A DNA stretch of 58,064 nucleotides from an uncultured Spirochaetales bacterium. GTDB taxonomy: Bacteria > Spirochaetota > Spirochaetia > Sphaerochaetales > Sphaerochaetaceae. The notes beneath the pieces are model-generated. The model made no database searches and was not told where the DNA came from. It was given only the letters and a program-made list of their open reading frames with translations. The DNA lies in NCBI GenBank assembly GCA_949297785.1, contig CASFTW010000013.1, positions 1 to 58,064 of the forward strand. The letters are read 5' to 3'. The translations under genes were made by a program, and so were the position numbers. This document shows positions 1 to 58,064 of this stretch, piece by piece. Every line of letters starts with the position of its first letter. Within the stretch, counting starts at the first letter, position 1.

Positions 1-1
1 T

Positions 2-166
2 ATCGACAGCAATGCGGATTATGTGAGGGTGCGCTCGGACTATGATGACGGGATCTACATATATGAAGCGGATATGTATGCACAGGGGATAGATTATGAG
101 GTTGAGCTGAATGCGGCTACGGGAGATGTGATCAAGTTCTCATGGGAGGACTGGTCAGGCCGCTGA
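2..166 (+). CDS. PepSY-domain protein, C-terminal end (partial)
   Basis: An open frame enters from the left edge and ends at TGA 164-166. The last ~54 residues read as one PepSY-like module: a run rich in D and Y, then YEVELNAATGDVIKFSWE, which matches the beta-hairpin end of PepSY repeats (YEVEIDAxTGEV). PepSY domains occur in secreted or membrane-anchored proteins and are thought to modulate peptidases or metal handling; the substrate cannot be inferred here. The start and any signal peptide lie outside the window. A rho-independent terminator follows 27 bases later. Confidence 0.7.
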   Translation: MDSNADYVRVRSDYDDGIYIYEADMYAQGIDYEVELNAATGDVIKFSWEDWSGR

Positions 167-192
167 GATGTGAGACATCATGTATAAATGAA

Positions 193-231
193 AGAAGGTG
201 CCGGGCAGGTGATGTCCGGCTTCTCTTTTGT
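193..231 (+). terminator. Rho-independent terminator after the PepSY gene
   Basis: A GCCGG/CCGGC stem extended by GAA/TTC is followed by TCTCTTTTG. It lies between the PepSY stop and the convergent gene ending at 232, so it mainly serves the plus strand. Confidence 0.7.
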
Positions 232-1323
232 TTACGCATTGTATTCAAAGCAGCTTTCACTGACAAAGTCTCTGATTGTGAGCCGGGGATTCCCGGCTTT
301 TCCGTTTCTGTGGATTTCATCGACCACGGTGAAAAGCTGTCTTACGTTTCCGGGCCAGGAATATGATTTCAGCGATTCGATATCCAAAATGGGGGAATCA
401 TAGTTTTTCTGCTTTTCATAACTTCTCACAAGTTCTTCGATATCGTCACGGTGATTCTTGAGTGATGGCACGATAACGGTTGCTCCTGCAATTCTCATGT
501 AGAAATCCATTCTTATAAGCCGTTTTCTGTAAAGAGTCTCAACAGGGACGTTTGTTATTGCGATTATCCTGCATTTCGCCTTTCTCGTGATGTTCTCTCC
601 GACTCTGCGGTATTCCCCGTTTTCCACGAAACGCAGGAGTTTTGCCTGCTGCTGAGGACTGAGTTCCTCTATTTCATCAAGAATGAGTGTTTTCCCTTTT
701 GCAAGTTCGACTATGCCTTCATGATCGCAGAGTGCTCCCGAGAAGGCACCTTTCACATGACCGAAGAGAAAACTTTCAACAAGACTGTTGTCAAGAAGCG
801 CGCAGTTAACCACTGGAGCTTCGCTCGTGAAAAGAGTCCTGTGTATTTCCTGTGCCGCAACTTCCTTTCCGCTTCCGCTTTCACCGCAGATAAGCACATT
901 GCATTCAGACTTTCCGATGAGTTCTATCTTTTTCCTCAAATCGTTCATTACGTCAGATGAGCCGATAAGGGAGGATCCCTTTCTGCCGCTGTCTTCTCTG
1001 CTGCCGGATGCGAATATTTCTCCGGCTCTGCTTTCAAGTCTGTCACGGGGAACAACAACTGCCTTTCCGATACTGAAAGAGTATGTGCTATCAGTCAGCA
1101 GGATGAGTTTAATGAAGTGGTCGTTTTCTTCCAGTCTCTTCAGCAGGGCGGTTAGCACACCGAGGCTGTAATCCTCATCGATAAGGACGTGGAAAGCACT
1201 GCCGCATTTTGATGCGCAGGCTTCAAGCCGGGATAGTGAGGCGAAAAACTGGCAGTCCTCCCTTTCGCATAGCCATGAAAGTTTCTGTCTTATATACCTG
1301 CTGGTACTGTTGACCAAGATCAT
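232..1323 (-). CDS. Sigma-54-interaction AAA+ ATPase without HTH domain
   Basis: A 363-residue protein of the bacterial enhancer-binding family. Residues ~1-110 look like a degenerate receiver-type domain (no clear phospho-acceptor context). The AAA+ domain follows with Walker A GESGSGKE, the sigma-54 contact loop as GAFSGA (canonical GAFTGA), Walker B TLILDEIEEL and the SWPGNVRQL motif. The usual C-terminal Fis-type HTH is missing: the protein ends about 35 residues after SWPGNVRQL. Family knowledge says such proteins remodel sigma-54 RNA polymerase; without HTH it may act from solution or through a partner. GGAGG sits just before ATG. A gap of ~170 bases separates it from rsmE upstream on the same strand. 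Confidence 0.85.
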   Translation of the reverse strand: MILVNSTSRYIRQKLSWLCEREDCQFFASLSRLEACASKCGSAFHVLIDEDYSLGVLTALLKRLEENDHFIKLILLTDSTYSFSIGKAVVVPRDRLESRAGEIFASGSREDSGRKGSSLIGSSDVMNDLRKKIELIGKSECNVLICGESGSGKEVAAQEIHRTLFTSEAPVVNCALLDNSLVESFLFGHVKGAFSGALCDHEGIVELAKGKTLILDEIEELSPQQQAKLLRFVENGEYRRVGENITRKAKCRIIAITNVPVETLYRKRLIRMDFYMRIAGATVIVPSLKNHRDDIEELVRSYEKQKNYDSPILDIESLKSYSWPGNVRQLFTVVDEIHRNGKAGNPRLTIRDFVSESCFEYNA

Positions 1324-1490
1324 TAGTTCCTCCGCTTCTCTCCTGTTGCTCCCTTTTGAGCTTTGCCAGAATAGAGGGAAACGTTTCTTTGGAACAGGGG
1401 CTTTTCAGAAAACAAGTGGAAAATTTACGTTTTTCAGGCATGTTTCTCGTTCACAGCGAGCTGTGGATACTGGAAACGGAGCAATGTTTT

Positions 1491-2234
1491 TCAGCTGTAC
1501 AGACTGTTTTCTATGGCTCCCAGTGCGAAGATTCCTGCAGTCTCTGCCCTGAGTATATTGGTCGGCATGATGGCAGCAGATGCGCCGTTGTGTACTGCGA
1601 ATGAACACTCGCTTTCCGAAAATCCGCCTTCACTTCCTATGAAAAGGCTTATGAGGGATCCTTTTTCAATGTCCTTCAGAATATCTGAAAGATAGCGGCT
1701 TTCCTCAAGACTGCTCTGGTGAAGTATTATTTTCCTTCCTTCCGCTTCCATTACGGCTTGTGTGAAAGGTATCACCCTGACATCTCTGACTGCCGTCTCC
1801 GAGCCACTTTGCTGCACGGCTTCTTTCATTATTGTCATGATGCGCTGCGCAGCATGGCTGTTCAGTTCCTTCTCCTGCGTGTATTCGCTTGTGAAGAATG
1901 TTATTGAAAGGACTCCGGCTTCGGTGAGCATCCGGGCTATGTCCTCGTTCTTCTTTCCCTTGCACAGCCCCTGATAGACACACACCGGTGCTATTTTGCC
2001 CCTGAAGCCGGAAAGCGTGTCTGTAAGGCTCCTGTCGGGACGTGAAACAGGTGTAAGGGTTATTGTGTCCTCATCGATTATCCTTGCCTCGTAATAGCAG
2101 CCGTCATTGTCCCTTGCAGTGAAAAGATCACCGGCGGAAAGACGCAGGGATCTGAAAAGGTAGACCCTGTCTCTTTTTTTCAATCTGTATGTCGCAGTGC
2201 CTGCGTATGTACCGTCAAGGAGGAATACTCTCAT
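1491..2234 (-). CDS. rsmE: 16S rRNA (uracil1498-N3)-methyltransferase RsmE
   Basis: A 247-residue protein matching RsmE in length and motifs: an N-terminal PUA-like domain (~1-70), then a SPOUT methyltransferase with IGSEGGFSESE and the C-terminal knot LRAETAGIFALGAIEN that binds S-adenosylmethionine. RsmE methylates U1498 of 16S rRNA in the assembled 30S subunit. Its ATG overlaps the TGA of the upstream S41 protease gene by 4 bases, so the two are translationally coupled on the minus strand. Nothing in the sequence is unusual for the family. Confidence 0.95.
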   Translation of the reverse strand: MRVFLLDGTYAGTATYRLKKRDRVYLFRSLRLSAGDLFTARDNDGCYYEARIIDEDTITLTPVSRPDRSLTDTLSGFRGKIAPVCVYQGLCKGKKNEDIARMLTEAGVLSITFFTSEYTQEKELNSHAAQRIMTIMKEAVQQSGSETAVRDVRVIPFTQAVMEAEGRKIILHQSSLEESRYLSDILKDIEKGSLISLFIGSEGGFSESECSFAVHNGASAAIMPTNILRAETAGIFALGAIENSLYS

Positions 2235-3652
2235 AGGCTGTCAAGGTAATCCACGGCCTCTGCCAGGACAATGTCATAGACAGGATCTGCTATGGGCCTG
2301 TCTTCCCAGTTCATGCTGACGATATACTGGTTTCTGATCATGAGGCGCAGATAATATGGATCAAAGGAGATTTCATCCTGCCACATGGATGTGAAGGCCT
2401 CAATGTTATCGGTGCTGTAAGATGGATTCTCATCGATCCATGCGGCCATGTCCTCATAATGATCATTGATGAAATCATAATAATCTGTCAGTTCCTCATC
2501 ACTCATCTGCGGCATAGTCACCGTTATGTCGGGAGTGATGCCGGTTTCATTGATGTCACTTCCTCCGGGAGTCTTATAGCGGGCAGAGGTGAAGTGGATG
2601 GCTCCTCCGTCCCAGGGAAGGACGTCCTGCATCACGCCTTTGCCGAATGTCGTCTCTCCTATTACAACGGCACGGTCATTGTCCTTCAGTGCTCCGGTGA
2701 GAATCTCGCTGGCAGATGCTGTTCCCTCATTCACCAGAACCACGACGGGAAGATCGTATTTCCTTGTCTGGTCGCTTGCATTCATCCTGACGGCCGAGCC
2801 GTCCTTCTTCTCTATGGTTACGATTGTATCACCGGTTTCAAGAAAGAAATTCGCGACGAGGTAGGCGGAGTTCGTAGTGCCTCCTCCGTTGTTTCTCAGA
2901 TCTATTATGAGGGCCTTCATGTTCTGTGCTGAAAGGTCTGTGAGCGCGCTGCTTGTAAGGGGATATGTGGAGCCCGTGAATGTTGCGATGGAAATATAGC
3001 CGTAGTCTGTGCCGGGTATGATAGTGCTGCTGACACTCGGCACAGCGACCTCTTCCGGCGTGAGTGTGACTTCAAACACGCTGTCTGCCCGGTGTACCAC
3101 GAGCGTCATCGGCACACCTTCCTCTCCTCTCAGGAGCTGGGACACTTCATCTGCATCCATCTGGGCCACGGGTTTTCCGTCAACATGGCTTATCATGTCA
3201 CGGGCCCTGATGCCGGCAATGTCGGCAGGTCCTCCGGGAAACGGACTCTGAACCTGTACCATGTATGTGCTCTCGTCATCCCAGTCGATGAATGCAGGAT
3301 CCATTTTCGTAAGATAAATCCCGATTCCCGTATAAAGACCGGTGAGAGACTCCGTCTCTTCCTCCATATCGTCTTCGCTTATGTACATTGAATAAGGATC
3401 ATCCAGGGAAGTCACAAGCGCTTTTGTCAGATTTTCCTTCACATTTTCGATATCGATATCGTAAAGATAGTTCATGTTCAGATACTGGTACAAAGTGTTC
3501 AGGTCAACCAGTATTGACGAGATACCGGTATTCTGGACATTTCTCTCAATCGCGGAAGAAGGGATGGATTCCCGGTTTCCCTGTGCAGAAAGCGGGCAGA
3601 GAAAAACAAGAAAAACAAGACAGATGCATGCTGATTTCTTCAGACCTTTCAT
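2231..3652 (-). CDS. S41 carboxy-terminal processing protease (CtpA-like)
   Basis: The frame extends to a TTG at 3688, but ATG 3652 is preferred because a clean signal peptide follows it directly (MKGLKK then a hydrophobic run ending near CPLSAQG). The mature part has a PDZ domain (GLYTGIGIYL ... PFPGGPADIAGIRARDMISHVDG) and the S41 tail-protease core: LRNNGGGTT, the Ser nucleophile in NEGTASASEIL and the Lys general base in ETTFGKGVMQ. It should act in the periplasm on C-termini of envelope proteins. The C-terminal ~100 residues are family-variable. It is transcribed with rsmE and diverges from lgt across a ~70-base gap. Confidence 0.92.
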   Translation of the reverse strand: MKGLKKSACICLVFLVFLCPLSAQGNRESIPSSAIERNVQNTGISSILVDLNTLYQYLNMNYLYDIDIENVKENLTKALVTSLDDPYSMYISEDDMEEETESLTGLYTGIGIYLTKMDPAFIDWDDESTYMVQVQSPFPGGPADIAGIRARDMISHVDGKPVAQMDADEVSQLLRGEEGVPMTLVVHRADSVFEVTLTPEEVAVPSVSSTIIPGTDYGYISIATFTGSTYPLTSSALTDLSAQNMKALIIDLRNNGGGTTNSAYLVANFFLETGDTIVTIEKKDGSAVRMNASDQTRKYDLPVVVLVNEGTASASEILTGALKDNDRAVVIGETTFGKGVMQDVLPWDGGAIHFTSARYKTPGGSDINETGITPDITVTMPQMSDEELTDYYDFINDHYEDMAAWIDENPSYSTDNIEAFTSMWQDEISFDPYYLRLMIRNQYIVSMNWEDRPIADPVYDIVLAEAVDYLDSL

Positions 3653-3724
3653 GTCATCCAGTGTAGAGCAAAACCGCACCCCTTTCAATTGACCATCATA
3701 TGATGAGAAGGCTAAACTTGAGCC

Positions 3725-4711
3725 ATGTCCCTTTATATAAATTATCCGTCATGGATGGATCCTTATGTGGTTTCTTTCCTTCCCGTCAGATGGTATGCCG
3801 TCATGTATATCGTCGCATTCGCGCTTGCATATGTCCTTTATGAATACCAGGTGAGGAAGGACGGATGTCCGGATCTTGATAAAGAAGGAAGACAGAATCT
3901 GTTTCTCTGGGCTGTCGTCGGTCTTCTTATCGGGGCACATCTCTTTTCCGTGTTTTTCTATTCGGATGCAGCTTTCTACCTGACGCACCCCTGGCTTATC
4001 TTCTGGCCTTTCAGGAACGGTGAGTTTGTCGGTCTTCCCGGCATGAGTTATCACGGAGGAGTCGTGGGAGCTCTGGCCGGAGGATTCATATATTCCCGCA
4101 TTAAGAAATTCCGTTTTCTCACTCAGGTTGACTACATAGTCGCCGGAATACCGCTTGGCTACACGTTCGGCCGTATAGGGAATTTCATAAACGCAGAGCT
4201 TTACGGAAGGGTATCGGCGCTTCCCTGGGCAATGGTCTTTCCGAATGCACCGTCTTTTTCAAGCAGCCAGGAATGGGTCCGGAACATGGCAGACCGATGC
4301 GCCATAACCTATGAGCCAGGAGCGTTCGTGAATCTTCCGCGCCACCCGTCCCAGCTTTATGAGGCGCTGTTTGAGGGCATAATCCTTTTTCTTATTCTGT
4401 GGTTCATATGCAGGCCTCTGATCAGAAAACATGCACTGCAGCCGGGATCCATGCTGTCGTTTTATATTTTCGGTTACGGGTTTTTCCGGTTCTTCATAGA
4501 GTACTGCCGTCAGCCCGATGCCAATATAGGATATGTGATAGCGCTTGGAAAGGAGAGCGACAATATCGCTGTTTTCCAGTCGCTTCTCAATATTTCAAAA
4601 GGGCAGGTGTTCTGTCTTATAATGATGGTTTCCGCCCTTGTGCTGTTTTTCGTCGTGAACAGGAGGAAAAATTATGGACATGAGTCAGCCGGTAAACGAA
4701 AGAATAAGTAA
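3725..4711 (+). CDS. lgt: Prolipoprotein diacylglyceryl transferase
   Basis: A 328-residue inner-membrane protein with about seven membrane segments and the Lgt signature GRIGNFINAELYGR, plus a YHGG motif carrying the essential His and RHPSQLYEAL in the C-terminal half. It transfers diacylglycerol from phosphatidylglycerol to the lipobox Cys of prolipoproteins; at least two likely lipoproteins occur in this window. No strong RBS is seen before ATG 3725. Its last 38 bases overlap the start of the M24 aminopeptidase gene. Confidence 0.96.
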   Translation: MSLYINYPSWMDPYVVSFLPVRWYAVMYIVAFALAYVLYEYQVRKDGCPDLDKEGRQNLFLWAVVGLLIGAHLFSVFFYSDAAFYLTHPWLIFWPFRNGEFVGLPGMSYHGGVVGALAGGFIYSRIKKFRFLTQVDYIVAGIPLGYTFGRIGNFINAELYGRVSALPWAMVFPNAPSFSSSQEWVRNMADRCAITYEPGAFVNLPRHPSQLYEALFEGIILFLILWFICRPLIRKHALQPGSMLSFYIFGYGFFRFFIEYCRQPDANIGYVIALGKESDNIAVFQSLLNISKGQVFCLIMMVSALVLFFVVNRRKNYGHESAGKRKNK

Positions 4712-6455
4712 GCTGCGCTCAATAATGGAGAGAAATGGCCTTGACTACTATCTGGTCACAGGCACTGATGCACATCTGAGCGAGTATGTGTGTCCCCACT
4801 GGAGGACAAGGGAATTCATCACAGGATTCACCGGTTCAGCCGGAACTGTGCTTGTCGGCAGAAGCGAGGCTCTGCTTTGGACGGATTCCCGTTACTTCAT
4901 TCAGGCTTCCCAGCAGCTGAGCGGCACCTGCGTCACTTTGATGAAGGACGGAGAAGAAGGAGTGCCGTCCATTGAGGAGTATCTGAGGAAAAACGCATCT
5001 CCTTCTTCCAGAATAGGAACCTGTGCTGCGGAAATTTCAGTCAGGGATTACAGGGACAGGAAAAAGCTTTATGAGAGCATGGGTCTTGAGTTCGTTCTCT
5101 GTGATGATTTCCTTGACGGGATATGGACAGACAGGCCGACTTTACCTGAAACGAAGATAAGGAGGATGCCTGCTGCCACGGCGGGTAAGAGCCGGGAGGA
5201 AAAGCTTGCCATGATCCGTGAAAAGCTGAAGGAAAAGGGAGCAGACTATACCTTCATCGCCGCCATTGACGATATTGCCTGGATTACAAACCTGAGGGCC
5301 GGTGATGTGCCGTGCAATCCGGTCTTCCTTTCCTATATGTTCATCTCACGGGAAAAAGCCGTGCTCTTCACATCTCTCTCCCGTTTTCCGGCATCGATTC
5401 TCGATGAAGTTGAAAAATGCATTGAAGTGCGGCCTTACGATGAAGTGCAGACTTTGCTTCCTTCTCTTTCTCTCGGACGCGCATATTACAATGACGAGAA
5501 GGTGAATGCATCGTTCATTTCCCTTCTTGACACTTCTTCTTCCCTGACCGGCCGTGATTTCTCGACAGATCTGAAAGCCTGCAAGAATCCTGTCGAACTG
5601 GAAGGCATGAGGAAAAGCCATGTGATGGACGGAGCTGCTTTCATAAATGCTTTCAGCCGTGTCGATTTCTCAAAGACCGACGGAACATACAATGAAATCG
5701 CAATCTCATCCCTTTTCGCATCTGAAAGGGAAAAGATGGAAGGTTATGAAGGCCCTTCTTTCAGTCCTATCTCGGGATTCGCCGCTCACGGAGCAATGTG
5801 TCATTACAGTGCGGATGAGGAAAGCAATGCCGCAATTGACCATGACGGTCTTCTTGTCCTGGATACCGGCAGCCAGTTCTCATACGGTATGACCGATCTG
5901 ACTAGAACACTGCTGTTCGGCAGTGCGACTGATGAACAGCAGAGGGACTATACTCTCGTTCTGAAGGGACATCTTGCACTCATGCACCAGAAGTTCATCT
6001 ACGGCACCAGAGGCTATCAGCTGGATGTGCTTGCAAAACAGTTCATGTGGAAGGAGGGAATGTCTTTCTATCATGGAACGGGTCATGGTGTCGGCTTCAA
6101 CCTCAATGTGCACGAAGGACCTATGAGGATATCCGCCAATCCGATAGATGTCGTTCTTGAGGAAGGCATGGTTATAAGCGATGAACCGGGCATCTACAAG
6201 GAAGGCCGCCACGGGATCAGGATCGAGAATCTCATTGCCGTGAGGAAGGCCGGGAAGACGGAATTCGGGCTTTTCATGGAATTCGAGAATCTCACGCTTG
6301 TTCCGTATGAGAGAAAACTCATAGACAAAAGTCTTCTCACACAGGATGAGATCGATGAGATAGACCGCTATCATGAGAGGGTGTATGAGACGCTTTGTCC
6401 TCTTGTCAGAGAGGATGCGAGGTCTTATCTGAGGAGTGCGACACTGCCGCTCTAG
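4674..6455 (+). CDS. Xaa-Pro aminopeptidase (M24B), three-domain type
   Basis: A 593-residue protein, the long eukaryote-like form of aminopeptidase P with two N-terminal creatinase-like domains followed by the pita-bread catalytic domain. Metal ligands are visible: Asp in LVLDTGSQ and MTDLTRT, His in HGTGHGVG, Glu in SDEPGIYKEG and GIRIEN. It removes the N-terminal residue from peptides with Pro in second position, probably in the cytoplasm as no signal peptide is seen. AGGAGG at 4661-4666 lies 7 bases before ATG 4674, supporting this start even though it overlaps lgt. Confidence 0.94.
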   Translation: MDMSQPVNERISKLRSIMERNGLDYYLVTGTDAHLSEYVCPHWRTREFITGFTGSAGTVLVGRSEALLWTDSRYFIQASQQLSGTCVTLMKDGEEGVPSIEEYLRKNASPSSRIGTCAAEISVRDYRDRKKLYESMGLEFVLCDDFLDGIWTDRPTLPETKIRRMPAATAGKSREEKLAMIREKLKEKGADYTFIAAIDDIAWITNLRAGDVPCNPVFLSYMFISREKAVLFTSLSRFPASILDEVEKCIEVRPYDEVQTLLPSLSLGRAYYNDEKVNASFISLLDTSSSLTGRDFSTDLKACKNPVELEGMRKSHVMDGAAFINAFSRVDFSKTDGTYNEIAISSLFASEREKMEGYEGPSFSPISGFAAHGAMCHYSADEESNAAIDHDGLLVLDTGSQFSYGMTDLTRTLLFGSATDEQQRDYTLVLKGHLALMHQKFIYGTRGYQLDVLAKQFMWKEGMSFYHGTGHGVGFNLNVHEGPMRISANPIDVVLEEGMVISDEPGIYKEGRHGIRIENLIAVRKAGKTEFGLFMEFENLTLVPYERKLIDKSLLTQDEIDEIDRYHERVYETLCPLVREDARSYLRSATLPL

Positions 6456-6515
6456 CCGCGTTTTGCCCCTTAGTGTTAATATTGGATAAAAGCAAGAAAC
6501 AAGGAAGGTTAATAT

Positions 6516-8162
6516 ATGGTAGAAGCCTTGAAGAAAAATGGAAAAATAAGCAGAAAAGGTCCTGTGGTTCTTGTAATCATGGACGGTGTCGGTTTCGGCA
6601 AGTATAAGGAAGGAGATGCTGTTGCAGCTGCAATGACAAAGCATCTGGACAAACTTTATGAGAAGTATCCCTGGACAAAGCTCAAAGCGCATGGTCTTGC
6701 CGTAGGTCTTCCCTCGGATGCAGATATGGGAAACAGCGAGGTCGGTCACAACGCAATGGGATGCGGCAGGGTTTTCGCACAGGGTGCGGCCCTTGTAAGC
6801 CAGTCAATAAACAGCGGAAAGATGTTTGAAGGTGAGACATGGAAGAATCTTGTTGCCAATGTAAAGAAGACGGGAGGGACACTTCATTTCATCGGTCTTC
6901 TCTCTGACGGCAATGTGCACTCCCATATCGATCACCTCAAAGCCATGATCACGGAGGCAAAGAAGGAAGGCGTGAAAAAGGTGAGGGTGCATGCTCTCCT
7001 TGACGGCAGGGATGTGGGAGAAATGAGTGCCCTTGAGTATTTCGACCCGTTCGAAGATTTCCTCAGGAGCCTCAATGATGACGGTTTTGATGCCAGAATC
7101 GCATCAGGCGGCGGCAGAATGGTCATTACGATGGACCGCTACAATGCCAACTGGGATATGGTGAGAAAAGGCTGGCAGACACATGTGCTCGGAGAAGGCC
7201 GTCAGTTCGCATCAGCCCACGAGGCGATCGAGACACTCAGAAGTGAGACCGGTGCAATCGACCAGGATCTTCCTCCGTTCGTCATCGCCGAGAACGGAAA
7301 ACCGGTGGGAACGATTGAGGACGGCGACAGCGTCATACTTTTCAATTTCCGCGGCGACAGGGCTCTTGAGATCACAAAGGCATTTGAAGCAGAAACCCTT
7401 ACCGAGTTTGACAGGAAGCGACATCCGAAGGTTGAATACGCAGGCATGATGGAGTATGATGGCGATCTTCATGTTCCTCATCAGTATCTTGTATCTCCTC
7501 CGTCAATTGACAGGGTCATGGCTGAATACCTGTGTGCCACCGGCGTGAAACAGTTCTCCATTTCAGAGACACAGAAATTCGGGCATGTCACATACTTCTT
7601 CAACGGAAACAGGACAGGAAAATTTGACGAGAAGCTTGAGGAATATGTTGAGATCCCGAGTGACATCGTGCCGTTTGAACAGAGACCGTGGATGAAGTGT
7701 GCCGAAATTGCCGACAGGGTCATAAAGGAAGTTGAATCCGGAAAGTGGGATTTCATCAAGCTCAATTTCCCCAATGGGGATATGGTTGGCCATACAGGTG
7801 TCTTTGAGGCGGTTGTATGCTCGATGGAGGCAATGGATCTCCAGATCGGAAGGATCTGGGATGCTGTAAGTGCCGCCGGCGGTATCATGATCGTCACAGC
7901 CGACCACGGTAATGCCGACGATATGTATGAGCACGGCAAGGACGGCACTGTCAAGACAAAAGCTGACGGGGAGCCGAAGAGCAAGACATCTCACTCTCTC
8001 AATCCGGTACCGTGCATCATCTGTGATGACAATTACAATGGTGAGTATTCAAAGACGTTGAAGGAAGGCCTCGGCATTTCGTCCATTGCGACCACATGCA
8101 TAACTCTGCTCGGTTATGTTCCGCCGGAGGATTATGATCCTTCAGTCGTCACTCTCAACTGA
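6516..8162 (+). CDS. gpmI: 2,3-bisphosphoglycerate-independent phosphoglycerate mutase
   Basis: A 548-residue enzyme of the alkaline-phosphatase superfamily that interconverts 3- and 2-phosphoglycerate in glycolysis. The phospho-acceptor Ser lies in DADMGNSEVGHNA; other Mn-site motifs are IMDGVGFG near the N-terminus, LDGRDVG, and TADHGNADDM near the C-terminus. An AGGAAGG-like RBS precedes ATG 6516. Slightly longer than the usual ~510 residues. A strong terminator follows. Confidence 0.97.
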   Translation: MVEALKKNGKISRKGPVVLVIMDGVGFGKYKEGDAVAAAMTKHLDKLYEKYPWTKLKAHGLAVGLPSDADMGNSEVGHNAMGCGRVFAQGAALVSQSINSGKMFEGETWKNLVANVKKTGGTLHFIGLLSDGNVHSHIDHLKAMITEAKKEGVKKVRVHALLDGRDVGEMSALEYFDPFEDFLRSLNDDGFDARIASGGGRMVITMDRYNANWDMVRKGWQTHVLGEGRQFASAHEAIETLRSETGAIDQDLPPFVIAENGKPVGTIEDGDSVILFNFRGDRALEITKAFEAETLTEFDRKRHPKVEYAGMMEYDGDLHVPHQYLVSPPSIDRVMAEYLCATGVKQFSISETQKFGHVTYFFNGNRTGKFDEKLEEYVEIPSDIVPFEQRPWMKCAEIADRVIKEVESGKWDFIKLNFPNGDMVGHTGVFEAVVCSMEAMDLQIGRIWDAVSAAGGIMIVTADHGNADDMYEHGKDGTVKTKADGEPKSKTSHSLNPVPCIICDDNYNGEYSKTLKEGLGISSIATTCITLLGYVPPEDYDPSVVTLN

Positions 8163-8182
8163 GAAATGAGAATTCCGATATG

Positions 8183-8213
8183 ATGCGGCAGGTTTCTGCC
8201 GCATTGTCTTTTT
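8183..8213 (+). terminator. Rho-independent terminator after gpmI
   Basis: A perfect 9-bp stem ATGCGGCAG/CTGCCGCAT with a GTTT loop is followed by TGTCTTTTT. It ends 15 bases before the ATG of the next gene, which therefore gets its message by read-through or from a promoter inside this gap. Confidence 0.9.
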
Positions 8214-8228
8214 CAGGAGAAAAGCGCA

Positions 8229-8702
8229 ATGTCATACGAAAGAGCCCATGATTATCTTGCCGGCCATTCAATGGAAGACAGGATCATACTGTTTGATGTC
8301 TCAAGCGCCACGGTCGCACTGGCCGCGCGTGCACTTGGCTGTGAGGAATGCCATATCGCAAAGACCCTGTCCTTTGATGTGGAAGGGAAAACGGTCCTTA
8401 TTGTCGCTGCCGGTGACATGAAGATCGATAACCGTAAATTCAAGGAACATTTCCACACAAAGGCGAAAATGCTCTCTCCCGATGAAGCCGAGGAGAGAAC
8501 AGGCCATGCCGTGGGCGGAGTCTGTCCTTTCGGCGTCAAAGACGGTGTTGAGATATATCTTGACGAGTCCCTCAGACGTTTTGAAACCGTTTATCCCGCG
8601 GCTGGAACTGCTGCTTCGGCTGTAAGGCTTTCTCCCGATGAGCTGGCTTCCATTCTTCCTTCTGCGTCCTGGATTGACGTGACGAAAGCTTCGCTTCAGT
8701 AA
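8229..8702 (+). CDS. YbaK/ProX-type aminoacyl-tRNA deacylase-like protein
   Basis: A 157-residue YbaK/EbsC family protein. These hydrolyse mischarged tRNA such as Cys-tRNA(Pro) or free aminoacyl adducts in the cytoplasm. Supporting motifs are KTLSFDVEGK (the catalytic Lys region), AGDMKIDNRKFKE, and GGVCPFGV, the family signature near the end. AGGAGA lies 7 bases before ATG 8229. Substrate specificity cannot be read from the sequence. The last 7 bases overlap the 3' end of the convergent membrane-protein gene. Confidence 0.88.
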   Translation: MSYERAHDYLAGHSMEDRIILFDVSSATVALAARALGCEECHIAKTLSFDVEGKTVLIVAAGDMKIDNRKFKEHFHTKAKMLSPDEAEERTGHAVGGVCPFGVKDGVEIYLDESLRRFETVYPAAGTAASAVRLSPDELASILPSASWIDVTKASLQ

Positions 8703-9451
8703 CCTTTGGGGCTTACTGCCGACAGCATCACCGCTCCTGTCAGGAAGAACACCGTGCCTGTGATGCTTACTGCCATATCGCCGTCGAATGTCATGATCAG
8801 GTAGTCTCCCACGGAAAGGAAAAGGAATGTGAGGAATCTTTTCAGGTGGTATGTCTCTTTGTCTGCTATGAAGCTTACAAGGTATGTCAGAACAGCGGCT
8901 GCGAGTATAAGAAACACAAGCATGTTGAAAACGGAATCATGGACGTTTTTTATGTCCGGATTCGAGTTTGACGGTATTATGCAGGCGATGATCAGCACGC
9001 TTATAAGCGAGATCACGACATAACCTCCTGTTTTCGAGGTGTTTATGTTCTTCATGTTCTGTGTCGCCGCAAAGAGAAGGATCACATAGCTTGCCATGAA
9101 GAAGAAATGCTCGGCAGCCTCAAGGCGGGGCTGTGAGATCAGGGAGATGTTTGTGTACTGGAATATTTCCGGCATCATCCTGGTGGTCTGCAGTGACAGC
9201 AGAAGCAGGAAAAGCGGAAGAAGATAGCCTTCGGGAACCTGCGATCTGTGCTTGATCCTGAGAATGAGAGCAGGGGCCAGCGTTCCGATGATTATCGCGA
9301 TTTCCGGAAATATATTCTGTATATATGAGAGAATGTTTCCGTTTCCGGCCATGTATGCAAGATAGAACCCTCCTGCAATGAAGAGGGCCAGTACCGATGA
9401 TCCCAGAACCTGTATTGATGAGAGAAGTTTCGAGGTTTTTGCAGCGTTCAA
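8696..9451 (-). CDS. Multi-spanning membrane protein of unknown function
   Basis: A 251-residue protein with about seven hydrophobic segments and short basic loops; I do not recognise the family. Its ATG overlaps the stop of the DAACS-like carrier gene by 4 bases (ATGA), so the two are coupled and may act as carrier and accessory subunit. The overall plan (paired helices, few charged residues inside helices) would also fit a 7TM sensor, but no cytoplasmic signalling domain is attached. Confidence 0.75.
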   Translation of the reverse strand: MNAAKTSKLLSSIQVLGSSVLALFIAGGFYLAYMAGNGNILSYIQNIFPEIAIIIGTLAPALILRIKHRSQVPEGYLLPLFLLLLSLQTTRMMPEIFQYTNISLISQPRLEAAEHFFFMASYVILLFAATQNMKNINTSKTGGYVVISLISVLIIACIIPSNSNPDIKNVHDSVFNMLVFLILAAAVLTYLVSFIADKETYHLKRFLTFLFLSVGDYLIMTFDGDMAVSITGTVFFLTGAVMLSAVSPKGY

Positions 9452-10695
9452 ATTATATCACCATAGGGAGGGATTACTTCCGTTCCTGTCTTGTTCGAGC
9501 ATACAGATGCGCCAAGCAGTGCGATCTGGCTGTCGATCAGGGAGGCAAGTCCCGATACGAGAGGCAGGATGCCGAGTACCGTCAGCTCTGCCGAATACAC
9601 ATTTATGTTGAGAAGTTTCAGCGAAGCGATCGTTATGAACATGACTTCCATGCCGCTTCCTGCAAAGCATCCTGCAAATGAGCAGAGTGCACATACAAGG
9701 GCTATGATCAGGGAATTTTCAAGTGAAACCGGAGTTGCGGTGACATTGCTCAGTATGCCGATGACGGCAAAGGCCGAGACTGCTGCGCTTCCGCCGCGTC
9801 CTATGATGTAGAAAAGGCTTGTAGTACTGCCGGCTATTCTCTTCTGAACACCGTCATTGCATCTCTCTCCTGCCATTATGTACGGCATTGAGACTATATA
9901 GCTGCCGCTTGAGAATGCAGTTATCTGGGCTGCGATATTCCTGTAGAGGATCTTGTACGGATTTCTCTTTCCCTTTGTGAATATCTCGAAAAGCACCGGA
10001 AGGATTATGAGGGAGAACGCTGCCGGGATGATTATCAGGCAGAGAGAGAAGTTCGCATCTACGAAGAAAGTCTTCTCCCGATATATTGTGATGAACAGAA
10101 GTGTTGATGTTATGTATGCGAACACATAGCCGAAGGTGGAGATCGCCCTTGCCAGACGGTACAGGACTTCCGAGAAGGAATTGACCGTTATATAAGCCGG
10201 TTTGATCACGTCCGAATCCGGTTTCAGGGCGCAACCTGCTATGAAGGCAAAGAGAATGAGCGGAAGCATCAGGTCCGTTGCACTGCTGAATACTGCCGCA
10301 ATGTTCCCGCTGAAAAGCAGGTTCCAGTTATTTGCGAATACATATGGAACATAGCTGTCCTGTACGGTTCCGATTCCGGCTGTGGAGCTCACCGGGAAAG
10401 TGAACGGGAATACTGCTGAAAGAAGAGCGGTCAGGAGTGGCAGCATGATGGTGCAGACAATGCCCCACAGAAGAGACCATGTCACCACCTTGCCGCCTGC
10501 TCTGTCTTTTCTCAGCGATGCGACCGCACCGGTAAGAGAGATCAGGACCATGAGCACGGCAAGCAGGGATGCGAATGAAACCGCTATTGTCCCCGCAGTG
10601 CTGAAAACCGTATAGCTCCAGCTGAAATCACCTGTAAGAAGCGCTGTGGCAAGTGCCAGGAAAAAGGCTGCCAGATATGTTATCCATGTCTTCAT
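9448..10695 (-). CDS. Dicarboxylate/amino acid:cation symporter-like carrier (DAACS/SDF)
   Basis: A 415-residue polytopic protein that resembles the sodium:dicarboxylate symporter family: a long N-terminal scaffold, a serine-rich re-entrant-loop-like stretch (AAQITAFSSGSYIVSMPYI) and a C-terminal LASLIDSQIALLGASVCSNKTG run where classical members carry the substrate- and sodium-binding DRxxTxxN region. The canonical residues are poorly conserved, so the substrate is uncertain and the membership is divergent. It is the first gene of a two-gene unit with the 7TM protein downstream, 98 bases after the GH13 stop. Confidence 0.7.
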   Translation of the reverse strand: MKTWITYLAAFFLALATALLTGDFSWSYTVFSTAGTIAVSFASLLAVLMVLISLTGAVASLRKDRAGGKVVTWSLLWGIVCTIMLPLLTALLSAVFPFTFPVSSTAGIGTVQDSYVPYVFANNWNLLFSGNIAAVFSSATDLMLPLILFAFIAGCALKPDSDVIKPAYITVNSFSEVLYRLARAISTFGYVFAYITSTLLFITIYREKTFFVDANFSLCLIIIPAAFSLIILPVLFEIFTKGKRNPYKILYRNIAAQITAFSSGSYIVSMPYIMAGERCNDGVQKRIAGSTTSLFYIIGRGGSAAVSAFAVIGILSNVTATPVSLENSLIIALVCALCSFAGCFAGSGMEVMFITIASLKLLNINVYSAELTVLGILPLVSGLASLIDSQIALLGASVCSNKTGTEVIPPYGDII

Positions 10696-10793
10696 AATCT
10701 TTTCTTCCCTCCGCAGTGAGGTTATCTGCCAGACCCGAAAGTCTTTACATAAGAATATAATATTCCGTTCAGACTCTCAATAGCAGACAGGCC

Positions 10794-13700
10794 TCACTTC
10801 TTTTCTGATAGCAGATTGTCCAGCTTGTATTCTGCCTTGTTTTCCTTCTCAAGCAGCTGTGCAATGTATCTCTCGCTTCTGAAGCGGCCTTTCTTCTCGA
10901 TGAAGATATCTGCCGAAAGGGCGCTGAGGACAATGAGCATCTGCATCATTTCCTTGTTGTACCATGTGGTTCCCTGATAGACATTGCATTTAACTGCAGT
11001 TCTGACGTCCTCATCGCTGAGAATGCCTTCAAGAATCCTGACGCTCTTCTTTGACAGGTCCTTTTCCATACGGTAGCCGATGACCGAGAAAATCGCAGCC
11101 ATATGCATCAGCTGATGAATTTCCGTATCGCTGATCCTGAGCTCGTCTTTCCGGGCTTCAAAGAAATGCTGGAGCAGCAGCATGTCGGCAGCCTTCATGG
11201 CATCCTTCACGCTTGCCGTCTTTTCATTGATGAAAGGTTTCAGCGTGATCGCCGCTGCCAGGATGAGAGCCAGTTCAGGTGTGAGGCGCACGAATGAGGC
11301 GAATACGCTGTCATCACTCTTGTGCACAAGCTTGTTGAGTTTCCTTATCTGGCGGACCATCTCTGCCGGATCAACGTCACAGGGGAACTGAGGCAGGGAT
11401 GCCTGCACGCTTTCATCGAAATTTTCCGCCGCCACGCTGAGATGTGCATAGGTCTGTGCGATCAGAAGGAGGAATTTCCTTTCACTGTGCAGATTGTTAT
11501 CCTTGTAGAGGATATCGCCAAGCAGCGAGAAGAACGAATCGCTTCTGAAGGTTTCAAGTTCTTCATATACAGGACGCAGACGCAGCAGTGTCACGGCGAT
11601 GTTGATGTTCTTCACGCCGTTGGAACCAAGGAAGCGGTAAAGCTGTTCATAGGAACCGTCGAAATCCTCAACTTCTCTTATGTTCCACAGCACTCTGCTG
11701 TCATAGCCGTCTATCGTGAAACTGTATCCCTCCTCATATATCTTTATTGACGGTACGAGGTAGGTGAGTCCGGTTGAGAAATTCTCATAGATGCAGTAAT
11801 GACGGCCGCCGAAATGAAGGCCGAGGTTCTCCGCAAGGGAAATTACGGCGCTTTCCTTTGCCTCTCCGCTTTCCTTCCTGAGTTTCGGGCAGCTCATTTT
11901 TATGTTGGCACTCACTCTTTCATACTGGTTGTTCACGATTACGAGATTTCTTTCGCTTCCGTGTCCGTTGACATAGGCGAAAACAGACTCTTCGCATCTG
12001 CCGTTGTTCCATGCGTCGTAGATGTTGAAGTGTTCCACGCCGCTGAAGAGATACCGTTTTCTCAGGAGCGGGAATATCCTTCTCTCATGTTCTCCAATCA
12101 TCCACTGGTTCGGTTTCTCATCCCAGTAGGCCCGCCTGTATTCCATGCCGTACTTTTCTTTCAGCCCTTCGATCTGGCCGTGGCCGAACATCGGAAGGCC
12201 GGGAAGAGTTGCCAGAATTGTACAGATCGAGAAATAGCGGTTGCCGTCGCCGAACTGGGCGATTGCAGTCTCTTCATCCGGGTTGTTCATGAAGTTCACG
12301 TATCTTTTCAGGATTTCGGGTTCGAAGACAAGTGTGTTCTTGATGGCCTGACGGTATTTCTGGTTCTCCTGATTCTTCAGCATGTTCATGAATGCGGAAT
12401 TGTATACCCTGTGCATGCCCAGGGTTCTTACGAAATACCCTTCCATCATCCAGAACGCCTCTGCGAGAAGCAGGGTGTCCGGCACTTCCTGTGCGATGCG
12501 GTCAACAACTTCCCTCCAGAATTCCTGGGGAATCTTCTGGTTGAATTCATCATCGGAGAGCGCGTACATGAATCTTCCGGCTATATCGCCGCCGCTTCCC
12601 GGTTTCGGATACCACAGCCTCTGGATATGACGCTTGGCAAGAGTCATTGCCGCATCGAATCTTATGATGTGGAAATTCTTTGCAACATGTATGATCTGCT
12701 GGATGACGGCTTCTCTTGTAACAGGATTGAGGTAATCGAGCTGTGCGGTGTCGTTCCAGGGCATTGATGTTCCGTCATTGCCGTGGAATACATAACGGGT
12801 GTCCCCGTTTCTCCTGTCGACACGGCGGAATGTGACTGCGGCATCGGAGCGGTTGTAATAGTGATCCTCAAGCTTGATCTCGATGTCCGGGTTCTGGGAA
12901 AGATCCGGGCCGTTGAATGTGTACGAGGGGAAGGGTGAATAGTTCTGGCTCATGAAGTATTCCGGGTGATCGTACATCCAGTCGCTGTCAAGGCCCGTGT
13001 GGTTGGGAACCATGTCGGATGCAAGTCTTATTCCCCTGTCCATGCATCTCTTTCTCAGGTTCTCAAGCGCCGGCCAGCCTCCGATATTGTTTGCGATCTC
13101 GTAGTTCTTGAGGGAATAGGCGGATGCCTCGGCATCCGGGTTGCCGCACATAACCTTGATCCTTTTTGAAGCTTCCGATCTTTCCCACAGTCCGATCAGC
13201 CAGAGTGCGGTGAAGCCGGCATTCCTGAGCTTGTCCAGTTCCTCATCCGGGATCTGGTCGAGAGTTTTTATCTCACGGTGATACCATTTTGAAAGCTGGT
13301 CCAGCCATACAAGAGTGCACTTTGCAATCATGACGACACGGGGCATCCAGTCAAGATCTGCGGAGAAAGCTTCGTATTCATTGTTCAGTCCGGAATAGTC
13401 CGGCACCTCCATCGGTGCGCCTCCGCCGTTTCCGAAACCGCCGTGATCCTTTTCCTCCTGATGAATGAAGTCAAGACCTGACTGGAGAAGAAGCTTCAGC
13501 TCGTCTGACAGGAGATCCGCCCACTCCCTGAGGATATAGACTATCTGATCGGCAAGACTGTTCGGATAAAGCCTTGCCGGTTTTGTCAGGAAATCGAAGA
13601 TGTCGTCTTCATCACTGTGCCCGATAGGACCTCCGATGCTTTTCGTATAGGAGCCTATGATACTCTGAAGAGCTTTCGTTTCTGGCGGAAAGACAATGCC

Positions 13701-14177
13701 TTCGGGTGATACCAGCGGACCTGCCGCATTTACCAGCGCCGGGTTGTTGAGCATCACCTGATGGATGAAAAACGCCCTCAGCGTCTCATTATCGTAATAC
13801 AGCTTTGTTGTCTCCATGCTTCTGAGAAGCGGAGAGGGAAAATTGTCGTCAAAGAAGGCAAGGGCACCGATCAGTGATTCCTGTGTCTCTATGAGGTTGA
13901 GAGCCCTTGAGAAAAGATCGGGATTGTTTTCTTTCAGGTATGTGTCAAGCACACTCTGGTAGAGAAGATGGAGCACTGCTGTCGCATGCAGCTTTCCCGC
14001 GGAAAGGTAGGAGGAATCCTCATCTCCTTTTTCCTTTATCATTTTGTTGTAGGCGTAGCTTACGCCGTTTGCATCATCATATAATGTCTGAAGTGTGCCG
14101 CTTGTTATGAAAAGCGGTCTTGAAAGAGAAAGATTTTCTCTGGCTGTGCGAGCTATTCTCAGGTCTCGTTGAGTCAT
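10794..14177 (-). CDS. Large GH13 alpha-amylase-family protein
   Basis: ATG 14177 is chosen because AAGGGGGG lies 9 bases upstream; a TTG two codons earlier is too close. The 1127-residue protein has a ~300-residue helical N-terminal domain, a GH13 TIM barrel and a ~370-residue C-terminal helical part. GH13 conserved regions are all visible: DMVPNHTG (~390), FDAAMTLAKRH with the Asp nucleophile (~509), LLAEAFW with the Glu acid/base (~573) and MNNPDEET (~632). It should act on alpha-1,4-glucans or maltooligosaccharides; no signal peptide is visible, suggesting cytoplasmic use. A TATACT box (bases 14211-14216, minus strand) is a plausible -10. The long flanking domains are not typical of ordinary amylases. 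Confidence 0.9.
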   Translation of the reverse strand: MTQRDLRIARTARENLSLSRPLFITSGTLQTLYDDANGVSYAYNKMIKEKGDEDSSYLSAGKLHATAVLHLLYQSVLDTYLKENNPDLFSRALNLIETQESLIGALAFFDDNFPSPLLRSMETTKLYYDNETLRAFFIHQVMLNNPALVNAAGPLVSPEGIVFPPETKALQSIIGSYTKSIGGPIGHSDEDDIFDFLTKPARLYPNSLADQIVYILREWADLLSDELKLLLQSGLDFIHQEEKDHGGFGNGGGAPMEVPDYSGLNNEYEAFSADLDWMPRVVMIAKCTLVWLDQLSKWYHREIKTLDQIPDEELDKLRNAGFTALWLIGLWERSEASKRIKVMCGNPDAEASAYSLKNYEIANNIGGWPALENLRKRCMDRGIRLASDMVPNHTGLDSDWMYDHPEYFMSQNYSPFPSYTFNGPDLSQNPDIEIKLEDHYYNRSDAAVTFRRVDRRNGDTRYVFHGNDGTSMPWNDTAQLDYLNPVTREAVIQQIIHVAKNFHIIRFDAAMTLAKRHIQRLWYPKPGSGGDIAGRFMYALSDDEFNQKIPQEFWREVVDRIAQEVPDTLLLAEAFWMMEGYFVRTLGMHRVYNSAFMNMLKNQENQKYRQAIKNTLVFEPEILKRYVNFMNNPDEETAIAQFGDGNRYFSICTILATLPGLPMFGHGQIEGLKEKYGMEYRRAYWDEKPNQWMIGEHERRIFPLLRKRYLFSGVEHFNIYDAWNNGRCEESVFAYVNGHGSERNLVIVNNQYERVSANIKMSCPKLRKESGEAKESAVISLAENLGLHFGGRHYCIYENFSTGLTYLVPSIKIYEEGYSFTIDGYDSRVLWNIREVEDFDGSYEQLYRFLGSNGVKNINIAVTLLRLRPVYEELETFRSDSFFSLLGDILYKDNNLHSERKFLLLIAQTYAHLSVAAENFDESVQASLPQFPCDVDPAEMVRQIRKLNKLVHKSDDSVFASFVRLTPELALILAAAITLKPFINEKTASVKDAMKAADMLLLQHFFEARKDELRISDTEIHQLMHMAAIFSVIGYRMEKDLSKKSVRILEGILSDEDVRTAVKCNVYQGTTWYNKEMMQMLIVLSALSADIFIEKKGRFRSERYIAQLLEKENKAEYKLDNLLSEKK

Positions 14178-14299
14178 TACCAAGAACCCCCCTTTTGCGT
14201 TGGTACACTAAGTATAGCAAAAAAACGCGCCGGGATGGATAATTTTTTTCTCATTTTGCGAACAGTTTTTCAGAAAATGTCAAAAAACAGCAGTGAGGG

Positions 14300-14824
14300 T
14301 CAGACTTTCAGCGTGAATTGTGCGCCGCATGAGAAAATGTCTTTCTCCTTTATCATTTCAAAGAGGGCATTCAGAACGGCTGTCTCCCCTTCGCCGAAAG
14401 GCCGCAGCACATAGGCAGCCGGAGAATCATGGACGGGCCGTCCGATTCCTATTCTCAGGCGGAAGAAATCCTCTCCTCCGATTCTCTCCTTTATGTTCTT
14501 CAGCCCGTTGTGTCCTTTTGTGCCGCCTCCCTGCTGGAACTTTGCGCATCCGGAGGGAAGCTCCATGTCATCGTGCACTACCAGAATCTCATCGTTTTTC
14601 AGTTTGAAAAAGCTTTTCACCTCATATGCCGCCGTGCCGGAAAGATTCATCAGCGTAAGCGGTTTGAGTACGGACAGCGGACCTTCTTTTGTGTATGCCG
14701 AGTGGAATTTGACTGACCAGAGGGATGCCGGGAACAGATAATCGGCAAGAAGGTATCCCGCATTGTGGCGGGTTCTTGCATATTCTTTGCCCGGATTGCC
14801 GAGAAACAGAGCTGCTTTTATCAT
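14300..14824 (-). CDS. pth: Peptidyl-tRNA hydrolase
   Basis: A 174-residue Pth family enzyme that recycles peptidyl-tRNA released from stalled ribosomes. Motifs: FLGNPGKEYARTRHNAGY with the catalytic His, LKPLTLMNLSG, VVHDDMELPSG with the catalytic Asp, and GGGTKGHNGL. The length is slightly short of the typical ~190, missing part of the C-terminal tail. No obvious RBS before ATG 14824. It diverges from the small membrane protein gene across ~70 bases. Confidence 0.96.
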   Translation of the reverse strand: MIKAALFLGNPGKEYARTRHNAGYLLADYLFPASLWSVKFHSAYTKEGPLSVLKPLTLMNLSGTAAYEVKSFFKLKNDEILVVHDDMELPSGCAKFQQGGGTKGHNGLKNIKERIGGEDFFRLRIGIGRPVHDSPAAYVLRPFGEGETAVLNALFEMIKEKDIFSCGAQFTLKV

Positions 14825-14893
14825 GGCTGCAAGTGTATGACAATCTTTCCTCTTGTGCTAGAATGGAGGTATCTTGAATATGGAGGTGTGTGT

Positions 14894-15316
14894 ATGGCAA
14901 CGAAATCTTCAATTGCCAAAGAGTCCGTGAAATTCACAGGAGATCTCATCCTCAGAATTCTCGTCGGTCTGCTTTTCATCTGCATCGGAGTTCAGGGTTT
15001 CATGGGGGAGACCTCGAATGAGCTTTTCAGGTCTCTGGACAATGAAGTCCTTGAAATCATTCTGGGAATCATTCTGGTTCTGTGCGGTCTCCTGCTCATT
15101 GTTCCTCTCTTTCTGAAGGGCATCAACAAGGTGTATGTGAAATGGAGCATGATCGCAGTTCTTGCAGTCTGGGTGATAATGATCATCATCAATGACTTCG
15201 TTTACGGGCTCAGGGGAGTCAACGGAGTGGAGTGGTTCGAATGGCTGGAGAACTTCATCTACCATCTGATGATTCTGGCATGTGTCTATAAAGTCTCAGG
15301 CTCGGCTCTGAAATAA
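14894..15316 (+). CDS. Small four-helix membrane protein, unknown function
   Basis: A 140-residue protein starting at ATG 14894, 7 bases after GGAGG (14882-14886); an in-frame ATG at 14765 lies inside pth and has no RBS. About four hydrophobic helices (starting RILVGLLFICIGVQGFMG) are arranged as in small DoxX-like or DUF-type membrane proteins; I cannot name the family. Monocistronic, with its own terminator. Confidence 0.75.
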   Translation: MATKSSIAKESVKFTGDLILRILVGLLFICIGVQGFMGETSNELFRSLDNEVLEIILGIILVLCGLLLIVPLFLKGINKVYVKWSMIAVLAVWVIMIIINDFVYGLRGVNGVEWFEWLENFIYHLMILACVYKVSGSALK

Positions 15317-15338
15317 GGCAGTCTGTTTCTTCAGCACG

Positions 15339-15372
15339 AAGCCTCCGGGATCCTCGGGGGCTTTCATTTTTT
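15339..15372 (+). terminator. Rho-independent terminator before the IscB element
   Basis: AAGCC-CCG pairs with CGG-GGCTT around a short GATC-type loop, followed by TCATTTTTT. It separates the membrane-protein transcript from the IscB leader that follows. Confidence 0.75.
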
Positions 15373-15399
15373 CCCATGCGGGATTAAGCTCAGACTGTC

Positions 15400-15668
15400 A
15401 CTCACTCCTACCCTAGGGTAGGAGCTTGTAAGAGCTCAGGGTGACCAGCCATCAAGATGCCGGTGACGCAAAAGAGACACTCCGGGGTGCATCACCAGCT
15501 CCGGACGCTTTCGTAAGGGAAGCCATAGCTGTCAGGCATGGCAGCAGACAACCGTGAGGGCAAGGACGAAACGGGCCATGCCATGTGCGTCCCGGCATCG
15601 GGCGAGGTGAGATGGGAGAAATCCCACGTTACACGGGCCGTAAGGCCATCTTTTCAAGGAGAAATGCC
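15400..15668 (+). ncRNA. Putative IscB omega RNA (HEARO-type)
   Basis: A 270-base non-coding leader ends at the iscB RBS, exactly where HEARO/omega RNAs lie. Visible helices: perfect palindrome with halves CTCCTACCCT and AGGGTAGGAG (15405-15424); GGTGACGCA/TGCATCACC (15462-15470 with 15488-15496, one mismatch); GGCATGGC/GCCATGCC (15535-15542 with 15575-15582); TGGGA-GAAA-TCCCA (15613-15626) and GGCC-GTAA-GGCC (15636-15647), both with GNRA loops. The guide would be the flanking bases just 5' of the scaffold, roughly 15375-15400. Ends are not determinable by eye. Confidence 0.72.
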
Positions 15669-16664
15669 GTGAAGGTGTTCGTATTGGACAGACACAAGAA
15701 GCCGCTGATGCCCTGCTCACCTAAAAGAGCGAGGAAGCTGATGGAATCGGGACGGGCCAGAGTACACAGACGTTATCCCTTCACCATCCGTCTTGTTGAC
15801 AGGACCTTGGAGGGAAGCACGGTACAGAAAACGGAACTCAGAATCGATCCAGGCTCCAAAACCACAGGCTTCGCCATCGTCAGGAAGGATGAGGAAGGAG
15901 AAGACCATGTGCTCCACCTCAGCCAGTTTGAACACAGGGGACAGCAGATTCGCCTCAGTCTAGAGAAGCGCTCATCCATCAGGAGATGCAGGCGGAGCAG
16001 GAAGACATGGTACAGGGCTCCCCGTTTCGACAACAGGATACGCCCTGATGGCTGGCTTCCTCCTTCTCTCCAGCATCGTGTGCTGACGACACGGACATGG
16101 GTCAAGTGCTACATGTCACTGTTGCCAGTGTCCTCGATTGCCTTCGAGTACACGAACTTCGACATGCAACTGATGCAGAATCCTGGGATTGAGGGAGTGG
16201 AATACCAGCATGGCTCTCTCCATGGCTACGAGGTGAGGCAGTACCTCTACGAGAAGTTCGGGCACAGATGCGTCTACTGCGGCAATGAGCCGGATGCAAT
16301 CGAACTGGATCATGTAGTGCCGCGCTCAAAAGGTGGAAGCGACAGGGTTTCCAACCTCGTTCCATCCTGCCATAAGTGCAACCAGAGGAAGGGAAACAGG
16401 AGCATTGAGGACTTCCTTGCCGGTGACAGAGAGAAGTTGCATGAAATCCAGAAACAGCTCAAGGCACCGCTGAGGGATGCGACTGCGATGAACATCGTCC
16501 GTCCAGCGATTCTCCGCTTCCTTAATGATACAGGTATTCCCGTCACCTGCTGGTCTGGTGCAAGGACAAAGTGGAACCGGGACAGGCTCTCCATCCCCAA
16601 GGACCACCATCTGGATGCTGCCTGTGTAGGGGCTGTAAAGGCACTCCATGATTGGGAAGACTAG
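15669..16664 (+). CDS. iscB: IscB RNA-guided nuclease, cut short by in-frame amber
   Basis: Start GTG 15669 has AAGGAG 7 bases upstream; an ATG at 15585 would translate the RNA leader. Residues 1-50 are the PLMP domain (KKPLMPCSP, then RARVHRRYPFTIRL). RuvC-I is LRIDPGSKTTGFA (Asp60), followed by an Arg-rich bridge helix (~104-125), RuvC-II IAFEYTNFDMQL (Glu160), HNH with CVYC, LDHVVPRSKGG (His215) and CHKCNQRKGN, and RuvC-III PKDHHLDAACVG (His313, Asp316). All catalytic residues are intact. TAG at 16662-16664 ends the frame at residue 331, just before the C-terminal TAM-interacting domain, which continues in the same frame. IscB is the ancestor-like relative of Cas9. Confidence 0.9.
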   Translation: MKVFVLDRHKKPLMPCSPKRARKLMESGRARVHRRYPFTIRLVDRTLEGSTVQKTELRIDPGSKTTGFAIVRKDEEGEDHVLHLSQFEHRGQQIRLSLEKRSSIRRCRRSRKTWYRAPRFDNRIRPDGWLPPSLQHRVLTTRTWVKCYMSLLPVSSIAFEYTNFDMQLMQNPGIEGVEYQHGSLHGYEVRQYLYEKFGHRCVYCGNEPDAIELDHVVPRSKGGSDRVSNLVPSCHKCNQRKGNRSIEDFLAGDREKLHEIQKQLKAPLRDATAMNIVRPAILRFLNDTGIPVTCWSGARTKWNRDRLSIPKDHHLDAACVGAVKALHDWED

Positions 16665-17024
16665 GCAATCCTGATGATTAAGGCTGCAGGGCATGGCTCA
16701 AGAAAGAGGAGGCATGTGGACAGGTACGGCTTCCCGTTCGGCAAACCCTTCATGAGGGAGAAGCTGGTCCATGGGTTCCAGACCGGCGACATCGTCAAGG
16801 CTGTTGTGCCAGATGGGAAGAAGGCTGGAATCCACATCGGTAAGGTGTCTGTGAGAAACACTGGACGCTTTAACATCAAGACTTCGGCTGGAACAGTCGA
16901 AGGCATAGGCTGGAGGAACTGCACCATTCTGCAGAGGAAGGATGGGTATTCATATCAGATTGCAAAGCAGGTGTTCATTCATCCCACAGGCAAGTCTGGT
17001 GGGTTTCCTGCGGAGGTATTATGA
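16665..17024 (+). pseudogene. IscB C-terminal TAM-interacting domain, after the amber codon
   Basis: Same frame as iscB, 119 codons: AILMIKAAGHGSRKRRHVD, YGFPFGK, LVHGFQTGDIVKAVVPDGKK, AGIHIGKVSVR, FNIKTSAGTVEGIGWRNC and LLQR-like ILQRKDGYSY, the usual end of IscB proteins. A single base change (for example AAG to TAG) explains the break. A weak restart at ATG 16674 is possible; no good RBS is seen there. The stop TGA 17022-17024 overlaps the ATG of the MATE gene, and the last ~20 codons (QVFIHPTGKSGGFPAEVL) look like read-out into flanking DNA rather than IscB. Confidence 0.85.
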
Positions 17025-18412
17025 CAGATGAAGAAATAAGAAGACAGAATCATTACAGGAAGATGACAGAGTCTCCCGTTCATGGACTGATCATAAAACT
17101 TGCCGTTCCCACCATCATCTCAATGCTGGTCTCGTCTATATATAATATGGCGGACACCTATTTCGTCTCAAAGCTCGGCACCAGTGCGGCCGGAGCCGTA
17201 GGTGTCGTTTTCTCGGTCATGGCGATCATTCAGGCCGTGGGATTCACGATCGGCATGGGCGGCGGTGTCATAATGTCGCGCCAGCTGGGAGCGAAGGAGA
17301 CGGAAAAGGCAATGAGCAGTGCCAGTACGGCGTTTTTCTTTGCTCTGGCACTTGGTATTCTGCTTGCTGTTTCCGGTGTTCTTTTCAACAAGCCTCTCAT
17401 GAAACTGCTCGGTGCGACCGAGACCATTCTTCCTTATGCCCAGTCCTATGCCGCATACATATTTCTCGGGGCACCTTTCATGTGCACTTCCTTTGTGATG
17501 AACAATCTTCTGAGAAGCGAGGGAAAGGCCGCCTTCGCCATGGTGGGCATAACTGCAGGAGGGTTGCTGAACATAGCTCTGGATCCGCTTTTCATCTTCA
17601 CTTTCGGCCTCGGCACTGCAGGTGCGGCCATCGCCACATCGCTCAGCCAGGCGATAAGCTTTATTATCCTTCTTGCCTTTTTCATGATGGGAAAGAGCAA
17701 TGTAAGAATAAACATAAGAAGGGTATCGCTGAAAGGAAGGCTTTATCTCGATATTGTGAAGATGGGACTTCCCAGTCTTTCAAGACAGGGTCTTGCATCC
17801 CTTGCCACTGTTGCTCTTAATGTAAGTGCAGCTGCCTTTGGTGATGCAGCGGTTGCGGCAATGTCGATCACCTCACGTATAACATTCTTCATCTTTTCCG
17901 CACTTCTCGGTTTCGGACAGGGCTTCCAGCCGGTGTGCAGCTTCAACTGGGGTGCGCGCAAGTACGTCAGGGTATACGATGCCGTACGTTTCACTGCAGC
18001 TGTCGGAACAATCCTGATGATCATAATCCCGGGAATATGTTTCATTTTCTCATCCTTCCTCCTGCAGTGTTTCATTTCCGATGATGCGCAGGTCATTGAA
18101 ATGGGCTCTCTGGCACTCAGGGCACAGTGCTTCGCACTTGCATTCCAGGGTATATGCGTGACGACCAATATGGCACTGCAGAGCACAAGCCATTACGGCA
18201 AGGCCACGTTTCTTGCGCTGTGCCGTCAGGGCATATTCTTCATACCTGTCGTTCTCATACTTCCCCGTATCATCGGTCTTAACGGCGTCCTGTTCGCACA
18301 GAGCATCAGCGATATACTGACATTTTTTGTCAGCATATTCTTCTTCATCTCATTCCTGAAGGAAGTGAAGGACAGAGCCTCTGGCGTTCATTATGATAAT
18401 CCACTACACTGA
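17021..18412 (+). CDS. MATE-family efflux transporter
   Basis: A 463-residue, 12-helix multidrug and toxic compound extrusion protein. It begins with a short charged tail, then SPVHGLIIKLAVPTIISM and YNMADTYFVSKLG, a typical first MATE repeat; the second half repeats the plan (MGLPSLSRQGLASLATVALN). It exports cationic or other small molecules with sodium or proton coupling; the substrate is unknown. GGAGG lies 6 bases before ATG 17021, inside the last codons of the IscB frame. Unlike the second MATE protein in this window it has no extra cytoplasmic domain. Confidence 0.93.
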   Translation: MTDEEIRRQNHYRKMTESPVHGLIIKLAVPTIISMLVSSIYNMADTYFVSKLGTSAAGAVGVVFSVMAIIQAVGFTIGMGGGVIMSRQLGAKETEKAMSSASTAFFFALALGILLAVSGVLFNKPLMKLLGATETILPYAQSYAAYIFLGAPFMCTSFVMNNLLRSEGKAAFAMVGITAGGLLNIALDPLFIFTFGLGTAGAAIATSLSQAISFIILLAFFMMGKSNVRINIRRVSLKGRLYLDIVKMGLPSLSRQGLASLATVALNVSAAAFGDAAVAAMSITSRITFFIFSALLGFGQGFQPVCSFNWGARKYVRVYDAVRFTAAVGTILMIIIPGICFIFSSFLLQCFISDDAQVIEMGSLALRAQCFALAFQGICVTTNMALQSTSHYGKATFLALCRQGIFFIPVVLILPRIIGLNGVLFAQSISDILTFFVSIFFFISFLKEVKDRASGVHYDNPLH

Positions 18413-18436
18413 GGAAAAAGGAGGAGATTAAAAGAC

Positions 18437-19216
18437 ATGCAGGTTGTAATAGCGTTGACGGTGCTGATTGCGACAGTCCTCGGCTCGATAAGCGGAATAG
18501 GCGGAGGCGTGATCATAAAACCGGTGATGGATGCCATCAGCGGGCTTGATTCTTCTCAGATAAGCTTTCTTTCCGGAACGACAGTTCTTACCATGACGAT
18601 CGTATCGCTTCTCAGGAGCAGGGGCGGGGATGTCAGAATTGACAGAAGGGGAACCTTCCTTGCAGTGGGAGCCGCGTTCGGCGGACTTGCCGGCAAATCG
18701 GTCTTTTCATATCTTGTTGCGGCTTTCCCGGATCAGGGAAAGGTTTCGCTCGTGCAGAACATAATCATGGTAATCCTCACTCTTGCAGTGCTGTTCTACA
18801 TGATTTACAAGACCCGCATCAGGCAGATGAATATACAGAACAGGGTATTCGCGCTTGCGGCAGGCCTCTTTCTCGGCCTGATGAGTTCTTTCCTCGGTAT
18901 CGGAGGAGGCCCGATCAACATAATGATCCTCAGCTTCTTCTTCAGCATGGACACAAAGACCTGCGCGCTGAATTCTCTTTACATCATCTTCTTCTCCCAG
19001 ACAGTGAGCCTGCTGTCCAATATCGTGATGAAGGACATACCGTCATTCGAGCCGCTTCTGCTCGTAATGATGATGGTCTGTGCCATGGCAGGCGCGACGG
19101 CAGGGCGTGCCCTTTCAAAGAAAATGGATGAGCATAAGGTTGATGTTATGTTCATGGGAATGCTCATACTCATCACGGCAATAAGTATCTACAACTGTTT
19201 CAAATATGCAGCCTGA
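18437..19216 (+). CDS. TauE/SafE-type sulfite/anion exporter family permease
   Basis: A 259-residue membrane protein with two related halves, each carrying the glycine signature: GSISGIGGGVIIKPVMD near the N-terminus and SFLGIGGGPINIMIL in the second half. This family moves organosulfur anions and other small anions across the inner membrane; the substrate here is unknown. AAGGAGGAG is placed ~13 bases before ATG 18437. It follows the MATE gene by 24 bases and is probably cotranscribed. Its stop codon lies inside a perfect palindrome shared with the convergent gene. Confidence 0.9.
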   Translation: MQVVIALTVLIATVLGSISGIGGGVIIKPVMDAISGLDSSQISFLSGTTVLTMTIVSLLRSRGGDVRIDRRGTFLAVGAAFGGLAGKSVFSYLVAAFPDQGKVSLVQNIIMVILTLAVLFYMIYKTRIRQMNIQNRVFALAAGLFLGLMSSFLGIGGGPINIMILSFFFSMDTKTCALNSLYIIFFSQTVSLLSNIVMKDIPSFEPLLLVMMMVCAMAGATAGRALSKKMDEHKVDVMFMGMLILITAISIYNCFKYAA

Positions 19217-19228
19217 TCAGCTGATCAG
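19213..19228. repeat. 16-bp palindrome spanning two convergent stop codons
   Basis: CTGATCAG occurs twice in tandem; since it is its own complement the 16 bases are a perfect palindrome. TGA of the TauE gene and the TGA of the minus-strand gene (forward TCA) both lie in it. It may act as a short bidirectional 3' hairpin, although it lacks a T-tract. Confidence 0.5.
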
Positions 19229-20002
19229 TGCGTAAAGGTGCTCAAGCGCTGTGTTCACGGCGCCTGGCAAATCCCCTTCATATGCTTTTGAATATATATT
19301 CTTCATGTCGGCATCAAAATCTTCCGGGAGGACTGGACACAGAGCATGTGCATAGCCGATAAGCTTCTTCTCACCGGGATGGAGGACTCTGCTGTATGCG
19401 AATAGCATGTCGAAATATGATGCCATCAGGGCTGCAAGCCTGTGGCAGCGGCTGACGAAGTCGTTCCTCCCGACTGCAAGTTCCAGCTGTTTGATCCATG
19501 TGGCTTCCCCGTCTCCGGACATCATTCTGCGGTTGTATGAGATTATGCTGTCCTTCAGTTCCCCGGGATATGGCTGGTTCAGCACCGCTGTCTGTTCTTT
19601 GAGACCTGCTTTGTCGAAAAGGAATGAAGATGTCCTGAGGTTATAGAGAAAACAGGTGCTGTAGCCAAGGGAGGGAATATGCTTCACCCATACCCTGTCA
19701 ATCTGTTCATTTACAAATGACACCGGTCTGTACATCAGATCATATGTGATGCCATCTTTTGTGAACTCATCACCTTCCTCAAAGAAAGAGGCATCAATGC
19801 GGGCCTCATCTGCAATGGGCAGTATTATTCTCTCCCTGTCTTCTCTGCTTATGTGTCTGTCATAATATATATAGAGATCCCAGTCAGAACCCTCATCATT
19901 GATGAGACTTGTCCTTGAACCGGAAACGGCAAGTGCGCTGCATCCCTCAAGACCTGCAAAGACTTCCTTCAGCAGCTGTATTGTTTTGTGTTCATCATTC
20001 AT
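19217..20002 (-). CDS. Nucleotidyltransferase-fold protein (aminoglycoside-adenylyltransferase-like)
   Basis: A 261-residue protein with the pol-beta-type nucleotidyltransferase signature AVSGSRTSLINDEGSDWDLYIYY (GS motif, then DxD as SDWDL) in residues ~24-46 and a third acidic residue plausible at RIDASFF. The C-terminal ~130 residues are helical with a C-terminal His/Arg-rich core, as in DUF4037- or AadA-like proteins. It may modify a small molecule or be a housekeeping relative without resistance function; drug resistance should not be assumed. It ends directly adjacent to the TauE/SafE stop. Confidence 0.75.
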   Translation of the reverse strand: MNDEHKTIQLLKEVFAGLEGCSALAVSGSRTSLINDEGSDWDLYIYYDRHISREDRERIILPIADEARIDASFFEEGDEFTKDGITYDLMYRPVSFVNEQIDRVWVKHIPSLGYSTCFLYNLRTSSFLFDKAGLKEQTAVLNQPYPGELKDSIISYNRRMMSGDGEATWIKQLELAVGRNDFVSRCHRLAALMASYFDMLFAYSRVLHPGEKKLIGYAHALCPVLPEDFDADMKNIYSKAYEGDLPGAVNTALEHLYALIS

Positions 20003-20075
20003 GGAATGAATTCTACATCAGACATGAAGTCTCATGATTTTCTCATTCTGCCTGAAAAGGAAATAAAAAGGACAA

Positions 20076-20112
20076 AAAACGGAGAGAGAGGGATTCGAAG
20101 TCCCGGTAATAG
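20076..20112 (-). pseudogene. 3' fragment of tRNA-Ser, possible attachment-site remnant
   Basis: Bases 20076-20099 are identical to 38186-38209, the last 20 bases of tRNA-Ser(CGA) plus four flanking bases, and the next 12 bases match at 9 positions including CGGTAATA, which is specific to the CGA gene rather than the TGA copy. The T stem is broken (GAGGG replaced), and no other tRNA part follows, so it cannot make a tRNA. It has the same orientation as the intact gene 18.1 kb away. A 9-bp inverted repeat GAAGTCCCG/CGGGACTTC begins inside it. Confidence 0.7.
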
Positions 20113-20217
20113 AATATGTTTTAGCGGTTGCTTAACGAAACGGGACTTCATGACAGTTCTGCCGGAGCAAGTTGAACTTCAATCTTCAGAGAGAGCCATT
20201 TTCATGACAGAAATGTC

Positions 20218-20928
20218 TCAGTCATTTGCTTCAAGCCATTGCAGAAATTCAGATGTGCTTATTGTCCATTCAATTTCGACTGAAGACCCCGGGATGATTA
20301 TGAATTCACTCAATCCGTACTCGTCTGAATCTCCTTTCCAATCATATGTGTAGCCAAGCCTTGTCCATGGATAGGCTGAATAGATGTAAGAGTAGAGAAT
20401 ATTCTCATTGAACCAATCCTCAAGCTCTCCGAGACTGGATCCGTCCAGATCGGAAGGTTCTATCTGTTCTGTTATATCTGTTTCATAGGCAGGACGGAGA
20501 ATCTCATCTTCTTCGCACCAGAAAGCGGTTACGTGTGTGTATCCGCTGTTCTCTGGTAGTCCTATGAGTTCTTCCAGCCTGAGAATCCAGTCTTTTACTT
20601 CATCTTTATTATCTCTGTACCATGATATGATCTCCTGATCGGTGAAAGTCCAGATCGGATCATCCACTGTATAGACAGAATCCCTGATATATCTTTCCGG
20701 ATGTCTGTTCCATGACAGCATGAGCACTTTATCACCATCTTCATTCCATGTTACCAGTTCAGAGTCTTTGGTTATTTCCACCAATGGTCTGATCTCATCC
20801 GGCTCAGCTACGACAGCATCGCACATTGCTCTGCTGTACAGATCTGTTTCCGTTACTGACGCACAGGAGGAAAACAACAAGAGGAAAGAAACCGCAATAA
20901 GAACAGCTGCTGCATTTTTCATTTTCAT
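20218..20928 (-). CDS. Putative lipoprotein of unknown function
   Basis: A 236-residue protein with a lipoprotein signal peptide (KMKNAAAV, hydrophobic run, LLLFSSC lipobox with Cys near 22). The mature part is acidic and Trp/Tyr-rich, with no motif I recognise. It would be anchored at the outer leaflet of the inner or in the outer membrane. GGAAGGT precedes the ATG. It is divergent from the STAS operon and lies just inside the tRNA-fragment border, so it may belong to the accessory region. Confidence 0.75.
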   Translation of the reverse strand: MKMKNAAAVLIAVSFLLLFSSCASVTETDLYSRAMCDAVVAEPDEIRPLVEITKDSELVTWNEDGDKVLMLSWNRHPERYIRDSVYTVDDPIWTFTDQEIISWYRDNKDEVKDWILRLEELIGLPENSGYTHVTAFWCEEDEILRPAYETDITEQIEPSDLDGSSLGELEDWFNENILYSYIYSAYPWTRLGYTYDWKGDSDEYGLSEFIIIPGSSVEIEWTISTSEFLQWLEAND

Positions 20929-21198
20929 AATCTACCTTCCGGGTGTTTCACGATTGTCATATTGTCATAATTCTTGTTCTGATATGTGCCGGATCATAAC
21001 ACGGGGGCTGAAATCCTGTTTTTCAAAACTATAGTAAGGTTTTCGTCTATGAACAACAAACTTATGATGAATAGCGATTCTCCTGCCATAAAAAAAGGGT
21101 GTCCTGACGTTTTCGCCGCAGATGCTTCGCCTTTTGCCGCATCTCGATTGTGGATAGAGCTTCCTGAGGATAGTATCACCTAAGCAGGAGGTATAAGC

Positions 21199-21495
21199 AT
21201 GAAAATCGACAAGATACAGGACGGTGCCTGTCTTACTCTCGTTATCTCAGGACGTATGGATACAATGACAGCTCCGGATGTTGATAAAGTTATAAAAGAC
21301 GGTCTCGACGATGTAAAGGAGCTGGTTTTTGATTTCAAGAATCTCGATTACATCTCATCTGCCGGATTGAGGGTGCTCCTTGCCGCCCAGAAAATCATGA
21401 ACAAGAGTGGCCGGATGGTTATCCGTAATGCCGGAGAGAGTGTGATGGATGTATTTGAGGTCACAGGTTTTTCGTCAATCCTTACTATCGAGTGA
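21199..21495 (+). CDS. STAS-domain anti-sigma-factor-antagonist-like protein
   Basis: A 98-residue single-domain STAS protein of the SpoIIAA/RsbV type. The phosphorylatable Ser lies in the canonical loop DYISSAGLRVLL (~53-64). In known systems the unphosphorylated form binds a GHKL anti-sigma kinase, and a PP2C phosphatase restores it. Here it heads a plus-strand run that encodes no sigma factor but does encode GHKL-like domains fused to transporters, so those are plausible partners, with the SpoIIE phosphatase at the other end of the locus. AGGAGGT lies ~7 bases before the ATG. Confidence 0.93.
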   Translation: MKIDKIQDGACLTLVISGRMDTMTAPDVDKVIKDGLDDVKELVFDFKNLDYISSAGLRVLLAAQKIMNKSGRMVIRNAGESVMDVFEVTGFSSILTIE

Positions 21496-21506
21496 CAGGT
21501 ATCCGT

Positions 21507-21695
21507 ATGTGTGAGAATAATCATAGATGTCCATGTACGTATCCATGTCCGAGACATGGAAAATGCTGTGAATGCGTCGCACATCATAGAGACAGTGACG
21601 AAGGTGTGCCGGCCTGTTTTTTCTCTTCCGAAGCGGAACGGACATATGACAGGTCCGTTCTGGCTCTTGCCAAGGACAGGGGGATAATCAATTGA
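21507..21695 (+). CDS. DUF6485-like cysteine-rich small protein
   Basis: A 62-residue protein beginning MCENNHRCPCTYPCPRHGK with a further CCEC, CVAHHR and CFF, followed by EAERTYDRS. The CxCTYPCxxxGxCCxC pattern is what I remember of the small DUF6485 family, probably a zinc- or iron-binding protein; function unknown. ATG 21507 is chosen over a GTG at 21492 that overlaps the STAS stop. The next gene starts with a TTG that overlaps its TGA. Confidence 0.75.
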   Translation: MCENNHRCPCTYPCPRHGKCCECVAHHRDSDEGVPACFFSSEAERTYDRSVLALAKDRGIIN

Positions 21696-23230
21696 GGACT
21701 ATTCAGAAAAAAAAGAAAGAAGGCTTTTGTGTCTTTGTTATGCTTCTTATTGTCATCTTCAGCCTTGTCTCTTGTTCCGGTGATGATGAAAGAGCGGTCA
21801 TCTCTGATCTCGATGAGCTTAACAGGGATGGAATCAGAATCGGAATCATGACCGGCTCTGCATATGACTCCCTTGTCGGAGAACGTTTTCCCAATGCAAC
21901 AAGGGAATATTACAACAGCTTCGCGAACATGGCATATCTTGTGTCCCAGGGACAGTTAGATGCTTTCATAACCGATGAACCCATCGCAAGGTACATCAAT
22001 AACGAGTATCCGTCCGTAAGTCATATAGATGAGATGCTTGGTACTGCCGGATACGCATTTGCCTTCCCGAAGACGGATGACGGAATTCGTCTCATGGAGC
22101 AAATGAATGCGTTTCTGCGTAAAATAGAAGAGGATGGTACGCTTACCCGGATAGATTCAATCTGGTTCGGTTCCGACACATCGGAACAGGTTATAGATTT
22201 TCCCGGATCTGAGGGGGAGAATGGAACACTGAGATTCGCGACTAACGTTGAAAGTGCACCTTTCACTTACCTGGCTAATGGAGAGGTTGTCGGCTATGAG
22301 GTCGATATCCTTGCCAGATTCTGCCATGAATATGGTTATGGTCTTGAGATCTATACGATGGATTTCGATGCACTGATCGCAGGACTGGGCACACGCTACG
22401 ACCTTGCCGCTTCATGCATGACAATCACTGAGGAGAGATTAAGAAGCGTTAATTTCTCAATACCGGATTACAACGGCGGTGTTGTCATGGTTACATATAA
22501 CGGAACGGAAGAGGAAGAGGGGTTCTTCGCATCTGTTGCACAGAGCTTCAGAAACACTTTCATTGAGGAAGGACGTTGGAAGCTGATTGCCCAGGGCATC
22601 GGGGTCACGCTTCTCATTTCGGTCTTCGCGACGATTATCGGAACGGTCATCGGCTTCCTGCTGTGTCTTGGCCGTCTGTCCGGGAAGAGAGCGGCAAATG
22701 CAGCTGTCTCAATCTATGTCAGGATACTGCAGGGAACGCCGATTGTTGTGCTGTTGATGATTCTTTTCTACATAGTCTTCGCAAGAACAGGTCTGAATGG
22801 CATATACGTTGCGATCATCGCCTTTGCCCTGAATTTCGGAGCTTATGTATCCGAGATGATGTATACGGGGATAAAAGGTGTTGATAAAGGACAGTCAGAG
22901 GCTGCGCTTGCGATGGGTTTCACGAAAAGCGAGACGTTCTTCCGTGTGGTGATGCCGCAGGCTGCCAGAAGTTTTCTGCCGATGTATAAGGGTGAATTCA
23001 TATCCCTGGTGAAGATGACTTCTGTTGTCGGCTATATCGCAATCCAGGATCTTACGAAGATGAGCGATATCATAAGAAGCCGCACCTACGATGCGTTCTT
23101 CCCGCTTATCAGCACGGCCGTCCTGTATTTCATCATATCTTACCTCTTGTCTCTTGTAATCGGATATCTTCAGCGTCATCTGGAGTTAGATAGAAAAGAC
23201 AGAAAGGTCAGGGGAGTTAAAATGCAATGA
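21692..23230 (+). CDS. Amino acid ABC transporter: binding-protein/permease fusion
   Basis: A 512-residue fusion. A basic N-terminus and hydrophobic run end in LVSC, a possible lipobox or signal anchor. Residues ~35-170 resemble the second lobe of an SBP_bac_3 protein ([11 protein letters not shown] ... DAFITDEP ... [15 protein letters not shown]), then ~180-270 resemble the first lobe ([27 protein letters not shown]), so the lobes look permuted. From ~285 a His/Gln/Arg-type permease follows ([26 protein letters not shown]) with the EAA loop [25 protein letters not shown] start with AGGGGG upstream. It would take up polar amino acids together with the next gene, which it overlaps by 4 bases. 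Confidence 0.88.
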
Positions 23231-24321
23231 TCAGTATACATCATCTTAGGAAGGAATATGGAAATGTGACACCGCTTAAGGATGTGAATGCCGAAATAGA
23301 GAAAGGCGAAGTCATTTCGGTCATCGGCCCGTCCGGAACCGGAAAATCAACGCTGCTGAGATGCATCAATCTCCTTGAAAAGCCTACAGCCGGAGAGATT
23401 CTCATTGACGGAGAGGCCATCACGGATCCAAAGTGCAAGGTCCATCTTCTCAGAAGGAGGATGGGAATGGTCTTCCAGTCCTTCAATCTTTTCAATCATA
23501 TGAATATTGCGGAGAACATAATGTTCGCTCCCGTGAGGTTATTGGGAAAGAGCAGGCAGGATGCATATGACCGGGCAATGGAACTGCTGCGGACCGTAGG
23601 ACTGGCAGATAAGGCGTTGAGCTATCCTGATGAACTTTCCGGCGGACAGAAACAGCGCGTCGCAATAGCCAGAACTCTGGCAATGGATCCCGAGATTGTT
23701 CTTTTCGATGAACCTACGAGTGCACTTGATCCCACGATGGTGTCGGAAGTCCTTACTGTTATCAGGAAGCTGGCTCAGGAAGGACTTACGATGATGATAG
23801 TGACCCATGAGATGAAATTCGCAAGGGATGTTTCCACCAGAGTTTTCTACATGGATCAGGGTGAGATATATGAGGAGGGAAGTGCGGAGGATATCTTTGA
23901 TCATCCGAAGAAAGAGCGTACACGGCAGTTTATAAAGCATTTGAAGGTTCTCAGAGAGAATATAACATCGCGGGATTTCGATTTCATCGGCATAAATGGA
24001 AGGATAGAGGAGTTCGGACGTCATCAGATGATGTCGCAGCGTACGATAAGATCCCTTCAGCTGCTTTTTGAGGAAGTCTGTGTGGGTACGATACTTACCG
24101 GAGCTGCACAGCCTTTCCCGATTGATCTCACGATTGAATACGGCTCCGATGATGGCTCAGCATCCATGATCATCAAATATTCCGGGCCACACTTCGATCC
24201 GTTCGAGGCAATGGACAGTATCTCCTTGTCCCTTATCAAGGGGCTTGCCGCATCCTGCAGCGCCGAGGCAATTGCGGATGGTCCTTTCAGCAACAGGATT
24301 CATATGAGGATTCAGGAGTGA
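23227..24321 (+). CDS. Amino acid ABC ATPase with C-terminal GHKL-like domain
   Basis: A 364-residue protein. Residues 1-~240 are a GlnQ-type ABC ATPase: Walker [11 protein letters not shown]-loop [11 protein letters not shown], signature LSGGQKQR, Walker [13 protein letters not shown], switch His in IVTHEM. The extra ~120 residues (~245-364) follow the RsbW fold order: [10 protein letters not shown] at the N-box position, [16 protein letters not shown] at the G1 position, and LIKGLAAS at the G2 helix. The Mg-coordinating Asn and the G1 Asp are missing, so it is probably a degenerate, binding-only domain. Such a fusion would let a STAS partner control import. Confidence 0.85.
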
Positions 24322-24355
24322 CGCATATGATCCTGCAGATGGCGGCAGTGAAAAA

Positions 24356-24372
24356 CCGGGAAGTTATCCCGG
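24356..24372 (+). other. Intercistronic hairpin
   Basis: CCGGGA/TCCCGG stem with an AGTTA loop in the 94-base gap between the ABC ATPase and symporter genes, the only sizeable gap in the first part of this operon. No T-tract follows, so it is more likely an RNA-processing or stability element than a terminator. Confidence 0.4.
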
Positions 24373-24415
24373 GATATCAACACTTGCTCCGGAATGAATT
24401 AGACGAGGCTGATAG

Positions 24416-26011
24416 ATGATATATGCACTTGACAATGCAAGTATAAGCCGTATAACAGATGAGATCGGCTCCTTTCTTGAAAGCAGGAATCTTGCTGACG
24501 GAAAGGATATACTCAGGACAAAGCTTGCTGCGGAGGAGCTCCTGCTGAAGTATCAGGAAGCTCTTCCGCTGAATTCAAGAGTGAGGCTCAGATGTTCAAG
24601 CACTCTCAAAAAGCTGAAGATCGATATCTTTGTATATGGGGTAAGCCTGAATCCGTTTATCTCTGAAGATGAGCCATATTCCGATGTTCTCCATACCATA
24701 CTTGTCTCAATGGGAGTCGCTCCGTCCTGGAGATACCGCAACGGGGAGAATGCCATAACATTTACTCCCATGGCTAAACAGCACAGCCAGCTTGCGATGC
24801 TTGCAGGTGCTGTGCTTCTTGCGGTTCTGCTTGGATCTTTCTCCCTTCTTTTCGAGCCGGAGACCAGAGCATCAATCTCGTCTTTATTCGTATCTCCCGT
24901 GCTTAATACGTTTTTAGGGCTTCTGAGTGCAGTTTCCGGTCCAATGATCTTCCTGTCTGTCATAATCGGCATATGCAGTATCGGAGACACGGCCACGCTT
25001 GAGAAGATAGGCAGGAGGATGATATCCAGATTCCTGATCATCTCTATCCTCATAGCCCTGATAGCCGGTGTGATATTCCTTCCGTTCTTTAAGATAAGCA
25101 GCGGGCTTTCCGGATCCTTTGATTTTTCAGGGATGCTGACAATGATTCTTGATGCCATTCCCGGAAATCTTTTCACACCTTTCACAGAGGGAAATCCTCT
25201 TCAGATAATTGTCGTGGCCATAATGCTCGGACTCTCAATCCTTGCTCTTGGCGGTAAGGTGACATCGTTTCAGACAGTACTGGAAGAAGGCAACTACATC
25301 ATTCAGCTGATTATGGGAGCTCTGAGCAGAATTGTCCCGGTCTTTGTATTTCTGAGCATATTCAACATGATGCTATCAAGCAATTTCTCCATACTCCTTT
25401 CCTCTTATAAGCTTGTTCCGGTACTTCTTTTAGGGGATATTCTGGTTCTTGGCTATTACCTTATAAAGATTTCGGCAGGCAAGAAGGTGAATATAGCAAG
25501 GCTTATAAGGAAGATTGCACCTACATTCCTGATTGCGCTGACCACAAGTTCCTCAGCGGCCGCCTACTCAACAAACGTGGAGTGCTGCGAGAAGGAACTC
25601 GGTATCGAGCCGAAGATGATAAATTTCGCAATTCCGCTCGGACAGGTCATCTTCATGCCGGGGGCCGTGGTGCTTTTCCTTACCGCAAGTCTTTGCCTTG
25701 CGGAGGTCTATGGTGTGGCAATTTCTCTGCCATGGGTTATGAATGCAATGGTCATCTCATTTCTTCTGGCTGTCGCTGCTCCTCCTGTTCCCGGCGGAGC
25801 TCTTACCTGTTACATGATGCTCACGGCGCAGCTCGGGCTTCCCTCTGAAGCAGTGGCAATCGCCATTGCGTTCAACGTGATACTTGAATTCGTCACCACT
25901 GCGGTGAATGTAGCAGGGCTGCAGCTTGAACTTGTGGAGCTTTCCTCTTCGTTCGGAATGCTGAATCTGGATGCATTAAGAGCGGAGGCGTCACGTGGCA
26001 AAAGGAAATAG
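24416..26011 (+). CDS. Cation:dicarboxylate symporter with N-terminal GHKL-like domain
   Basis: A 531-residue fusion. Residues 1-~118 are soluble and resemble an anti-sigma-type GHKL domain: LRTKLAAEELLLKYQEAL at the N-box and IFVYGVSLNPF at the G1 position, again lacking the Mg-binding Asn and the G1 Asp. From ~125 a DAACS/SDF membrane domain begins (LAMLAGAVLLAVLLG), with the serine-rich re-entrant loop TTSSSAAAYSTN (~382-393) and the substrate/cation stretch near FNVILEFVTTAVNVAG (~490-505). It should transport dicarboxylates or acidic amino acids with sodium or protons. GAGG lies ~9 bases before ATG. The domain order is opposite to that in the ABC ATPase and MATE fusions. Confidence 0.85.
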   Translation: MIYALDNASISRITDEIGSFLESRNLADGKDILRTKLAAEELLLKYQEALPLNSRVRLRCSSTLKKLKIDIFVYGVSLNPFISEDEPYSDVLHTILVSMGVAPSWRYRNGENAITFTPMAKQHSQLAMLAGAVLLAVLLGSFSLLFEPETRASISSLFVSPVLNTFLGLLSAVSGPMIFLSVIIGICSIGDTATLEKIGRRMISRFLIISILIALIAGVIFLPFFKISSGLSGSFDFSGMLTMILDAIPGNLFTPFTEGNPLQIIVVAIMLGLSILALGGKVTSFQTVLEEGNYIIQLIMGALSRIVPVFVFLSIFNMMLSSNFSILLSSYKLVPVLLLGDILVLGYYLIKISAGKKVNIARLIRKIAPTFLIALTTSSSAAAYSTNVECCEKELGIEPKMINFAIPLGQVIFMPGAVVLFLTASLCLAEVYGVAISLPWVMNAMVISFLLAVAAPPVPGGALTCYMMLTAQLGLPSEAVAIAIAFNVILEFVTTAVNVAGLQLELVELSSSFGMLNLDALRAEASRGKRK

Positions 26012-26020
26012 AAGGTTCTT

Positions 26021-27088
26021 ATGAGACGCTTGTTCATTATCTTATCTATTCTGTTTATCTCAATTAGCTTTGCTGTTGCAGATACGGAAGGTTCTCCTTT
26101 TAATGGAAAAAAGATTGCGTATATCATCAATATGGCGCCCAGTGAGATATTCGAAGACGCAGCAGAAGGTGCTTGTGAGACTGCCCTGAAGCTTGGAATT
26201 ACATGTTCTGTGTACTTCACATGGGGATCTGACAGTAAGTTCATCAGTTATGTAAACAGTCTTGCATCTGATGGATATGACGGCCTTTTCCTTTCTCATG
26301 GAGGTTCATCATACTCGTATGCTCTTGTGAATGACGTGCTTGAAAGACATCCTGAACTGAGGATCGTGACTTTTGATACGGAATTCATCGATGAGAACGG
26401 AAAGAGACAAGAGATAGATGGGGTTACGCAGTTCTTCCAGGATGACCGCCATCTTGCTTCCATTCTGCTTGATTATCTGATAAATGAACTTTTTCCAACG
26501 CAGCGGCCTGTCAGGGTGATAAAGGTCTGGGTTCCTGATTATATCGTTGCATTTGACAGACGGGAGGATGGCTACAGACCATATGAGAAGAGCGGTCTTA
26601 TACAGACAGTGGCAACAGTCTCTCCGGATACAGATGCATCAGACGCTGAACAGGCTGCATATGAGGCAATGAAGGAATTGCTGCAGACAATATCTTATGA
26701 TGATTTCGATGCTGTGTGGTGTGCCTATGATGCGTATGGGCGAGGTGTGTACAGGGCGCTGACTGAAGAGAAGATTGACAAGCCGATGGTCAGTGTCGAT
26801 CTTTGTAAGTCGGATATCCTCATGATGATGGAGAAGGACTCTGTCTGGAAAGCTTCTTCGTGCACTGATTTCACAGCTAATGGAGAGCAGGGCGTGAGGC
26901 TGCTCGCGCTGGAAATCGCCGGAGATTATGAAAGTATCCCTTCTCGCTATATTGAAATTCCCGGTGTGCTTGTCACTGCTGAGGACATATATCTGAATGG
27001 AAGCGAACCGGTTATTGAATCCGCCGATTATGGAAACAGGGACAATCTCGTCTCTTCAGAGTTTCTGACAGATCTTATAGGGTATTGA
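26021..27088 (+). CDS. Periplasmic substrate-binding protein (Peripla_BP_4-like), orphan
   Basis: A 355-residue protein with a cleavable signal peptide (RRLFIILSILFISISFAVAD) and two lobes like sugar or autoinducer-2-type binding proteins: GKKIAYIINMAPSEIFEDAA, GYDGLFLSHGG, LRIVTFDTE, then FDAVWCAYDAYGRGVYRAL and a C-terminal region of the same fold. It has no cognate permease or ATPase beside it. It may present a ligand to the extracellular sensor domain of the SpoIIE phosphatase or serve the adjacent carriers. It starts 9 bases after the symporter stop. Confidence 0.82.
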   Translation: MRRLFIILSILFISISFAVADTEGSPFNGKKIAYIINMAPSEIFEDAAEGACETALKLGITCSVYFTWGSDSKFISYVNSLASDGYDGLFLSHGGSSYSYALVNDVLERHPELRIVTFDTEFIDENGKRQEIDGVTQFFQDDRHLASILLDYLINELFPTQRPVRVIKVWVPDYIVAFDRREDGYRPYEKSGLIQTVATVSPDTDASDAEQAAYEAMKELLQTISYDDFDAVWCAYDAYGRGVYRALTEEKIDKPMVSVDLCKSDILMMMEKDSVWKASSCTDFTANGEQGVRLLALEIAGDYESIPSRYIEIPGVLVTAEDIYLNGSEPVIESADYGNRDNLVSSEFLTDLIGY

Positions 27089-27101
27089 GGAGGTTCGCAG
27101 G

Positions 27102-28544
27102 ATGATAAGTTTCTTTTTATGTTTATTTGTTCTGATTCTTGGCTATTTCATTTATGGACGTATTGTTGAGAACATCTTCCATCCGGATGACAGGGAGACT
27201 CCTGCAATAAGGCTTGAAGATGGTGTTGATTATGTTGTAATGCCATCCTGGAAGCTGTTTCTTGTCCAATTGCTTAACATCGCAGGACTTGGACCTATAT
27301 TCGGTGCAATGCAAGGTGCTTTGTGGGGCCCTGTTGTATTTCTGTGGATTACGTTCGGTACTATATTTGCCGGTGGCGTTCATGATTATTTTTCAGGAAT
27401 GCTGAGTGAGCGCAATGACGGCTATTCGATATCCGAAGTGACGGGAATATATCTCGGTTCCGGGATGAAGAATGTGATGCGCCTGTTCTCCGTGGTTCTT
27501 CTTGTCATGGTCGGGACGGTCTTCGCAGTCGGACCGGCGGGACTCATTGTCGAACTCCTCGGAAATGGCGGTACAGGAGGAATTCTTCTCAGTACCAGAT
27601 TTTGGACAATACTGATTCTTGCTTATTATTTCCTGGCCACTTTTGTCTCAATCGATAAAATCATCGGGAAGATTTATCCGGTATTCGGTATCTGCCTGAT
27701 AATAATGGCTGCCGGTGTTGCGTTTGGAATAATGACAGACAGCTCGTATTCTGTCCCCGAAATATGGTCCGGCTGGACGAATATGCATCCGGACGGTACT
27801 CCGATATGGGCTTTCATGTTCGTGACTGTGGCATGCGGCGCAATTTCGGGTTTTCATGCAACACAGTCTCCGCTTATGGCAAGATGCATGAAAAGCGAAA
27901 GACAGGGAAGATTCGTATTCTATGGTGCAATGACTGCGGAAGGAGTTATCGCACTGATCTGGGCTGGGGCCGGATGCGCAATCTATGAAGTCAGGGACGG
28001 GCTCTCTGCCGGGTTGGCTGAAATTCTTTCTTCCGGCCAGAGTGCCGCTATTTATGATGTCTGCTCAAAAACAATGGGCGGAATAGGTGTAGCGCTTGCG
28101 ATGATCGGTGTCATAGTCTGCCCTATCACCTCAGGCGATACAGCATTCCGTTCTGCGCGTCTCACGATAGCAGACTGGGCTGGTCTTGACCAGAATAACT
28201 GGAAGAAACGTCTCATGCTCTGTGTCCCGCTTCTTTTTTCCGGACTTCTCATAAGCTTTCTTGATTACTCGGTTGTATGGAGGTATTTCAGCTGGACAAA
28301 CCAGACTCTTGCCATGATAGTTCTCTGGACGGCGAGCATGTATCTATACAGAGAAGGGAAAAGCTGGATCCTGACTGCTGTGCCGGCCGTATTCATGTCT
28401 GCTGTAAGTGCCACGTATTTCCTCAGTGCTCCTGAGTGTCTTGGGCTTGCTGCATCTTTGTCTTACCCGTTTGGCATCATCATAGCCATTGCAATTCTTG
28501 GTTTGTTTCTTCGTTCGGCATTGAAAGGCCGGAAGGGAATATGA
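27102..28544 (+). CDS. CstA-family carbon-starvation/pyruvate transporter
   Basis: A 480-residue polytopic protein of the CstA family: starts with a single helix ending YGRIVENIF, then LNIAGLGPIFGAMQGALWGP, GTIFAGGVHDYFSGMLSERN and CGAISGFHATQSPLMARCM, all characteristic. It is shorter than E. coli CstA (~700) and closer to Gram-positive-type members. Family members import pyruvate or peptides; the LytTR two-component pair two genes downstream recalls the BtsSR/BtsT pyruvate arrangement. AGGAGG precedes ATG 27102, and the stop overlaps the next start (ATGA). Confidence 0.93.
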   Translation: MISFFLCLFVLILGYFIYGRIVENIFHPDDRETPAIRLEDGVDYVVMPSWKLFLVQLLNIAGLGPIFGAMQGALWGPVVFLWITFGTIFAGGVHDYFSGMLSERNDGYSISEVTGIYLGSGMKNVMRLFSVVLLVMVGTVFAVGPAGLIVELLGNGGTGGILLSTRFWTILILAYYFLATFVSIDKIIGKIYPVFGICLIIMAAGVAFGIMTDSSYSVPEIWSGWTNMHPDGTPIWAFMFVTVACGAISGFHATQSPLMARCMKSERQGRFVFYGAMTAEGVIALIWAGAGCAIYEVRDGLSAGLAEILSSGQSAAIYDVCSKTMGGIGVALAMIGVIVCPITSGDTAFRSARLTIADWAGLDQNNWKKRLMLCVPLLFSGLLISFLDYSVVWRYFSWTNQTLAMIVLWTASMYLYREGKSWILTAVPAVFMSAVSATYFLSAPECLGLAASLSYPFGIIIAIAILGLFLRSALKGRKGI

Positions 28545-29521
28545 CCTGTTTCCGTTTTTCTTCTTCCTCGGGAAAACTGAGCCGTAGTGAGCTTATCGAG
28601 GACAAAAACACAATGGTGCGTATAGGGCCCATGGGAATTGGCAGGCATGCGCTCTATGCAGGATTGCGGTATATACCATATGAAGATGTGGCGCGTGTCT
28701 ATAAGAGAATTGCAATGACGGAAGGAGGCTTCTCTCATCGCGGGGCTTTCATGAGCATCTGTTATATTGTCATTGAACTCAAGAACGGCAAGTCTTGCAA
28801 ATTGCGTTTCCCGGAAGAAGAGGAAGCTGACATGTTTCTCTCTCATATCGCAGAAAAGGCTCCTTATATAAAGCGGATGAGTCAGGCTGCGGAAATGAGG
28901 GTTGCGGCAAGAGAAGAAGATGAAAGACGTAAGAAAGCTGTTATTCTTGATGAGCAGGCTGTTTCCCTTATCCGGGAAATGGAGAGGCAGAAGTCATTTC
29001 TTGAAGAACGTCCCGATCTCTCTTCGGCTCTCTCATCCGCTACCAGACGGAGATGGGTGTACAATCTTTCCCGCAGGACATTGAAGTGGCTTGCGATTTC
29101 TATGAGCATGATTGCAGTTGCTGTTATCATAGTCGGTTATCAGATGGTTACAGCGGGTTTCAGCAGCCTGCCTGTCTTTCTCTTCATTCTGTTTCTCTTT
29201 CTGTTTGCAGCTGCCGCGGTGTATCCTGCAGCCAGAGAAAGCCTGAGCCGGATTGAAGCTGATATGGACAAAGCCGAGGAGAATATGAGGCGGTACGTAT
29301 CAACGTACGATGGTTTCATGCTTGATGCAGCACATGCGCATCCAGCGGTGTTTTCAAGGCTGATCAGAATACTGAAAGAGAAAAGGGCATCCGGTTTCAA
29401 TGAAGCATACAGTATTATGCAAAAAGAAATTATTGAAATAGATCGTAATACTCAGGTTTCAAAAGAGGAGTATGACGAAATCGTTGCCGTAAAGCCGCTT
29501 TTCCGTGTTGAGAGGCGATAA
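28541..29521 (+). CDS. Unknown protein with central membrane hairpin and coiled coils
   Basis: A 326-residue protein starting at ATG 28541 (4-base overlap with cstA, GGAAGGG upstream). Residues ~1-105 look like a small beta-rich PH-like domain (YIPYEDVARVYKRI, YIVIELKNGKSCKLRF). A charged helical stretch follows (~115-175), then two hydrophobic helices (~187-235) and a second charged helical region to the C-terminus. I do not recognise a family. The layout places two cytoplasmic arms on a membrane hairpin. Its position between CstA and the sensor kinase suggests a role in sensing or carrier control. Confidence 0.7.
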   Translation: MTCFRFSSSSGKLSRSELIEDKNTMVRIGPMGIGRHALYAGLRYIPYEDVARVYKRIAMTEGGFSHRGAFMSICYIVIELKNGKSCKLRFPEEEEADMFLSHIAEKAPYIKRMSQAAEMRVAAREEDERRKKAVILDEQAVSLIREMERQKSFLEERPDLSSALSSATRRRWVYNLSRRTLKWLAISMSMIAVAVIIVGYQMVTAGFSSLPVFLFILFLFLFAAAAVYPAARESLSRIEADMDKAEENMRRYVSTYDGFMLDAAHAHPAVFSRLIRILKEKRASGFNEAYSIMQKEIIEIDRNTQVSKEEYDEIVAVKPLFRVERR

Positions 29522-30817
29522 ATGGGTGCTGTTGATGAAAGAATATTCTATATAATGAGAATCCTTCTCGTTTCAATTACCCACGGGTTGTCTTTTTCGG
29601 TGCTTGTCAGGAGAAACGATGGAAAGCGATACGCGCTTCCTCTGATTGTGATGACTGTGGTGATAGCCGTCATCGGCTCATTTTTCGTGCTTATCTCTCA
29701 AAATCCGGTATTGCATAGTTCTTTGAGTGCAGTCATGATGCTTTTTGTTCTGGGGTCAATATTCTGCCGGGTAAGCAATGCCTTTTCAATTACAGAACGT
29801 GTTTTCATCTACATAATGTATGTCGCTGTGTTCATGCTTCTTGTCGGGTTTTCAAATTTCATCGCTGAAATCATGGTCCCTGCAGATAATGTAGAGTGCG
29901 TTCAGCTTATGATCAGAACCATTCTCACAACGGTTCTTATAATTCTCCTGAAGCTTTTTCTGAAAGAGAAACTCTATAACATGCTCTCGGGTTTTGCCGA
30001 ACATGGAGTCGAGCTTACGATGTTCTCTATTCTTATGGGGCTTATCATTCTCTCTTATGTAATTTTCTCCGCTTACTTTATAGATAGTCCCGGAATCAAG
30101 CTCCTGATGCTTATGATTCTCTCCCTGATACTGGTCTTCATATTCTTCATAGCAGTCAGAATAGTGCAATTAACGACAAATGAGATCGAGCTGGAGAAAA
30201 TGATAAGCAGACAGCGTTTGCTTGAGAGTGAGCTTGATGCAGAGAAATCTTTTATTGAAAATGCGAAGATAGTGAATCATGATCTGCGTCATCATGACCG
30301 GATTGTGCTTGAATATCTGGAGGAGGGTAATATAGAAGCCGCGAAACGATATCTTGAAGCTCACATGGAGTCCGTCTATGCGGAGGTAATTCCTTCCTTG
30401 TGCTCAGATCCCCTTGTGGATGCACAGCTCAGAATAATCGGGCGATATTGTGCTTCACATGGAGTGGCATTCAGCGCGGATGTAAACCTTCCGGAAAAAA
30501 TGGGAATTGACGATATCGATTTTGTCTCCGTTGTCGGTAATCTAATGGAGAATGCTGCAAATGCAGCCGTAAAATGCCGGGATGCATTCGTTTCTGTTTC
30601 AATGAGGCCTTGTAACGGACATCTTCTCCTGGAGATCAGAAACTCATATTCCGGTGAGATCAAATGGAAAAACGACACTCCGGTATCGGCAGAAAAGAAT
30701 GGAGGAACAGGGCTCAAAAGCGTGAAAATGATACTTTCACGCAACAAAGGGATGCTGCATCAGGGGTGTGAAGGCAAGACTTTTGTTTCCCGGGTGATAA
30801 TCCCTCTGCGTATTTGA
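29522..30817 (+). CDS. GHKL sensor histidine kinase (AgrC-like)
   Basis: A 431-residue kinase with about six membrane helices (~10-220), a dimerisation helix, and an AgrC-type phosphorylation motif VNHDLRHHDRIVLEYL with the acceptor His near ~256. The GHKL ATPase has N-box VVGNLMENAANAAVKC and G2 GGTGLKSVKMIL. The DxGxG-type G1 region is short. It starts at the base after the stop of the unknown protein. The partner is the LytTR regulator that follows. Signal unknown; sensing within the membrane is typical of this class. Confidence 0.92.
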   Translation: MGAVDERIFYIMRILLVSITHGLSFSVLVRRNDGKRYALPLIVMTVVIAVIGSFFVLISQNPVLHSSLSAVMMLFVLGSIFCRVSNAFSITERVFIYIMYVAVFMLLVGFSNFIAEIMVPADNVECVQLMIRTILTTVLIILLKLFLKEKLYNMLSGFAEHGVELTMFSILMGLIILSYVIFSAYFIDSPGIKLLMLMILSLILVFIFFIAVRIVQLTTNEIELEKMISRQRLLESELDAEKSFIENAKIVNHDLRHHDRIVLEYLEEGNIEAAKRYLEAHMESVYAEVIPSLCSDPLVDAQLRIIGRYCASHGVAFSADVNLPEKMGIDDIDFVSVVGNLMENAANAAVKCRDAFVSVSMRPCNGHLLLEIRNSYSGEIKWKNDTPVSAEKNGGTGLKSVKMILSRNKGMLHQGCEGKTFVSRVIIPLRI

Positions 30818-30910
30818 TTGTGCTTCATCGCATATAATGTCGGTTTTGTCGGAAACAACTTCTCTCAGTCTCAGATTATGATGTTTAATTACTTTTCAAA
30901 GGGCTCTGTG

Positions 30911-31672
30911 ATGTACCGTATTGCTATATGTGATGATATCTTTCAGCATCTTGAATCCATCAGGAAAATGGTGAGGAAGTATTTCTCATCACATGGACAA
31001 GTATCATATGAAATCAGTATTTTCTCATCTCCCAGAGACCTCATAGCTGCTCTTGATAACGGCTCTTGTTTTGAACTCTTCATCCTTGACATCATAATGC
31101 CGGAAAGTCTTGGAACCGATGTTGCAAAGACAGTACATGCGCGATTTCCCGAAGCCGGCATAATCTTCACTTCGATCAGCAGGGATTATGCTGTAGAGGC
31201 TTATGATTTAGGAGCTTTGCACTATGTGGTGAAGCCCGTCGCTGAGAAATCTTTTTTCAGGGCGATGGACAGAGCTCTGGCTTTCTCCCGTGAAAGAATG
31301 CCGAAGAAAATTGTGCTTCATCTGAAGGGAGCTGTAGTTCAGAATATCGATTGTGATGACATTATATACATAGAGAGCATCGAATACCGTCGTGTCGTTC
31401 ATACAAAGAACGGTGTGTATGAGGAGATAAGGATGTCGCTCGGAGCGCTTCTTGAGGAACTTGAAAGGCTGTGTCCGGGCCGTTTTTTCATCCCGTATCG
31501 CGGTTATATAGTGAGTCTTGATGAGATCAGCACGATAACGCCCGGCCATATAATAATGAGCGACGGATCCTCGATTATCATAAAGAAAGGGGATTATCGC
31601 CGCATACGGAACAGCTTCTTCCAATGGATGTTCTCATCAGATAGGGAATCTTCTCCTGCAGCAACCTGCTGA
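30911..31672 (+). CDS. LytTR-family response regulator
   Basis: A 253-residue regulator. Start ATG 30911 (MYRIAICDD) is preferred over in-frame codons from 30818 because a receiver domain begins there and AAAGG lies upstream. Receiver: acidic pair CDD, phospho-acceptor Asp in FELFILDIIMPES, Lys in YVVKPV. The LytTR DNA-binding domain covers ~135-245 (VVQNIDCDDIIYIES, FIPYRGYIVSLDEI). It most likely controls one of the operons here in response to the upstream kinase. Its 3' end converges with the SpoIIE gene, 11 bases apart. Confidence 0.93.
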   Translation: MYRIAICDDIFQHLESIRKMVRKYFSSHGQVSYEISIFSSPRDLIAALDNGSCFELFILDIIMPESLGTDVAKTVHARFPEAGIIFTSISRDYAVEAYDLGALHYVVKPVAEKSFFRAMDRALAFSRERMPKKIVLHLKGAVVQNIDCDDIIYIESIEYRRVVHTKNGVYEEIRMSLGALLEELERLCPGRFFIPYRGYIVSLDEISTITPGHIIMSDGSSIIIKKGDYRRIRNSFFQWMFSSDRESSPAATC

Positions 31673-31683
31673 CGGCTGTGTCA

Positions 31684-33774
31684 TCAGATTTTCTTCTCGA
31701 GAGTAACAATATTCTTTCCGTTTATGTATTCATAGCTTACGCTGTCCATGAGTTTACGTACAATGTGGATGCCAAGCCCTCCTATGCGCCTGTCATCCGC
31801 GGATTGTGTGGTATCAGCTTCATCTGCAGCTGTGGGATCGAATTGAATGCCGTCATCCTTTATTATCAGGAAAACCGAATCATCATCGCCTTTTATCGTG
31901 AGCTCAACATCATTTGCACCGCTGTATAGCGAGATGTTTGAAAAGAGCTCGTCTATACAGACACATGAATGGTTTACTGCCCGTTCATCCATTCCGTATT
32001 CCTTCAGATTCTCCTCTGTAAAAGAAAGGAGGTATGACAGGTTGTCAATTCCATTTTTCACCATAATACTCTTTGCCATATATTTTTCCGTCTCCATTTC
32101 ATAGCTTATGACCTCAAAGGCGAGCATTGTCAGATCATCAAAGGCTTCTGCCTCCCGAACGAAGTTGTCCACGCTCTCTCTGACATGTGCAAGCAGCTCT
32201 TCTATACGGGCAGTACCATGCTCATTCAGGCACGCCAGCATGCGATTCTCTCCATAAAGCTCATTTTTGCTGTTCGTAGCTTCCGGCACGCCGTCGGTAT
32301 ATAGAAACAGCTTGTCACCGGGTTCAAGGATCATTGTGTGCTGTCTGTATTTCATGTTTTCCATTCCTGCAACCACGAAATCAGGTTTATCTTTTATCAG
32401 CGTGAATGCCTTGGTCTCTGCCCTGTATACGGCAGGGTATTCATGACCGGCATTGACGTAATCCAGCTGCCCTGTGCGTATGTTGTAGATTCCCAGCCAG
32501 ACTGTGACAAACATGCCTGCTTCATTGTTTTCGCAAAGCTGATTATTCACATTCTCCAGCACAGTAGCAGGGCTTTCCCCCTGCTGGCATCTGTTCTTTA
32601 TCAGAGTTTTCGCAATCACCATGAAAAGCGCTGCAGGAACTCCTTTCCCGGAAACATCGGCCATCACCAGCGCAAGATGATTCCTTCCGATGAGGAAGAA
32701 ATCATAGAAGTCTCCGCCGACCTGCTTTGCCGGTGTCATCGATGCGAAGATGTTGAACTGTCTGTAATCCGGGAAAGCGGGGAAAATGCAAGGGAGCATG
32801 CTTTCCTGTATGGTTTTCGCTACATCAAGCTCAGCGCTGATACGTTCCTTCTCCTTCGTGATTTTTGTGAGATTATCGATATATTCATTGATATCGACCT
32901 CCATCTTCAGGATGCTTTCCGCAAGCATCTGAACCTCATCGTTTGTCTTTATCATGCTGAGTTTCTCGGAAATGCACCGCTCATTCCTGCCTACGAAGTA
33001 TTCAGCTTCCTTTGTTACTGTGTTGATTGGATTTATGATCCTTCTTGAAAGATAGGTCATGTATATTATGATGAAAATGACAAGCAGGCACAGAGCAATG
33101 GAGGCCGCATACAGAATGTATTTATTAAGCGATTCCTCGATTGTCGACATCGGGATCTCCACACCGACCATCGCATAGCTTCTTCCCTGGCTGTCGAGCA
33201 AAGGGAGAAGGGCAGTCGTTATGTATCCGTATTCGCTGTGCGAGATGTAATAGCAGTCAACTCTTTCTCCTGTAGTCCAGGTATCGACGGCTTCCTGTAT
33301 ATACTCGGGATTCATTCCGCTGACATCCCCGAGAACATAGCTGAGTTCTTCTTTGTTATAGCTGTCGAAGATATACCACAGCGGTGTCCAGCCTTCCCGT
33401 GTGCCGCTGTAGTTCAGAGCTTCTTCCGTGTCCATCCAGATTATATAGATGTCATTGGCATTCATGCCGCGGCGCAGCCGGATCAGACTGTCATGTACTG
33501 CTTGATACTCCGGGCTGTTCACGATAGCCTCTCTTTCCTCTTCACTCATTCTTCCGTTGATGAAATCACGGGCGGCGGATGAGTAGTATTCAAGCTTCTC
33601 CGGCTCGATGTAGCTTGCAGCTACACTGGCTATTTCAACTGCAGTCTGGTTATACTGCCGCTGTATTCCGTTTCTGAACTGTATGTAGCCTGCAAAAGCG
33701 CAGCAGAAGCAGATGATGGTACCGAAGAGAACCGCTGAAAAGTTCAGCTTAACCGAAAGAGAATTCCTTTTCAT
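31684..33774 (-). CDS. SpoIIE-type PP2C phosphatase with sensor, HAMP and GHKL kinase domains
   Basis: A 696-residue switch protein. TM1 ~12-31, extracellular Cache-like sensor ~32-220, TM2 ~222-242, HAMP-like linker to ~300, coiled coil, PP2C ~340-558 with metal Asp in GGDFYDF, MADVSGKG, LYTDGVPEA and FDDLTML. The last ~130 residues are an RsbW-like kinase with intact N-box (CIDELFSN, Glu609/Asn613), G1 DDGIQFDP (Asp640/641) and G2 GGLGIHIVRKL. One polypeptide thus carries phosphatase and kinase for a STAS protein, presumably the one at 21199. It is the third gene of a unit with GH3 and MATE-GHKL; its ATG directly follows the MATE stop. Confidence 0.95.
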   Translation of the reverse strand: MKRNSLSVKLNFSAVLFGTIICFCCAFAGYIQFRNGIQRQYNQTAVEIASVAASYIEPEKLEYYSSAARDFINGRMSEEEREAIVNSPEYQAVHDSLIRLRRGMNANDIYIIWMDTEEALNYSGTREGWTPLWYIFDSYNKEELSYVLGDVSGMNPEYIQEAVDTWTTGERVDCYYISHSEYGYITTALLPLLDSQGRSYAMVGVEIPMSTIEESLNKYILYAASIALCLLVIFIIIYMTYLSRRIINPINTVTKEAEYFVGRNERCISEKLSMIKTNDEVQMLAESILKMEVDINEYIDNLTKITKEKERISAELDVAKTIQESMLPCIFPAFPDYRQFNIFASMTPAKQVGGDFYDFFLIGRNHLALVMADVSGKGVPAALFMVIAKTLIKNRCQQGESPATVLENVNNQLCENNEAGMFVTVWLGIYNIRTGQLDYVNAGHEYPAVYRAETKAFTLIKDKPDFVVAGMENMKYRQHTMILEPGDKLFLYTDGVPEATNSKNELYGENRMLACLNEHGTARIEELLAHVRESVDNFVREAEAFDDLTMLAFEVISYEMETEKYMAKSIMVKNGIDNLSYLLSFTEENLKEYGMDERAVNHSCVCIDELFSNISLYSGANDVELTIKGDDDSVFLIIKDDGIQFDPTAADEADTTQSADDRRIGGLGIHIVRKLMDSVSYEYINGKNIVTLEKKI

Positions 33775-35442
33775 TTATTGTCTCCTCATCTTGACTATGA
33801 ATGTGTTAAGGCCAAGCGTATCCTGATAGCTGACTTCACTTGCCATCTGTTCAATCATCCGTATGCCCATGTATTCATCGTCATCATCAAGCACCGCGAG
33901 CGGATTGAAATATCTGCCGCCTGTTCTGAGCGTGAGTATGTATATGTCGCTGTATATGGCAAGACGGATTGAAATCGAGTCTTCTGCACCGAGGGAATGA
34001 TCTTTCATGACCATCATCAGTTCCTCTATGCCAAGCCCGATTATCATTGCAGTCCTGGCTGGCGCGCCTTTTTCCTCGGCCCAGGCTGAAACAGCATCAC
34101 TTGCACTGCATATCTCATTTGTATCAGCATGGATTTCCTTTCTGAGAACCGCACTTTCACTGTGATCCTGTTTTCTGAACCTGAATGCAGCAAGAGCCAG
34201 TGCTGCTGTAATGAATTCACTTATTGGAAGATAAAGCCAGACATTCCATCCAGTGCTCCTCAGTACGATGATGGAAATAGCCGGTAATATTATGAGGCGC
34301 AGTATAATGATGGCATTTGATCTGAGAATACTGCCGCATGCATTGAAATAGGACGCGACCAGCGACGATGCAGAGGCGAAGACAAGCGATGATGCCAGAC
34401 ACCTTATCGCAAAAATAGAATTCCCGCTCACTTTGAAAAGCTCTGAGATGAAAGGCGCTGCTATTATAAGCAATACGGTTATTGCAATGCATAGAAAAAA
34501 GGAAGTCATAGCAGTCAGATGAAGTATATCGTCAGTCTCTTCTCTGTCCCGTTCTCCTTCCAGTACACCAAGAAGCGGGCTTGCGGTATTCATGACGCCT
34601 GAATTTGGCATGCACCACGCAAAATCAGAAAGTGAGTTGATTATTGCTGCAACAACGAGCATTGAATCCGGTAAAAGCATATTGACAAGCAGGATACGCA
34701 ATGAAAGGAAAAGATTGTTCAGCGCACCCGGAGAGCCGAATCTGAACACCTCCGTGCTGAGTTCCCGCTCCGGCCGGATCAGCTTCAGCCTTACACGCCT
34801 CTCTCCCATGAGAAGAAAACAGAATCCTGTTGTCATGACAGATACTGACGAGACGATAATCGACAGTGCATTTCCTGCAACGCCAAGTTCAAGTATGTAT
34901 ACAAACAGATATACGCTGAGTATGTTCATGCTTCCCATGATGACAACGGAAATGGCAGCGTATCTGACCTTTCCGACGAGGCGGAGGAAGCTGAAAGGCA
35001 TATAAGCCATGATCACGGGTATGGAGCCTGTAAATACGATCCTCACATAGGAAAGCACCATGTCATAAAGGCCTGCAGGTGCGAGTATGCCTGCAATGAA
35101 AGGAGAAAGGGCCAGTCCTGTGCACATTATCACAAATGAGACAACTGCAGTCAGACAGATGGAGGCGGATATGATCTTCTCTCCGTTTTTTGTATCAGCT
35201 TTTCCATATGCTCTTGCCGCAAGATAGAATGCCCCTGTTCCCAGCAGACTGCCAATTGCACATAGAAAGAGATATACAGGAACTGCTGCATTAAGCGCAG
35301 ATAGCGCAGCATCTCCCAGGTGACGGCCGGAGAGCATGTTTGTCACAGAAGTGTCAACAACCGCAAATATTGATGATATAAGATTCGGAATCAGGAAGGT
35401 GAAGAAGCACTTCCTGAAACAGTTGCTTTCCTTTCCGTTCAA
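33775..35442 (-). CDS. MATE transporter with C-terminal GHKL-like domain
   Basis: A 555-residue fusion. Residues 1-~425 are a 12-helix MATE carrier (PNLISSIFAVVDTSVTNML near the start, second repeat from ~230). Residues ~434-555 form an RsbW-like domain: IIGLGIEELMMVMKDHS at the N-box (~468-484; Asn absent), LRTGGRYFNPL at G1 (~505; Asp absent), YMGIRMIEQMASEVSYQD at G2 and the closing strand NTFIVKM. The fold order is the same as in SpoIIE but the nucleotide/Mg residues are lost. It overlaps the GH3 stop/start by 4 bases and is a candidate exporter of the GH3 product. Confidence 0.9.
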   Translation of the reverse strand: MNGKESNCFRKCFFTFLIPNLISSIFAVVDTSVTNMLSGRHLGDAALSALNAAVPVYLFLCAIGSLLGTGAFYLAARAYGKADTKNGEKIISASICLTAVVSFVIMCTGLALSPFIAGILAPAGLYDMVLSYVRIVFTGSIPVIMAYMPFSFLRLVGKVRYAAISVVIMGSMNILSVYLFVYILELGVAGNALSIIVSSVSVMTTGFCFLLMGERRVRLKLIRPERELSTEVFRFGSPGALNNLFLSLRILLVNMLLPDSMLVVAAIINSLSDFAWCMPNSGVMNTASPLLGVLEGERDREETDDILHLTAMTSFFLCIAITVLLIIAAPFISELFKVSGNSIFAIRCLASSLVFASASSLVASYFNACGSILRSNAIIILRLIILPAISIIVLRSTGWNVWLYLPISEFITAALALAAFRFRKQDHSESAVLRKEIHADTNEICSASDAVSAWAEEKGAPARTAMIIGLGIEELMMVMKDHSLGAEDSISIRLAIYSDIYILTLRTGGRYFNPLAVLDDDDEYMGIRMIEQMASEVSYQDTLGLNTFIVKMRRQ

Positions 35443-36971
35443 GGAAGTGACCTCCTCAGATACTCGGCTTCACTGCTTCGCAGCAGAACGGAAGCCTTGC
35501 GGTGTCCGCCTTTGAAGAAGATCTGCCTCATCTTTTCCAGAGTTCCCGAAGGTATTTTCATTACCAGAGGTTTTCCTATCAGGCCGAAAAGACATATATC
35601 CGCATATTCCTCATGTGTCTTTCTGAGCTTTTCATCAAGCATCGCTGAAATATCATCTGCGCTTTTTCTGTCGGCAGTCTCCGTATAGACAAGATAGCGT
35701 GCGGGAACCGATGAGAAATCAACTGTGACAGCATAATCCGCAGGAGCAAGGCCAAGACTGTCAAAACAGTCCTGGAATACTTTGAGAGTGAGCTTTTCCC
35801 CTCCGGCGTTGAGAATCTCATCTGATCTGCCGAGAACTGTTATCAACGGTGATTCCCCGTAAAAATCCTGGATGACGACGGTGTCTTTGATCCTGTACCG
35901 GTAAAGACCTGAGAATGTTGTCACAACAGGAGATACTTTCATTCCGGTCTCAAGATCTTCCAGCTTTATCAGTTCACCTGTATCGGCGGAGATGAATTCG
36001 TAGTAAGCACACTCGGGGATCAGAAGATATTCTGCCTTTCCGAATTCAACGGGCACGCCCATCTTGCATTCGCTCGCGGCATAAGTGTAGTAGTAAATTG
36101 GTATATCCCCCGTGAAGCGTGAAAGAAGCATTGTGTGTCTGGAATAAGCCGAGCCTCCTATGCCTGTTATGAATTCGAGGGAAGGGAAGAGATCCTTTAT
36201 ATTTCCATCCGGATTCTTGAAATAGTTTTTGAGTTGCATTATCCGCCTGCTGCCGGGGACCGGAAGATTTCTTATATTCTCGTTCATCTCATTTGAAAGA
36301 TGTACGCTGATCCAGCTCCTGAGAACATCATCAGCAATCATATCGGCATTCTCTTCGATATATGAGAAGAGCACAGTGAGATCATAAAGGTAGTTTGCAA
36401 TGATTGCGGTGAGATCCGGTGCGGAGAAAAGGAGCCGCGCCTTTGCATACAGGATATTTTCCACATCATTCACGAATGCAAACGGGAATCCTCCGAACAT
36501 GTTTTTTTCATTCAGAATGCCATTTTTCCTTTGTGTCCAGTAAAATGCGGCAGAAAGATATGTTTCCCTCAGCCTTCCTTCCGGTTCACGGTTTGCATAT
36601 ACATGGAATTCCTTGCGTTCCTTGCTTCCGGCTATCTCAAAAGGAAGGCTGTACCAGTAAGATGAGTAACGCCTGAGTGCTTCTTCTGTCAGCAGAAATC
36701 TGCTGCGCTCTCCGCTGCTTCCGGATGAGAGCAGATTGAATGAGACCGGATAGCATGTGAGGGCATCGTCCCTGCCTTTCAGATACTCCCTGATGTGCGG
36801 TTTATAATCATCGTACGAGCTTACGGGAAATAAATCAAAAGAGCCATATTCCTCAAGCTTCGATGAAAGATAAAGTGAAGATGAATTGTCGTGCAGGATA
36901 GTCTCTTTGTTCTCAGCGTTTATTTTTCTTGCCTTGGAAGCAGAGGCTTTAAGATACTCATACAGGCTCAT
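35439..36971 (-). CDS. GH3-family acyl-adenylate amido synthetase-like enzyme
   Basis: A 510-residue protein of the GH3 branch of ANL adenylating enzymes. Motifs: FNLLSSGSSGERS (P-loop-like motif 1), YYYTYAASE (motif 2), GLYRYRIKDTV and GRSDEILNAGGEKL (motif 3 and hinge). Plant GH3 enzymes adenylate auxin or jasmonate and couple them to amino acids; bacterial members have largely unknown substrates. It is the first gene of the minus-strand unit with the MATE-GHKL carrier and SpoIIE. Acyl and amino substrates cannot be deduced. Confidence 0.88.
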   Translation of the reverse strand: MSLYEYLKASASKARKINAENKETILHDNSSSLYLSSKLEEYGSFDLFPVSSYDDYKPHIREYLKGRDDALTCYPVSFNLLSSGSSGERSRFLLTEEALRRYSSYWYSLPFEIAGSKERKEFHVYANREPEGRLRETYLSAAFYWTQRKNGILNEKNMFGGFPFAFVNDVENILYAKARLLFSAPDLTAIIANYLYDLTVLFSYIEENADMIADDVLRSWISVHLSNEMNENIRNLPVPGSRRIMQLKNYFKNPDGNIKDLFPSLEFITGIGGSAYSRHTMLLSRFTGDIPIYYYTYAASECKMGVPVEFGKAEYLLIPECAYYEFISADTGELIKLEDLETGMKVSPVVTTFSGLYRYRIKDTVVIQDFYGESPLITVLGRSDEILNAGGEKLTLKVFQDCFDSLGLAPADYAVTVDFSSVPARYLVYTETADRKSADDISAMLDEKLRKTHEEYADICLFGLIGKPLVMKIPSGTLEKMRQIFFKGGHRKASVLLRSSEAEYLRRSLP

Positions 36972-37446
36972 CTGGAATCCTATGCTCTGCGCAGGAGCTG
37001 TGAGCTGTATGATTAAGATAAGTACAGCTGATTTTACGCTTTTTATTTATCTTCATGAATATATGCTTCCAATTGGTAAGTATTATTCAGCTGAAAAGCC
37101 CGGTCCGCAATTGTGATGCGGCAAAAAGGGAAGTATATACGATGAAAAACAGCCGGATTCTCGCAAGGTGCAGATGGTATAAAGCCCATGTGCCGCTATA
37201 TGTTACATTATAAAACACTTATAAACAGAGATCAGTATATCAGGCAGTGGGACATAGAAGCTTAAACATAGTAATCCACAAAAACTCAGGGAAAGCCTAG
37301 GTCAGCAGTGAAACCGGCTTTATTCTTCCGTTCAGTCATTGTTTTTCCGGTACTTTACGAGAGTCGTGACTTCCCGACAGTCCTGCTATTTCAGATTATA
37401 AGAGAAACAAGGTTGAATCATCAATCAGTGATCTTTTCTGCCAAAA
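36972..37446. other. 475-base intergenic stretch, promoter region of the GH3 unit
   Basis: AT-rich, with no convincing gene. It must hold the promoter of the GH3-MATE-SpoIIE unit (a TTGGAA-N17-TAAATA match on the minus strand near 37045-37075 is a weak candidate). A weak hairpin AAAGCC/GGCTTT (37292-37321) lies downstream of the toxin gene. A 23-codon frame from ATG 37141 has AAGGGAAG upstream but no other support. Confidence 0.4.
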
Positions 37447-37704
37447 TCATTTGTACACTTCCCGTCTGTGACCTACCTCGATGACATGGATTATTATATC
37501 TTCATCGATGATGTCGCAGATTACCCGCCAATCACCAACACGGTAACGCCACAATCCTTTGAGGTTGTCGACGAGAGCTTTTCCTCTGGCTCTCGGATTT
37601 TCCAGTTTCTCAATCTCTTTCATATAATTGATGATTCTTCTGGCTTCTGACTTTCCGATTTTCTTCAGCTGTTTAACGCTTGGCTCAGAATATAATACTT
37701 TCAT
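37447..37704 (-). CDS. RelE/ParE-superfamily toxin
   Basis: An 85-residue protein with the RelE-type pattern: VLYSEPSVKQLKKIGK at the N-terminus, ALVDNLKGLWRYRVGDWRVICDI in the core and IIIHVIEVGHRREVYK at the end, including the Arg and the terminal HRREVY residues typical of ribosome-dependent mRNases of this group. Its ATG overlaps the antitoxin stop by 4 bases. It is predicted to halt translation when the antitoxin is degraded. Confidence 0.92.
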   Translation of the reverse strand: MKVLYSEPSVKQLKKIGKSEARRIINYMKEIEKLENPRARGKALVDNLKGLWRYRVGDWRVICDIIDEDIIIHVIEVGHRREVYK

Positions 37705-37949
37705 AATCCAAGCTCTTTCTCAACTTCTTCACTGGTATAGGTCTTGATGGTTCCCTTCTTGATTCCGTCCCGGATAGTCAGGTACTTGTATAATTCTTCA
37801 AGTTCTCCGATATGCTCCTCAACAAGCTGCGAATAGAAAGAACTTGGAGTTCTCCTTGTCAGCTTTGCCAGATTGTCCACACGGGCTTTAAGTTCAGGGG
37901 AAAGCCTGAATGTTGCTGTGGTTGTAGTATTTGCACTGGATATAGACAC
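37701..37949 (-). CDS. RHH-type antitoxin (RelB/DinJ-like)
   Basis: An 82-residue protein starting at GTG 37949 with AGGAGA ~8 bases upstream. Residues ~10-50 form a ribbon-helix-helix DNA-binding domain (TATFRLSPELKARVDNLAK, then RRTPSSFYSQLVEEHI); the C-terminal half is the toxin-neutralising tail. It is coupled to the RelE-like toxin by a 4-base overlap and should repress its own operon through the repeats immediately upstream. Confidence 0.88.
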   Translation of the reverse strand: MSISSANTTTTATFRLSPELKARVDNLAKLTRRTPSSFYSQLVEEHIGELEELYKYLTIRDGIKKGTIKTYTSEEVEKELGL

Positions 37950-37962
37950 TTTGCTTTTCTCC

Positions 37963-37988
37963 TGTGTACAATATACACAATATACACA
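37963..37988 (-). promoter_or_regulatory. Operator repeats of the toxin-antitoxin operon
   Basis: TGTGTA-N5-TACACA followed after 3 bases by another TACACA, i.e. an inverted plus a direct repeat with ~9-base spacing, abutting the antitoxin RBS. This is the expected binding array for a ribbon-helix-helix autorepressor. Confidence 0.65.
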
Positions 37989-38189
37989 ATATCATCAATC
38001 CAGATATTTCATTACTGTTCTGCTGAACTTACAGTATTTCATAATTGGTTAATGCTTGTTGCGTAACATACTTCAGTGGAGACTGGAGAATAATTGAATT
38101 ATGGCCCCTTTTAAGGCCCCTTCTCAGAATTCTATCAGAGAATCAGCAACAAAAATTTCTTTTATCTCTATGTTTTGCAGAAATTAAAA

Positions 38190-38278
38190 CGGAGAGAGAG
38201 GGATTCGAACCCTCGGTAATACGGATGTACTACAACGGATTTCGAGTCCGTCTCCTTCGACCTCTCGGACATCTCTCC
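38190..38278 (-). tRNA. tRNA-Ser(CGA)
   Basis: Class II tRNA with a long variable arm. Acceptor GGAGAGA/TCTCTCC with discriminator G, anticodon arm ACGGA-CTCGAAA-TCCGT giving anticodon CGA (codon UCG), T arm GAGGG-TTCGAAT-CCCTC. CCA is not encoded. It is the last gene of the tRNA group and lies beyond a terminator; its 3' end is repeated at 20076. Confidence 0.95.
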
Positions 38279-38293
38279 ATTACCGCTCAGAAT

Positions 38294-38322
38294 AAAAAAA
38301 CCCGCATCCGGATGCGAGTTTT
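38294..38322 (-). terminator. Terminator inside the tRNA cluster
   Basis: On the minus strand the perfect palindrome CGCATCCGGATGCG, extended by further pairs, is followed by seven T. It lies between tRNA-Arg and tRNA-Ser(CGA), only 15 bases before the latter. Confidence 0.8.
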
Positions 38323-38328
38323 CAAAGC

Positions 38329-38402
38329 CGAGACCAAGAGGATTCGAACCTCCGACCCTCAGTTCCGCAAACTGATGCTCTATCCAGCTGAGCTATGGTC
38401 TC
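38329..38402 (-). tRNA. tRNA-Arg(GCG)
   Basis: Acceptor GAGACCA/TGGTCTC with discriminator G, D arm GCTCAGCTGGATAGAGC, anticodon arm TCAGT-TTGCGGA-ACTGA giving anticodon GCG (codon CGC), T arm GGAGG-TTCGAAT-CCTCT. CCA not encoded. It starts 5 bases after tRNA-Ser(GCT). A GCG rather than ACG anticodon for CGN is uncommon in bacteria. Confidence 0.94.
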
Positions 38403-38407
38403 AATCA

Positions 38408-38497
38408 CGGAGAGGGGGGGATTCGAACCCCCGGACCCGGGTTTAGCAGGTCAACTCCTTAGCAGGGAGCCCGATTCGGCCTCTCTCGCACCTCTCC
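38408..38497 (-). tRNA. tRNA-Ser(GCT)
   Basis: Class II tRNA with acceptor GGAGAGG/CCTCTCC, anticodon loop CTGCTAA giving GCT (codons AGC/AGU), long variable arm and T arm with TTCGAAT. CCA not encoded. Confidence 0.95.
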
Positions 38498-38510
38498 AGA
38501 AATAATAAAA

Positions 38511-38595
38511 CGGAGAGAGAGGGATTCGAACCCCCGGAAACTTGCGCCTCAACGGTTTTCAAGACCGCCTCCTTCGACCGCTCGGACATCTCTCC
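38511..38595 (-). tRNA. tRNA-Ser(TGA)
   Basis: Class II tRNA, first of the minus-strand cluster. Acceptor GGAGAGA/TCTCTCC, anticodon loop CTTGAAA giving TGA (codon UCA and neighbours), T arm with TTCGAAT. CCA not encoded. Its 3' end shares 24 bases with tRNA-Ser(CGA). Confidence 0.95.
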
Positions 38596-38637
38596 ATTGT
38601 TTTGTTCTGGGTTAATATATATCCAGACAAGAACAGA

Positions 38638-38666
38638 ATACTAAGATAAAGTGTAATTCCTGTCAA
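38638..38666 (-). promoter_or_regulatory. Promoter of the tRNA cluster
   Basis: On the minus strand TTGACA (38666-38661), 17 bases, TAGTAT (38643-38638), a near-consensus sigma-70 promoter. Transcription would start about 36 bases before tRNA-Ser(TGA). Confidence 0.8.
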
Positions 38667-38732
38667 TAGGAATAAGGGCCATAAATCCTGTGTAATCATT
38701 TAAATCCTTCTGCCTCAGGCGGTTACTTTCAT

Positions 38733-38761
38733 TTGACCTTTAACTTGCGCAATCTTATAAT
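38733..38761 (+). promoter_or_regulatory. Consensus promoter placing the parE start at +1
   Basis: TTGACC (38733-38738), 17 bases, TATAAT (38756-38761). The expected transcription start falls at about 38768, directly before ATG 38769. Confidence 0.8.
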
Positions 38762-38768
38762 ATTATCC

Positions 38769-40574
38769 ATGGCAGCACGTTATGATGAATCCAACATAAA
38801 ATCACTATCATCGCTTGAACATATAAGACTGCGTCCCGGTATGTACATAGGACGGCTGGGAGACGGCAGTCATGTCGATGACGGAATATATATCCTTCTC
38901 AAGGAAGTCATAGACAACAGCATAGACGAGTTCATCATGGGCTCGGGAAGCAAGATTGTCATCACCATAATAGACAACAAGGTCACGGTACGTGACTATG
39001 GGCGCGGCATTCCGCTGGGAAAGATCGTCGAGTGTGTTTCCGTCATAAACACCGGAGCAAAGTATGACTCGGAAGCTTTCCAGTTCTCGGTCGGTCTCAA
39101 CGGTGTCGGTACAAAAGCCGTGAACGCGCTTTCTTCCGAATTCTCCGTCACAAGTTTCAGGGACGGTGAGTTCGCCTCGGCTTCTTTTGTCAAAGGTGTG
39201 CAGAGCGGCAGGACGAAGCACGGTAAGACCGATGAGCCCAACGGTACGCTGATCAGTTTTGTTCCTGACGGCGAGCTTTTTCCGGATTATTCATTTAATG
39301 ACGAATTTGTCCAGGAACGTCTGTGGAATTATGCCTACCTCAATACCGGACTCACGATTGAATACAACAAGAAGATAATCAAAAGCCAGCACGGACTTCT
39401 TGACCTTCTGACGAAGGATGTGGGGAACGAAATGCTCTATCCTGTCATCCATTACAAGAACAGCAGGCTGGAATTCGCGCTCACCCACACCAATTCATAC
39501 GGCGAATCATATTTCTCCTACGTCAACGGCCAGCATACCAGTGACGGCGGCACGCATCAGGCCGCGTTCAAGGAAGGTGTGCTCAGGGGAATAAACGAAT
39601 TCTACAAGAAGAACTGGAATGCCCCCGAGATCAGGGACGGCATTGCCGGAGCCATTTCGGTGAAGGTGCAGAATCCGATCTTTGAGAGCCAGACGAAAAA
39701 CAAGCTCGGCAATACCGAAATCCGCACATGGATCGTAAATGACGTCAAGGAGGCTCTCATCGATGCCCTGATGAAGAATCAGGATGTTGCCGCAAGTCTT
39801 CTGAACAAGATAACGACAAACGAGAAGATCCATAAGGAAGAAAGCGCCGTGCGCAACGGCGCGAGGGAGATGGCAAAGAAGGTTTCCATCAATATTCCGA
39901 AGCTGAAGGACTGCCATTACCATCTCAACAGCTATCCCAAAAGCAGGGAAGCCGAGGCAATGGCAAGCACGATCTTCCTTACGGAGGGAGACAGCGCAAG
40001 CGGTACGATAAACAAGACCAGGGACGTGAACACACAGGCAGTGTTCGGCCTGAGGGGAAAACCTTTCAATGTATTCGGAAAGACAAGGAAGGCCATCTAT
40101 GAGAATGAAGAGCTTTACAATATCATGGTGGCCCTCGGTCTTGAGAACAACGAGATCGAGAATCTGCGCTATTCAAAGGTCGTGATCGCAACTGATGCCG
40201 ATTTCGACGGTTTCCATATCAGGAACCTTCTCATGACTTTCTTCCTCACTTTCTTCGAGGAGGTTGTCACGAGCGGACGGCTCTATATTCTCGAGACGCC
40301 TCTTTTCCGTGTCAGGAACAAGGAAGTGACAACATACTGCTACTCCGAGAAGGAAAGGGATGCGATGATGGCCCAGATAAAGAGTCCGGAGGTTACAAGG
40401 TTCAAAGGCCTTGGCGAGATCGACCCGAGGGAATTCGGACAGTTCATCGGCGATGACATAAAACTGGTTCCCGTCACGATAGAAAGCGCAAGCGAGGTAA
40501 GGCAGAAGATGCAGTTCTACATGGGCAATAACACGCCTGAGAGAAGAGAATATATTATGGAGAATCTGGTGTAG
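38769..40574 (+). CDS. parE: Type IIA topoisomerase subunit B (ParE/GyrB-like)
   Basis: A 601-residue protein from ATG 38769 (MAARYDESNI); a TTG at 38733 in frame is actually the -35 box. GHKL ATPase: LLKEVIDNSIDEF, VRDYGRGIP, GLNGVGTKAVNAL; transducer domain with KNKLGNTEIR; Toprim with LTEGDSASGT and VIATDADFDGFHI. Length and the parC gene right behind (2-base gap) fit topoisomerase IV, which decatenates chromosomes; a gyrase role cannot be excluded. No Shine-Dalgarno exists, consistent with a leaderless mRNA. Confidence 0.92.
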   Translation: MAARYDESNIKSLSSLEHIRLRPGMYIGRLGDGSHVDDGIYILLKEVIDNSIDEFIMGSGSKIVITIIDNKVTVRDYGRGIPLGKIVECVSVINTGAKYDSEAFQFSVGLNGVGTKAVNALSSEFSVTSFRDGEFASASFVKGVQSGRTKHGKTDEPNGTLISFVPDGELFPDYSFNDEFVQERLWNYAYLNTGLTIEYNKKIIKSQHGLLDLLTKDVGNEMLYPVIHYKNSRLEFALTHTNSYGESYFSYVNGQHTSDGGTHQAAFKEGVLRGINEFYKKNWNAPEIRDGIAGAISVKVQNPIFESQTKNKLGNTEIRTWIVNDVKEALIDALMKNQDVAASLLNKITTNEKIHKEESAVRNGAREMAKKVSINIPKLKDCHYHLNSYPKSREAEAMASTIFLTEGDSASGTINKTRDVNTQAVFGLRGKPFNVFGKTRKAIYENEELYNIMVALGLENNEIENLRYSKVVIATDADFDGFHIRNLLMTFFLTFFEEVVTSGRLYILETPLFRVRNKEVTTYCYSEKERDAMMAQIKSPEVTRFKGLGEIDPREFGQFIGDDIKLVPVTIESASEVRQKMQFYMGNNTPERREYIMENLV

Positions 40575-40576
40575 TT

Positions 40577-42580
40577 ATGGCACATGCGAGCAAGTTATTT
40601 GAAAAGAATTTCATAGAATACGCTTCCTATGTTATAAGGGACAGGGCAATTCCCGAGCTTGAGGACGGCTTCAAACCCGTTCAGAGGAGAATCATACATT
40701 CCCTCATCGAAATGGATGATGGCAGGTTCCAGAAAGTCGCAAATGTCGTAGGACATACCATGCGCTATCATCCGCACGGCGATGCCTCCATCAATGATGC
40801 GCTGGTGAATCTCGCCAACTGCGATCTTCTCATAGACCATCAGGGAAATTTCGGCAACGAGCTTACGGGCGACGGCGCTGCAGCCGGCCGTTACATTGAA
40901 TGCCGTCTTCTCCCGATTGCCAAGAAAATACTGTACAGCCCGGAGATCACTCAGTATGAGGAATCATATGACGGCCGTCATAAGGAACCTGTGGTGTTTC
41001 CTGCGAAAGTGCCTATTGTCCTCATTCAGGGAGCCACAGGCATTGCTGTCGGCATGAGGACCGACATTCTTCCTCATAATTTCTATGAAGTGATCGATGC
41101 CGAGGAGGCCGCGCTGCGGGGTGAGACGGTTCCTCTCTATCCCGATTTCTCCACAGGAGGAATAGTTGATGTCTCCGGTTATGAGGACGGCTGCGGCTTT
41201 GTCACTGTCCGGGCCCGTCTCGATGTGTCCGATCCCAAGAAGATAGTGATCACGGAGCTTCCCTACGGAGTGACATCGGAGCAGATGATTGCATCCATAG
41301 TGGAGGCAGACAAGAAAGGAAAGCTTCACATCGCCAAGGTGACGGACTTCACCACTGACAAGGCGAATATCGAGATCGCGCTTCAGAGGAACACCTACAC
41401 AAACGATATAGTTGATGCGCTTTATGCCTATACAAAGTGCGAGACGAAGATTGCGGTCAATCCTGTCGTAATCGTGGACGGTCTGCCGAAGATCGTTCCC
41501 GTTACCGAGATGATCCGCTATCATGCCCATCATCTCAAGGACGTGCTTACGGCTGAACTGCAGGTGGAAAGGGCCCATCTTGAAGACAAGATCCATGCAA
41601 GGACACTTGAGCGGATCTTCATTGAGGAGAGAATATACAAGAGGATTGAGACAAAGAAGACGGCAGAGGAAGTGAACAAGGCTGTCGTCACGGGGTTCAA
41701 GCCTTTCGAGAGCGAGCTTTACCGCCCCCTTGCCGATGATGATGTCGAAAGACTTCTCAAGATCCCGATCAGGAGGATCTCCCTCTTTGATATCGAGAAG
41801 AACAGGAAGGATATTGAGGAACTCAATGCGGGAATAGAGAAAGTCGACTACAATCTTTCCCATATCGAGGAGTATGCGACAGCTTTCCTTGAGGATATAA
41901 GGAGCAGCATCGATCCCGGGCGATGGAAGAGAAGAAGCGAGATATCCTCATTCCAGTCGCTTGATGCCCGTGATGTTGCGGTCCGCAATCTCGAGCTGCG
42001 CTATGATGAGGCCACAGGTTATATGGGCACTGCACTGAAAACAGGAGAAGTCCTTCTCAAGGTATCCCCGTATGACAAAGTCTTCTACATGAGGAAGGAC
42101 GGGGCCTACCGCGTTGTCAATGTCAGCGACAGGGAGTTCATCGGAACCGAAGGTCTTTACTATTATGCGCTTGCAGACAAGGACGAGCTTTCAAAAGTCG
42201 TCTTCACTGCGATCTACAAGGAAAAGGAAAGCAAGTTCTATTTCCTCAACCGCTTCACGATATCGAGCTTCACCACAAACAAGCTGTATTCAATCCTGCC
42301 CAAGGGAAATTACAAGCTGGTCAAGCTTGCGACATTCCCCAGCGCCATCATAACGGCAAAATACAAGACAGAATACGGTTACAAGGTGCTTGAGGAGACT
42401 TTCCGCTTCTCTGACTTTGCTGTGCGCAAGTCTCCGCAGACTGTCGGTTACAAGCTTATCACAAAGGCCCTGCAGAGTCTCACGCTGCGTCAGACGAAGG
42501 AGACCAGAGCGGCACAGGGTGAGCCGACACTTTTTGACGGTCTTGCGGAAGGCGAGAAGGGAGATGATGATGAGACTTGA
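40577..42580 (+). CDS. parC: Type IIA topoisomerase subunit A (ParC-like)
   Basis: A 667-residue subunit. Winged-helix/QRDR region VVGHTMRYHPHGDASI, catalytic Tyr in GAAAGRYIECRL (GyrA/ParC consensus AAAxRYTE), GATGIAVGM, LPYGVTSEQ and a long tower/coiled-coil region. The C-terminal part (~480-667) is shorter than a GyrA beta-pinwheel and lacks an obvious GyrA box, favouring ParC. It follows parE by 2 bases and overlaps the pseudouridine synthase start by 11 bases. Confidence 0.92.
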   Translation: MAHASKLFEKNFIEYASYVIRDRAIPELEDGFKPVQRRIIHSLIEMDDGRFQKVANVVGHTMRYHPHGDASINDALVNLANCDLLIDHQGNFGNELTGDGAAAGRYIECRLLPIAKKILYSPEITQYEESYDGRHKEPVVFPAKVPIVLIQGATGIAVGMRTDILPHNFYEVIDAEEAALRGETVPLYPDFSTGGIVDVSGYEDGCGFVTVRARLDVSDPKKIVITELPYGVTSEQMIASIVEADKKGKLHIAKVTDFTTDKANIEIALQRNTYTNDIVDALYAYTKCETKIAVNPVVIVDGLPKIVPVTEMIRYHAHHLKDVLTAELQVERAHLEDKIHARTLERIFIEERIYKRIETKKTAEEVNKAVVTGFKPFESELYRPLADDDVERLLKIPIRRISLFDIEKNRKDIEELNAGIEKVDYNLSHIEEYATAFLEDIRSSIDPGRWKRRSEISSFQSLDARDVAVRNLELRYDEATGYMGTALKTGEVLLKVSPYDKVFYMRKDGAYRVVNVSDREFIGTEGLYYYALADKDELSKVVFTAIYKEKESKFYFLNRFTISSFTTNKLYSILPKGNYKLVKLATFPSAIITAKYKTEYGYKVLEETFRFSDFAVRKSPQTVGYKLITKALQSLTLRQTKETRAAQGEPTLFDGLAEGEKGDDDET

Positions 42581-43265
42581 GGAGAGGATTCTTTTTGAAG
42601 ACAACCATCTCATAATCATAAACAAGGAATGCGGCGAGCTGGTGCAGGGGGATGAGACAGGCGACAGGACGCTCGCAGATGACGTCAAGGCTTATCTGAA
42701 GAAGAAATACAACAAGCCCGGCAACGTCTATCTCGGTGTGCCGCACCGCCTGGACCGACCCACTTCCGGCGTTATGGTGTATGCCAGGACGGAAAAGGCC
42801 CTTGTGCGCATGAATGAGGCTTTCCGTGCAGATAATGAGGTCAGAAAGACTTACTGGGCCATCGTTGACAATCTTCCGCCGAAAGAAAGCGATGTGCTGA
42901 CTCATTACATAGTGAGGGACAGCAAGGCGAATAAATCCACAGCGCATGTAAAGGAAGTGAAGGGAAGCAGGAAGGCTGTTCTGAAATATACTCTCCTTGC
43001 GTCTTCCAATCGCTACCACCTTCTCGGGATCGAGCTTTATACAGGCCGTCATCATCAGATACGCGCACAGCTTAAAGCGATAGGTCTTCACATAAAAGGG
43101 GATCTTAAATACGGTTTCCCGCGCAGCAATCCGGACGGGGGAATCTGTCTTCACTCACGCAAGATCGTATTTTCACATCCTGTGAGAAAAGAGGAGGTGA
43201 CTGTTGTCGCACCTCCTCCTAAAGACGCGCTGTGGGACTTCTTCCTCTCCACTCAGGAAAGATGA
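42570..43265 (+). CDS. RluA-family pseudouridine synthase
   Basis: A 231-residue RluA-type enzyme: LFEDNHLIIINKECGELV at the start, catalytic motif GVPHRLDRPTSGVMVYAR with the essential Asp, LYTGRHHQIRAQL and C-terminal HSRKIVFSHP. It isomerises uridines in rRNA or tRNA; the target is not predictable. Three consecutive ATGs (42564, 42567, 42570) are possible; AAGGGAG ending at 42563 favours the last. No N-terminal S4 domain. Coupled to parC. Confidence 0.9.
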   Translation: MRLEERILFEDNHLIIINKECGELVQGDETGDRTLADDVKAYLKKKYNKPGNVYLGVPHRLDRPTSGVMVYARTEKALVRMNEAFRADNEVRKTYWAIVDNLPPKESDVLTHYIVRDSKANKSTAHVKEVKGSRKAVLKYTLLASSNRYHLLGIELYTGRHHQIRAQLKAIGLHIKGDLKYGFPRSNPDGGICLHSRKIVFSHPVRKEEVTVVAPPPKDALWDFFLSTQER

Positions 43266-43339
43266 GAATAAAGACTGTTCATTCTGATCTCTGCGTCTTT
43301 TCTGACAGCTGAGAATGTCTTCTCAAGCTAGCTTTCATC

Positions 43340-43486
43340 TGTCGTCAATAGTACAAAGGTAAAATAAAAATCTGCATATTCTAGCCAAATATGTTCAAAA
43401 AATATGCATAAATAAGAAAATAAAAGTCTAAAAATATGCAAAAAATATTGTAATTTATTATATTATAATTTATTATTTATTATAAG
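43340..43486. promoter_or_regulatory. AT-rich leader of the first DUF4143 ATPase gene
   Basis: About 150 bases of very low GC with iterated AAATATG(C/T) units (43387-43393, 43400-43407, 43432-43439) and then a run of TTATTATA-like motifs up to the ATG. No Shine-Dalgarno. Probably the promoter plus binding sites; base composition is sharply unlike its surroundings. Confidence 0.45.
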
Positions 43487-44806
43487 ATGTTGAAACGCAA
43501 AATATATGATGAACTCTTGGCCTGGAAAAAGGCGAAACGCAAAGAATGTCTCCTTGTGAAAGGATCGCGACAGTGTGGTAAAACATACATCATCGAACAG
43601 TTCGGAAAAGAAAACTATTCAAATTTCTTTTCGCTCAATTTCATATTGTCCCCTCAGCTTAAAACGATATTCAGCGGCAGCCTGCTTGCAGATGATCTTG
43701 TCATGAAGATATCGATGTTCTTCCCGGGAGCAAAATTCATTGCAGGGGATACTCTTATTTTCCTTGATGAAATCCAGGCATGTCCGAATGCAAGAACCGC
43801 ACTGAAATCCTTCGCGCTTGACGGGCGTTTTGATGTGATTGCATCCGGATCCTTGCTTGGTCTGCACTACGGGCAGGATCCAGAGCTTGAAGAGGAGATT
43901 CCTTCTGTTCCTGTGGGATATGAGCGCCAGATTTTCATGTATCCGCTTGATTTCGAGGAATTTCTGTGGGCTAAGGGATACAGCCGTGAGCAGCTTGCAA
44001 TGCTGAAGAGTTATTTTGAAAGGGAGGAAAAAGTTCCTTCCGATGTGAATGAGCAGATGCTCGGGCTTTTCCGTCAGTATATAGTTGTGGGCGGAATGCC
44101 TGCTGTAGTCTCCACTTTCATTGAAACCTGCAATATGAGTGAAGTGCAGGCAGAACAGGAAAAAATACTTGCTTCCTATGCGGATGATATCGCGCGGCAT
44201 GCCAGGGGAAGTGAAAAGCAGAAGGTGCACAAATGCTGGAATTCCATTCCGCGTCAGCTTGCGAAGGAAAACCGCAAATTCCAGTATTCAAAAGTTGAAC
44301 ACGGAGGCAGCGGACGGAAATTCACGGGAAGCATTCAGTGGCTTGAGGATGCATCTGTTGTGAACATCTGCAGCAATGTTTCAGTACCGAAATTTCCTCT
44401 TTCAATATATGCAGATGACGATTACTTCAAAATCTATATGAATGATACCGGGCTTCTGTCTGCGATGGCGGGCTTTGATGTCAAGGCCGGAATCATGAAC
44501 AAGACGCTGGAAGGGGATCTCAAAGGGGGCATTTATGAAAATGCGGTTGCCCAGATTCTGAAAGCCAAAGGATATGAGCTTTATTATTACAGGCCTGCGG
44601 AGAACAATGAAGAAATAGAATTCCTTATTTCAAAAGACGGTAATGTGTATCCTGTCGAGGTGAAAGCAAAAAGAGGCAGTACAGTATCTATGAACAGATA
44701 CATTTCGAAATTCCATCCTGTAACTGCATACAAGCTCATTGACGGCAATGTCGGCAGAGAGGGGGAGAAGCTTACAATTCCCCATTATTTTGCGGCTTTT
44801 CTGTAA
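43487..44806 (+). CDS. AAA ATPase with DUF4143 domain
   Basis: A 439-residue protein. Residues ~1-170: AAA_14-type ATPase with Walker A KGSRQCGKTYI, Walker B LIFLDEIQACPNA and sensor ASGSLLGLHYG. A middle segment (~215-280) is helical, wHTH-like, and the C-terminal DUF4143 domain ends in a restriction-nuclease-like fold with EIEFLISKDGNVYPVEVKAKRG. The family is common in host-associated bacteria and has no established function; defence, regulation and conflict roles have all been proposed. AT-rich leader without RBS. Confidence 0.9.
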   Translation: MLKRKIYDELLAWKKAKRKECLLVKGSRQCGKTYIIEQFGKENYSNFFSLNFILSPQLKTIFSGSLLADDLVMKISMFFPGAKFIAGDTLIFLDEIQACPNARTALKSFALDGRFDVIASGSLLGLHYGQDPELEEEIPSVPVGYERQIFMYPLDFEEFLWAKGYSREQLAMLKSYFEREEKVPSDVNEQMLGLFRQYIVVGGMPAVVSTFIETCNMSEVQAEQEKILASYADDIARHARGSEKQKVHKCWNSIPRQLAKENRKFQYSKVEHGGSGRKFTGSIQWLEDASVVNICSNVSVPKFPLSIYADDDYFKIYMNDTGLLSAMAGFDVKAGIMNKTLEGDLKGGIYENAVAQILKAKGYELYYYRPAENNEEIEFLISKDGNVYPVEVKAKRGSTVSMNRYISKFHPVTAYKLIDGNVGREGEKLTIPHYFAAFL

Positions 44807-44903
44807 TGTCTGTCAGTTGATGATATCAGGTAGGAAATGAGAACATCGATTGATACCAATGTCCTGTTTTTCTTTAAAGTCGTCCAAGACATTATAGAGG
44901 GAT

Positions 44904-44930
44904 CCGCCAGGCATGAACCCGGCGGTTTGT
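44904..44930 (+). terminator. Terminator after the first DUF4143 gene
   Basis: CCGCC-GG pairs with CC-GGCGG around CATGAA, followed by TTTGTTAT. It lies between convergent genes. Confidence 0.65.
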
Positions 44931-44938
44931 TATAACTG

Positions 44939-46120
44939 TCACCTTGCAAGGCGGTAGATCTCCATGATGTCTTCCTTTCCCAGCGGGCGGAAGGCTCCGA
45001 CCTTTCTCCTGCCGAAGAAGGTGCATTTCTCTGCAAGTGTGTCTATATCACTGTCACTCAGGCTTATTCCCATATCGCTGACCCTGACCGGCATGTTGAT
45101 GGACTTGTAGAAACTCTCGACATTCTCAATTGTTTTCTCTGCATCCGCCTTAACATCGTCGGAAGGTGTGACGGAGAATACATTGTAACCAAGCTTTGCG
45201 ATGCGCATGGGGTTCACGTCGATGTTGTATTTAGCCCAGGCCGGCCAGATCACGGCAAGGCCTGCGCCGTGGGCAACATCGAACATGCCTGAAAGCTCAT
45301 GCTCTATCTGATGGCTTGCCCAGTCCCCCTTTGTATCATTGCCAAGGGCCATGAGTCCGTTATGCGAAAGAGAGGAAGCCCACATTATTGTTGCTCTTGC
45401 ATCATAATCATCCGGTTTCTCAAGCACTCTGTATCCGGCTTCCTTCACGCTGTTGAGAAGCGAGAATGCCAGATTATCCGTAAGCGGCAGGGATGAGCCT
45501 GACGTGAAGTAGCGCTCCATTGTGTGCATCATGATGTCGACGACAGCACAGCTTGTCTGGAAAGGAGGAAGAGAGTAAGTCATCTCAGGATTGAGAAGGG
45601 CGAAGCGCAGGCGGCAGACATCGCTGTTGCAGCCTCTCTTGAGGCCTCCTTCCTCATTTGTGATGACAGATGAGTCGCTCATCTCGCTTCCTGCTGCGGC
45701 CATTGTGAGGATACAGCCTACCGGAAGTGATTTTTGCGGTACTGCCTTCTGGCTGTAGAAGTCCCAGACATCACCGTCATACACGCTACCGTAGCCGATG
45801 CACTTCGCACTGTCGATGACAGAGCCGCCGCCGACAGCGAGTATGAAATCCAACCTGTTTTCCTTCACCATCCTGATGCCTTCTCTCACGAGGGAAAGGC
45901 GCGGATTGGGGACAACGCCGCCGAGTGTCATATAGGAAATACCGTTCTCGTCAAGCTGGCGTGTTATGTTTTCAAGCAGGCCGCCCTTCACGATTCTCTG
46001 TGAGCCGTAGTGTATGAGGACCTTTGCGGCACCTTCCTTCTTCAGTTCGCTTCCCGCATTGTTCTCTGCACCCGGGCCGAAGGTCACGCGGGTAGGTGTG
46101 TAATAAAAACTCAATCCCAT
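44939..46120 (-). CDS. Iron-containing alcohol dehydrogenase (butanol dehydrogenase-like)
   Basis: A 393-residue group III alcohol dehydrogenase. NAD(P) site: ILAVGGGSVIDSAK and CILTMAAAGSEMS. Metal ligands: Asp/His of CAVVDIMMHTMERY, then His residues in ASHQIEHELSG and DVAHGAGLAV. It interconverts aldehydes and alcohols, consistent with a fermentative lifestyle; YqhD/BdhA-type members prefer NADPH. Its start overlaps the end of the PEP/pyruvate-binding protein gene by 10 bases, so the two are cotranscribed. Confidence 0.94.
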   Translation of the reverse strand: MGLSFYYTPTRVTFGPGAENNAGSELKKEGAAKVLIHYGSQRIVKGGLLENITRQLDENGISYMTLGGVVPNPRLSLVREGIRMVKENRLDFILAVGGGSVIDSAKCIGYGSVYDGDVWDFYSQKAVPQKSLPVGCILTMAAAGSEMSDSSVITNEEGGLKRGCNSDVCRLRFALLNPEMTYSLPPFQTSCAVVDIMMHTMERYFTSGSSLPLTDNLAFSLLNSVKEAGYRVLEKPDDYDARATIMWASSLSHNGLMALGNDTKGDWASHQIEHELSGMFDVAHGAGLAVIWPAWAKYNIDVNPMRIAKLGYNVFSVTPSDDVKADAEKTIENVESFYKSINMPVRVSDMGISLSDSDIDTLAEKCTFFGRRKVGAFRPLGKEDIMEIYRLAR

Positions 46121-49089
46121 GAAACAATCTCCTTATAAGGTCTTATGACTGCCTTTTTCTCAAGGCCGTTCGCCTTGATCACAAGGTCATTCATGCTGTG
46201 ATAATGTACGAAATGAGGCGTCTCCTCAACCCGTTCAAGAGTATCGATGAGAGAAAAATCAAGGCTTCCTTCACTGAATGTGGGATTCACTGTCAGATAT
46301 ATGCATCCCAGGCTTGTCATGTTCTGGAAGAAGTGCGTTCCCTGACTGGGTTCGACCTGCATGTCCGGCAGTCCCGTCTCCACAATGACCCTTGCATGTG
46401 AAATATCGGACCATGCACACGGAATGCCGAGCCAGCGGTCACTGGAACCGAGTCTTCCTGCAACTATGAGCACATATTCCTTCCCTTCCATTTTCGCATT
46501 CAGGGCTGAAAGCTCTGCCGCCATGGCACTCATCTCGCTTGCCTTGAATCTGTCCTCGCGTATTGCAATGATGTCCTGTATCCCCTCAACCATGCCGTTT
46601 CCCATCACGGAAGTGGCGTAAACGAAGGCTGAAGCCATGTCTTCATCATCTATTTCCACATCGCTTTCGCTGTATGCAGAGGCGATGGGGCGTATCTGGA
46701 GAATCGAGAAATCCGGCTTCTTGTCCCCGCTTCTCTCCGTATTGACTGCGATTTCGATTTCCACCGGAGTCTGCATGCTTTTCGCTCCCAGCTTGAGGAT
46801 CCTGTCAATCACGGGAGCAAGGGGGAACATTCCGTATTTCAGCATGCCGTTGAATGTGATTATCTTCTCTCCTTCGGCAAAAGTGGATTCGCTGATGGTG
46901 TAGGTGTTCATATCAAGGGTGGAGGCGATGTGTTTCAGCGATTTCGGATACCGGGCCGCCCATGAGACGGGAAGCTGAACGAGGTTGTCCAGGTTTTTCT
47001 CCGGATTGAAATCCATTTCCATGTCAAGCGCATAGAAAGTGTCCTGCCCTGATGCGTTTCCGTTGAGATCGTCGGAGGGTTTCTTCGGTTTTGCCGGACA
47101 GAAACGGAAGGCGGAGCCGTCATCCACAACGCTTTTCCCGAAGCCGAAGGAGAGCATTCCCACCCCGTCTTCGCTCTTCTGCCCGCTTACAGGGTAATAG
47201 TTGAGGCTTCTCGCCACACCTGAGACATTCGGAAAATAATACCGGCCGTGCCGTGATCCTGTCACCTGCTGCAGGATCACCGCCATCTTCTCTTCCTCCA
47301 CCATGTGTCCCGTTATCTTCAGGTATTCCCGTGCCCTTTTGAAGAATACTGATGCCCATACGGTCTTTATTGCACAGGACAGCTCCCTGAAACGTTTCTC
47401 ATCGCTGCCGCAGTTTGAGATCATGCAGGTCTGGTACACTCCGGCAAAGGGTTCGCTGTGGCTGTCTTCAAGCAGGGAGGATGAGCGTACGGAAAGAGGC
47501 TGGATGACAACCTTGAGGAACTCTTTCAGATTCTTCTCAAGCTCATCAGGCAGCCTTCCGCCAAGGAAAAGAGAGAGGATGTGTGCATCATCCATCTGCG
47601 TCAGGCTTGAGATGTCGAATGAATTCAGTTCGATGAAAGAATCGTACATCTGTGTCGATATGACAACGGTTTTGGGTATTGAAAGGTAAATTGAGGGAAA
47701 TTCATCCTGAACCTTCGCCGCCATCATCTCGGCTGCGATGAAGGCAAGACCCCTGCCTTTGCCGCCGAGGGAGCCGGAACCTATTCTGGAGAAGAAAGAC
47801 GTATCATCATAACTGTCACTTGAGAACTGGGCGATCACTCCTCTTGTGCGCTGGGTTCTGTAGGCTTTTATCGTATTGTAAAGTTTCTTTCTGAATTCCT
47901 CCGCATCCGTATTCTCATCCGGATTTATGGCTTCGATTATGGATGCCAGCTGGTACAGACTCTGTGCCCTGAGCCACTTTGAGATGTCATTGCGGCGGCA
48001 GTGGTAAAGAAGACAGTCTGATGGAATTTCCTTTATGGCATTCTGGACTTCCTTCATGGTGCTGGCACTGTACAGGACCTCCCCCGTATGCGGATTCAGG
48101 AAATTGAACGGGCCGAAGTTGTAGTATTTTATGAAGTGCTCCTGCAGGGAGGAAAGGAGGGAGGGGGAATTCTTCCATATGAAGTCCGCATGCAGGGCCT
48201 CTGCATCCTTTGCATTGCTTATGTCTGTGGATTGTATGAGGACAGGTATCTCATCATCTTCCTGCCTTATCTCTTCTACGAAACGGAGGCCGGAGCCTTC
48301 CTTTTCCCCTTTGTACGGGAAATTCACATCGGTTATGATGCCGAGTATGTTTTTCCTGTATTTCCGGTAATATTCCATTCCCTTCTCACCGCTTCGTGCA
48401 AGCACGATTTTAGGCCTTCCCCTCATTCTCAGCGTCTTGCCCCAGTCGTTGAGGGCTTCAAGTATGCTGAGCCTTGTCTGCTGTATGAGGCAGGTGTACA
48501 TTACGGGAAGATAGGAGGAGATGAATCTTATCGAGTCTTCGATCAGTATGATCACCTGCACATCGGCAACGCTTGTGTCATGGTCGAGGTTGAGCGAATC
48601 CTCTATGAGCTTCACCATGGCAAGAAACAGTTTCGAATTGCCCTGCCAGTAGAATATATGGTCGATTGAGCTTTCCCTTTCCTCCTTCAGTGCCTTGATC
48701 CTCCGGTGATCGGGAGACGGCGCGAGTACGATGACAGGCATATCATTCTTTATTTCCTTGATCTTCGAGGCAAGCTGCTCGACCTTTCCCGTATGGAAGT
48801 CGATCATGGTTATGACAAGATCGAAATTAAGACGCCTGAGCAACTCAAGCGCTTCTTCCTCGTTTGAGGTGTGCGTGATCTTCGGCGGGGTTGAAAGTCC
48901 GAGTTCCATATACTCTTTGTATATTTCCTCTTCCACACGTCCGTCTTCCTCAAGCATGAATCTGTCATAGTCAGAGCATATGAGGAGAACATTGTAGATA
49001 TGTTTGAGCATAAGATAGGAAAAAGGTATCCATGTCTGATCCAGTGTATACATGTTTTCATGATAGCACCTGATTGCAACATCTGCCAT
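46111..49089 (-). CDS. PEP/pyruvate-binding (PPDK_N) protein with receiver-like domains
   Basis: A 992-residue protein. The N-terminal ~330 residues hold two receiver-like segments (YNVLLICSDYDRFML; DVQVIILIEDSIRF with ILGIITDVNFPYKG where the phospho-acceptor Asp would sit). The middle to C-terminus is the ATP-grasp pyruvate/PEP-dikinase N-domain: GSLGGKGRGLAFIAAEM, LSVRSSSLLEDSHSEPFAGVYQT, and QIRPI at the end of the domain. The swivelling His domain and the PEP-binding barrel of full PEP synthases are absent, so it cannot be a complete synthase. Start may be ATG 49089 or 49053. Confidence 0.82.
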   Translation of the reverse strand: MADVAIRCYHENMYTLDQTWIPFSYLMLKHIYNVLLICSDYDRFMLEEDGRVEEEIYKEYMELGLSTPPKITHTSNEEEALELLRRLNFDLVITMIDFHTGKVEQLASKIKEIKNDMPVIVLAPSPDHRRIKALKEERESSIDHIFYWQGNSKLFLAMVKLIEDSLNLDHDTSVADVQVIILIEDSIRFISSYLPVMYTCLIQQTRLSILEALNDWGKTLRMRGRPKIVLARSGEKGMEYYRKYRKNILGIITDVNFPYKGEKEGSGLRFVEEIRQEDDEIPVLIQSTDISNAKDAEALHADFIWKNSPSLLSSLQEHFIKYYNFGPFNFLNPHTGEVLYSASTMKEVQNAIKEIPSDCLLYHCRRNDISKWLRAQSLYQLASIIEAINPDENTDAEEFRKKLYNTIKAYRTQRTRGVIAQFSSDSYDDTSFFSRIGSGSLGGKGRGLAFIAAEMMAAKVQDEFPSIYLSIPKTVVISTQMYDSFIELNSFDISSLTQMDDAHILSLFLGGRLPDELEKNLKEFLKVVIQPLSVRSSSLLEDSHSEPFAGVYQTCMISNCGSDEKRFRELSCAIKTVWASVFFKRAREYLKITGHMVEEEKMAVILQQVTGSRHGRYYFPNVSGVARSLNYYPVSGQKSEDGVGMLSFGFGKSVVDDGSAFRFCPAKPKKPSDDLNGNASGQDTFYALDMEMDFNPEKNLDNLVQLPVSWAARYPKSLKHIASTLDMNTYTISESTFAEGEKIITFNGMLKYGMFPLAPVIDRILKLGAKSMQTPVEIEIAVNTERSGDKKPDFSILQIRPIASAYSESDVEIDDEDMASAFVYATSVMGNGMVEGIQDIIAIREDRFKASEMSAMAAELSALNAKMEGKEYVLIVAGRLGSSDRWLGIPCAWSDISHARVIVETGLPDMQVEPSQGTHFFQNMTSLGCIYLTVNPTFSEGSLDFSLIDTLERVEETPHFVHYHSMNDLVIKANGLEKKAVIRPYKEIVSWD

Positions 49090-49100
49090 AATTCTGTTTG

Positions 49101-49207
49101 CTCAAGTTCTACATCAAAAACACCTCAACTTCCACATCGAAAATGCCTCAACTTCCACATCGAAAATGCCTCAACTTCCACATTGAAAAAGCCTCAACTT
49201 CCACATT
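49101..49207. repeat. 23-bp tandem repeats upstream of the second DUF4143 gene
   Basis: Units start at 49101, 49124, 49147, 49170 and 49193, exactly 23 bases apart. The core is CTCAACTTCCAC followed by ATCGAAAATGC; units two and three are identical, the first and fourth differ at few positions and the fifth is partial. They fill the gap between the divergent PPDK-like gene and the ATPase gene. Two-turn spacing suggests an array of protein-binding sites on one face of DNA. Confidence 0.9.
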
Positions 49208-49274
49208 TTAGTCAAATGAGAGCTTGATTTGCAGTTTTTTCATATATTATAATCAATGCCGGAAGGTAGCTGAT

Positions 49275-50552
49275 ATGGAATACAAAATGCGAATGGCAGA
49301 TGCTATTCTGGCAAACATGCTGGAAGCGATGGGTGCTGTATTGATTGAAGGACCGAAATGGTGCGGTAAGACAACTACTGCGATGCAGCATGCGAAAAGT
49401 ACAGTCAAGCTCGATGTTTCCGAAGGAGGAAAATCCGTTTTGTATCTGGCAAGGACAAGTCCTGCGAGACTTCTGCGGGGCAGTATTCCACGTCTTATCG
49501 ATGAATGGCAGATCGTCCCGTCATTATGGGATGCTGTCCGTTATGAAGTTGATAAAAGAGATGAGGAAGGATTGTTTATTCTGACGGGCTCTGCCACACC
49601 TCTTGAAGAAAACAGGCCGCATCATTCCGGTACAGGCAGGATCGGGCGGCTCAGAATGGATCCGATGAGTCTGTTTGAATCCGGAGATTCTTCCGGTTCC
49701 GTCAGTATACAGGAGCTTTTCAGTGGCAACTGTGAAATTGACGGTGAAAGTTTCATGGATATAGATAAGCTGGCTTTTCTGTGCAGCAGAGGAGGGTGGC
49801 CCAGAGTCTGCAACGGAAAGATGAAAGCTTCTTCCGCACTGATTGCAGCAAAAGAGTATGTAAAATCGATAGAGCACAGCGAGATAAATACACCGGAAGG
49901 GAAAACCGTAAACGCCCACCTTATGAGAACATTCCTTCATTCATACGCGAGAAATGTGGGGTCGCAATGTTCAGTTTCCGAAATTATAAAGGACTGTATC
50001 GGTTCAATGAATACAGAACTGGGAGAGAACACAGCTTACAGCTATCTGAAAAAGCTGAAAGATCTGTTTGTTGTTGATGAAGCAGGTTCCTGGAATCCGA
50101 ACCTCAGGTCGAAAACAGCAACAAGAACATCCCCGACAAGATATTTCTGCGACCCTTCCATAGCAGTTGCAAGTTTAGGAGCTTCTCCTGATGATCTTAT
50201 CGATGACATGAGAACATTTGGTTTCATATTCGAAAATTTATGCATGCGGGATCTGAGAGTCTATTCACGATTTCTTGATGGAGAAGTCCTGCATTACCGT
50301 GACGGGAATAATCTTGAGTGTGATGCTGTAATTCATCTTCCAAATGGGAAATATGCTCTTATAGAAATAAAAATAGGAGGGGAACCTGCCATAGAACAAG
50401 GTGCGGCGACTCTGAAAAAGCTTGCTTCCCTCATTGATGTCGGGAAAATGCGGGCTCCTTCTTTCCTGATGGTTCTTACAGGGCTGACAAAATACCCTTA
50501 CAGAAGGGAGGACGGTGTGTTTGTGGTTCCTGTAGATTGTCTGAAGCCGTGA
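49275..50552 (+). CDS. AAA ATPase with DUF4143 domain, second copy type
   Basis: A 425-residue protein, start ATG 49275 with GGAAGG 8 bases upstream (a TTG at 49224 is less likely). Walker A IEGPKWCGKTT, then RLIDEWQIVPSLWDAVRYEVD (Walker B and arginine region) and LTGSATPLEE. The helical middle region is followed by DUF4143 with the nuclease-like core NLECDAVIHLPNGKYALIEIK (Asp and E-x-K). Only distantly similar to the protein at 43487. Function unestablished; the upstream repeats are probable binding sites. Confidence 0.9.
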   Translation: MEYKMRMADAILANMLEAMGAVLIEGPKWCGKTTTAMQHAKSTVKLDVSEGGKSVLYLARTSPARLLRGSIPRLIDEWQIVPSLWDAVRYEVDKRDEEGLFILTGSATPLEENRPHHSGTGRIGRLRMDPMSLFESGDSSGSVSIQELFSGNCEIDGESFMDIDKLAFLCSRGGWPRVCNGKMKASSALIAAKEYVKSIEHSEINTPEGKTVNAHLMRTFLHSYARNVGSQCSVSEIIKDCIGSMNTELGENTAYSYLKKLKDLFVVDEAGSWNPNLRSKTATRTSPTRYFCDPSIAVASLGASPDDLIDDMRTFGFIFENLCMRDLRVYSRFLDGEVLHYRDGNNLECDAVIHLPNGKYALIEIKIGGEPAIEQGAATLKKLASLIDVGKMRAPSFLMVLTGLTKYPYRREDGVFVVPVDCLKP

Positions 50553-50595
50553 TTTTCCTGATAATGAATATGAGAATGATTAGGAGGCCCGGTGA

Positions 50596-52794
50596 ATGAG
50601 AAGATACATGGATCTGTGTGAAGGATGGCGTTTCAGGAAGAGTGATGAAGAGGAATGGGAGAACATTTCACTTCCCCATACATGGAACAATATTGACGGA
50701 CAGGACGGAGGAAATGATTTCCTGCGTTCCCGCTGCTGTTATGAGATAAATCTTCCCGAGGTTCATCTTGAGAAAGGAGAGCGCCTTTACGCTGAGTTCG
50801 AGGCAGTGGCCTTTATTGCCGATGTTCATATCAACGGAAAACATGTTTGCCATCATGAAAACGGTTTTGCGACTTTCCGCTGTGATCTCACTGACAGTCT
50901 CGCTGATGAGAATATTCTTACAGTTTATGCAGACAACCGCCGCACAGATTACACTTACCCGCAGTTTGCCGACTTCACTTTCTTCGGCGGCATATACCGG
51001 CCGGCAAGGCTTGTGGCGGTATCATCATCACATTTCTCCCTTGATGATTACGGTTCCCCCGGCATAAGGACATGGAGCGAGGTGAAGGACGGCCGGGGAT
51101 ACCTGAAATACGAAGCTGCAGTGGAAGGGGAAGGGAGATGTGTCATCTCTCTTTATGACAGGGAGAACAGATGTGTTGCGGAAAGTGAAGGGACGTCCGG
51201 TGTCATCTGTGCCGATGATCCTCACCTGTGGAATGGGAAAAAGGATCCTTATCTCTATACGCTGTGCGCACGCCTCTATAAAGGTGATGTGCTTGAAGAT
51301 GAAGTATCTGTAACTGCCGCATTCCGCTCATTCCGCATAGATCCGGAGAAGGGTTTCATCCTCAACGGGGAAGAGTATCCTCTTCGCGGGGTATGCCGGC
51401 ATCAGGACAGGCTTGACAAAGGCTGGGCTGTGAGCAATGCGGATCATGAGGAAGATATTTCCCTGATTCTTGAAATGGGGGCCAATACAGTGCGTCTTGC
51501 ACACTATCAGCAGGCGCAGTATGTGTATGACCTGTGCGACAGGTACGGTCTTGTCGTGTGGGCTGAGATTCCTTATATCTCAGGTCATCTTGTCAGGGGA
51601 GTGGACAACACCCTGCTAATGATGAGGGAACTCGTGCTGCAGAACATGCATCATCCTTCCATCATCTGCTGGGGCCTTTCCAATGAGATTTCGATGTTCG
51701 GCCTGTCGGACGAAGTGTATGAGAACCACCGGCTTCTCAATGACCTGTGCCATGAACTTGACCATACACGCCTGACTGCTGTTGCAGAGCTCGGCGAGCT
51801 TGACGGCAATGATTATCTTGTCTCGCTTCCCGACATAAGATCGTACAACCATTATTTCGGATGGTACCTGGGAAATGTTGAAGACAATGTGAAATGGCTT
51901 GATGATTACCATGCATCCCGCCCCGGCATGCCGGCAGGACTGTCGGAATACGGAGCCGAAGCCTCTGTGTTCCTTCACTCCGCCTCTCCCGTCAGAGGCG
52001 ATTACAGCGAGGAGTACCAGGCTGAATACCATGAGAGAATGATGGAAATAATTTCCACCCGTCCGTTCATCTGGGCGACACATGTGTGGAACATGTTCGA
52101 CTTCGCGGCTGACAGAAGGAATGAAGGCGGGTGTGCGGGGCGCAACAACAAAGGTCTTGTCACATACGACAGGAAGACAAGGAAGGACAGCTTCTATGTT
52201 TATAAGGCATGGCTGTCGGATGAGCCTTTCGTATATGTGAACGGGAAGAGGTTCACTGACAGGTGCGCTGATGAGACACCTGTCAAAGTGTATTCAAACC
52301 AGAAGCACATCGATCTGTACATCAACGGCAGATTCTTTTCCCGTCAGGAAGGCTCACATGTCTTCTCATTCATGATACCGCTTGAAAAGACAGGGGAAAC
52401 CCGTGTCACGGCCGTTTCTGGTTCTCTTTCAGACACCACCGTTCTCATCCGCCGCAGGGAGGAGAATCCTTCCTACCGCCTTGATGACAGAGCCTCCCTC
52501 ACAAACTGGTTCGACAGTGCCGATGACTCACTCTCCTCATATGATCCATCCTGTTTCTCGATCAGGGATGACATGAAGACATTATGTTCAAATGCGGAAG
52601 CGGAAAGCGAAGTCAGAAACTACCTCATGAAATGTGCGGATGAAATAGGAATTTCATTCTCACAGCTGTGGAATGTGGTTCTCTCCCATGATCTGAAGAA
52701 AGCCTATTCCCTTATGGGAACAGCCTGCATAAAGGGTGTGGAGGAGCAGTTCTTCTCTCTCAATGAGAGACTGCAGAAAATTAAAAAACATTAG
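50596..52794 (+). CDS. GH2 beta-galactosidase-like glycoside hydrolase
   Basis: A 732-residue family 2 hydrolase: N-terminal sugar-binding jelly roll (ISLPHTWNNIDGQDGG), Ig-like domain, and TIM barrel with MGANTVRLAHYQQAQYVYDLC, acid/base Glu in CWGLSNEISMFG and nucleophile Glu in GLSEYGAEAS. The C-terminal ~190 residues include an Ig-like piece and an extra helical tail. Cytoplasmic, as no signal peptide is seen. It probably cleaves beta-galactosides; glucuronidase activity is less likely. AGGAGG precedes ATG 50596. Confidence 0.93.
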   Translation: MRRYMDLCEGWRFRKSDEEEWENISLPHTWNNIDGQDGGNDFLRSRCCYEINLPEVHLEKGERLYAEFEAVAFIADVHINGKHVCHHENGFATFRCDLTDSLADENILTVYADNRRTDYTYPQFADFTFFGGIYRPARLVAVSSSHFSLDDYGSPGIRTWSEVKDGRGYLKYEAAVEGEGRCVISLYDRENRCVAESEGTSGVICADDPHLWNGKKDPYLYTLCARLYKGDVLEDEVSVTAAFRSFRIDPEKGFILNGEEYPLRGVCRHQDRLDKGWAVSNADHEEDISLILEMGANTVRLAHYQQAQYVYDLCDRYGLVVWAEIPYISGHLVRGVDNTLLMMRELVLQNMHHPSIICWGLSNEISMFGLSDEVYENHRLLNDLCHELDHTRLTAVAELGELDGNDYLVSLPDIRSYNHYFGWYLGNVEDNVKWLDDYHASRPGMPAGLSEYGAEASVFLHSASPVRGDYSEEYQAEYHERMMEIISTRPFIWATHVWNMFDFAADRRNEGGCAGRNNKGLVTYDRKTRKDSFYVYKAWLSDEPFVYVNGKRFTDRCADETPVKVYSNQKHIDLYINGRFFSRQEGSHVFSFMIPLEKTGETRVTAVSGSLSDTTVLIRRREENPSYRLDDRASLTNWFDSADDSLSSYDPSCFSIRDDMKTLCSNAEAESEVRNYLMKCADEIGISFSQLWNVVLSHDLKKAYSLMGTACIKGVEEQFFSLNERLQKIKKH

Positions 52795-52808
52795 GAAAAG
52801 GCAATGAA

Positions 52809-52838
52809 GAAAGAGCTGCTCTTATGAACAGCTCTTTC
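52809..52838. terminator. Bidirectional terminator hairpin
   Basis: A perfect 10-bp stem GAAAGAGCTG/CAGCTCTTTC with a 10-base loop between the convergent GH2 and MscS genes. The T-rich arm (CTCTTTC) serves both strands. Confidence 0.75.
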
Positions 52839-52869
52839 AATTGACTCTGGTAAAATGATATCCTGAATC

Positions 52870-53721
52870 TCAGTTCTGTGTGAGAATATTGACATCAAGC
52901 TTGTTGTACGGGACTTCAATTCCGGCTGCATTGAGTGCAGGACAGATTTCCTTCTGGAATCTCCATTTGACTGTCCAGTAATCAGAATTCTTTGACCAGG
53001 GACGGATGATGAAGTCGATTGAGGAAGCGGAGAGGGCACCAACCTCGACAACGACAGGCTTGTCGGAAATAACCTCAGGATAGGACTTCACAAGATTTGT
53101 TATTACGTCCTTTGCCTTCTCGAGGTCAGAACCGTATGCGACGCTCACTGCCATATCGACACGGCGGATATCACTGGAAGAATAGTTTATGATCGCATCC
53201 GCCAGAACTATCTTGTTGGATATCGTTATCTTCTTGTTGTCGCCGGAAAGCAGTGTGACACAGATCGCATCCATTCCCGTGACGGTTCCTTCAATGCTAC
53301 CCAGCAGCACATAGTCTCCGATTCCGAAGGGATTGTTGAGTGCCAGCAGCAGACCGGAAAAGATATTGCTTATCGATTCCTGAAGTGCGAAGCCGAGAAC
53401 GACACCTGTGACACCTAAGCCGGCAATGACCGGTGTGAGGTTTATTCCCCATATCTGAAGGATAATGAGAATTGCGAATACCCATATAATAACCTGTACT
53501 ACCTTGAGTATGAAGCCGGCCATGAGAGGTGTGAGTTTGCCGTTCTTCACTGTCACGGCTTTTCTGAGCATTTTTGAAATGATTTTTATGACAATCTTTG
53601 CAATGACAAATGTGAGCAGAGATAACGCAAGTATAATACCAATGTGGATTAGCTGCTCGACTGAGTAGGACATGAAAACACTTACGTTGTCGCCTACTGT
53701 TTCAATGATTTCTGGATCCAT
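52870..53721 (-). CDS. MscS-type mechanosensitive channel
   Basis: A 283-residue small-conductance channel like E. coli MscS (286). Three N-terminal helices, the Gly/Ala-rich pore helix TPVIAGLGVTGVVLGFALQESISNIFSG and the beta domain starting NPFGIGDYVLLGSIEGTV, then the alpha/beta C-domain. It releases solutes during hypo-osmotic shock. Monocistronic, divergent from gdhA. Confidence 0.96.
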   Translation of the reverse strand: MDPEIIETVGDNVSVFMSYSVEQLIHIGIILALSLLTFVIAKIVIKIISKMLRKAVTVKNGKLTPLMAGFILKVVQVIIWVFAILIILQIWGINLTPVIAGLGVTGVVLGFALQESISNIFSGLLLALNNPFGIGDYVLLGSIEGTVTGMDAICVTLLSGDNKKITISNKIVLADAIINYSSSDIRRVDMAVSVAYGSDLEKAKDVITNLVKSYPEVISDKPVVVEVGALSASSIDFIIRPWSKNSDYWTVKWRFQKEICPALNAAGIEVPYNKLDVNILTQN

Positions 53722-54138
53722 TCTTTTTAAACTCCTTTGAAAAACTTATGCAGGAAAGGCATATTATCAGGAGTTTCCGTTTATTTCTACTGCCGGGGAG
53801 GAGAAAATCAAATAATTCACCATCAAAAATTTAGTAAAAATCAAGATCTGCGTCTTGAGCCTGTTCTTTGCCGCTTCTGACGCATACGGAAGCGATGAAT
53901 TCCGAGACATCTGCGCTTTTCTATGGTTTTGGCAATATTTACGATTGCGCTTTTTGCGTTTGCCGGGTGTGTTGGATGAAATATTGTCGTTTTGTTTTAT
54001 TTTTTAATTTTTATCAACAATCATTTGAATTATTTGTGGATTTGCTAAAGATTTTCTTTTAAATCTTTCAATATGATAAGATTTTGTTGACAGATGGAAA
54101 AAGCGCCCTTAAGCTGATGATACAAGGAGATGGTAGTT
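53722..54138. other. Intergenic region between mscS and gdhA
   Basis: 417 bases, AT-rich toward gdhA. It must contain divergent promoters; I see no promoter that I would fix with confidence. A segment at ~53854-54010 is less AT-rich and has an open frame of ~50 codons without RBS; it may be decayed coding DNA. No RNA gene recognised. Confidence 0.4.
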
Positions 54139-55476
54139 ATGTACGATCTTGAATCTTTTATCGGCGATCTGAAGCGCAGGAATCCCAGTCAGGATGAATT
54201 CATCCAGGCAGTGGAGGAAGTCGTTGCCTCTGTAATTGATGTGGTGAACGAGAATCCCCAGTATATGAAAAACAAGATACTGGAGCGCATAACCGAACCC
54301 GACAGGGTCATCTCCTTCAAGGTGGAATGGGAAGATGACAACGGAGATGTGCAGGTGAACAAAGGCTACAGAGTTCAGTTCAACAATGCACTTGGGCCTT
54401 ACAAGGGAGGCCTGCGTTTCCATTCATCAGTCACTCTTGGCTCCCTCAAGTTCCTGGGTTTCGAACAGACATTCAAGAATGCACTCACAAGCCTTCCCAT
54501 GGGAGGAGGAAAAGGCGGCAGCGATTTCTCGCCGCGCGGAAAGAGCGATGCCGAGATACTCCGTTTCTGCCGCTCGTTCATGACTGAGCTTTACAAGTAC
54601 ATCGGTCCCGATACCGATGTTCCCGCCGGAGACATCGGAGTCGGAGGAAGGGAGATAGGTTTCCTTTATGGTCAGTACAAAAGGATAAAAGGCGAGAACA
54701 CAGGTGTTCTCACCGGTAAAGGACTGGGGTGGGGCGGCAGTCTCATCCGTCCCGAGGCGACAGGCTTCGGCACAATGTATTTTGCCGACAACATTCTTGA
54801 GAACATGGGTGATTCCATCAAGGGAAAGAGAATCGCGGTATCCGGTTTCGGCAATGTTGCATGGGGTGCGGTGATGAAAGCGTCACAGCTTGGTGCGAAG
54901 GTTGTCACGATTTCCGGCCCTGACGGATATATCCTTGATGAAGAGGGTATAAACACTCCGGAGAAGACAGCTTTCATGCTCCAGCTCAGGGCCAGCAACA
55001 ATGATATCGTGAAACCGTATGCTCAGCGATTCAAAGCCCAGTTCGTACCTGGCAGAAAGCCGTGGGAGGTTCCTGTCGACATGGCATTCCCGTGCGCCAT
55101 CCAGAATGAGCTTGCACTGGAAGATGCGAAGACTCTTGTCTCGAACGGATGCAAGTATGTGATAGAGACTTCTAACATGGGCGTATGTGCAGATGCCGCA
55201 CAGTATCTCATAGACAAGAGAATAACCCTTGCCCCGGGCAAGGCCGCAAACGCCGGCGGCGTTGCAGTCTCCGGTCTTGAGATGAGCCAGAACGCACAGC
55301 ATCTTTTCTGGACGAAGGAAGAGGTTGATTCAAGACTTAAGCATATCATGAGCGAAATTCATGCTTCCTGTGTAAGGGAAGGTATGGAAGACGACGGTTA
55401 TATAAACTATGTGAAGGGTGCGAATATCGCGGCGTTCAAGAAAGTCGCCGATGCCATGTGCCAGCTTGGCTATTGA
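54139..55476 (+). CDS. gdhA: NADP-type glutamate dehydrogenase
   Basis: A 445-residue hexameric bacterial GDH. Motifs: GPYKGGLRFHSSV, PMGGGKGGSDF with the catalytic Lys, DVPAGDIGVGGREIG with the catalytic Asp, nucleotide fold IAVSGFGNVAWGA, and the C-terminal AANAGGVAVSGLEMSQNA. It assimilates ammonium into 2-oxoglutarate. ATG 54139 is chosen: AAGGAGA is 8-9 bases upstream, whereas the in-frame ATG 54130 abuts the RBS. A strong terminator follows. Confidence 0.97.
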   Translation: MYDLESFIGDLKRRNPSQDEFIQAVEEVVASVIDVVNENPQYMKNKILERITEPDRVISFKVEWEDDNGDVQVNKGYRVQFNNALGPYKGGLRFHSSVTLGSLKFLGFEQTFKNALTSLPMGGGKGGSDFSPRGKSDAEILRFCRSFMTELYKYIGPDTDVPAGDIGVGGREIGFLYGQYKRIKGENTGVLTGKGLGWGGSLIRPEATGFGTMYFADNILENMGDSIKGKRIAVSGFGNVAWGAVMKASQLGAKVVTISGPDGYILDEEGINTPEKTAFMLQLRASNNDIVKPYAQRFKAQFVPGRKPWEVPVDMAFPCAIQNELALEDAKTLVSNGCKYVIETSNMGVCADAAQYLIDKRITLAPGKAANAGGVAVSGLEMSQNAQHLFWTKEEVDSRLKHIMSEIHASCVREGMEDDGYINYVKGANIAAFKKVADAMCQLGY

Positions 55477-55495
55477 TGTTTTCATTATCTTTTCA

Positions 55496-55523
55496 ACAGA
55501 CAGCGCTCCTGCTGTCTGTTTTT
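55496..55523 (+). terminator. Rho-independent terminator of gdhA
   Basis: Perfect stem ACAGACAGC/GCTGTCTGT with loop GCTCCT and tail TTTT. Confidence 0.9.
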
Positions 55524-55526
55524 GTT

Positions 55527-55590
55527 GCCAACTGTGGTAATGAAAGTCCGCCAAGTCCGGTAATGAAAACACGCCAACTGCGGTAATATT
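55527..55590. repeat. Second 23-bp tandem repeat set, without an ATPase gene
   Basis: Units start at 55527, 55550 and 55573, again exactly 23 bases apart; the core is GCCAACTGCGG followed by TAATGAAAACAC. The third unit is partial and runs into AT-rich DNA. The skeleton CAACT near the start and GAAAA near the end is shared with the 49101 array while the centre differs. No DUF4143 gene follows; the 145 bases to the nitroreductase contain no gene. Confidence 0.85.
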
Positions 55591-55736
55591 TTTGATTTTT
55601 ATTTGTAATATAAACAATTATATTTTGTTTAAATTGAAACTTGTTTTTATGTTTTTAAGTGGAAATTTCTTGTTTTATTACATTGAAGAAGCACAGCGCT
55701 CCTTTTTTTGTTCCAGAAGCGCTGAAGATTCTGTTT

Positions 55737-56513
55737 TCAGTCGTTTTCTTCTTCAAACCATGGAGAGAGGAATATCTTTGTGCTTCTGTTCATCTCCGCC
55801 ATGAAGTCGGAAGTGTATTTCTTGTTGAAATAACGGTCCCCGTAGGTTCCCGTGTTGTCAAGCGGAAGTGTCTTGTTCTCCCTTGAGAAATCCTCCTGGT
55901 TTTTATACATCTTCTCCATCATCTCATATGTGATCTCCGGATATTCATCCGTGAAATAGAAAGCATCGTTGTCGGGACGGGGAAGGAGAGGTGCCTTTAT
56001 CTCTTCTTTCGGATAACCGATGACGAGAAGACATGCGGGAGCTGCGAAAGTCGGAAGATGGAATGCTTCTTTTACTGTCTCATAGTTTTCTATTATGTCT
56101 CCGATATAGCATGATCTCAGGCCGAGGCTCTCGGCTGCAAGCACGCAGGTCTGAGCCGCAGCCATCGCATCCTGCATCCCCAGATGGAAATCTCCGATGC
56201 CGGGCTTCCTTATCGGCTTGCCGAATTTCTCATCACATTTCGAACCTTTGAAATACTCAATCCATTTGTGAGTGTCAGAGAGGAAAAAATAGACAAGAGG
56301 TGCTTTTGCGATGAATGTCTGGTTGTCGCATGTTCTTGCAAGCAGGGCTTTCTTCTCAGGGTCTCTTACTCTTATCATGGACCACAGCTGCATGTTGCCG
56401 CCGCTGGGCGCACGCAGTGTCATTGTAAGCAGTTTATCCTCAACTTCCTTCTCAACAGGACGGGATGCAAATGTACGGTAACTTCTTCTTTTGAGTATCA
56501 CATCATCGAACAT
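55737..56513 (-). CDS. Nitroreductase-family FMN oxidoreductase
   Basis: A 258-residue NfsA/NfrA-like protein: N-terminal FMN motif LKRRSYRTFASRPVE, LRAPSGGNMQLWSM, central DAMAAAQTCVLAAESLGL and YIGDIIENY, then LLVIGYPKEE. It reduces nitro or quinone compounds with NAD(P)H and FMN in the cytoplasm; the true substrate is unknown. The C-terminal tail ends FLSPWFEEEND. Monocistronic. Confidence 0.93.
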   Translation of the reverse strand: MFDDVILKRRSYRTFASRPVEKEVEDKLLTMTLRAPSGGNMQLWSMIRVRDPEKKALLARTCDNQTFIAKAPLVYFFLSDTHKWIEYFKGSKCDEKFGKPIRKPGIGDFHLGMQDAMAAAQTCVLAAESLGLRSCYIGDIIENYETVKEAFHLPTFAAPACLLVIGYPKEEIKAPLLPRPDNDAFYFTDEYPEITYEMMEKMYKNQEDFSRENKTLPLDNTGTYGDRYFNKKYTSDFMAEMNRSTKIFLSPWFEEEND

Positions 56514-56719
56514 GGATGTTCCTCCTTTGATTCGTTGTCTTTCATATTATTGTTTTTCTTTGCCTGTTGGAAAAGTAGGATATTGTCTGTAACTTTTAGC
56601 TGAACTATTTGCATAGAGTGACACTTGCGCATCGGTGCTCTGGTTGAACAATACTTCTGACTGTTGCCATGTTTTTTTTGTTTCTTTCTGCTGTTTGAAA
56701 AATCTGTGAGACTTTTGTT

Positions 56720-57118
56720 TCATTGACAATCCTTGATATCCACTAATATATTGTTAGTAGAGGCGGTAACATCTGATGGCAATTGCAGCCTAACAGAAAG
56801 TGCCGCCTTTGAATAATTTTCCATGTCATTCCAGAAAAGAAGCAATCCATCATCAATCCATTTTTGAATCGAATCTTTTTTCTTTCCATATATACTTGAG
56901 ATCAGATTGATTTCTATCTTTTCTGAGCGTGTTGTGCTTGCTGTAAGACTTATCATTACCGGATTGTTTTGTACATCAAGTACACAATAGGCAACTACAA
57001 TTGAATTGATACTTTAAGGTTTTGATGGTAATTTAATTGTAAAGTCTGACGCTCGAATCGCCTCTTCGGAGAGTGGTTCATCAATGAGGTCAGGCTTATT
57101 TTTATCCAAGTCAATTAC
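56720..57118 (-). pseudogene. Decayed minus-strand gene, C-terminal remnant
   Basis: One reading frame codes for plausible protein on both sides of an in-frame TAA (57014-57016): DLDKNKPDLIDEPLSEEAIR before it and VVAYCVLDVQNNPVMISLTA and further after it, ending at TGA 56720-56722. The first start codon after the break is ATG 56956, which would give 78 residues but has no RBS. The sequence looks like the end of a ~130+ residue protein with N-terminus lost. Family not recognised. The last ~28 codons are repeated, in diverged form, at 57784. Confidence 0.55.
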
Positions 57119-57344
57119 TTAATACTTGTAAGTAAAAAATAGAAAAGCCCGACCTGGCAGAATTTTTCATTTCCGTGATTACTCTCTCTCATTGCAGTTT
57201 CAGAAAGTCATCAAATTTCGTGCGGTCGTTCTAGGTAACTTTCGTGACAGAATTTGACAGTTTGGTAGGTTTTTGTAACATTATAGCACAAAGTTACAAA
57301 AACAACGGATCAATGATAAACTTTTAAGAAAAGGAGGCAAGGAC

Positions 57345-57554
57345 ATGGAAAAATCAAAAGCCGGAAAATCTAAAATGTTTGAAGCCTTCTGCGATGGGGT
57401 TCTCGCATTGAGATTGAATCAAATCGAAATTGGAAGTTTCCCATCTTTCTCGAATGAAGAAAGAATGACCAGAACATGGAAAGGCGTCGAGAAATCCTTT
57501 GGCCAGACTGGAGATTCCATATCTGAGGCAATCAAAGATGCCCTACGGTCGTAA
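57345..57554 (+). CDS. Small protein of unknown function
   Basis: 69 residues, strong RBS AAGGAGG 7 bases before ATG, basic N-terminus and mixed helical body ending SISEAIKDALRS. No family recognised. A TTGACA at 57253 may be the -35 of its promoter. The same frame continues after TAA 57552-57554 into a hydrophobic segment, so the two may once have been a single protein of ~125 residues. Confidence 0.6.
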   Translation: MEKSKAGKSKMFEAFCDGVLALRLNQIEIGSFPSFSNEERMTRTWKGVEKSFGQTGDSISEAIKDALRS

Positions 57555-57569
57555 AAAAGCACAATCGGA

Positions 57570-57722
57570 ATGGCTGGATTGTGCGGTGGAATTGTATGCG
57601 GAATACTAGGCTTTTCCGGCGCTGCAATATCAGCGATTATTGCAGGTGTGGCACCTGTATTGATTGCATCAATCAGCGGAGTATCCTCCAGTTCTAAAAA
57701 GAAGGACGAAAATTCAAAATAA
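57570..57722 (+). CDS. Small Gly/Ala-rich hydrophobic peptide
   Basis: 50 residues, too short for usual gene finding: MAGLCGGIVCGILGFSGAA followed by ISAIIAGVAPVLIASISGV and a polar tail SSSSKKKDENSK. It would form one or two membrane helices, as in small toxins, bacteriocin-like peptides or a membrane anchor. Same frame as the 69-residue gene, 15 bases beyond its stop; no RBS of its own, so it may depend on read-through or coupling, or simply be the tail of a broken gene. Confidence 0.45.
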   Translation: MAGLCGGIVCGILGFSGAAISAIIAGVAPVLIASISGVSSSSKKKDENSK

Positions 57723-57783
57723 TGTTGCCTTCATATTCTTGAAATTCTTGCGCCGACTCTGGCTTGTTGTGTGTTGCATGTTG

Positions 57784-57868
57784 TTGACAAATCCATGATT
57801 TTCACCAATACATTGTAAGTGGAGGCGGTAACATCTGATGGCAATTGGAGCCTAAGAAGTTATACCGC
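57784..57868 (-). pseudogene. Second remnant copy of the minus-strand gene
   Basis: Repeats the terminal codons of the remnant at 56720: RLQLPSDVTAST is conserved, followed by YNVLVKIMDL where the first copy has NNILVDIKDC. Several differences between the copies are synonymous third-position changes, which shows that the minus strand was coding. An in-frame stop lies just upstream and the rest of the gene is missing. The bases to 58064 are AT-rich and hold no gene that I can support. Confidence 0.55.
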
Positions 57869-58064
57869 TTTTTTTAATCATTAAAACAACAGCCCTTTAT
57901 CTTTCAGTTTTATAAAATTTTTGTCATCTTATATTCCTATTTATTGTTTATTGTTTATTCGATACAGTAAATTGTAAAAGTAAATGCAACAGAAAAGTTG
58001 ATGCAACAAAATATGGACATAAAATGGATTGTTTAAGTTTGACGGATTGTCGTTAATGCATCAG
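57869..58064. other. AT-rich right end of the window
   Basis: Low-complexity, with iterated TTATTGTT (57950 region) and two TGCAACA motifs (57985-58010). No gene or RNA recognised; possibly the leader of a gene beyond the window. Confidence 0.3.

What the first reader, a model, noticed from the sequence alone, without database searches (positions are those of the whole stretch)
15669..17024. IscB split by a single amber codon between RuvC-III and the TAM-interacting domain
All RuvC and HNH catalytic residues are intact and the C-terminal domain continues in the same frame after TAG 16662-16664. Either a fresh inactivating mutation, or amber read-through, or a functional two-piece nuclease in which the C-domain restarts at ATG 16674. 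Loss of the C-domain should abolish target recognition, so the distinction matters.
Basis: partly seen in the sequence, partly recalled or inferred. Interest (0 to 1): 0.7.

Follow-up and report, generated by a model that had tools for sequence, protein, structure and literature searches.

The report
Recently amber-truncated IscB mobile element
A small mobile RNA-guided DNA-cutting gene in a gut spirochaete relative carries a single recent stop mutation that removes its target-recognition end; this is an ordinary broken gene, not a new two-piece or re-coded enzyme.

Summary
The in-frame TAG at 16662-16664 is real. The 119 codons after it stay open and align without gaps to the intact relative L061 (78% identity on both sides of the stop); L061 has CAG there, so one C-to-T change explains it. 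The gene belongs to a precisely bounded IscB/HEARO element (15397-17020). Sibling genomes hold the matching empty site, and the element ends at ATGA, the start codon of the MATE gene.

I rate a recent nonsense mutation as most likely. No CUA-anticodon tRNA was found among 44 tRNAs, release factor 1 is present, and four other long ORFs in the window end in TAG. Of 63 other complete homologues 55 are intact and 8 are broken elsewhere. The C part kept purifying selection (omega about 0.15-0.18; omega = 1 disfavoured). The 'restart' ATG is an ordinary internal methionine codon in the relatives.

The fold model puts it inside RuvC, before the last strand, so the product lacks that strand, the wedge/P1 domain and the TAM domain. 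A functional truncated, two-piece or read-through enzyme is not excluded but unlikely. A metagenome-consensus error cannot be checked without reads. Low interest.

The parts
15397..17020 (+). IscB/HEARO mobile element, ends defined by the empty site (one-base ambiguity: T15396/T17020)
   Evidence: Window flanks 14700-15396 and 17020-17300 are contiguous in L136 (G001) at 90% and 92% identity and in L137 (G010); the same ends appear in the L061 and L062 elements
15381..15396 (+). Left flank, predicted source of the 5' guide of the omega RNA; in the empty allele it is followed directly by ATGA
   Evidence: GGATTAAGCTCAGACT is identical in empty site L136, followed there by ATGACAGATGA; guide position from known IscB biology, inferred here
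15397..15581 (+). omega RNA (HEARO, RF02033)
   Evidence: cmscan 45.6 bits, E 1.1e-7, below the gathering score of 83; relatives L061 and L062 score 45.8 and 48.7, so it is no weaker than theirs
15656..15661 (+). Shine-Dalgarno AAGGAG before GTG 15669
   Evidence: sequence
15669..16661 (+). iscB 5' part: PLMP, RuvC-I, bridge helix, RuvC-II, HNH, most of RuvC-III (331 aa)
   Evidence: Pfam RRXRR and HNH, NCBIfam guided_IscB; PDB IscB chains
16662..16664 (+). Amber codon TAG; CAG in intact L061, GAA in L062
16665..17021 (+). iscB 3' part: last RuvC strand, wedge/P1 domain, TAM domain (119 codons), frame open
   Evidence: gap-free match to L061; read-through model aligns to IscB chains through their C-termini
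16674..16676 (+). ATG proposed as restart; internal Met codon, also ATG in L061 and L062
17021..18412 (+). MATE-type transporter gene; its ATG overlaps the iscB stop (ATGA) and is the insertion point
   Evidence: orthologues without an insertion at this start codon, L136 and L137; the name MATE is from inspection of the translation

Best explanation
A HEARO/IscB element inserted just before the start codon (ATGA) of a MATE transporter gene in this genus. A single C-to-T change then turned a glutamine codon (CAG, as in L061) into TAG at residue 332 of IscB. Shown: single stop, open frame after it, near-intact sequence on both sides, precise empty site in sibling genomes, no suppressor tRNA found. 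Inferred: translation ends at the TAG, giving a 331-residue protein with all catalytic residues but without the last RuvC strand, the wedge/P1 domain and the TAM domain, so it should not recognise double-stranded targets. An intact enzyme from this locus would be guided by the left flank to the empty site (flank + ATGA), helping the element stay in place; that step is now lost. The element is a recent pseudogene, with no transposase of the Y1 kind found in this assembly.
For: Single stop, frame otherwise open. Codon is CAG in L061, one transition away. Identity 78.2% before and after the stop, no gaps. Codon model: window-branch omega in the C part about 0.15-0.18, omega = 1 lower by 4.9 log units, so selection acted on this part for most of the branch. 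55 of 64 complete homologues intact, none other stopped at this junction. 44 tRNAs in the assembly, none with CUA; RF1 above cut-off; TAG ends four other long ORFs in the window. Empty sites L136, L137 for this insertion and L160 for the L062 insertion. No Y1 transposase in G000, found in 14 of 16 genus members. TAM-domain residue change G461P abolishes OgeuIscB cleavage (PMC9640706).
Against: The parsimony count on the window branch is 9 nonsynonymous to 45 synonymous before the stop but 9 to 9 after it (Fisher p 0.0098), which could mean some relaxation and so an older stop; the likelihood test does not support a difference from the other branches (p 0.75), and synonymous sites are saturated. 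Only two close relatives exist, one of them frameshifted. No reads, no expression data.
Confidence: 0.8

Rival explanations
1. Consensus error or strain mixture in the metagenome assembly: the real codon is CAG and the gene is intact.
For: Source is a draft assembly in 50 contigs, completeness 95.28, contamination 2.31; everything else in the gene looks intact.
Against: No other lesion in the ORF; neighbouring MATE gene is uninterrupted; isolated base errors in a consensus are rare (general knowledge).
Confidence: 0.08
2. Amber read-through gives some full-length IscB.
For: Frame stays open and conserved for 119 codons.
Against: No CUA-anticodon tRNA among 44 found, RF1 present, four other long ORFs in the window end in TAG; intact relative has CAG. 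Basal leakage cannot be excluded.
Confidence: 0.05
3. Two-piece nuclease: the C part restarts at ATG 16674 and joins the N part.
For: ATG lies 9 bases after the stop, a distance at which restart can happen.
Against: That ATG is an internal Met codon in L061 and L062; the split falls before the last RuvC strand; no homologue is split here; only a weak ribosome-binding site.
Confidence: 0.03
4. The 331-residue protein is a functional enzyme or regulator on its own, acting on single-stranded targets.
For: Engineered IscB without its TAM domain binds and targets ssRNA/ssDNA (PMC12991159); window-branch count shows fewer amino acid changes per codon in the N part than in the C part.
Against: R-IscB keeps the P1 domain, lost here; last RuvC strand also lost by the model; no relative has this form.
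Confidence: 0.04

Closest known systems
IscB / HEARO elements (RNA-guided endonuclease IscB, NF040563; HEARO RNA RF02033)
   Same: PLMP, RuvC, bridge helix, HNH, C-terminal wedge and TAM domains; omega RNA just upstream; left flank as guide source
   Different: One nonsense codon cuts the protein at residue 332; HEARO score below the gathering threshold, as in its relatives
Candidatus Aphodenecus pullistercoris IscB (L061) and uncultured Spirochaetales IscB (L062)
   Same: Nearest orthologues, 79% and 75% identical over the N part, same element ends
   Different: L061 is intact; L062 has a one-base deletion in the C part; both sit at other loci
R-IscB (engineered OgeuIscB without TAM domain, PMC12991159)
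   Same: No TAM domain, catalytic residues present
   Different: R-IscB keeps the P1 domain and the RuvC end; this protein should lose both

Membership tests
IscB (RNA-guided endonuclease) | Match to curated IscB model above cut-off | tested here: met
   NF040563 420.5 bits vs cut-off 175
IscB (RNA-guided endonuclease) | RuvC and HNH catalytic residues | tested here: met
   Conserved columns D60, E160, H215, N229, N238, H313, D316
IscB (RNA-guided endonuclease) | C-terminal wedge and TAM domains in the same translated protein | tested here: not met
   Encoded in frame but after TAG 16662-16664; as read by the standard code they are not made. The gene is an IscB by descent; the product is not a complete IscB
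IscB (RNA-guided endonuclease) | RNA-guided cleavage activity | not testable with these tools
   needs expression
HEARO / omega RNA element | Covariance model match upstream of the ORF | tested here: inconclusive
   45.6 bits, E 1.1e-7, below gathering 83; relatives alike
HEARO / omega RNA element | Precise insertion next to a short target (ATGA) with empty sites elsewhere | tested here: met
   L136, L137, L160
Amber-recoded gene | Suppressor tRNA with CUA anticodon | tested here: not met
   44 tRNAs, none CUA; draft assembly of 95% completeness
Natural two-piece nuclease | Split conserved among relatives | tested here: not met
   55 intact, 8 others broken elsewhere

The most novel reading that the evidence does not exclude
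The truncated protein is a natural counterpart of engineered R-IscB: a guide-dependent enzyme or binder for single-stranded DNA or RNA, kept after losing double-strand recognition.
Probability: 0.03. Interest if true: 0.7.

Novelty: new member of a known kind. Interest (0 to 1): 0.13.

Why it matters
As it stands, little: one more IscB element that has recently lost its nuclease by a point mutation. The locus is mildly useful because empty and filled sites in sibling genomes fix the element's ends, its guide source and its ATGA target exactly. If the truncated protein proved active it would be a natural example of single-strand targeting by IscB.

Tried and rejected
Weinberg et al. 2009 (HEARO) is not in the library; the ATGA/GTGA target rule is from memory. 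Two paper searches for HEARO with ATGA gave nothing of use. Viral collection: only distant relatives and no match to the conserved right end. Plasmids and phages: no relative above 60% identity. C part alone finds no Pfam, NCBIfam or meaningful PDB sequence match. Other iscB copies in the same genome: none; other omega RNA copies: none. An alternative upstream start at GTG 15585 was set aside: GTG 15669 has the ribosome-binding site and aligns with ATG in L061. Considered that the nonsynonymous excess after the stop shows an old stop: the likelihood test does not support it.

Full report
Observation. Frame 15669-17024 encodes an IscB with one internal stop, TAG 16662-16664. The 5' part passes the curated IscB model and matches Pfam RRXRR and HNH. 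The read-through part of 119 residues is not in those models but aligns gap-free with the intact IscB L061 at 78.2% identity, exactly the value of the 5' part. All catalytic positions are kept.

Position of the stop. An AlphaFold2 model of the read-through protein (mean pLDDT 78.8, pTM 0.64) shows a strand at 334-339, just after the stop at residue 332. IscB and IsrB structures align to model residues up to 430-434 and mostly to their own C-termini; several Cas9 RuvC domains align up to model residues 340-344, for example SpCas9 to 1099-1101. By general knowledge SpCas9 RuvC ends near there. So the stop lies inside RuvC, and the protein as translated lacks the last RuvC strand, the wedge/P1 domain and the TAM domain. 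The model is of moderate confidence and the strand assignment is inference.

The element. The left end GTCAC at 15397 and the right end before ATGA are shared by the three related elements. Genome G001 carries the same flanks joined with nothing between them (L136: GGATTAAGCTCAGACT-ATGACAGATGA), G010 likewise. The reverse holds too: the element of G001 (L062) lies before a nucleoside phosphorylase gene whose start is free in G000 (L160). The element therefore occupies 15397-17020. The iscB stop TGA comes from the target ATGA, whose ATG is the start of the downstream gene. The HEARO RNA is recognised at 45.6 bits, below the gathering score, but the relatives score 45.8 and 48.7. The omega RNA region differs from the relatives at 15 and 26 of 272 positions, so it shows no special decay.

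Age of the lesion. The codon is CAG in L061, GAA in L062. On a three-taxon codon model the C part has omega 0.14 overall and about 0.15-0.18 on the window branch; omega = 1 there is 4.9 log units worse. A parsimony count gives 9:45 before and 9:9 after the stop (Fisher p 0.0098), but the likelihood test finds no difference from the other branches (p 0.75). Synonymous sites are saturated and the sample is small. I read this as a recent stop, without excluding modest relaxation. Host genes of G000 and G001 are 95-98% identical while their IscBs are 75% identical and sit at different loci, so these elements were acquired separately, and the insertion here postdates the split of the two hosts or was lost in G001.

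Alternatives. Read-through: 43 Rfam tRNAs plus one more serine tRNA in the window, none with CUA; RF1 present; TAG terminates four other long ORFs in the window. Two-piece: the restart ATG is an internal Met codon in both relatives, the cut falls inside RuvC, and among 64 complete homologues 55 are intact and the other eight broken ones are broken elsewhere. Single-strand enzyme: IscB without its TAM domain does target ssRNA and ssDNA, but that engineered form keeps the P1 domain (PMC12991159). Assembly error cannot be excluded without reads.

Verdict. Ordinary: a recent nonsense mutation in a recognisable IscB element.

Noticed in passing
17010-17023; L061 2933, L062 4352, L063, L065, L066, L070, L106, L114: In this IscB subgroup the natural stop TGA overlaps an ATGA whose ATG starts a downstream ORF of 125-463 aa in nine loci. 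In the three genus elements the right end carries GCGGAG just before it, so the element may supply a ribosome-binding site and translational coupling to the host gene.
   Followed up: partly
L062 about 4060: The nearest relative in G001 has a one-base deletion in the same C part, so two of the three genus elements are broken there.
   Followed up: partly
window element 15397-17020 vs L062: IscBs are 75% identical while host MATE and phosphorylase proteins of the two genomes are 95-98% identical: separate acquisitions.
   Followed up: partly
G000 whole assembly: No Y1 transposase domain found, though 14 of 16 genus genomes have one.
   Followed up: no
15397-15581: This omega RNA lineage scores far below the Rfam HEARO gathering threshold in all three copies, so Rfam scans at default miss it.
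   Followed up: no
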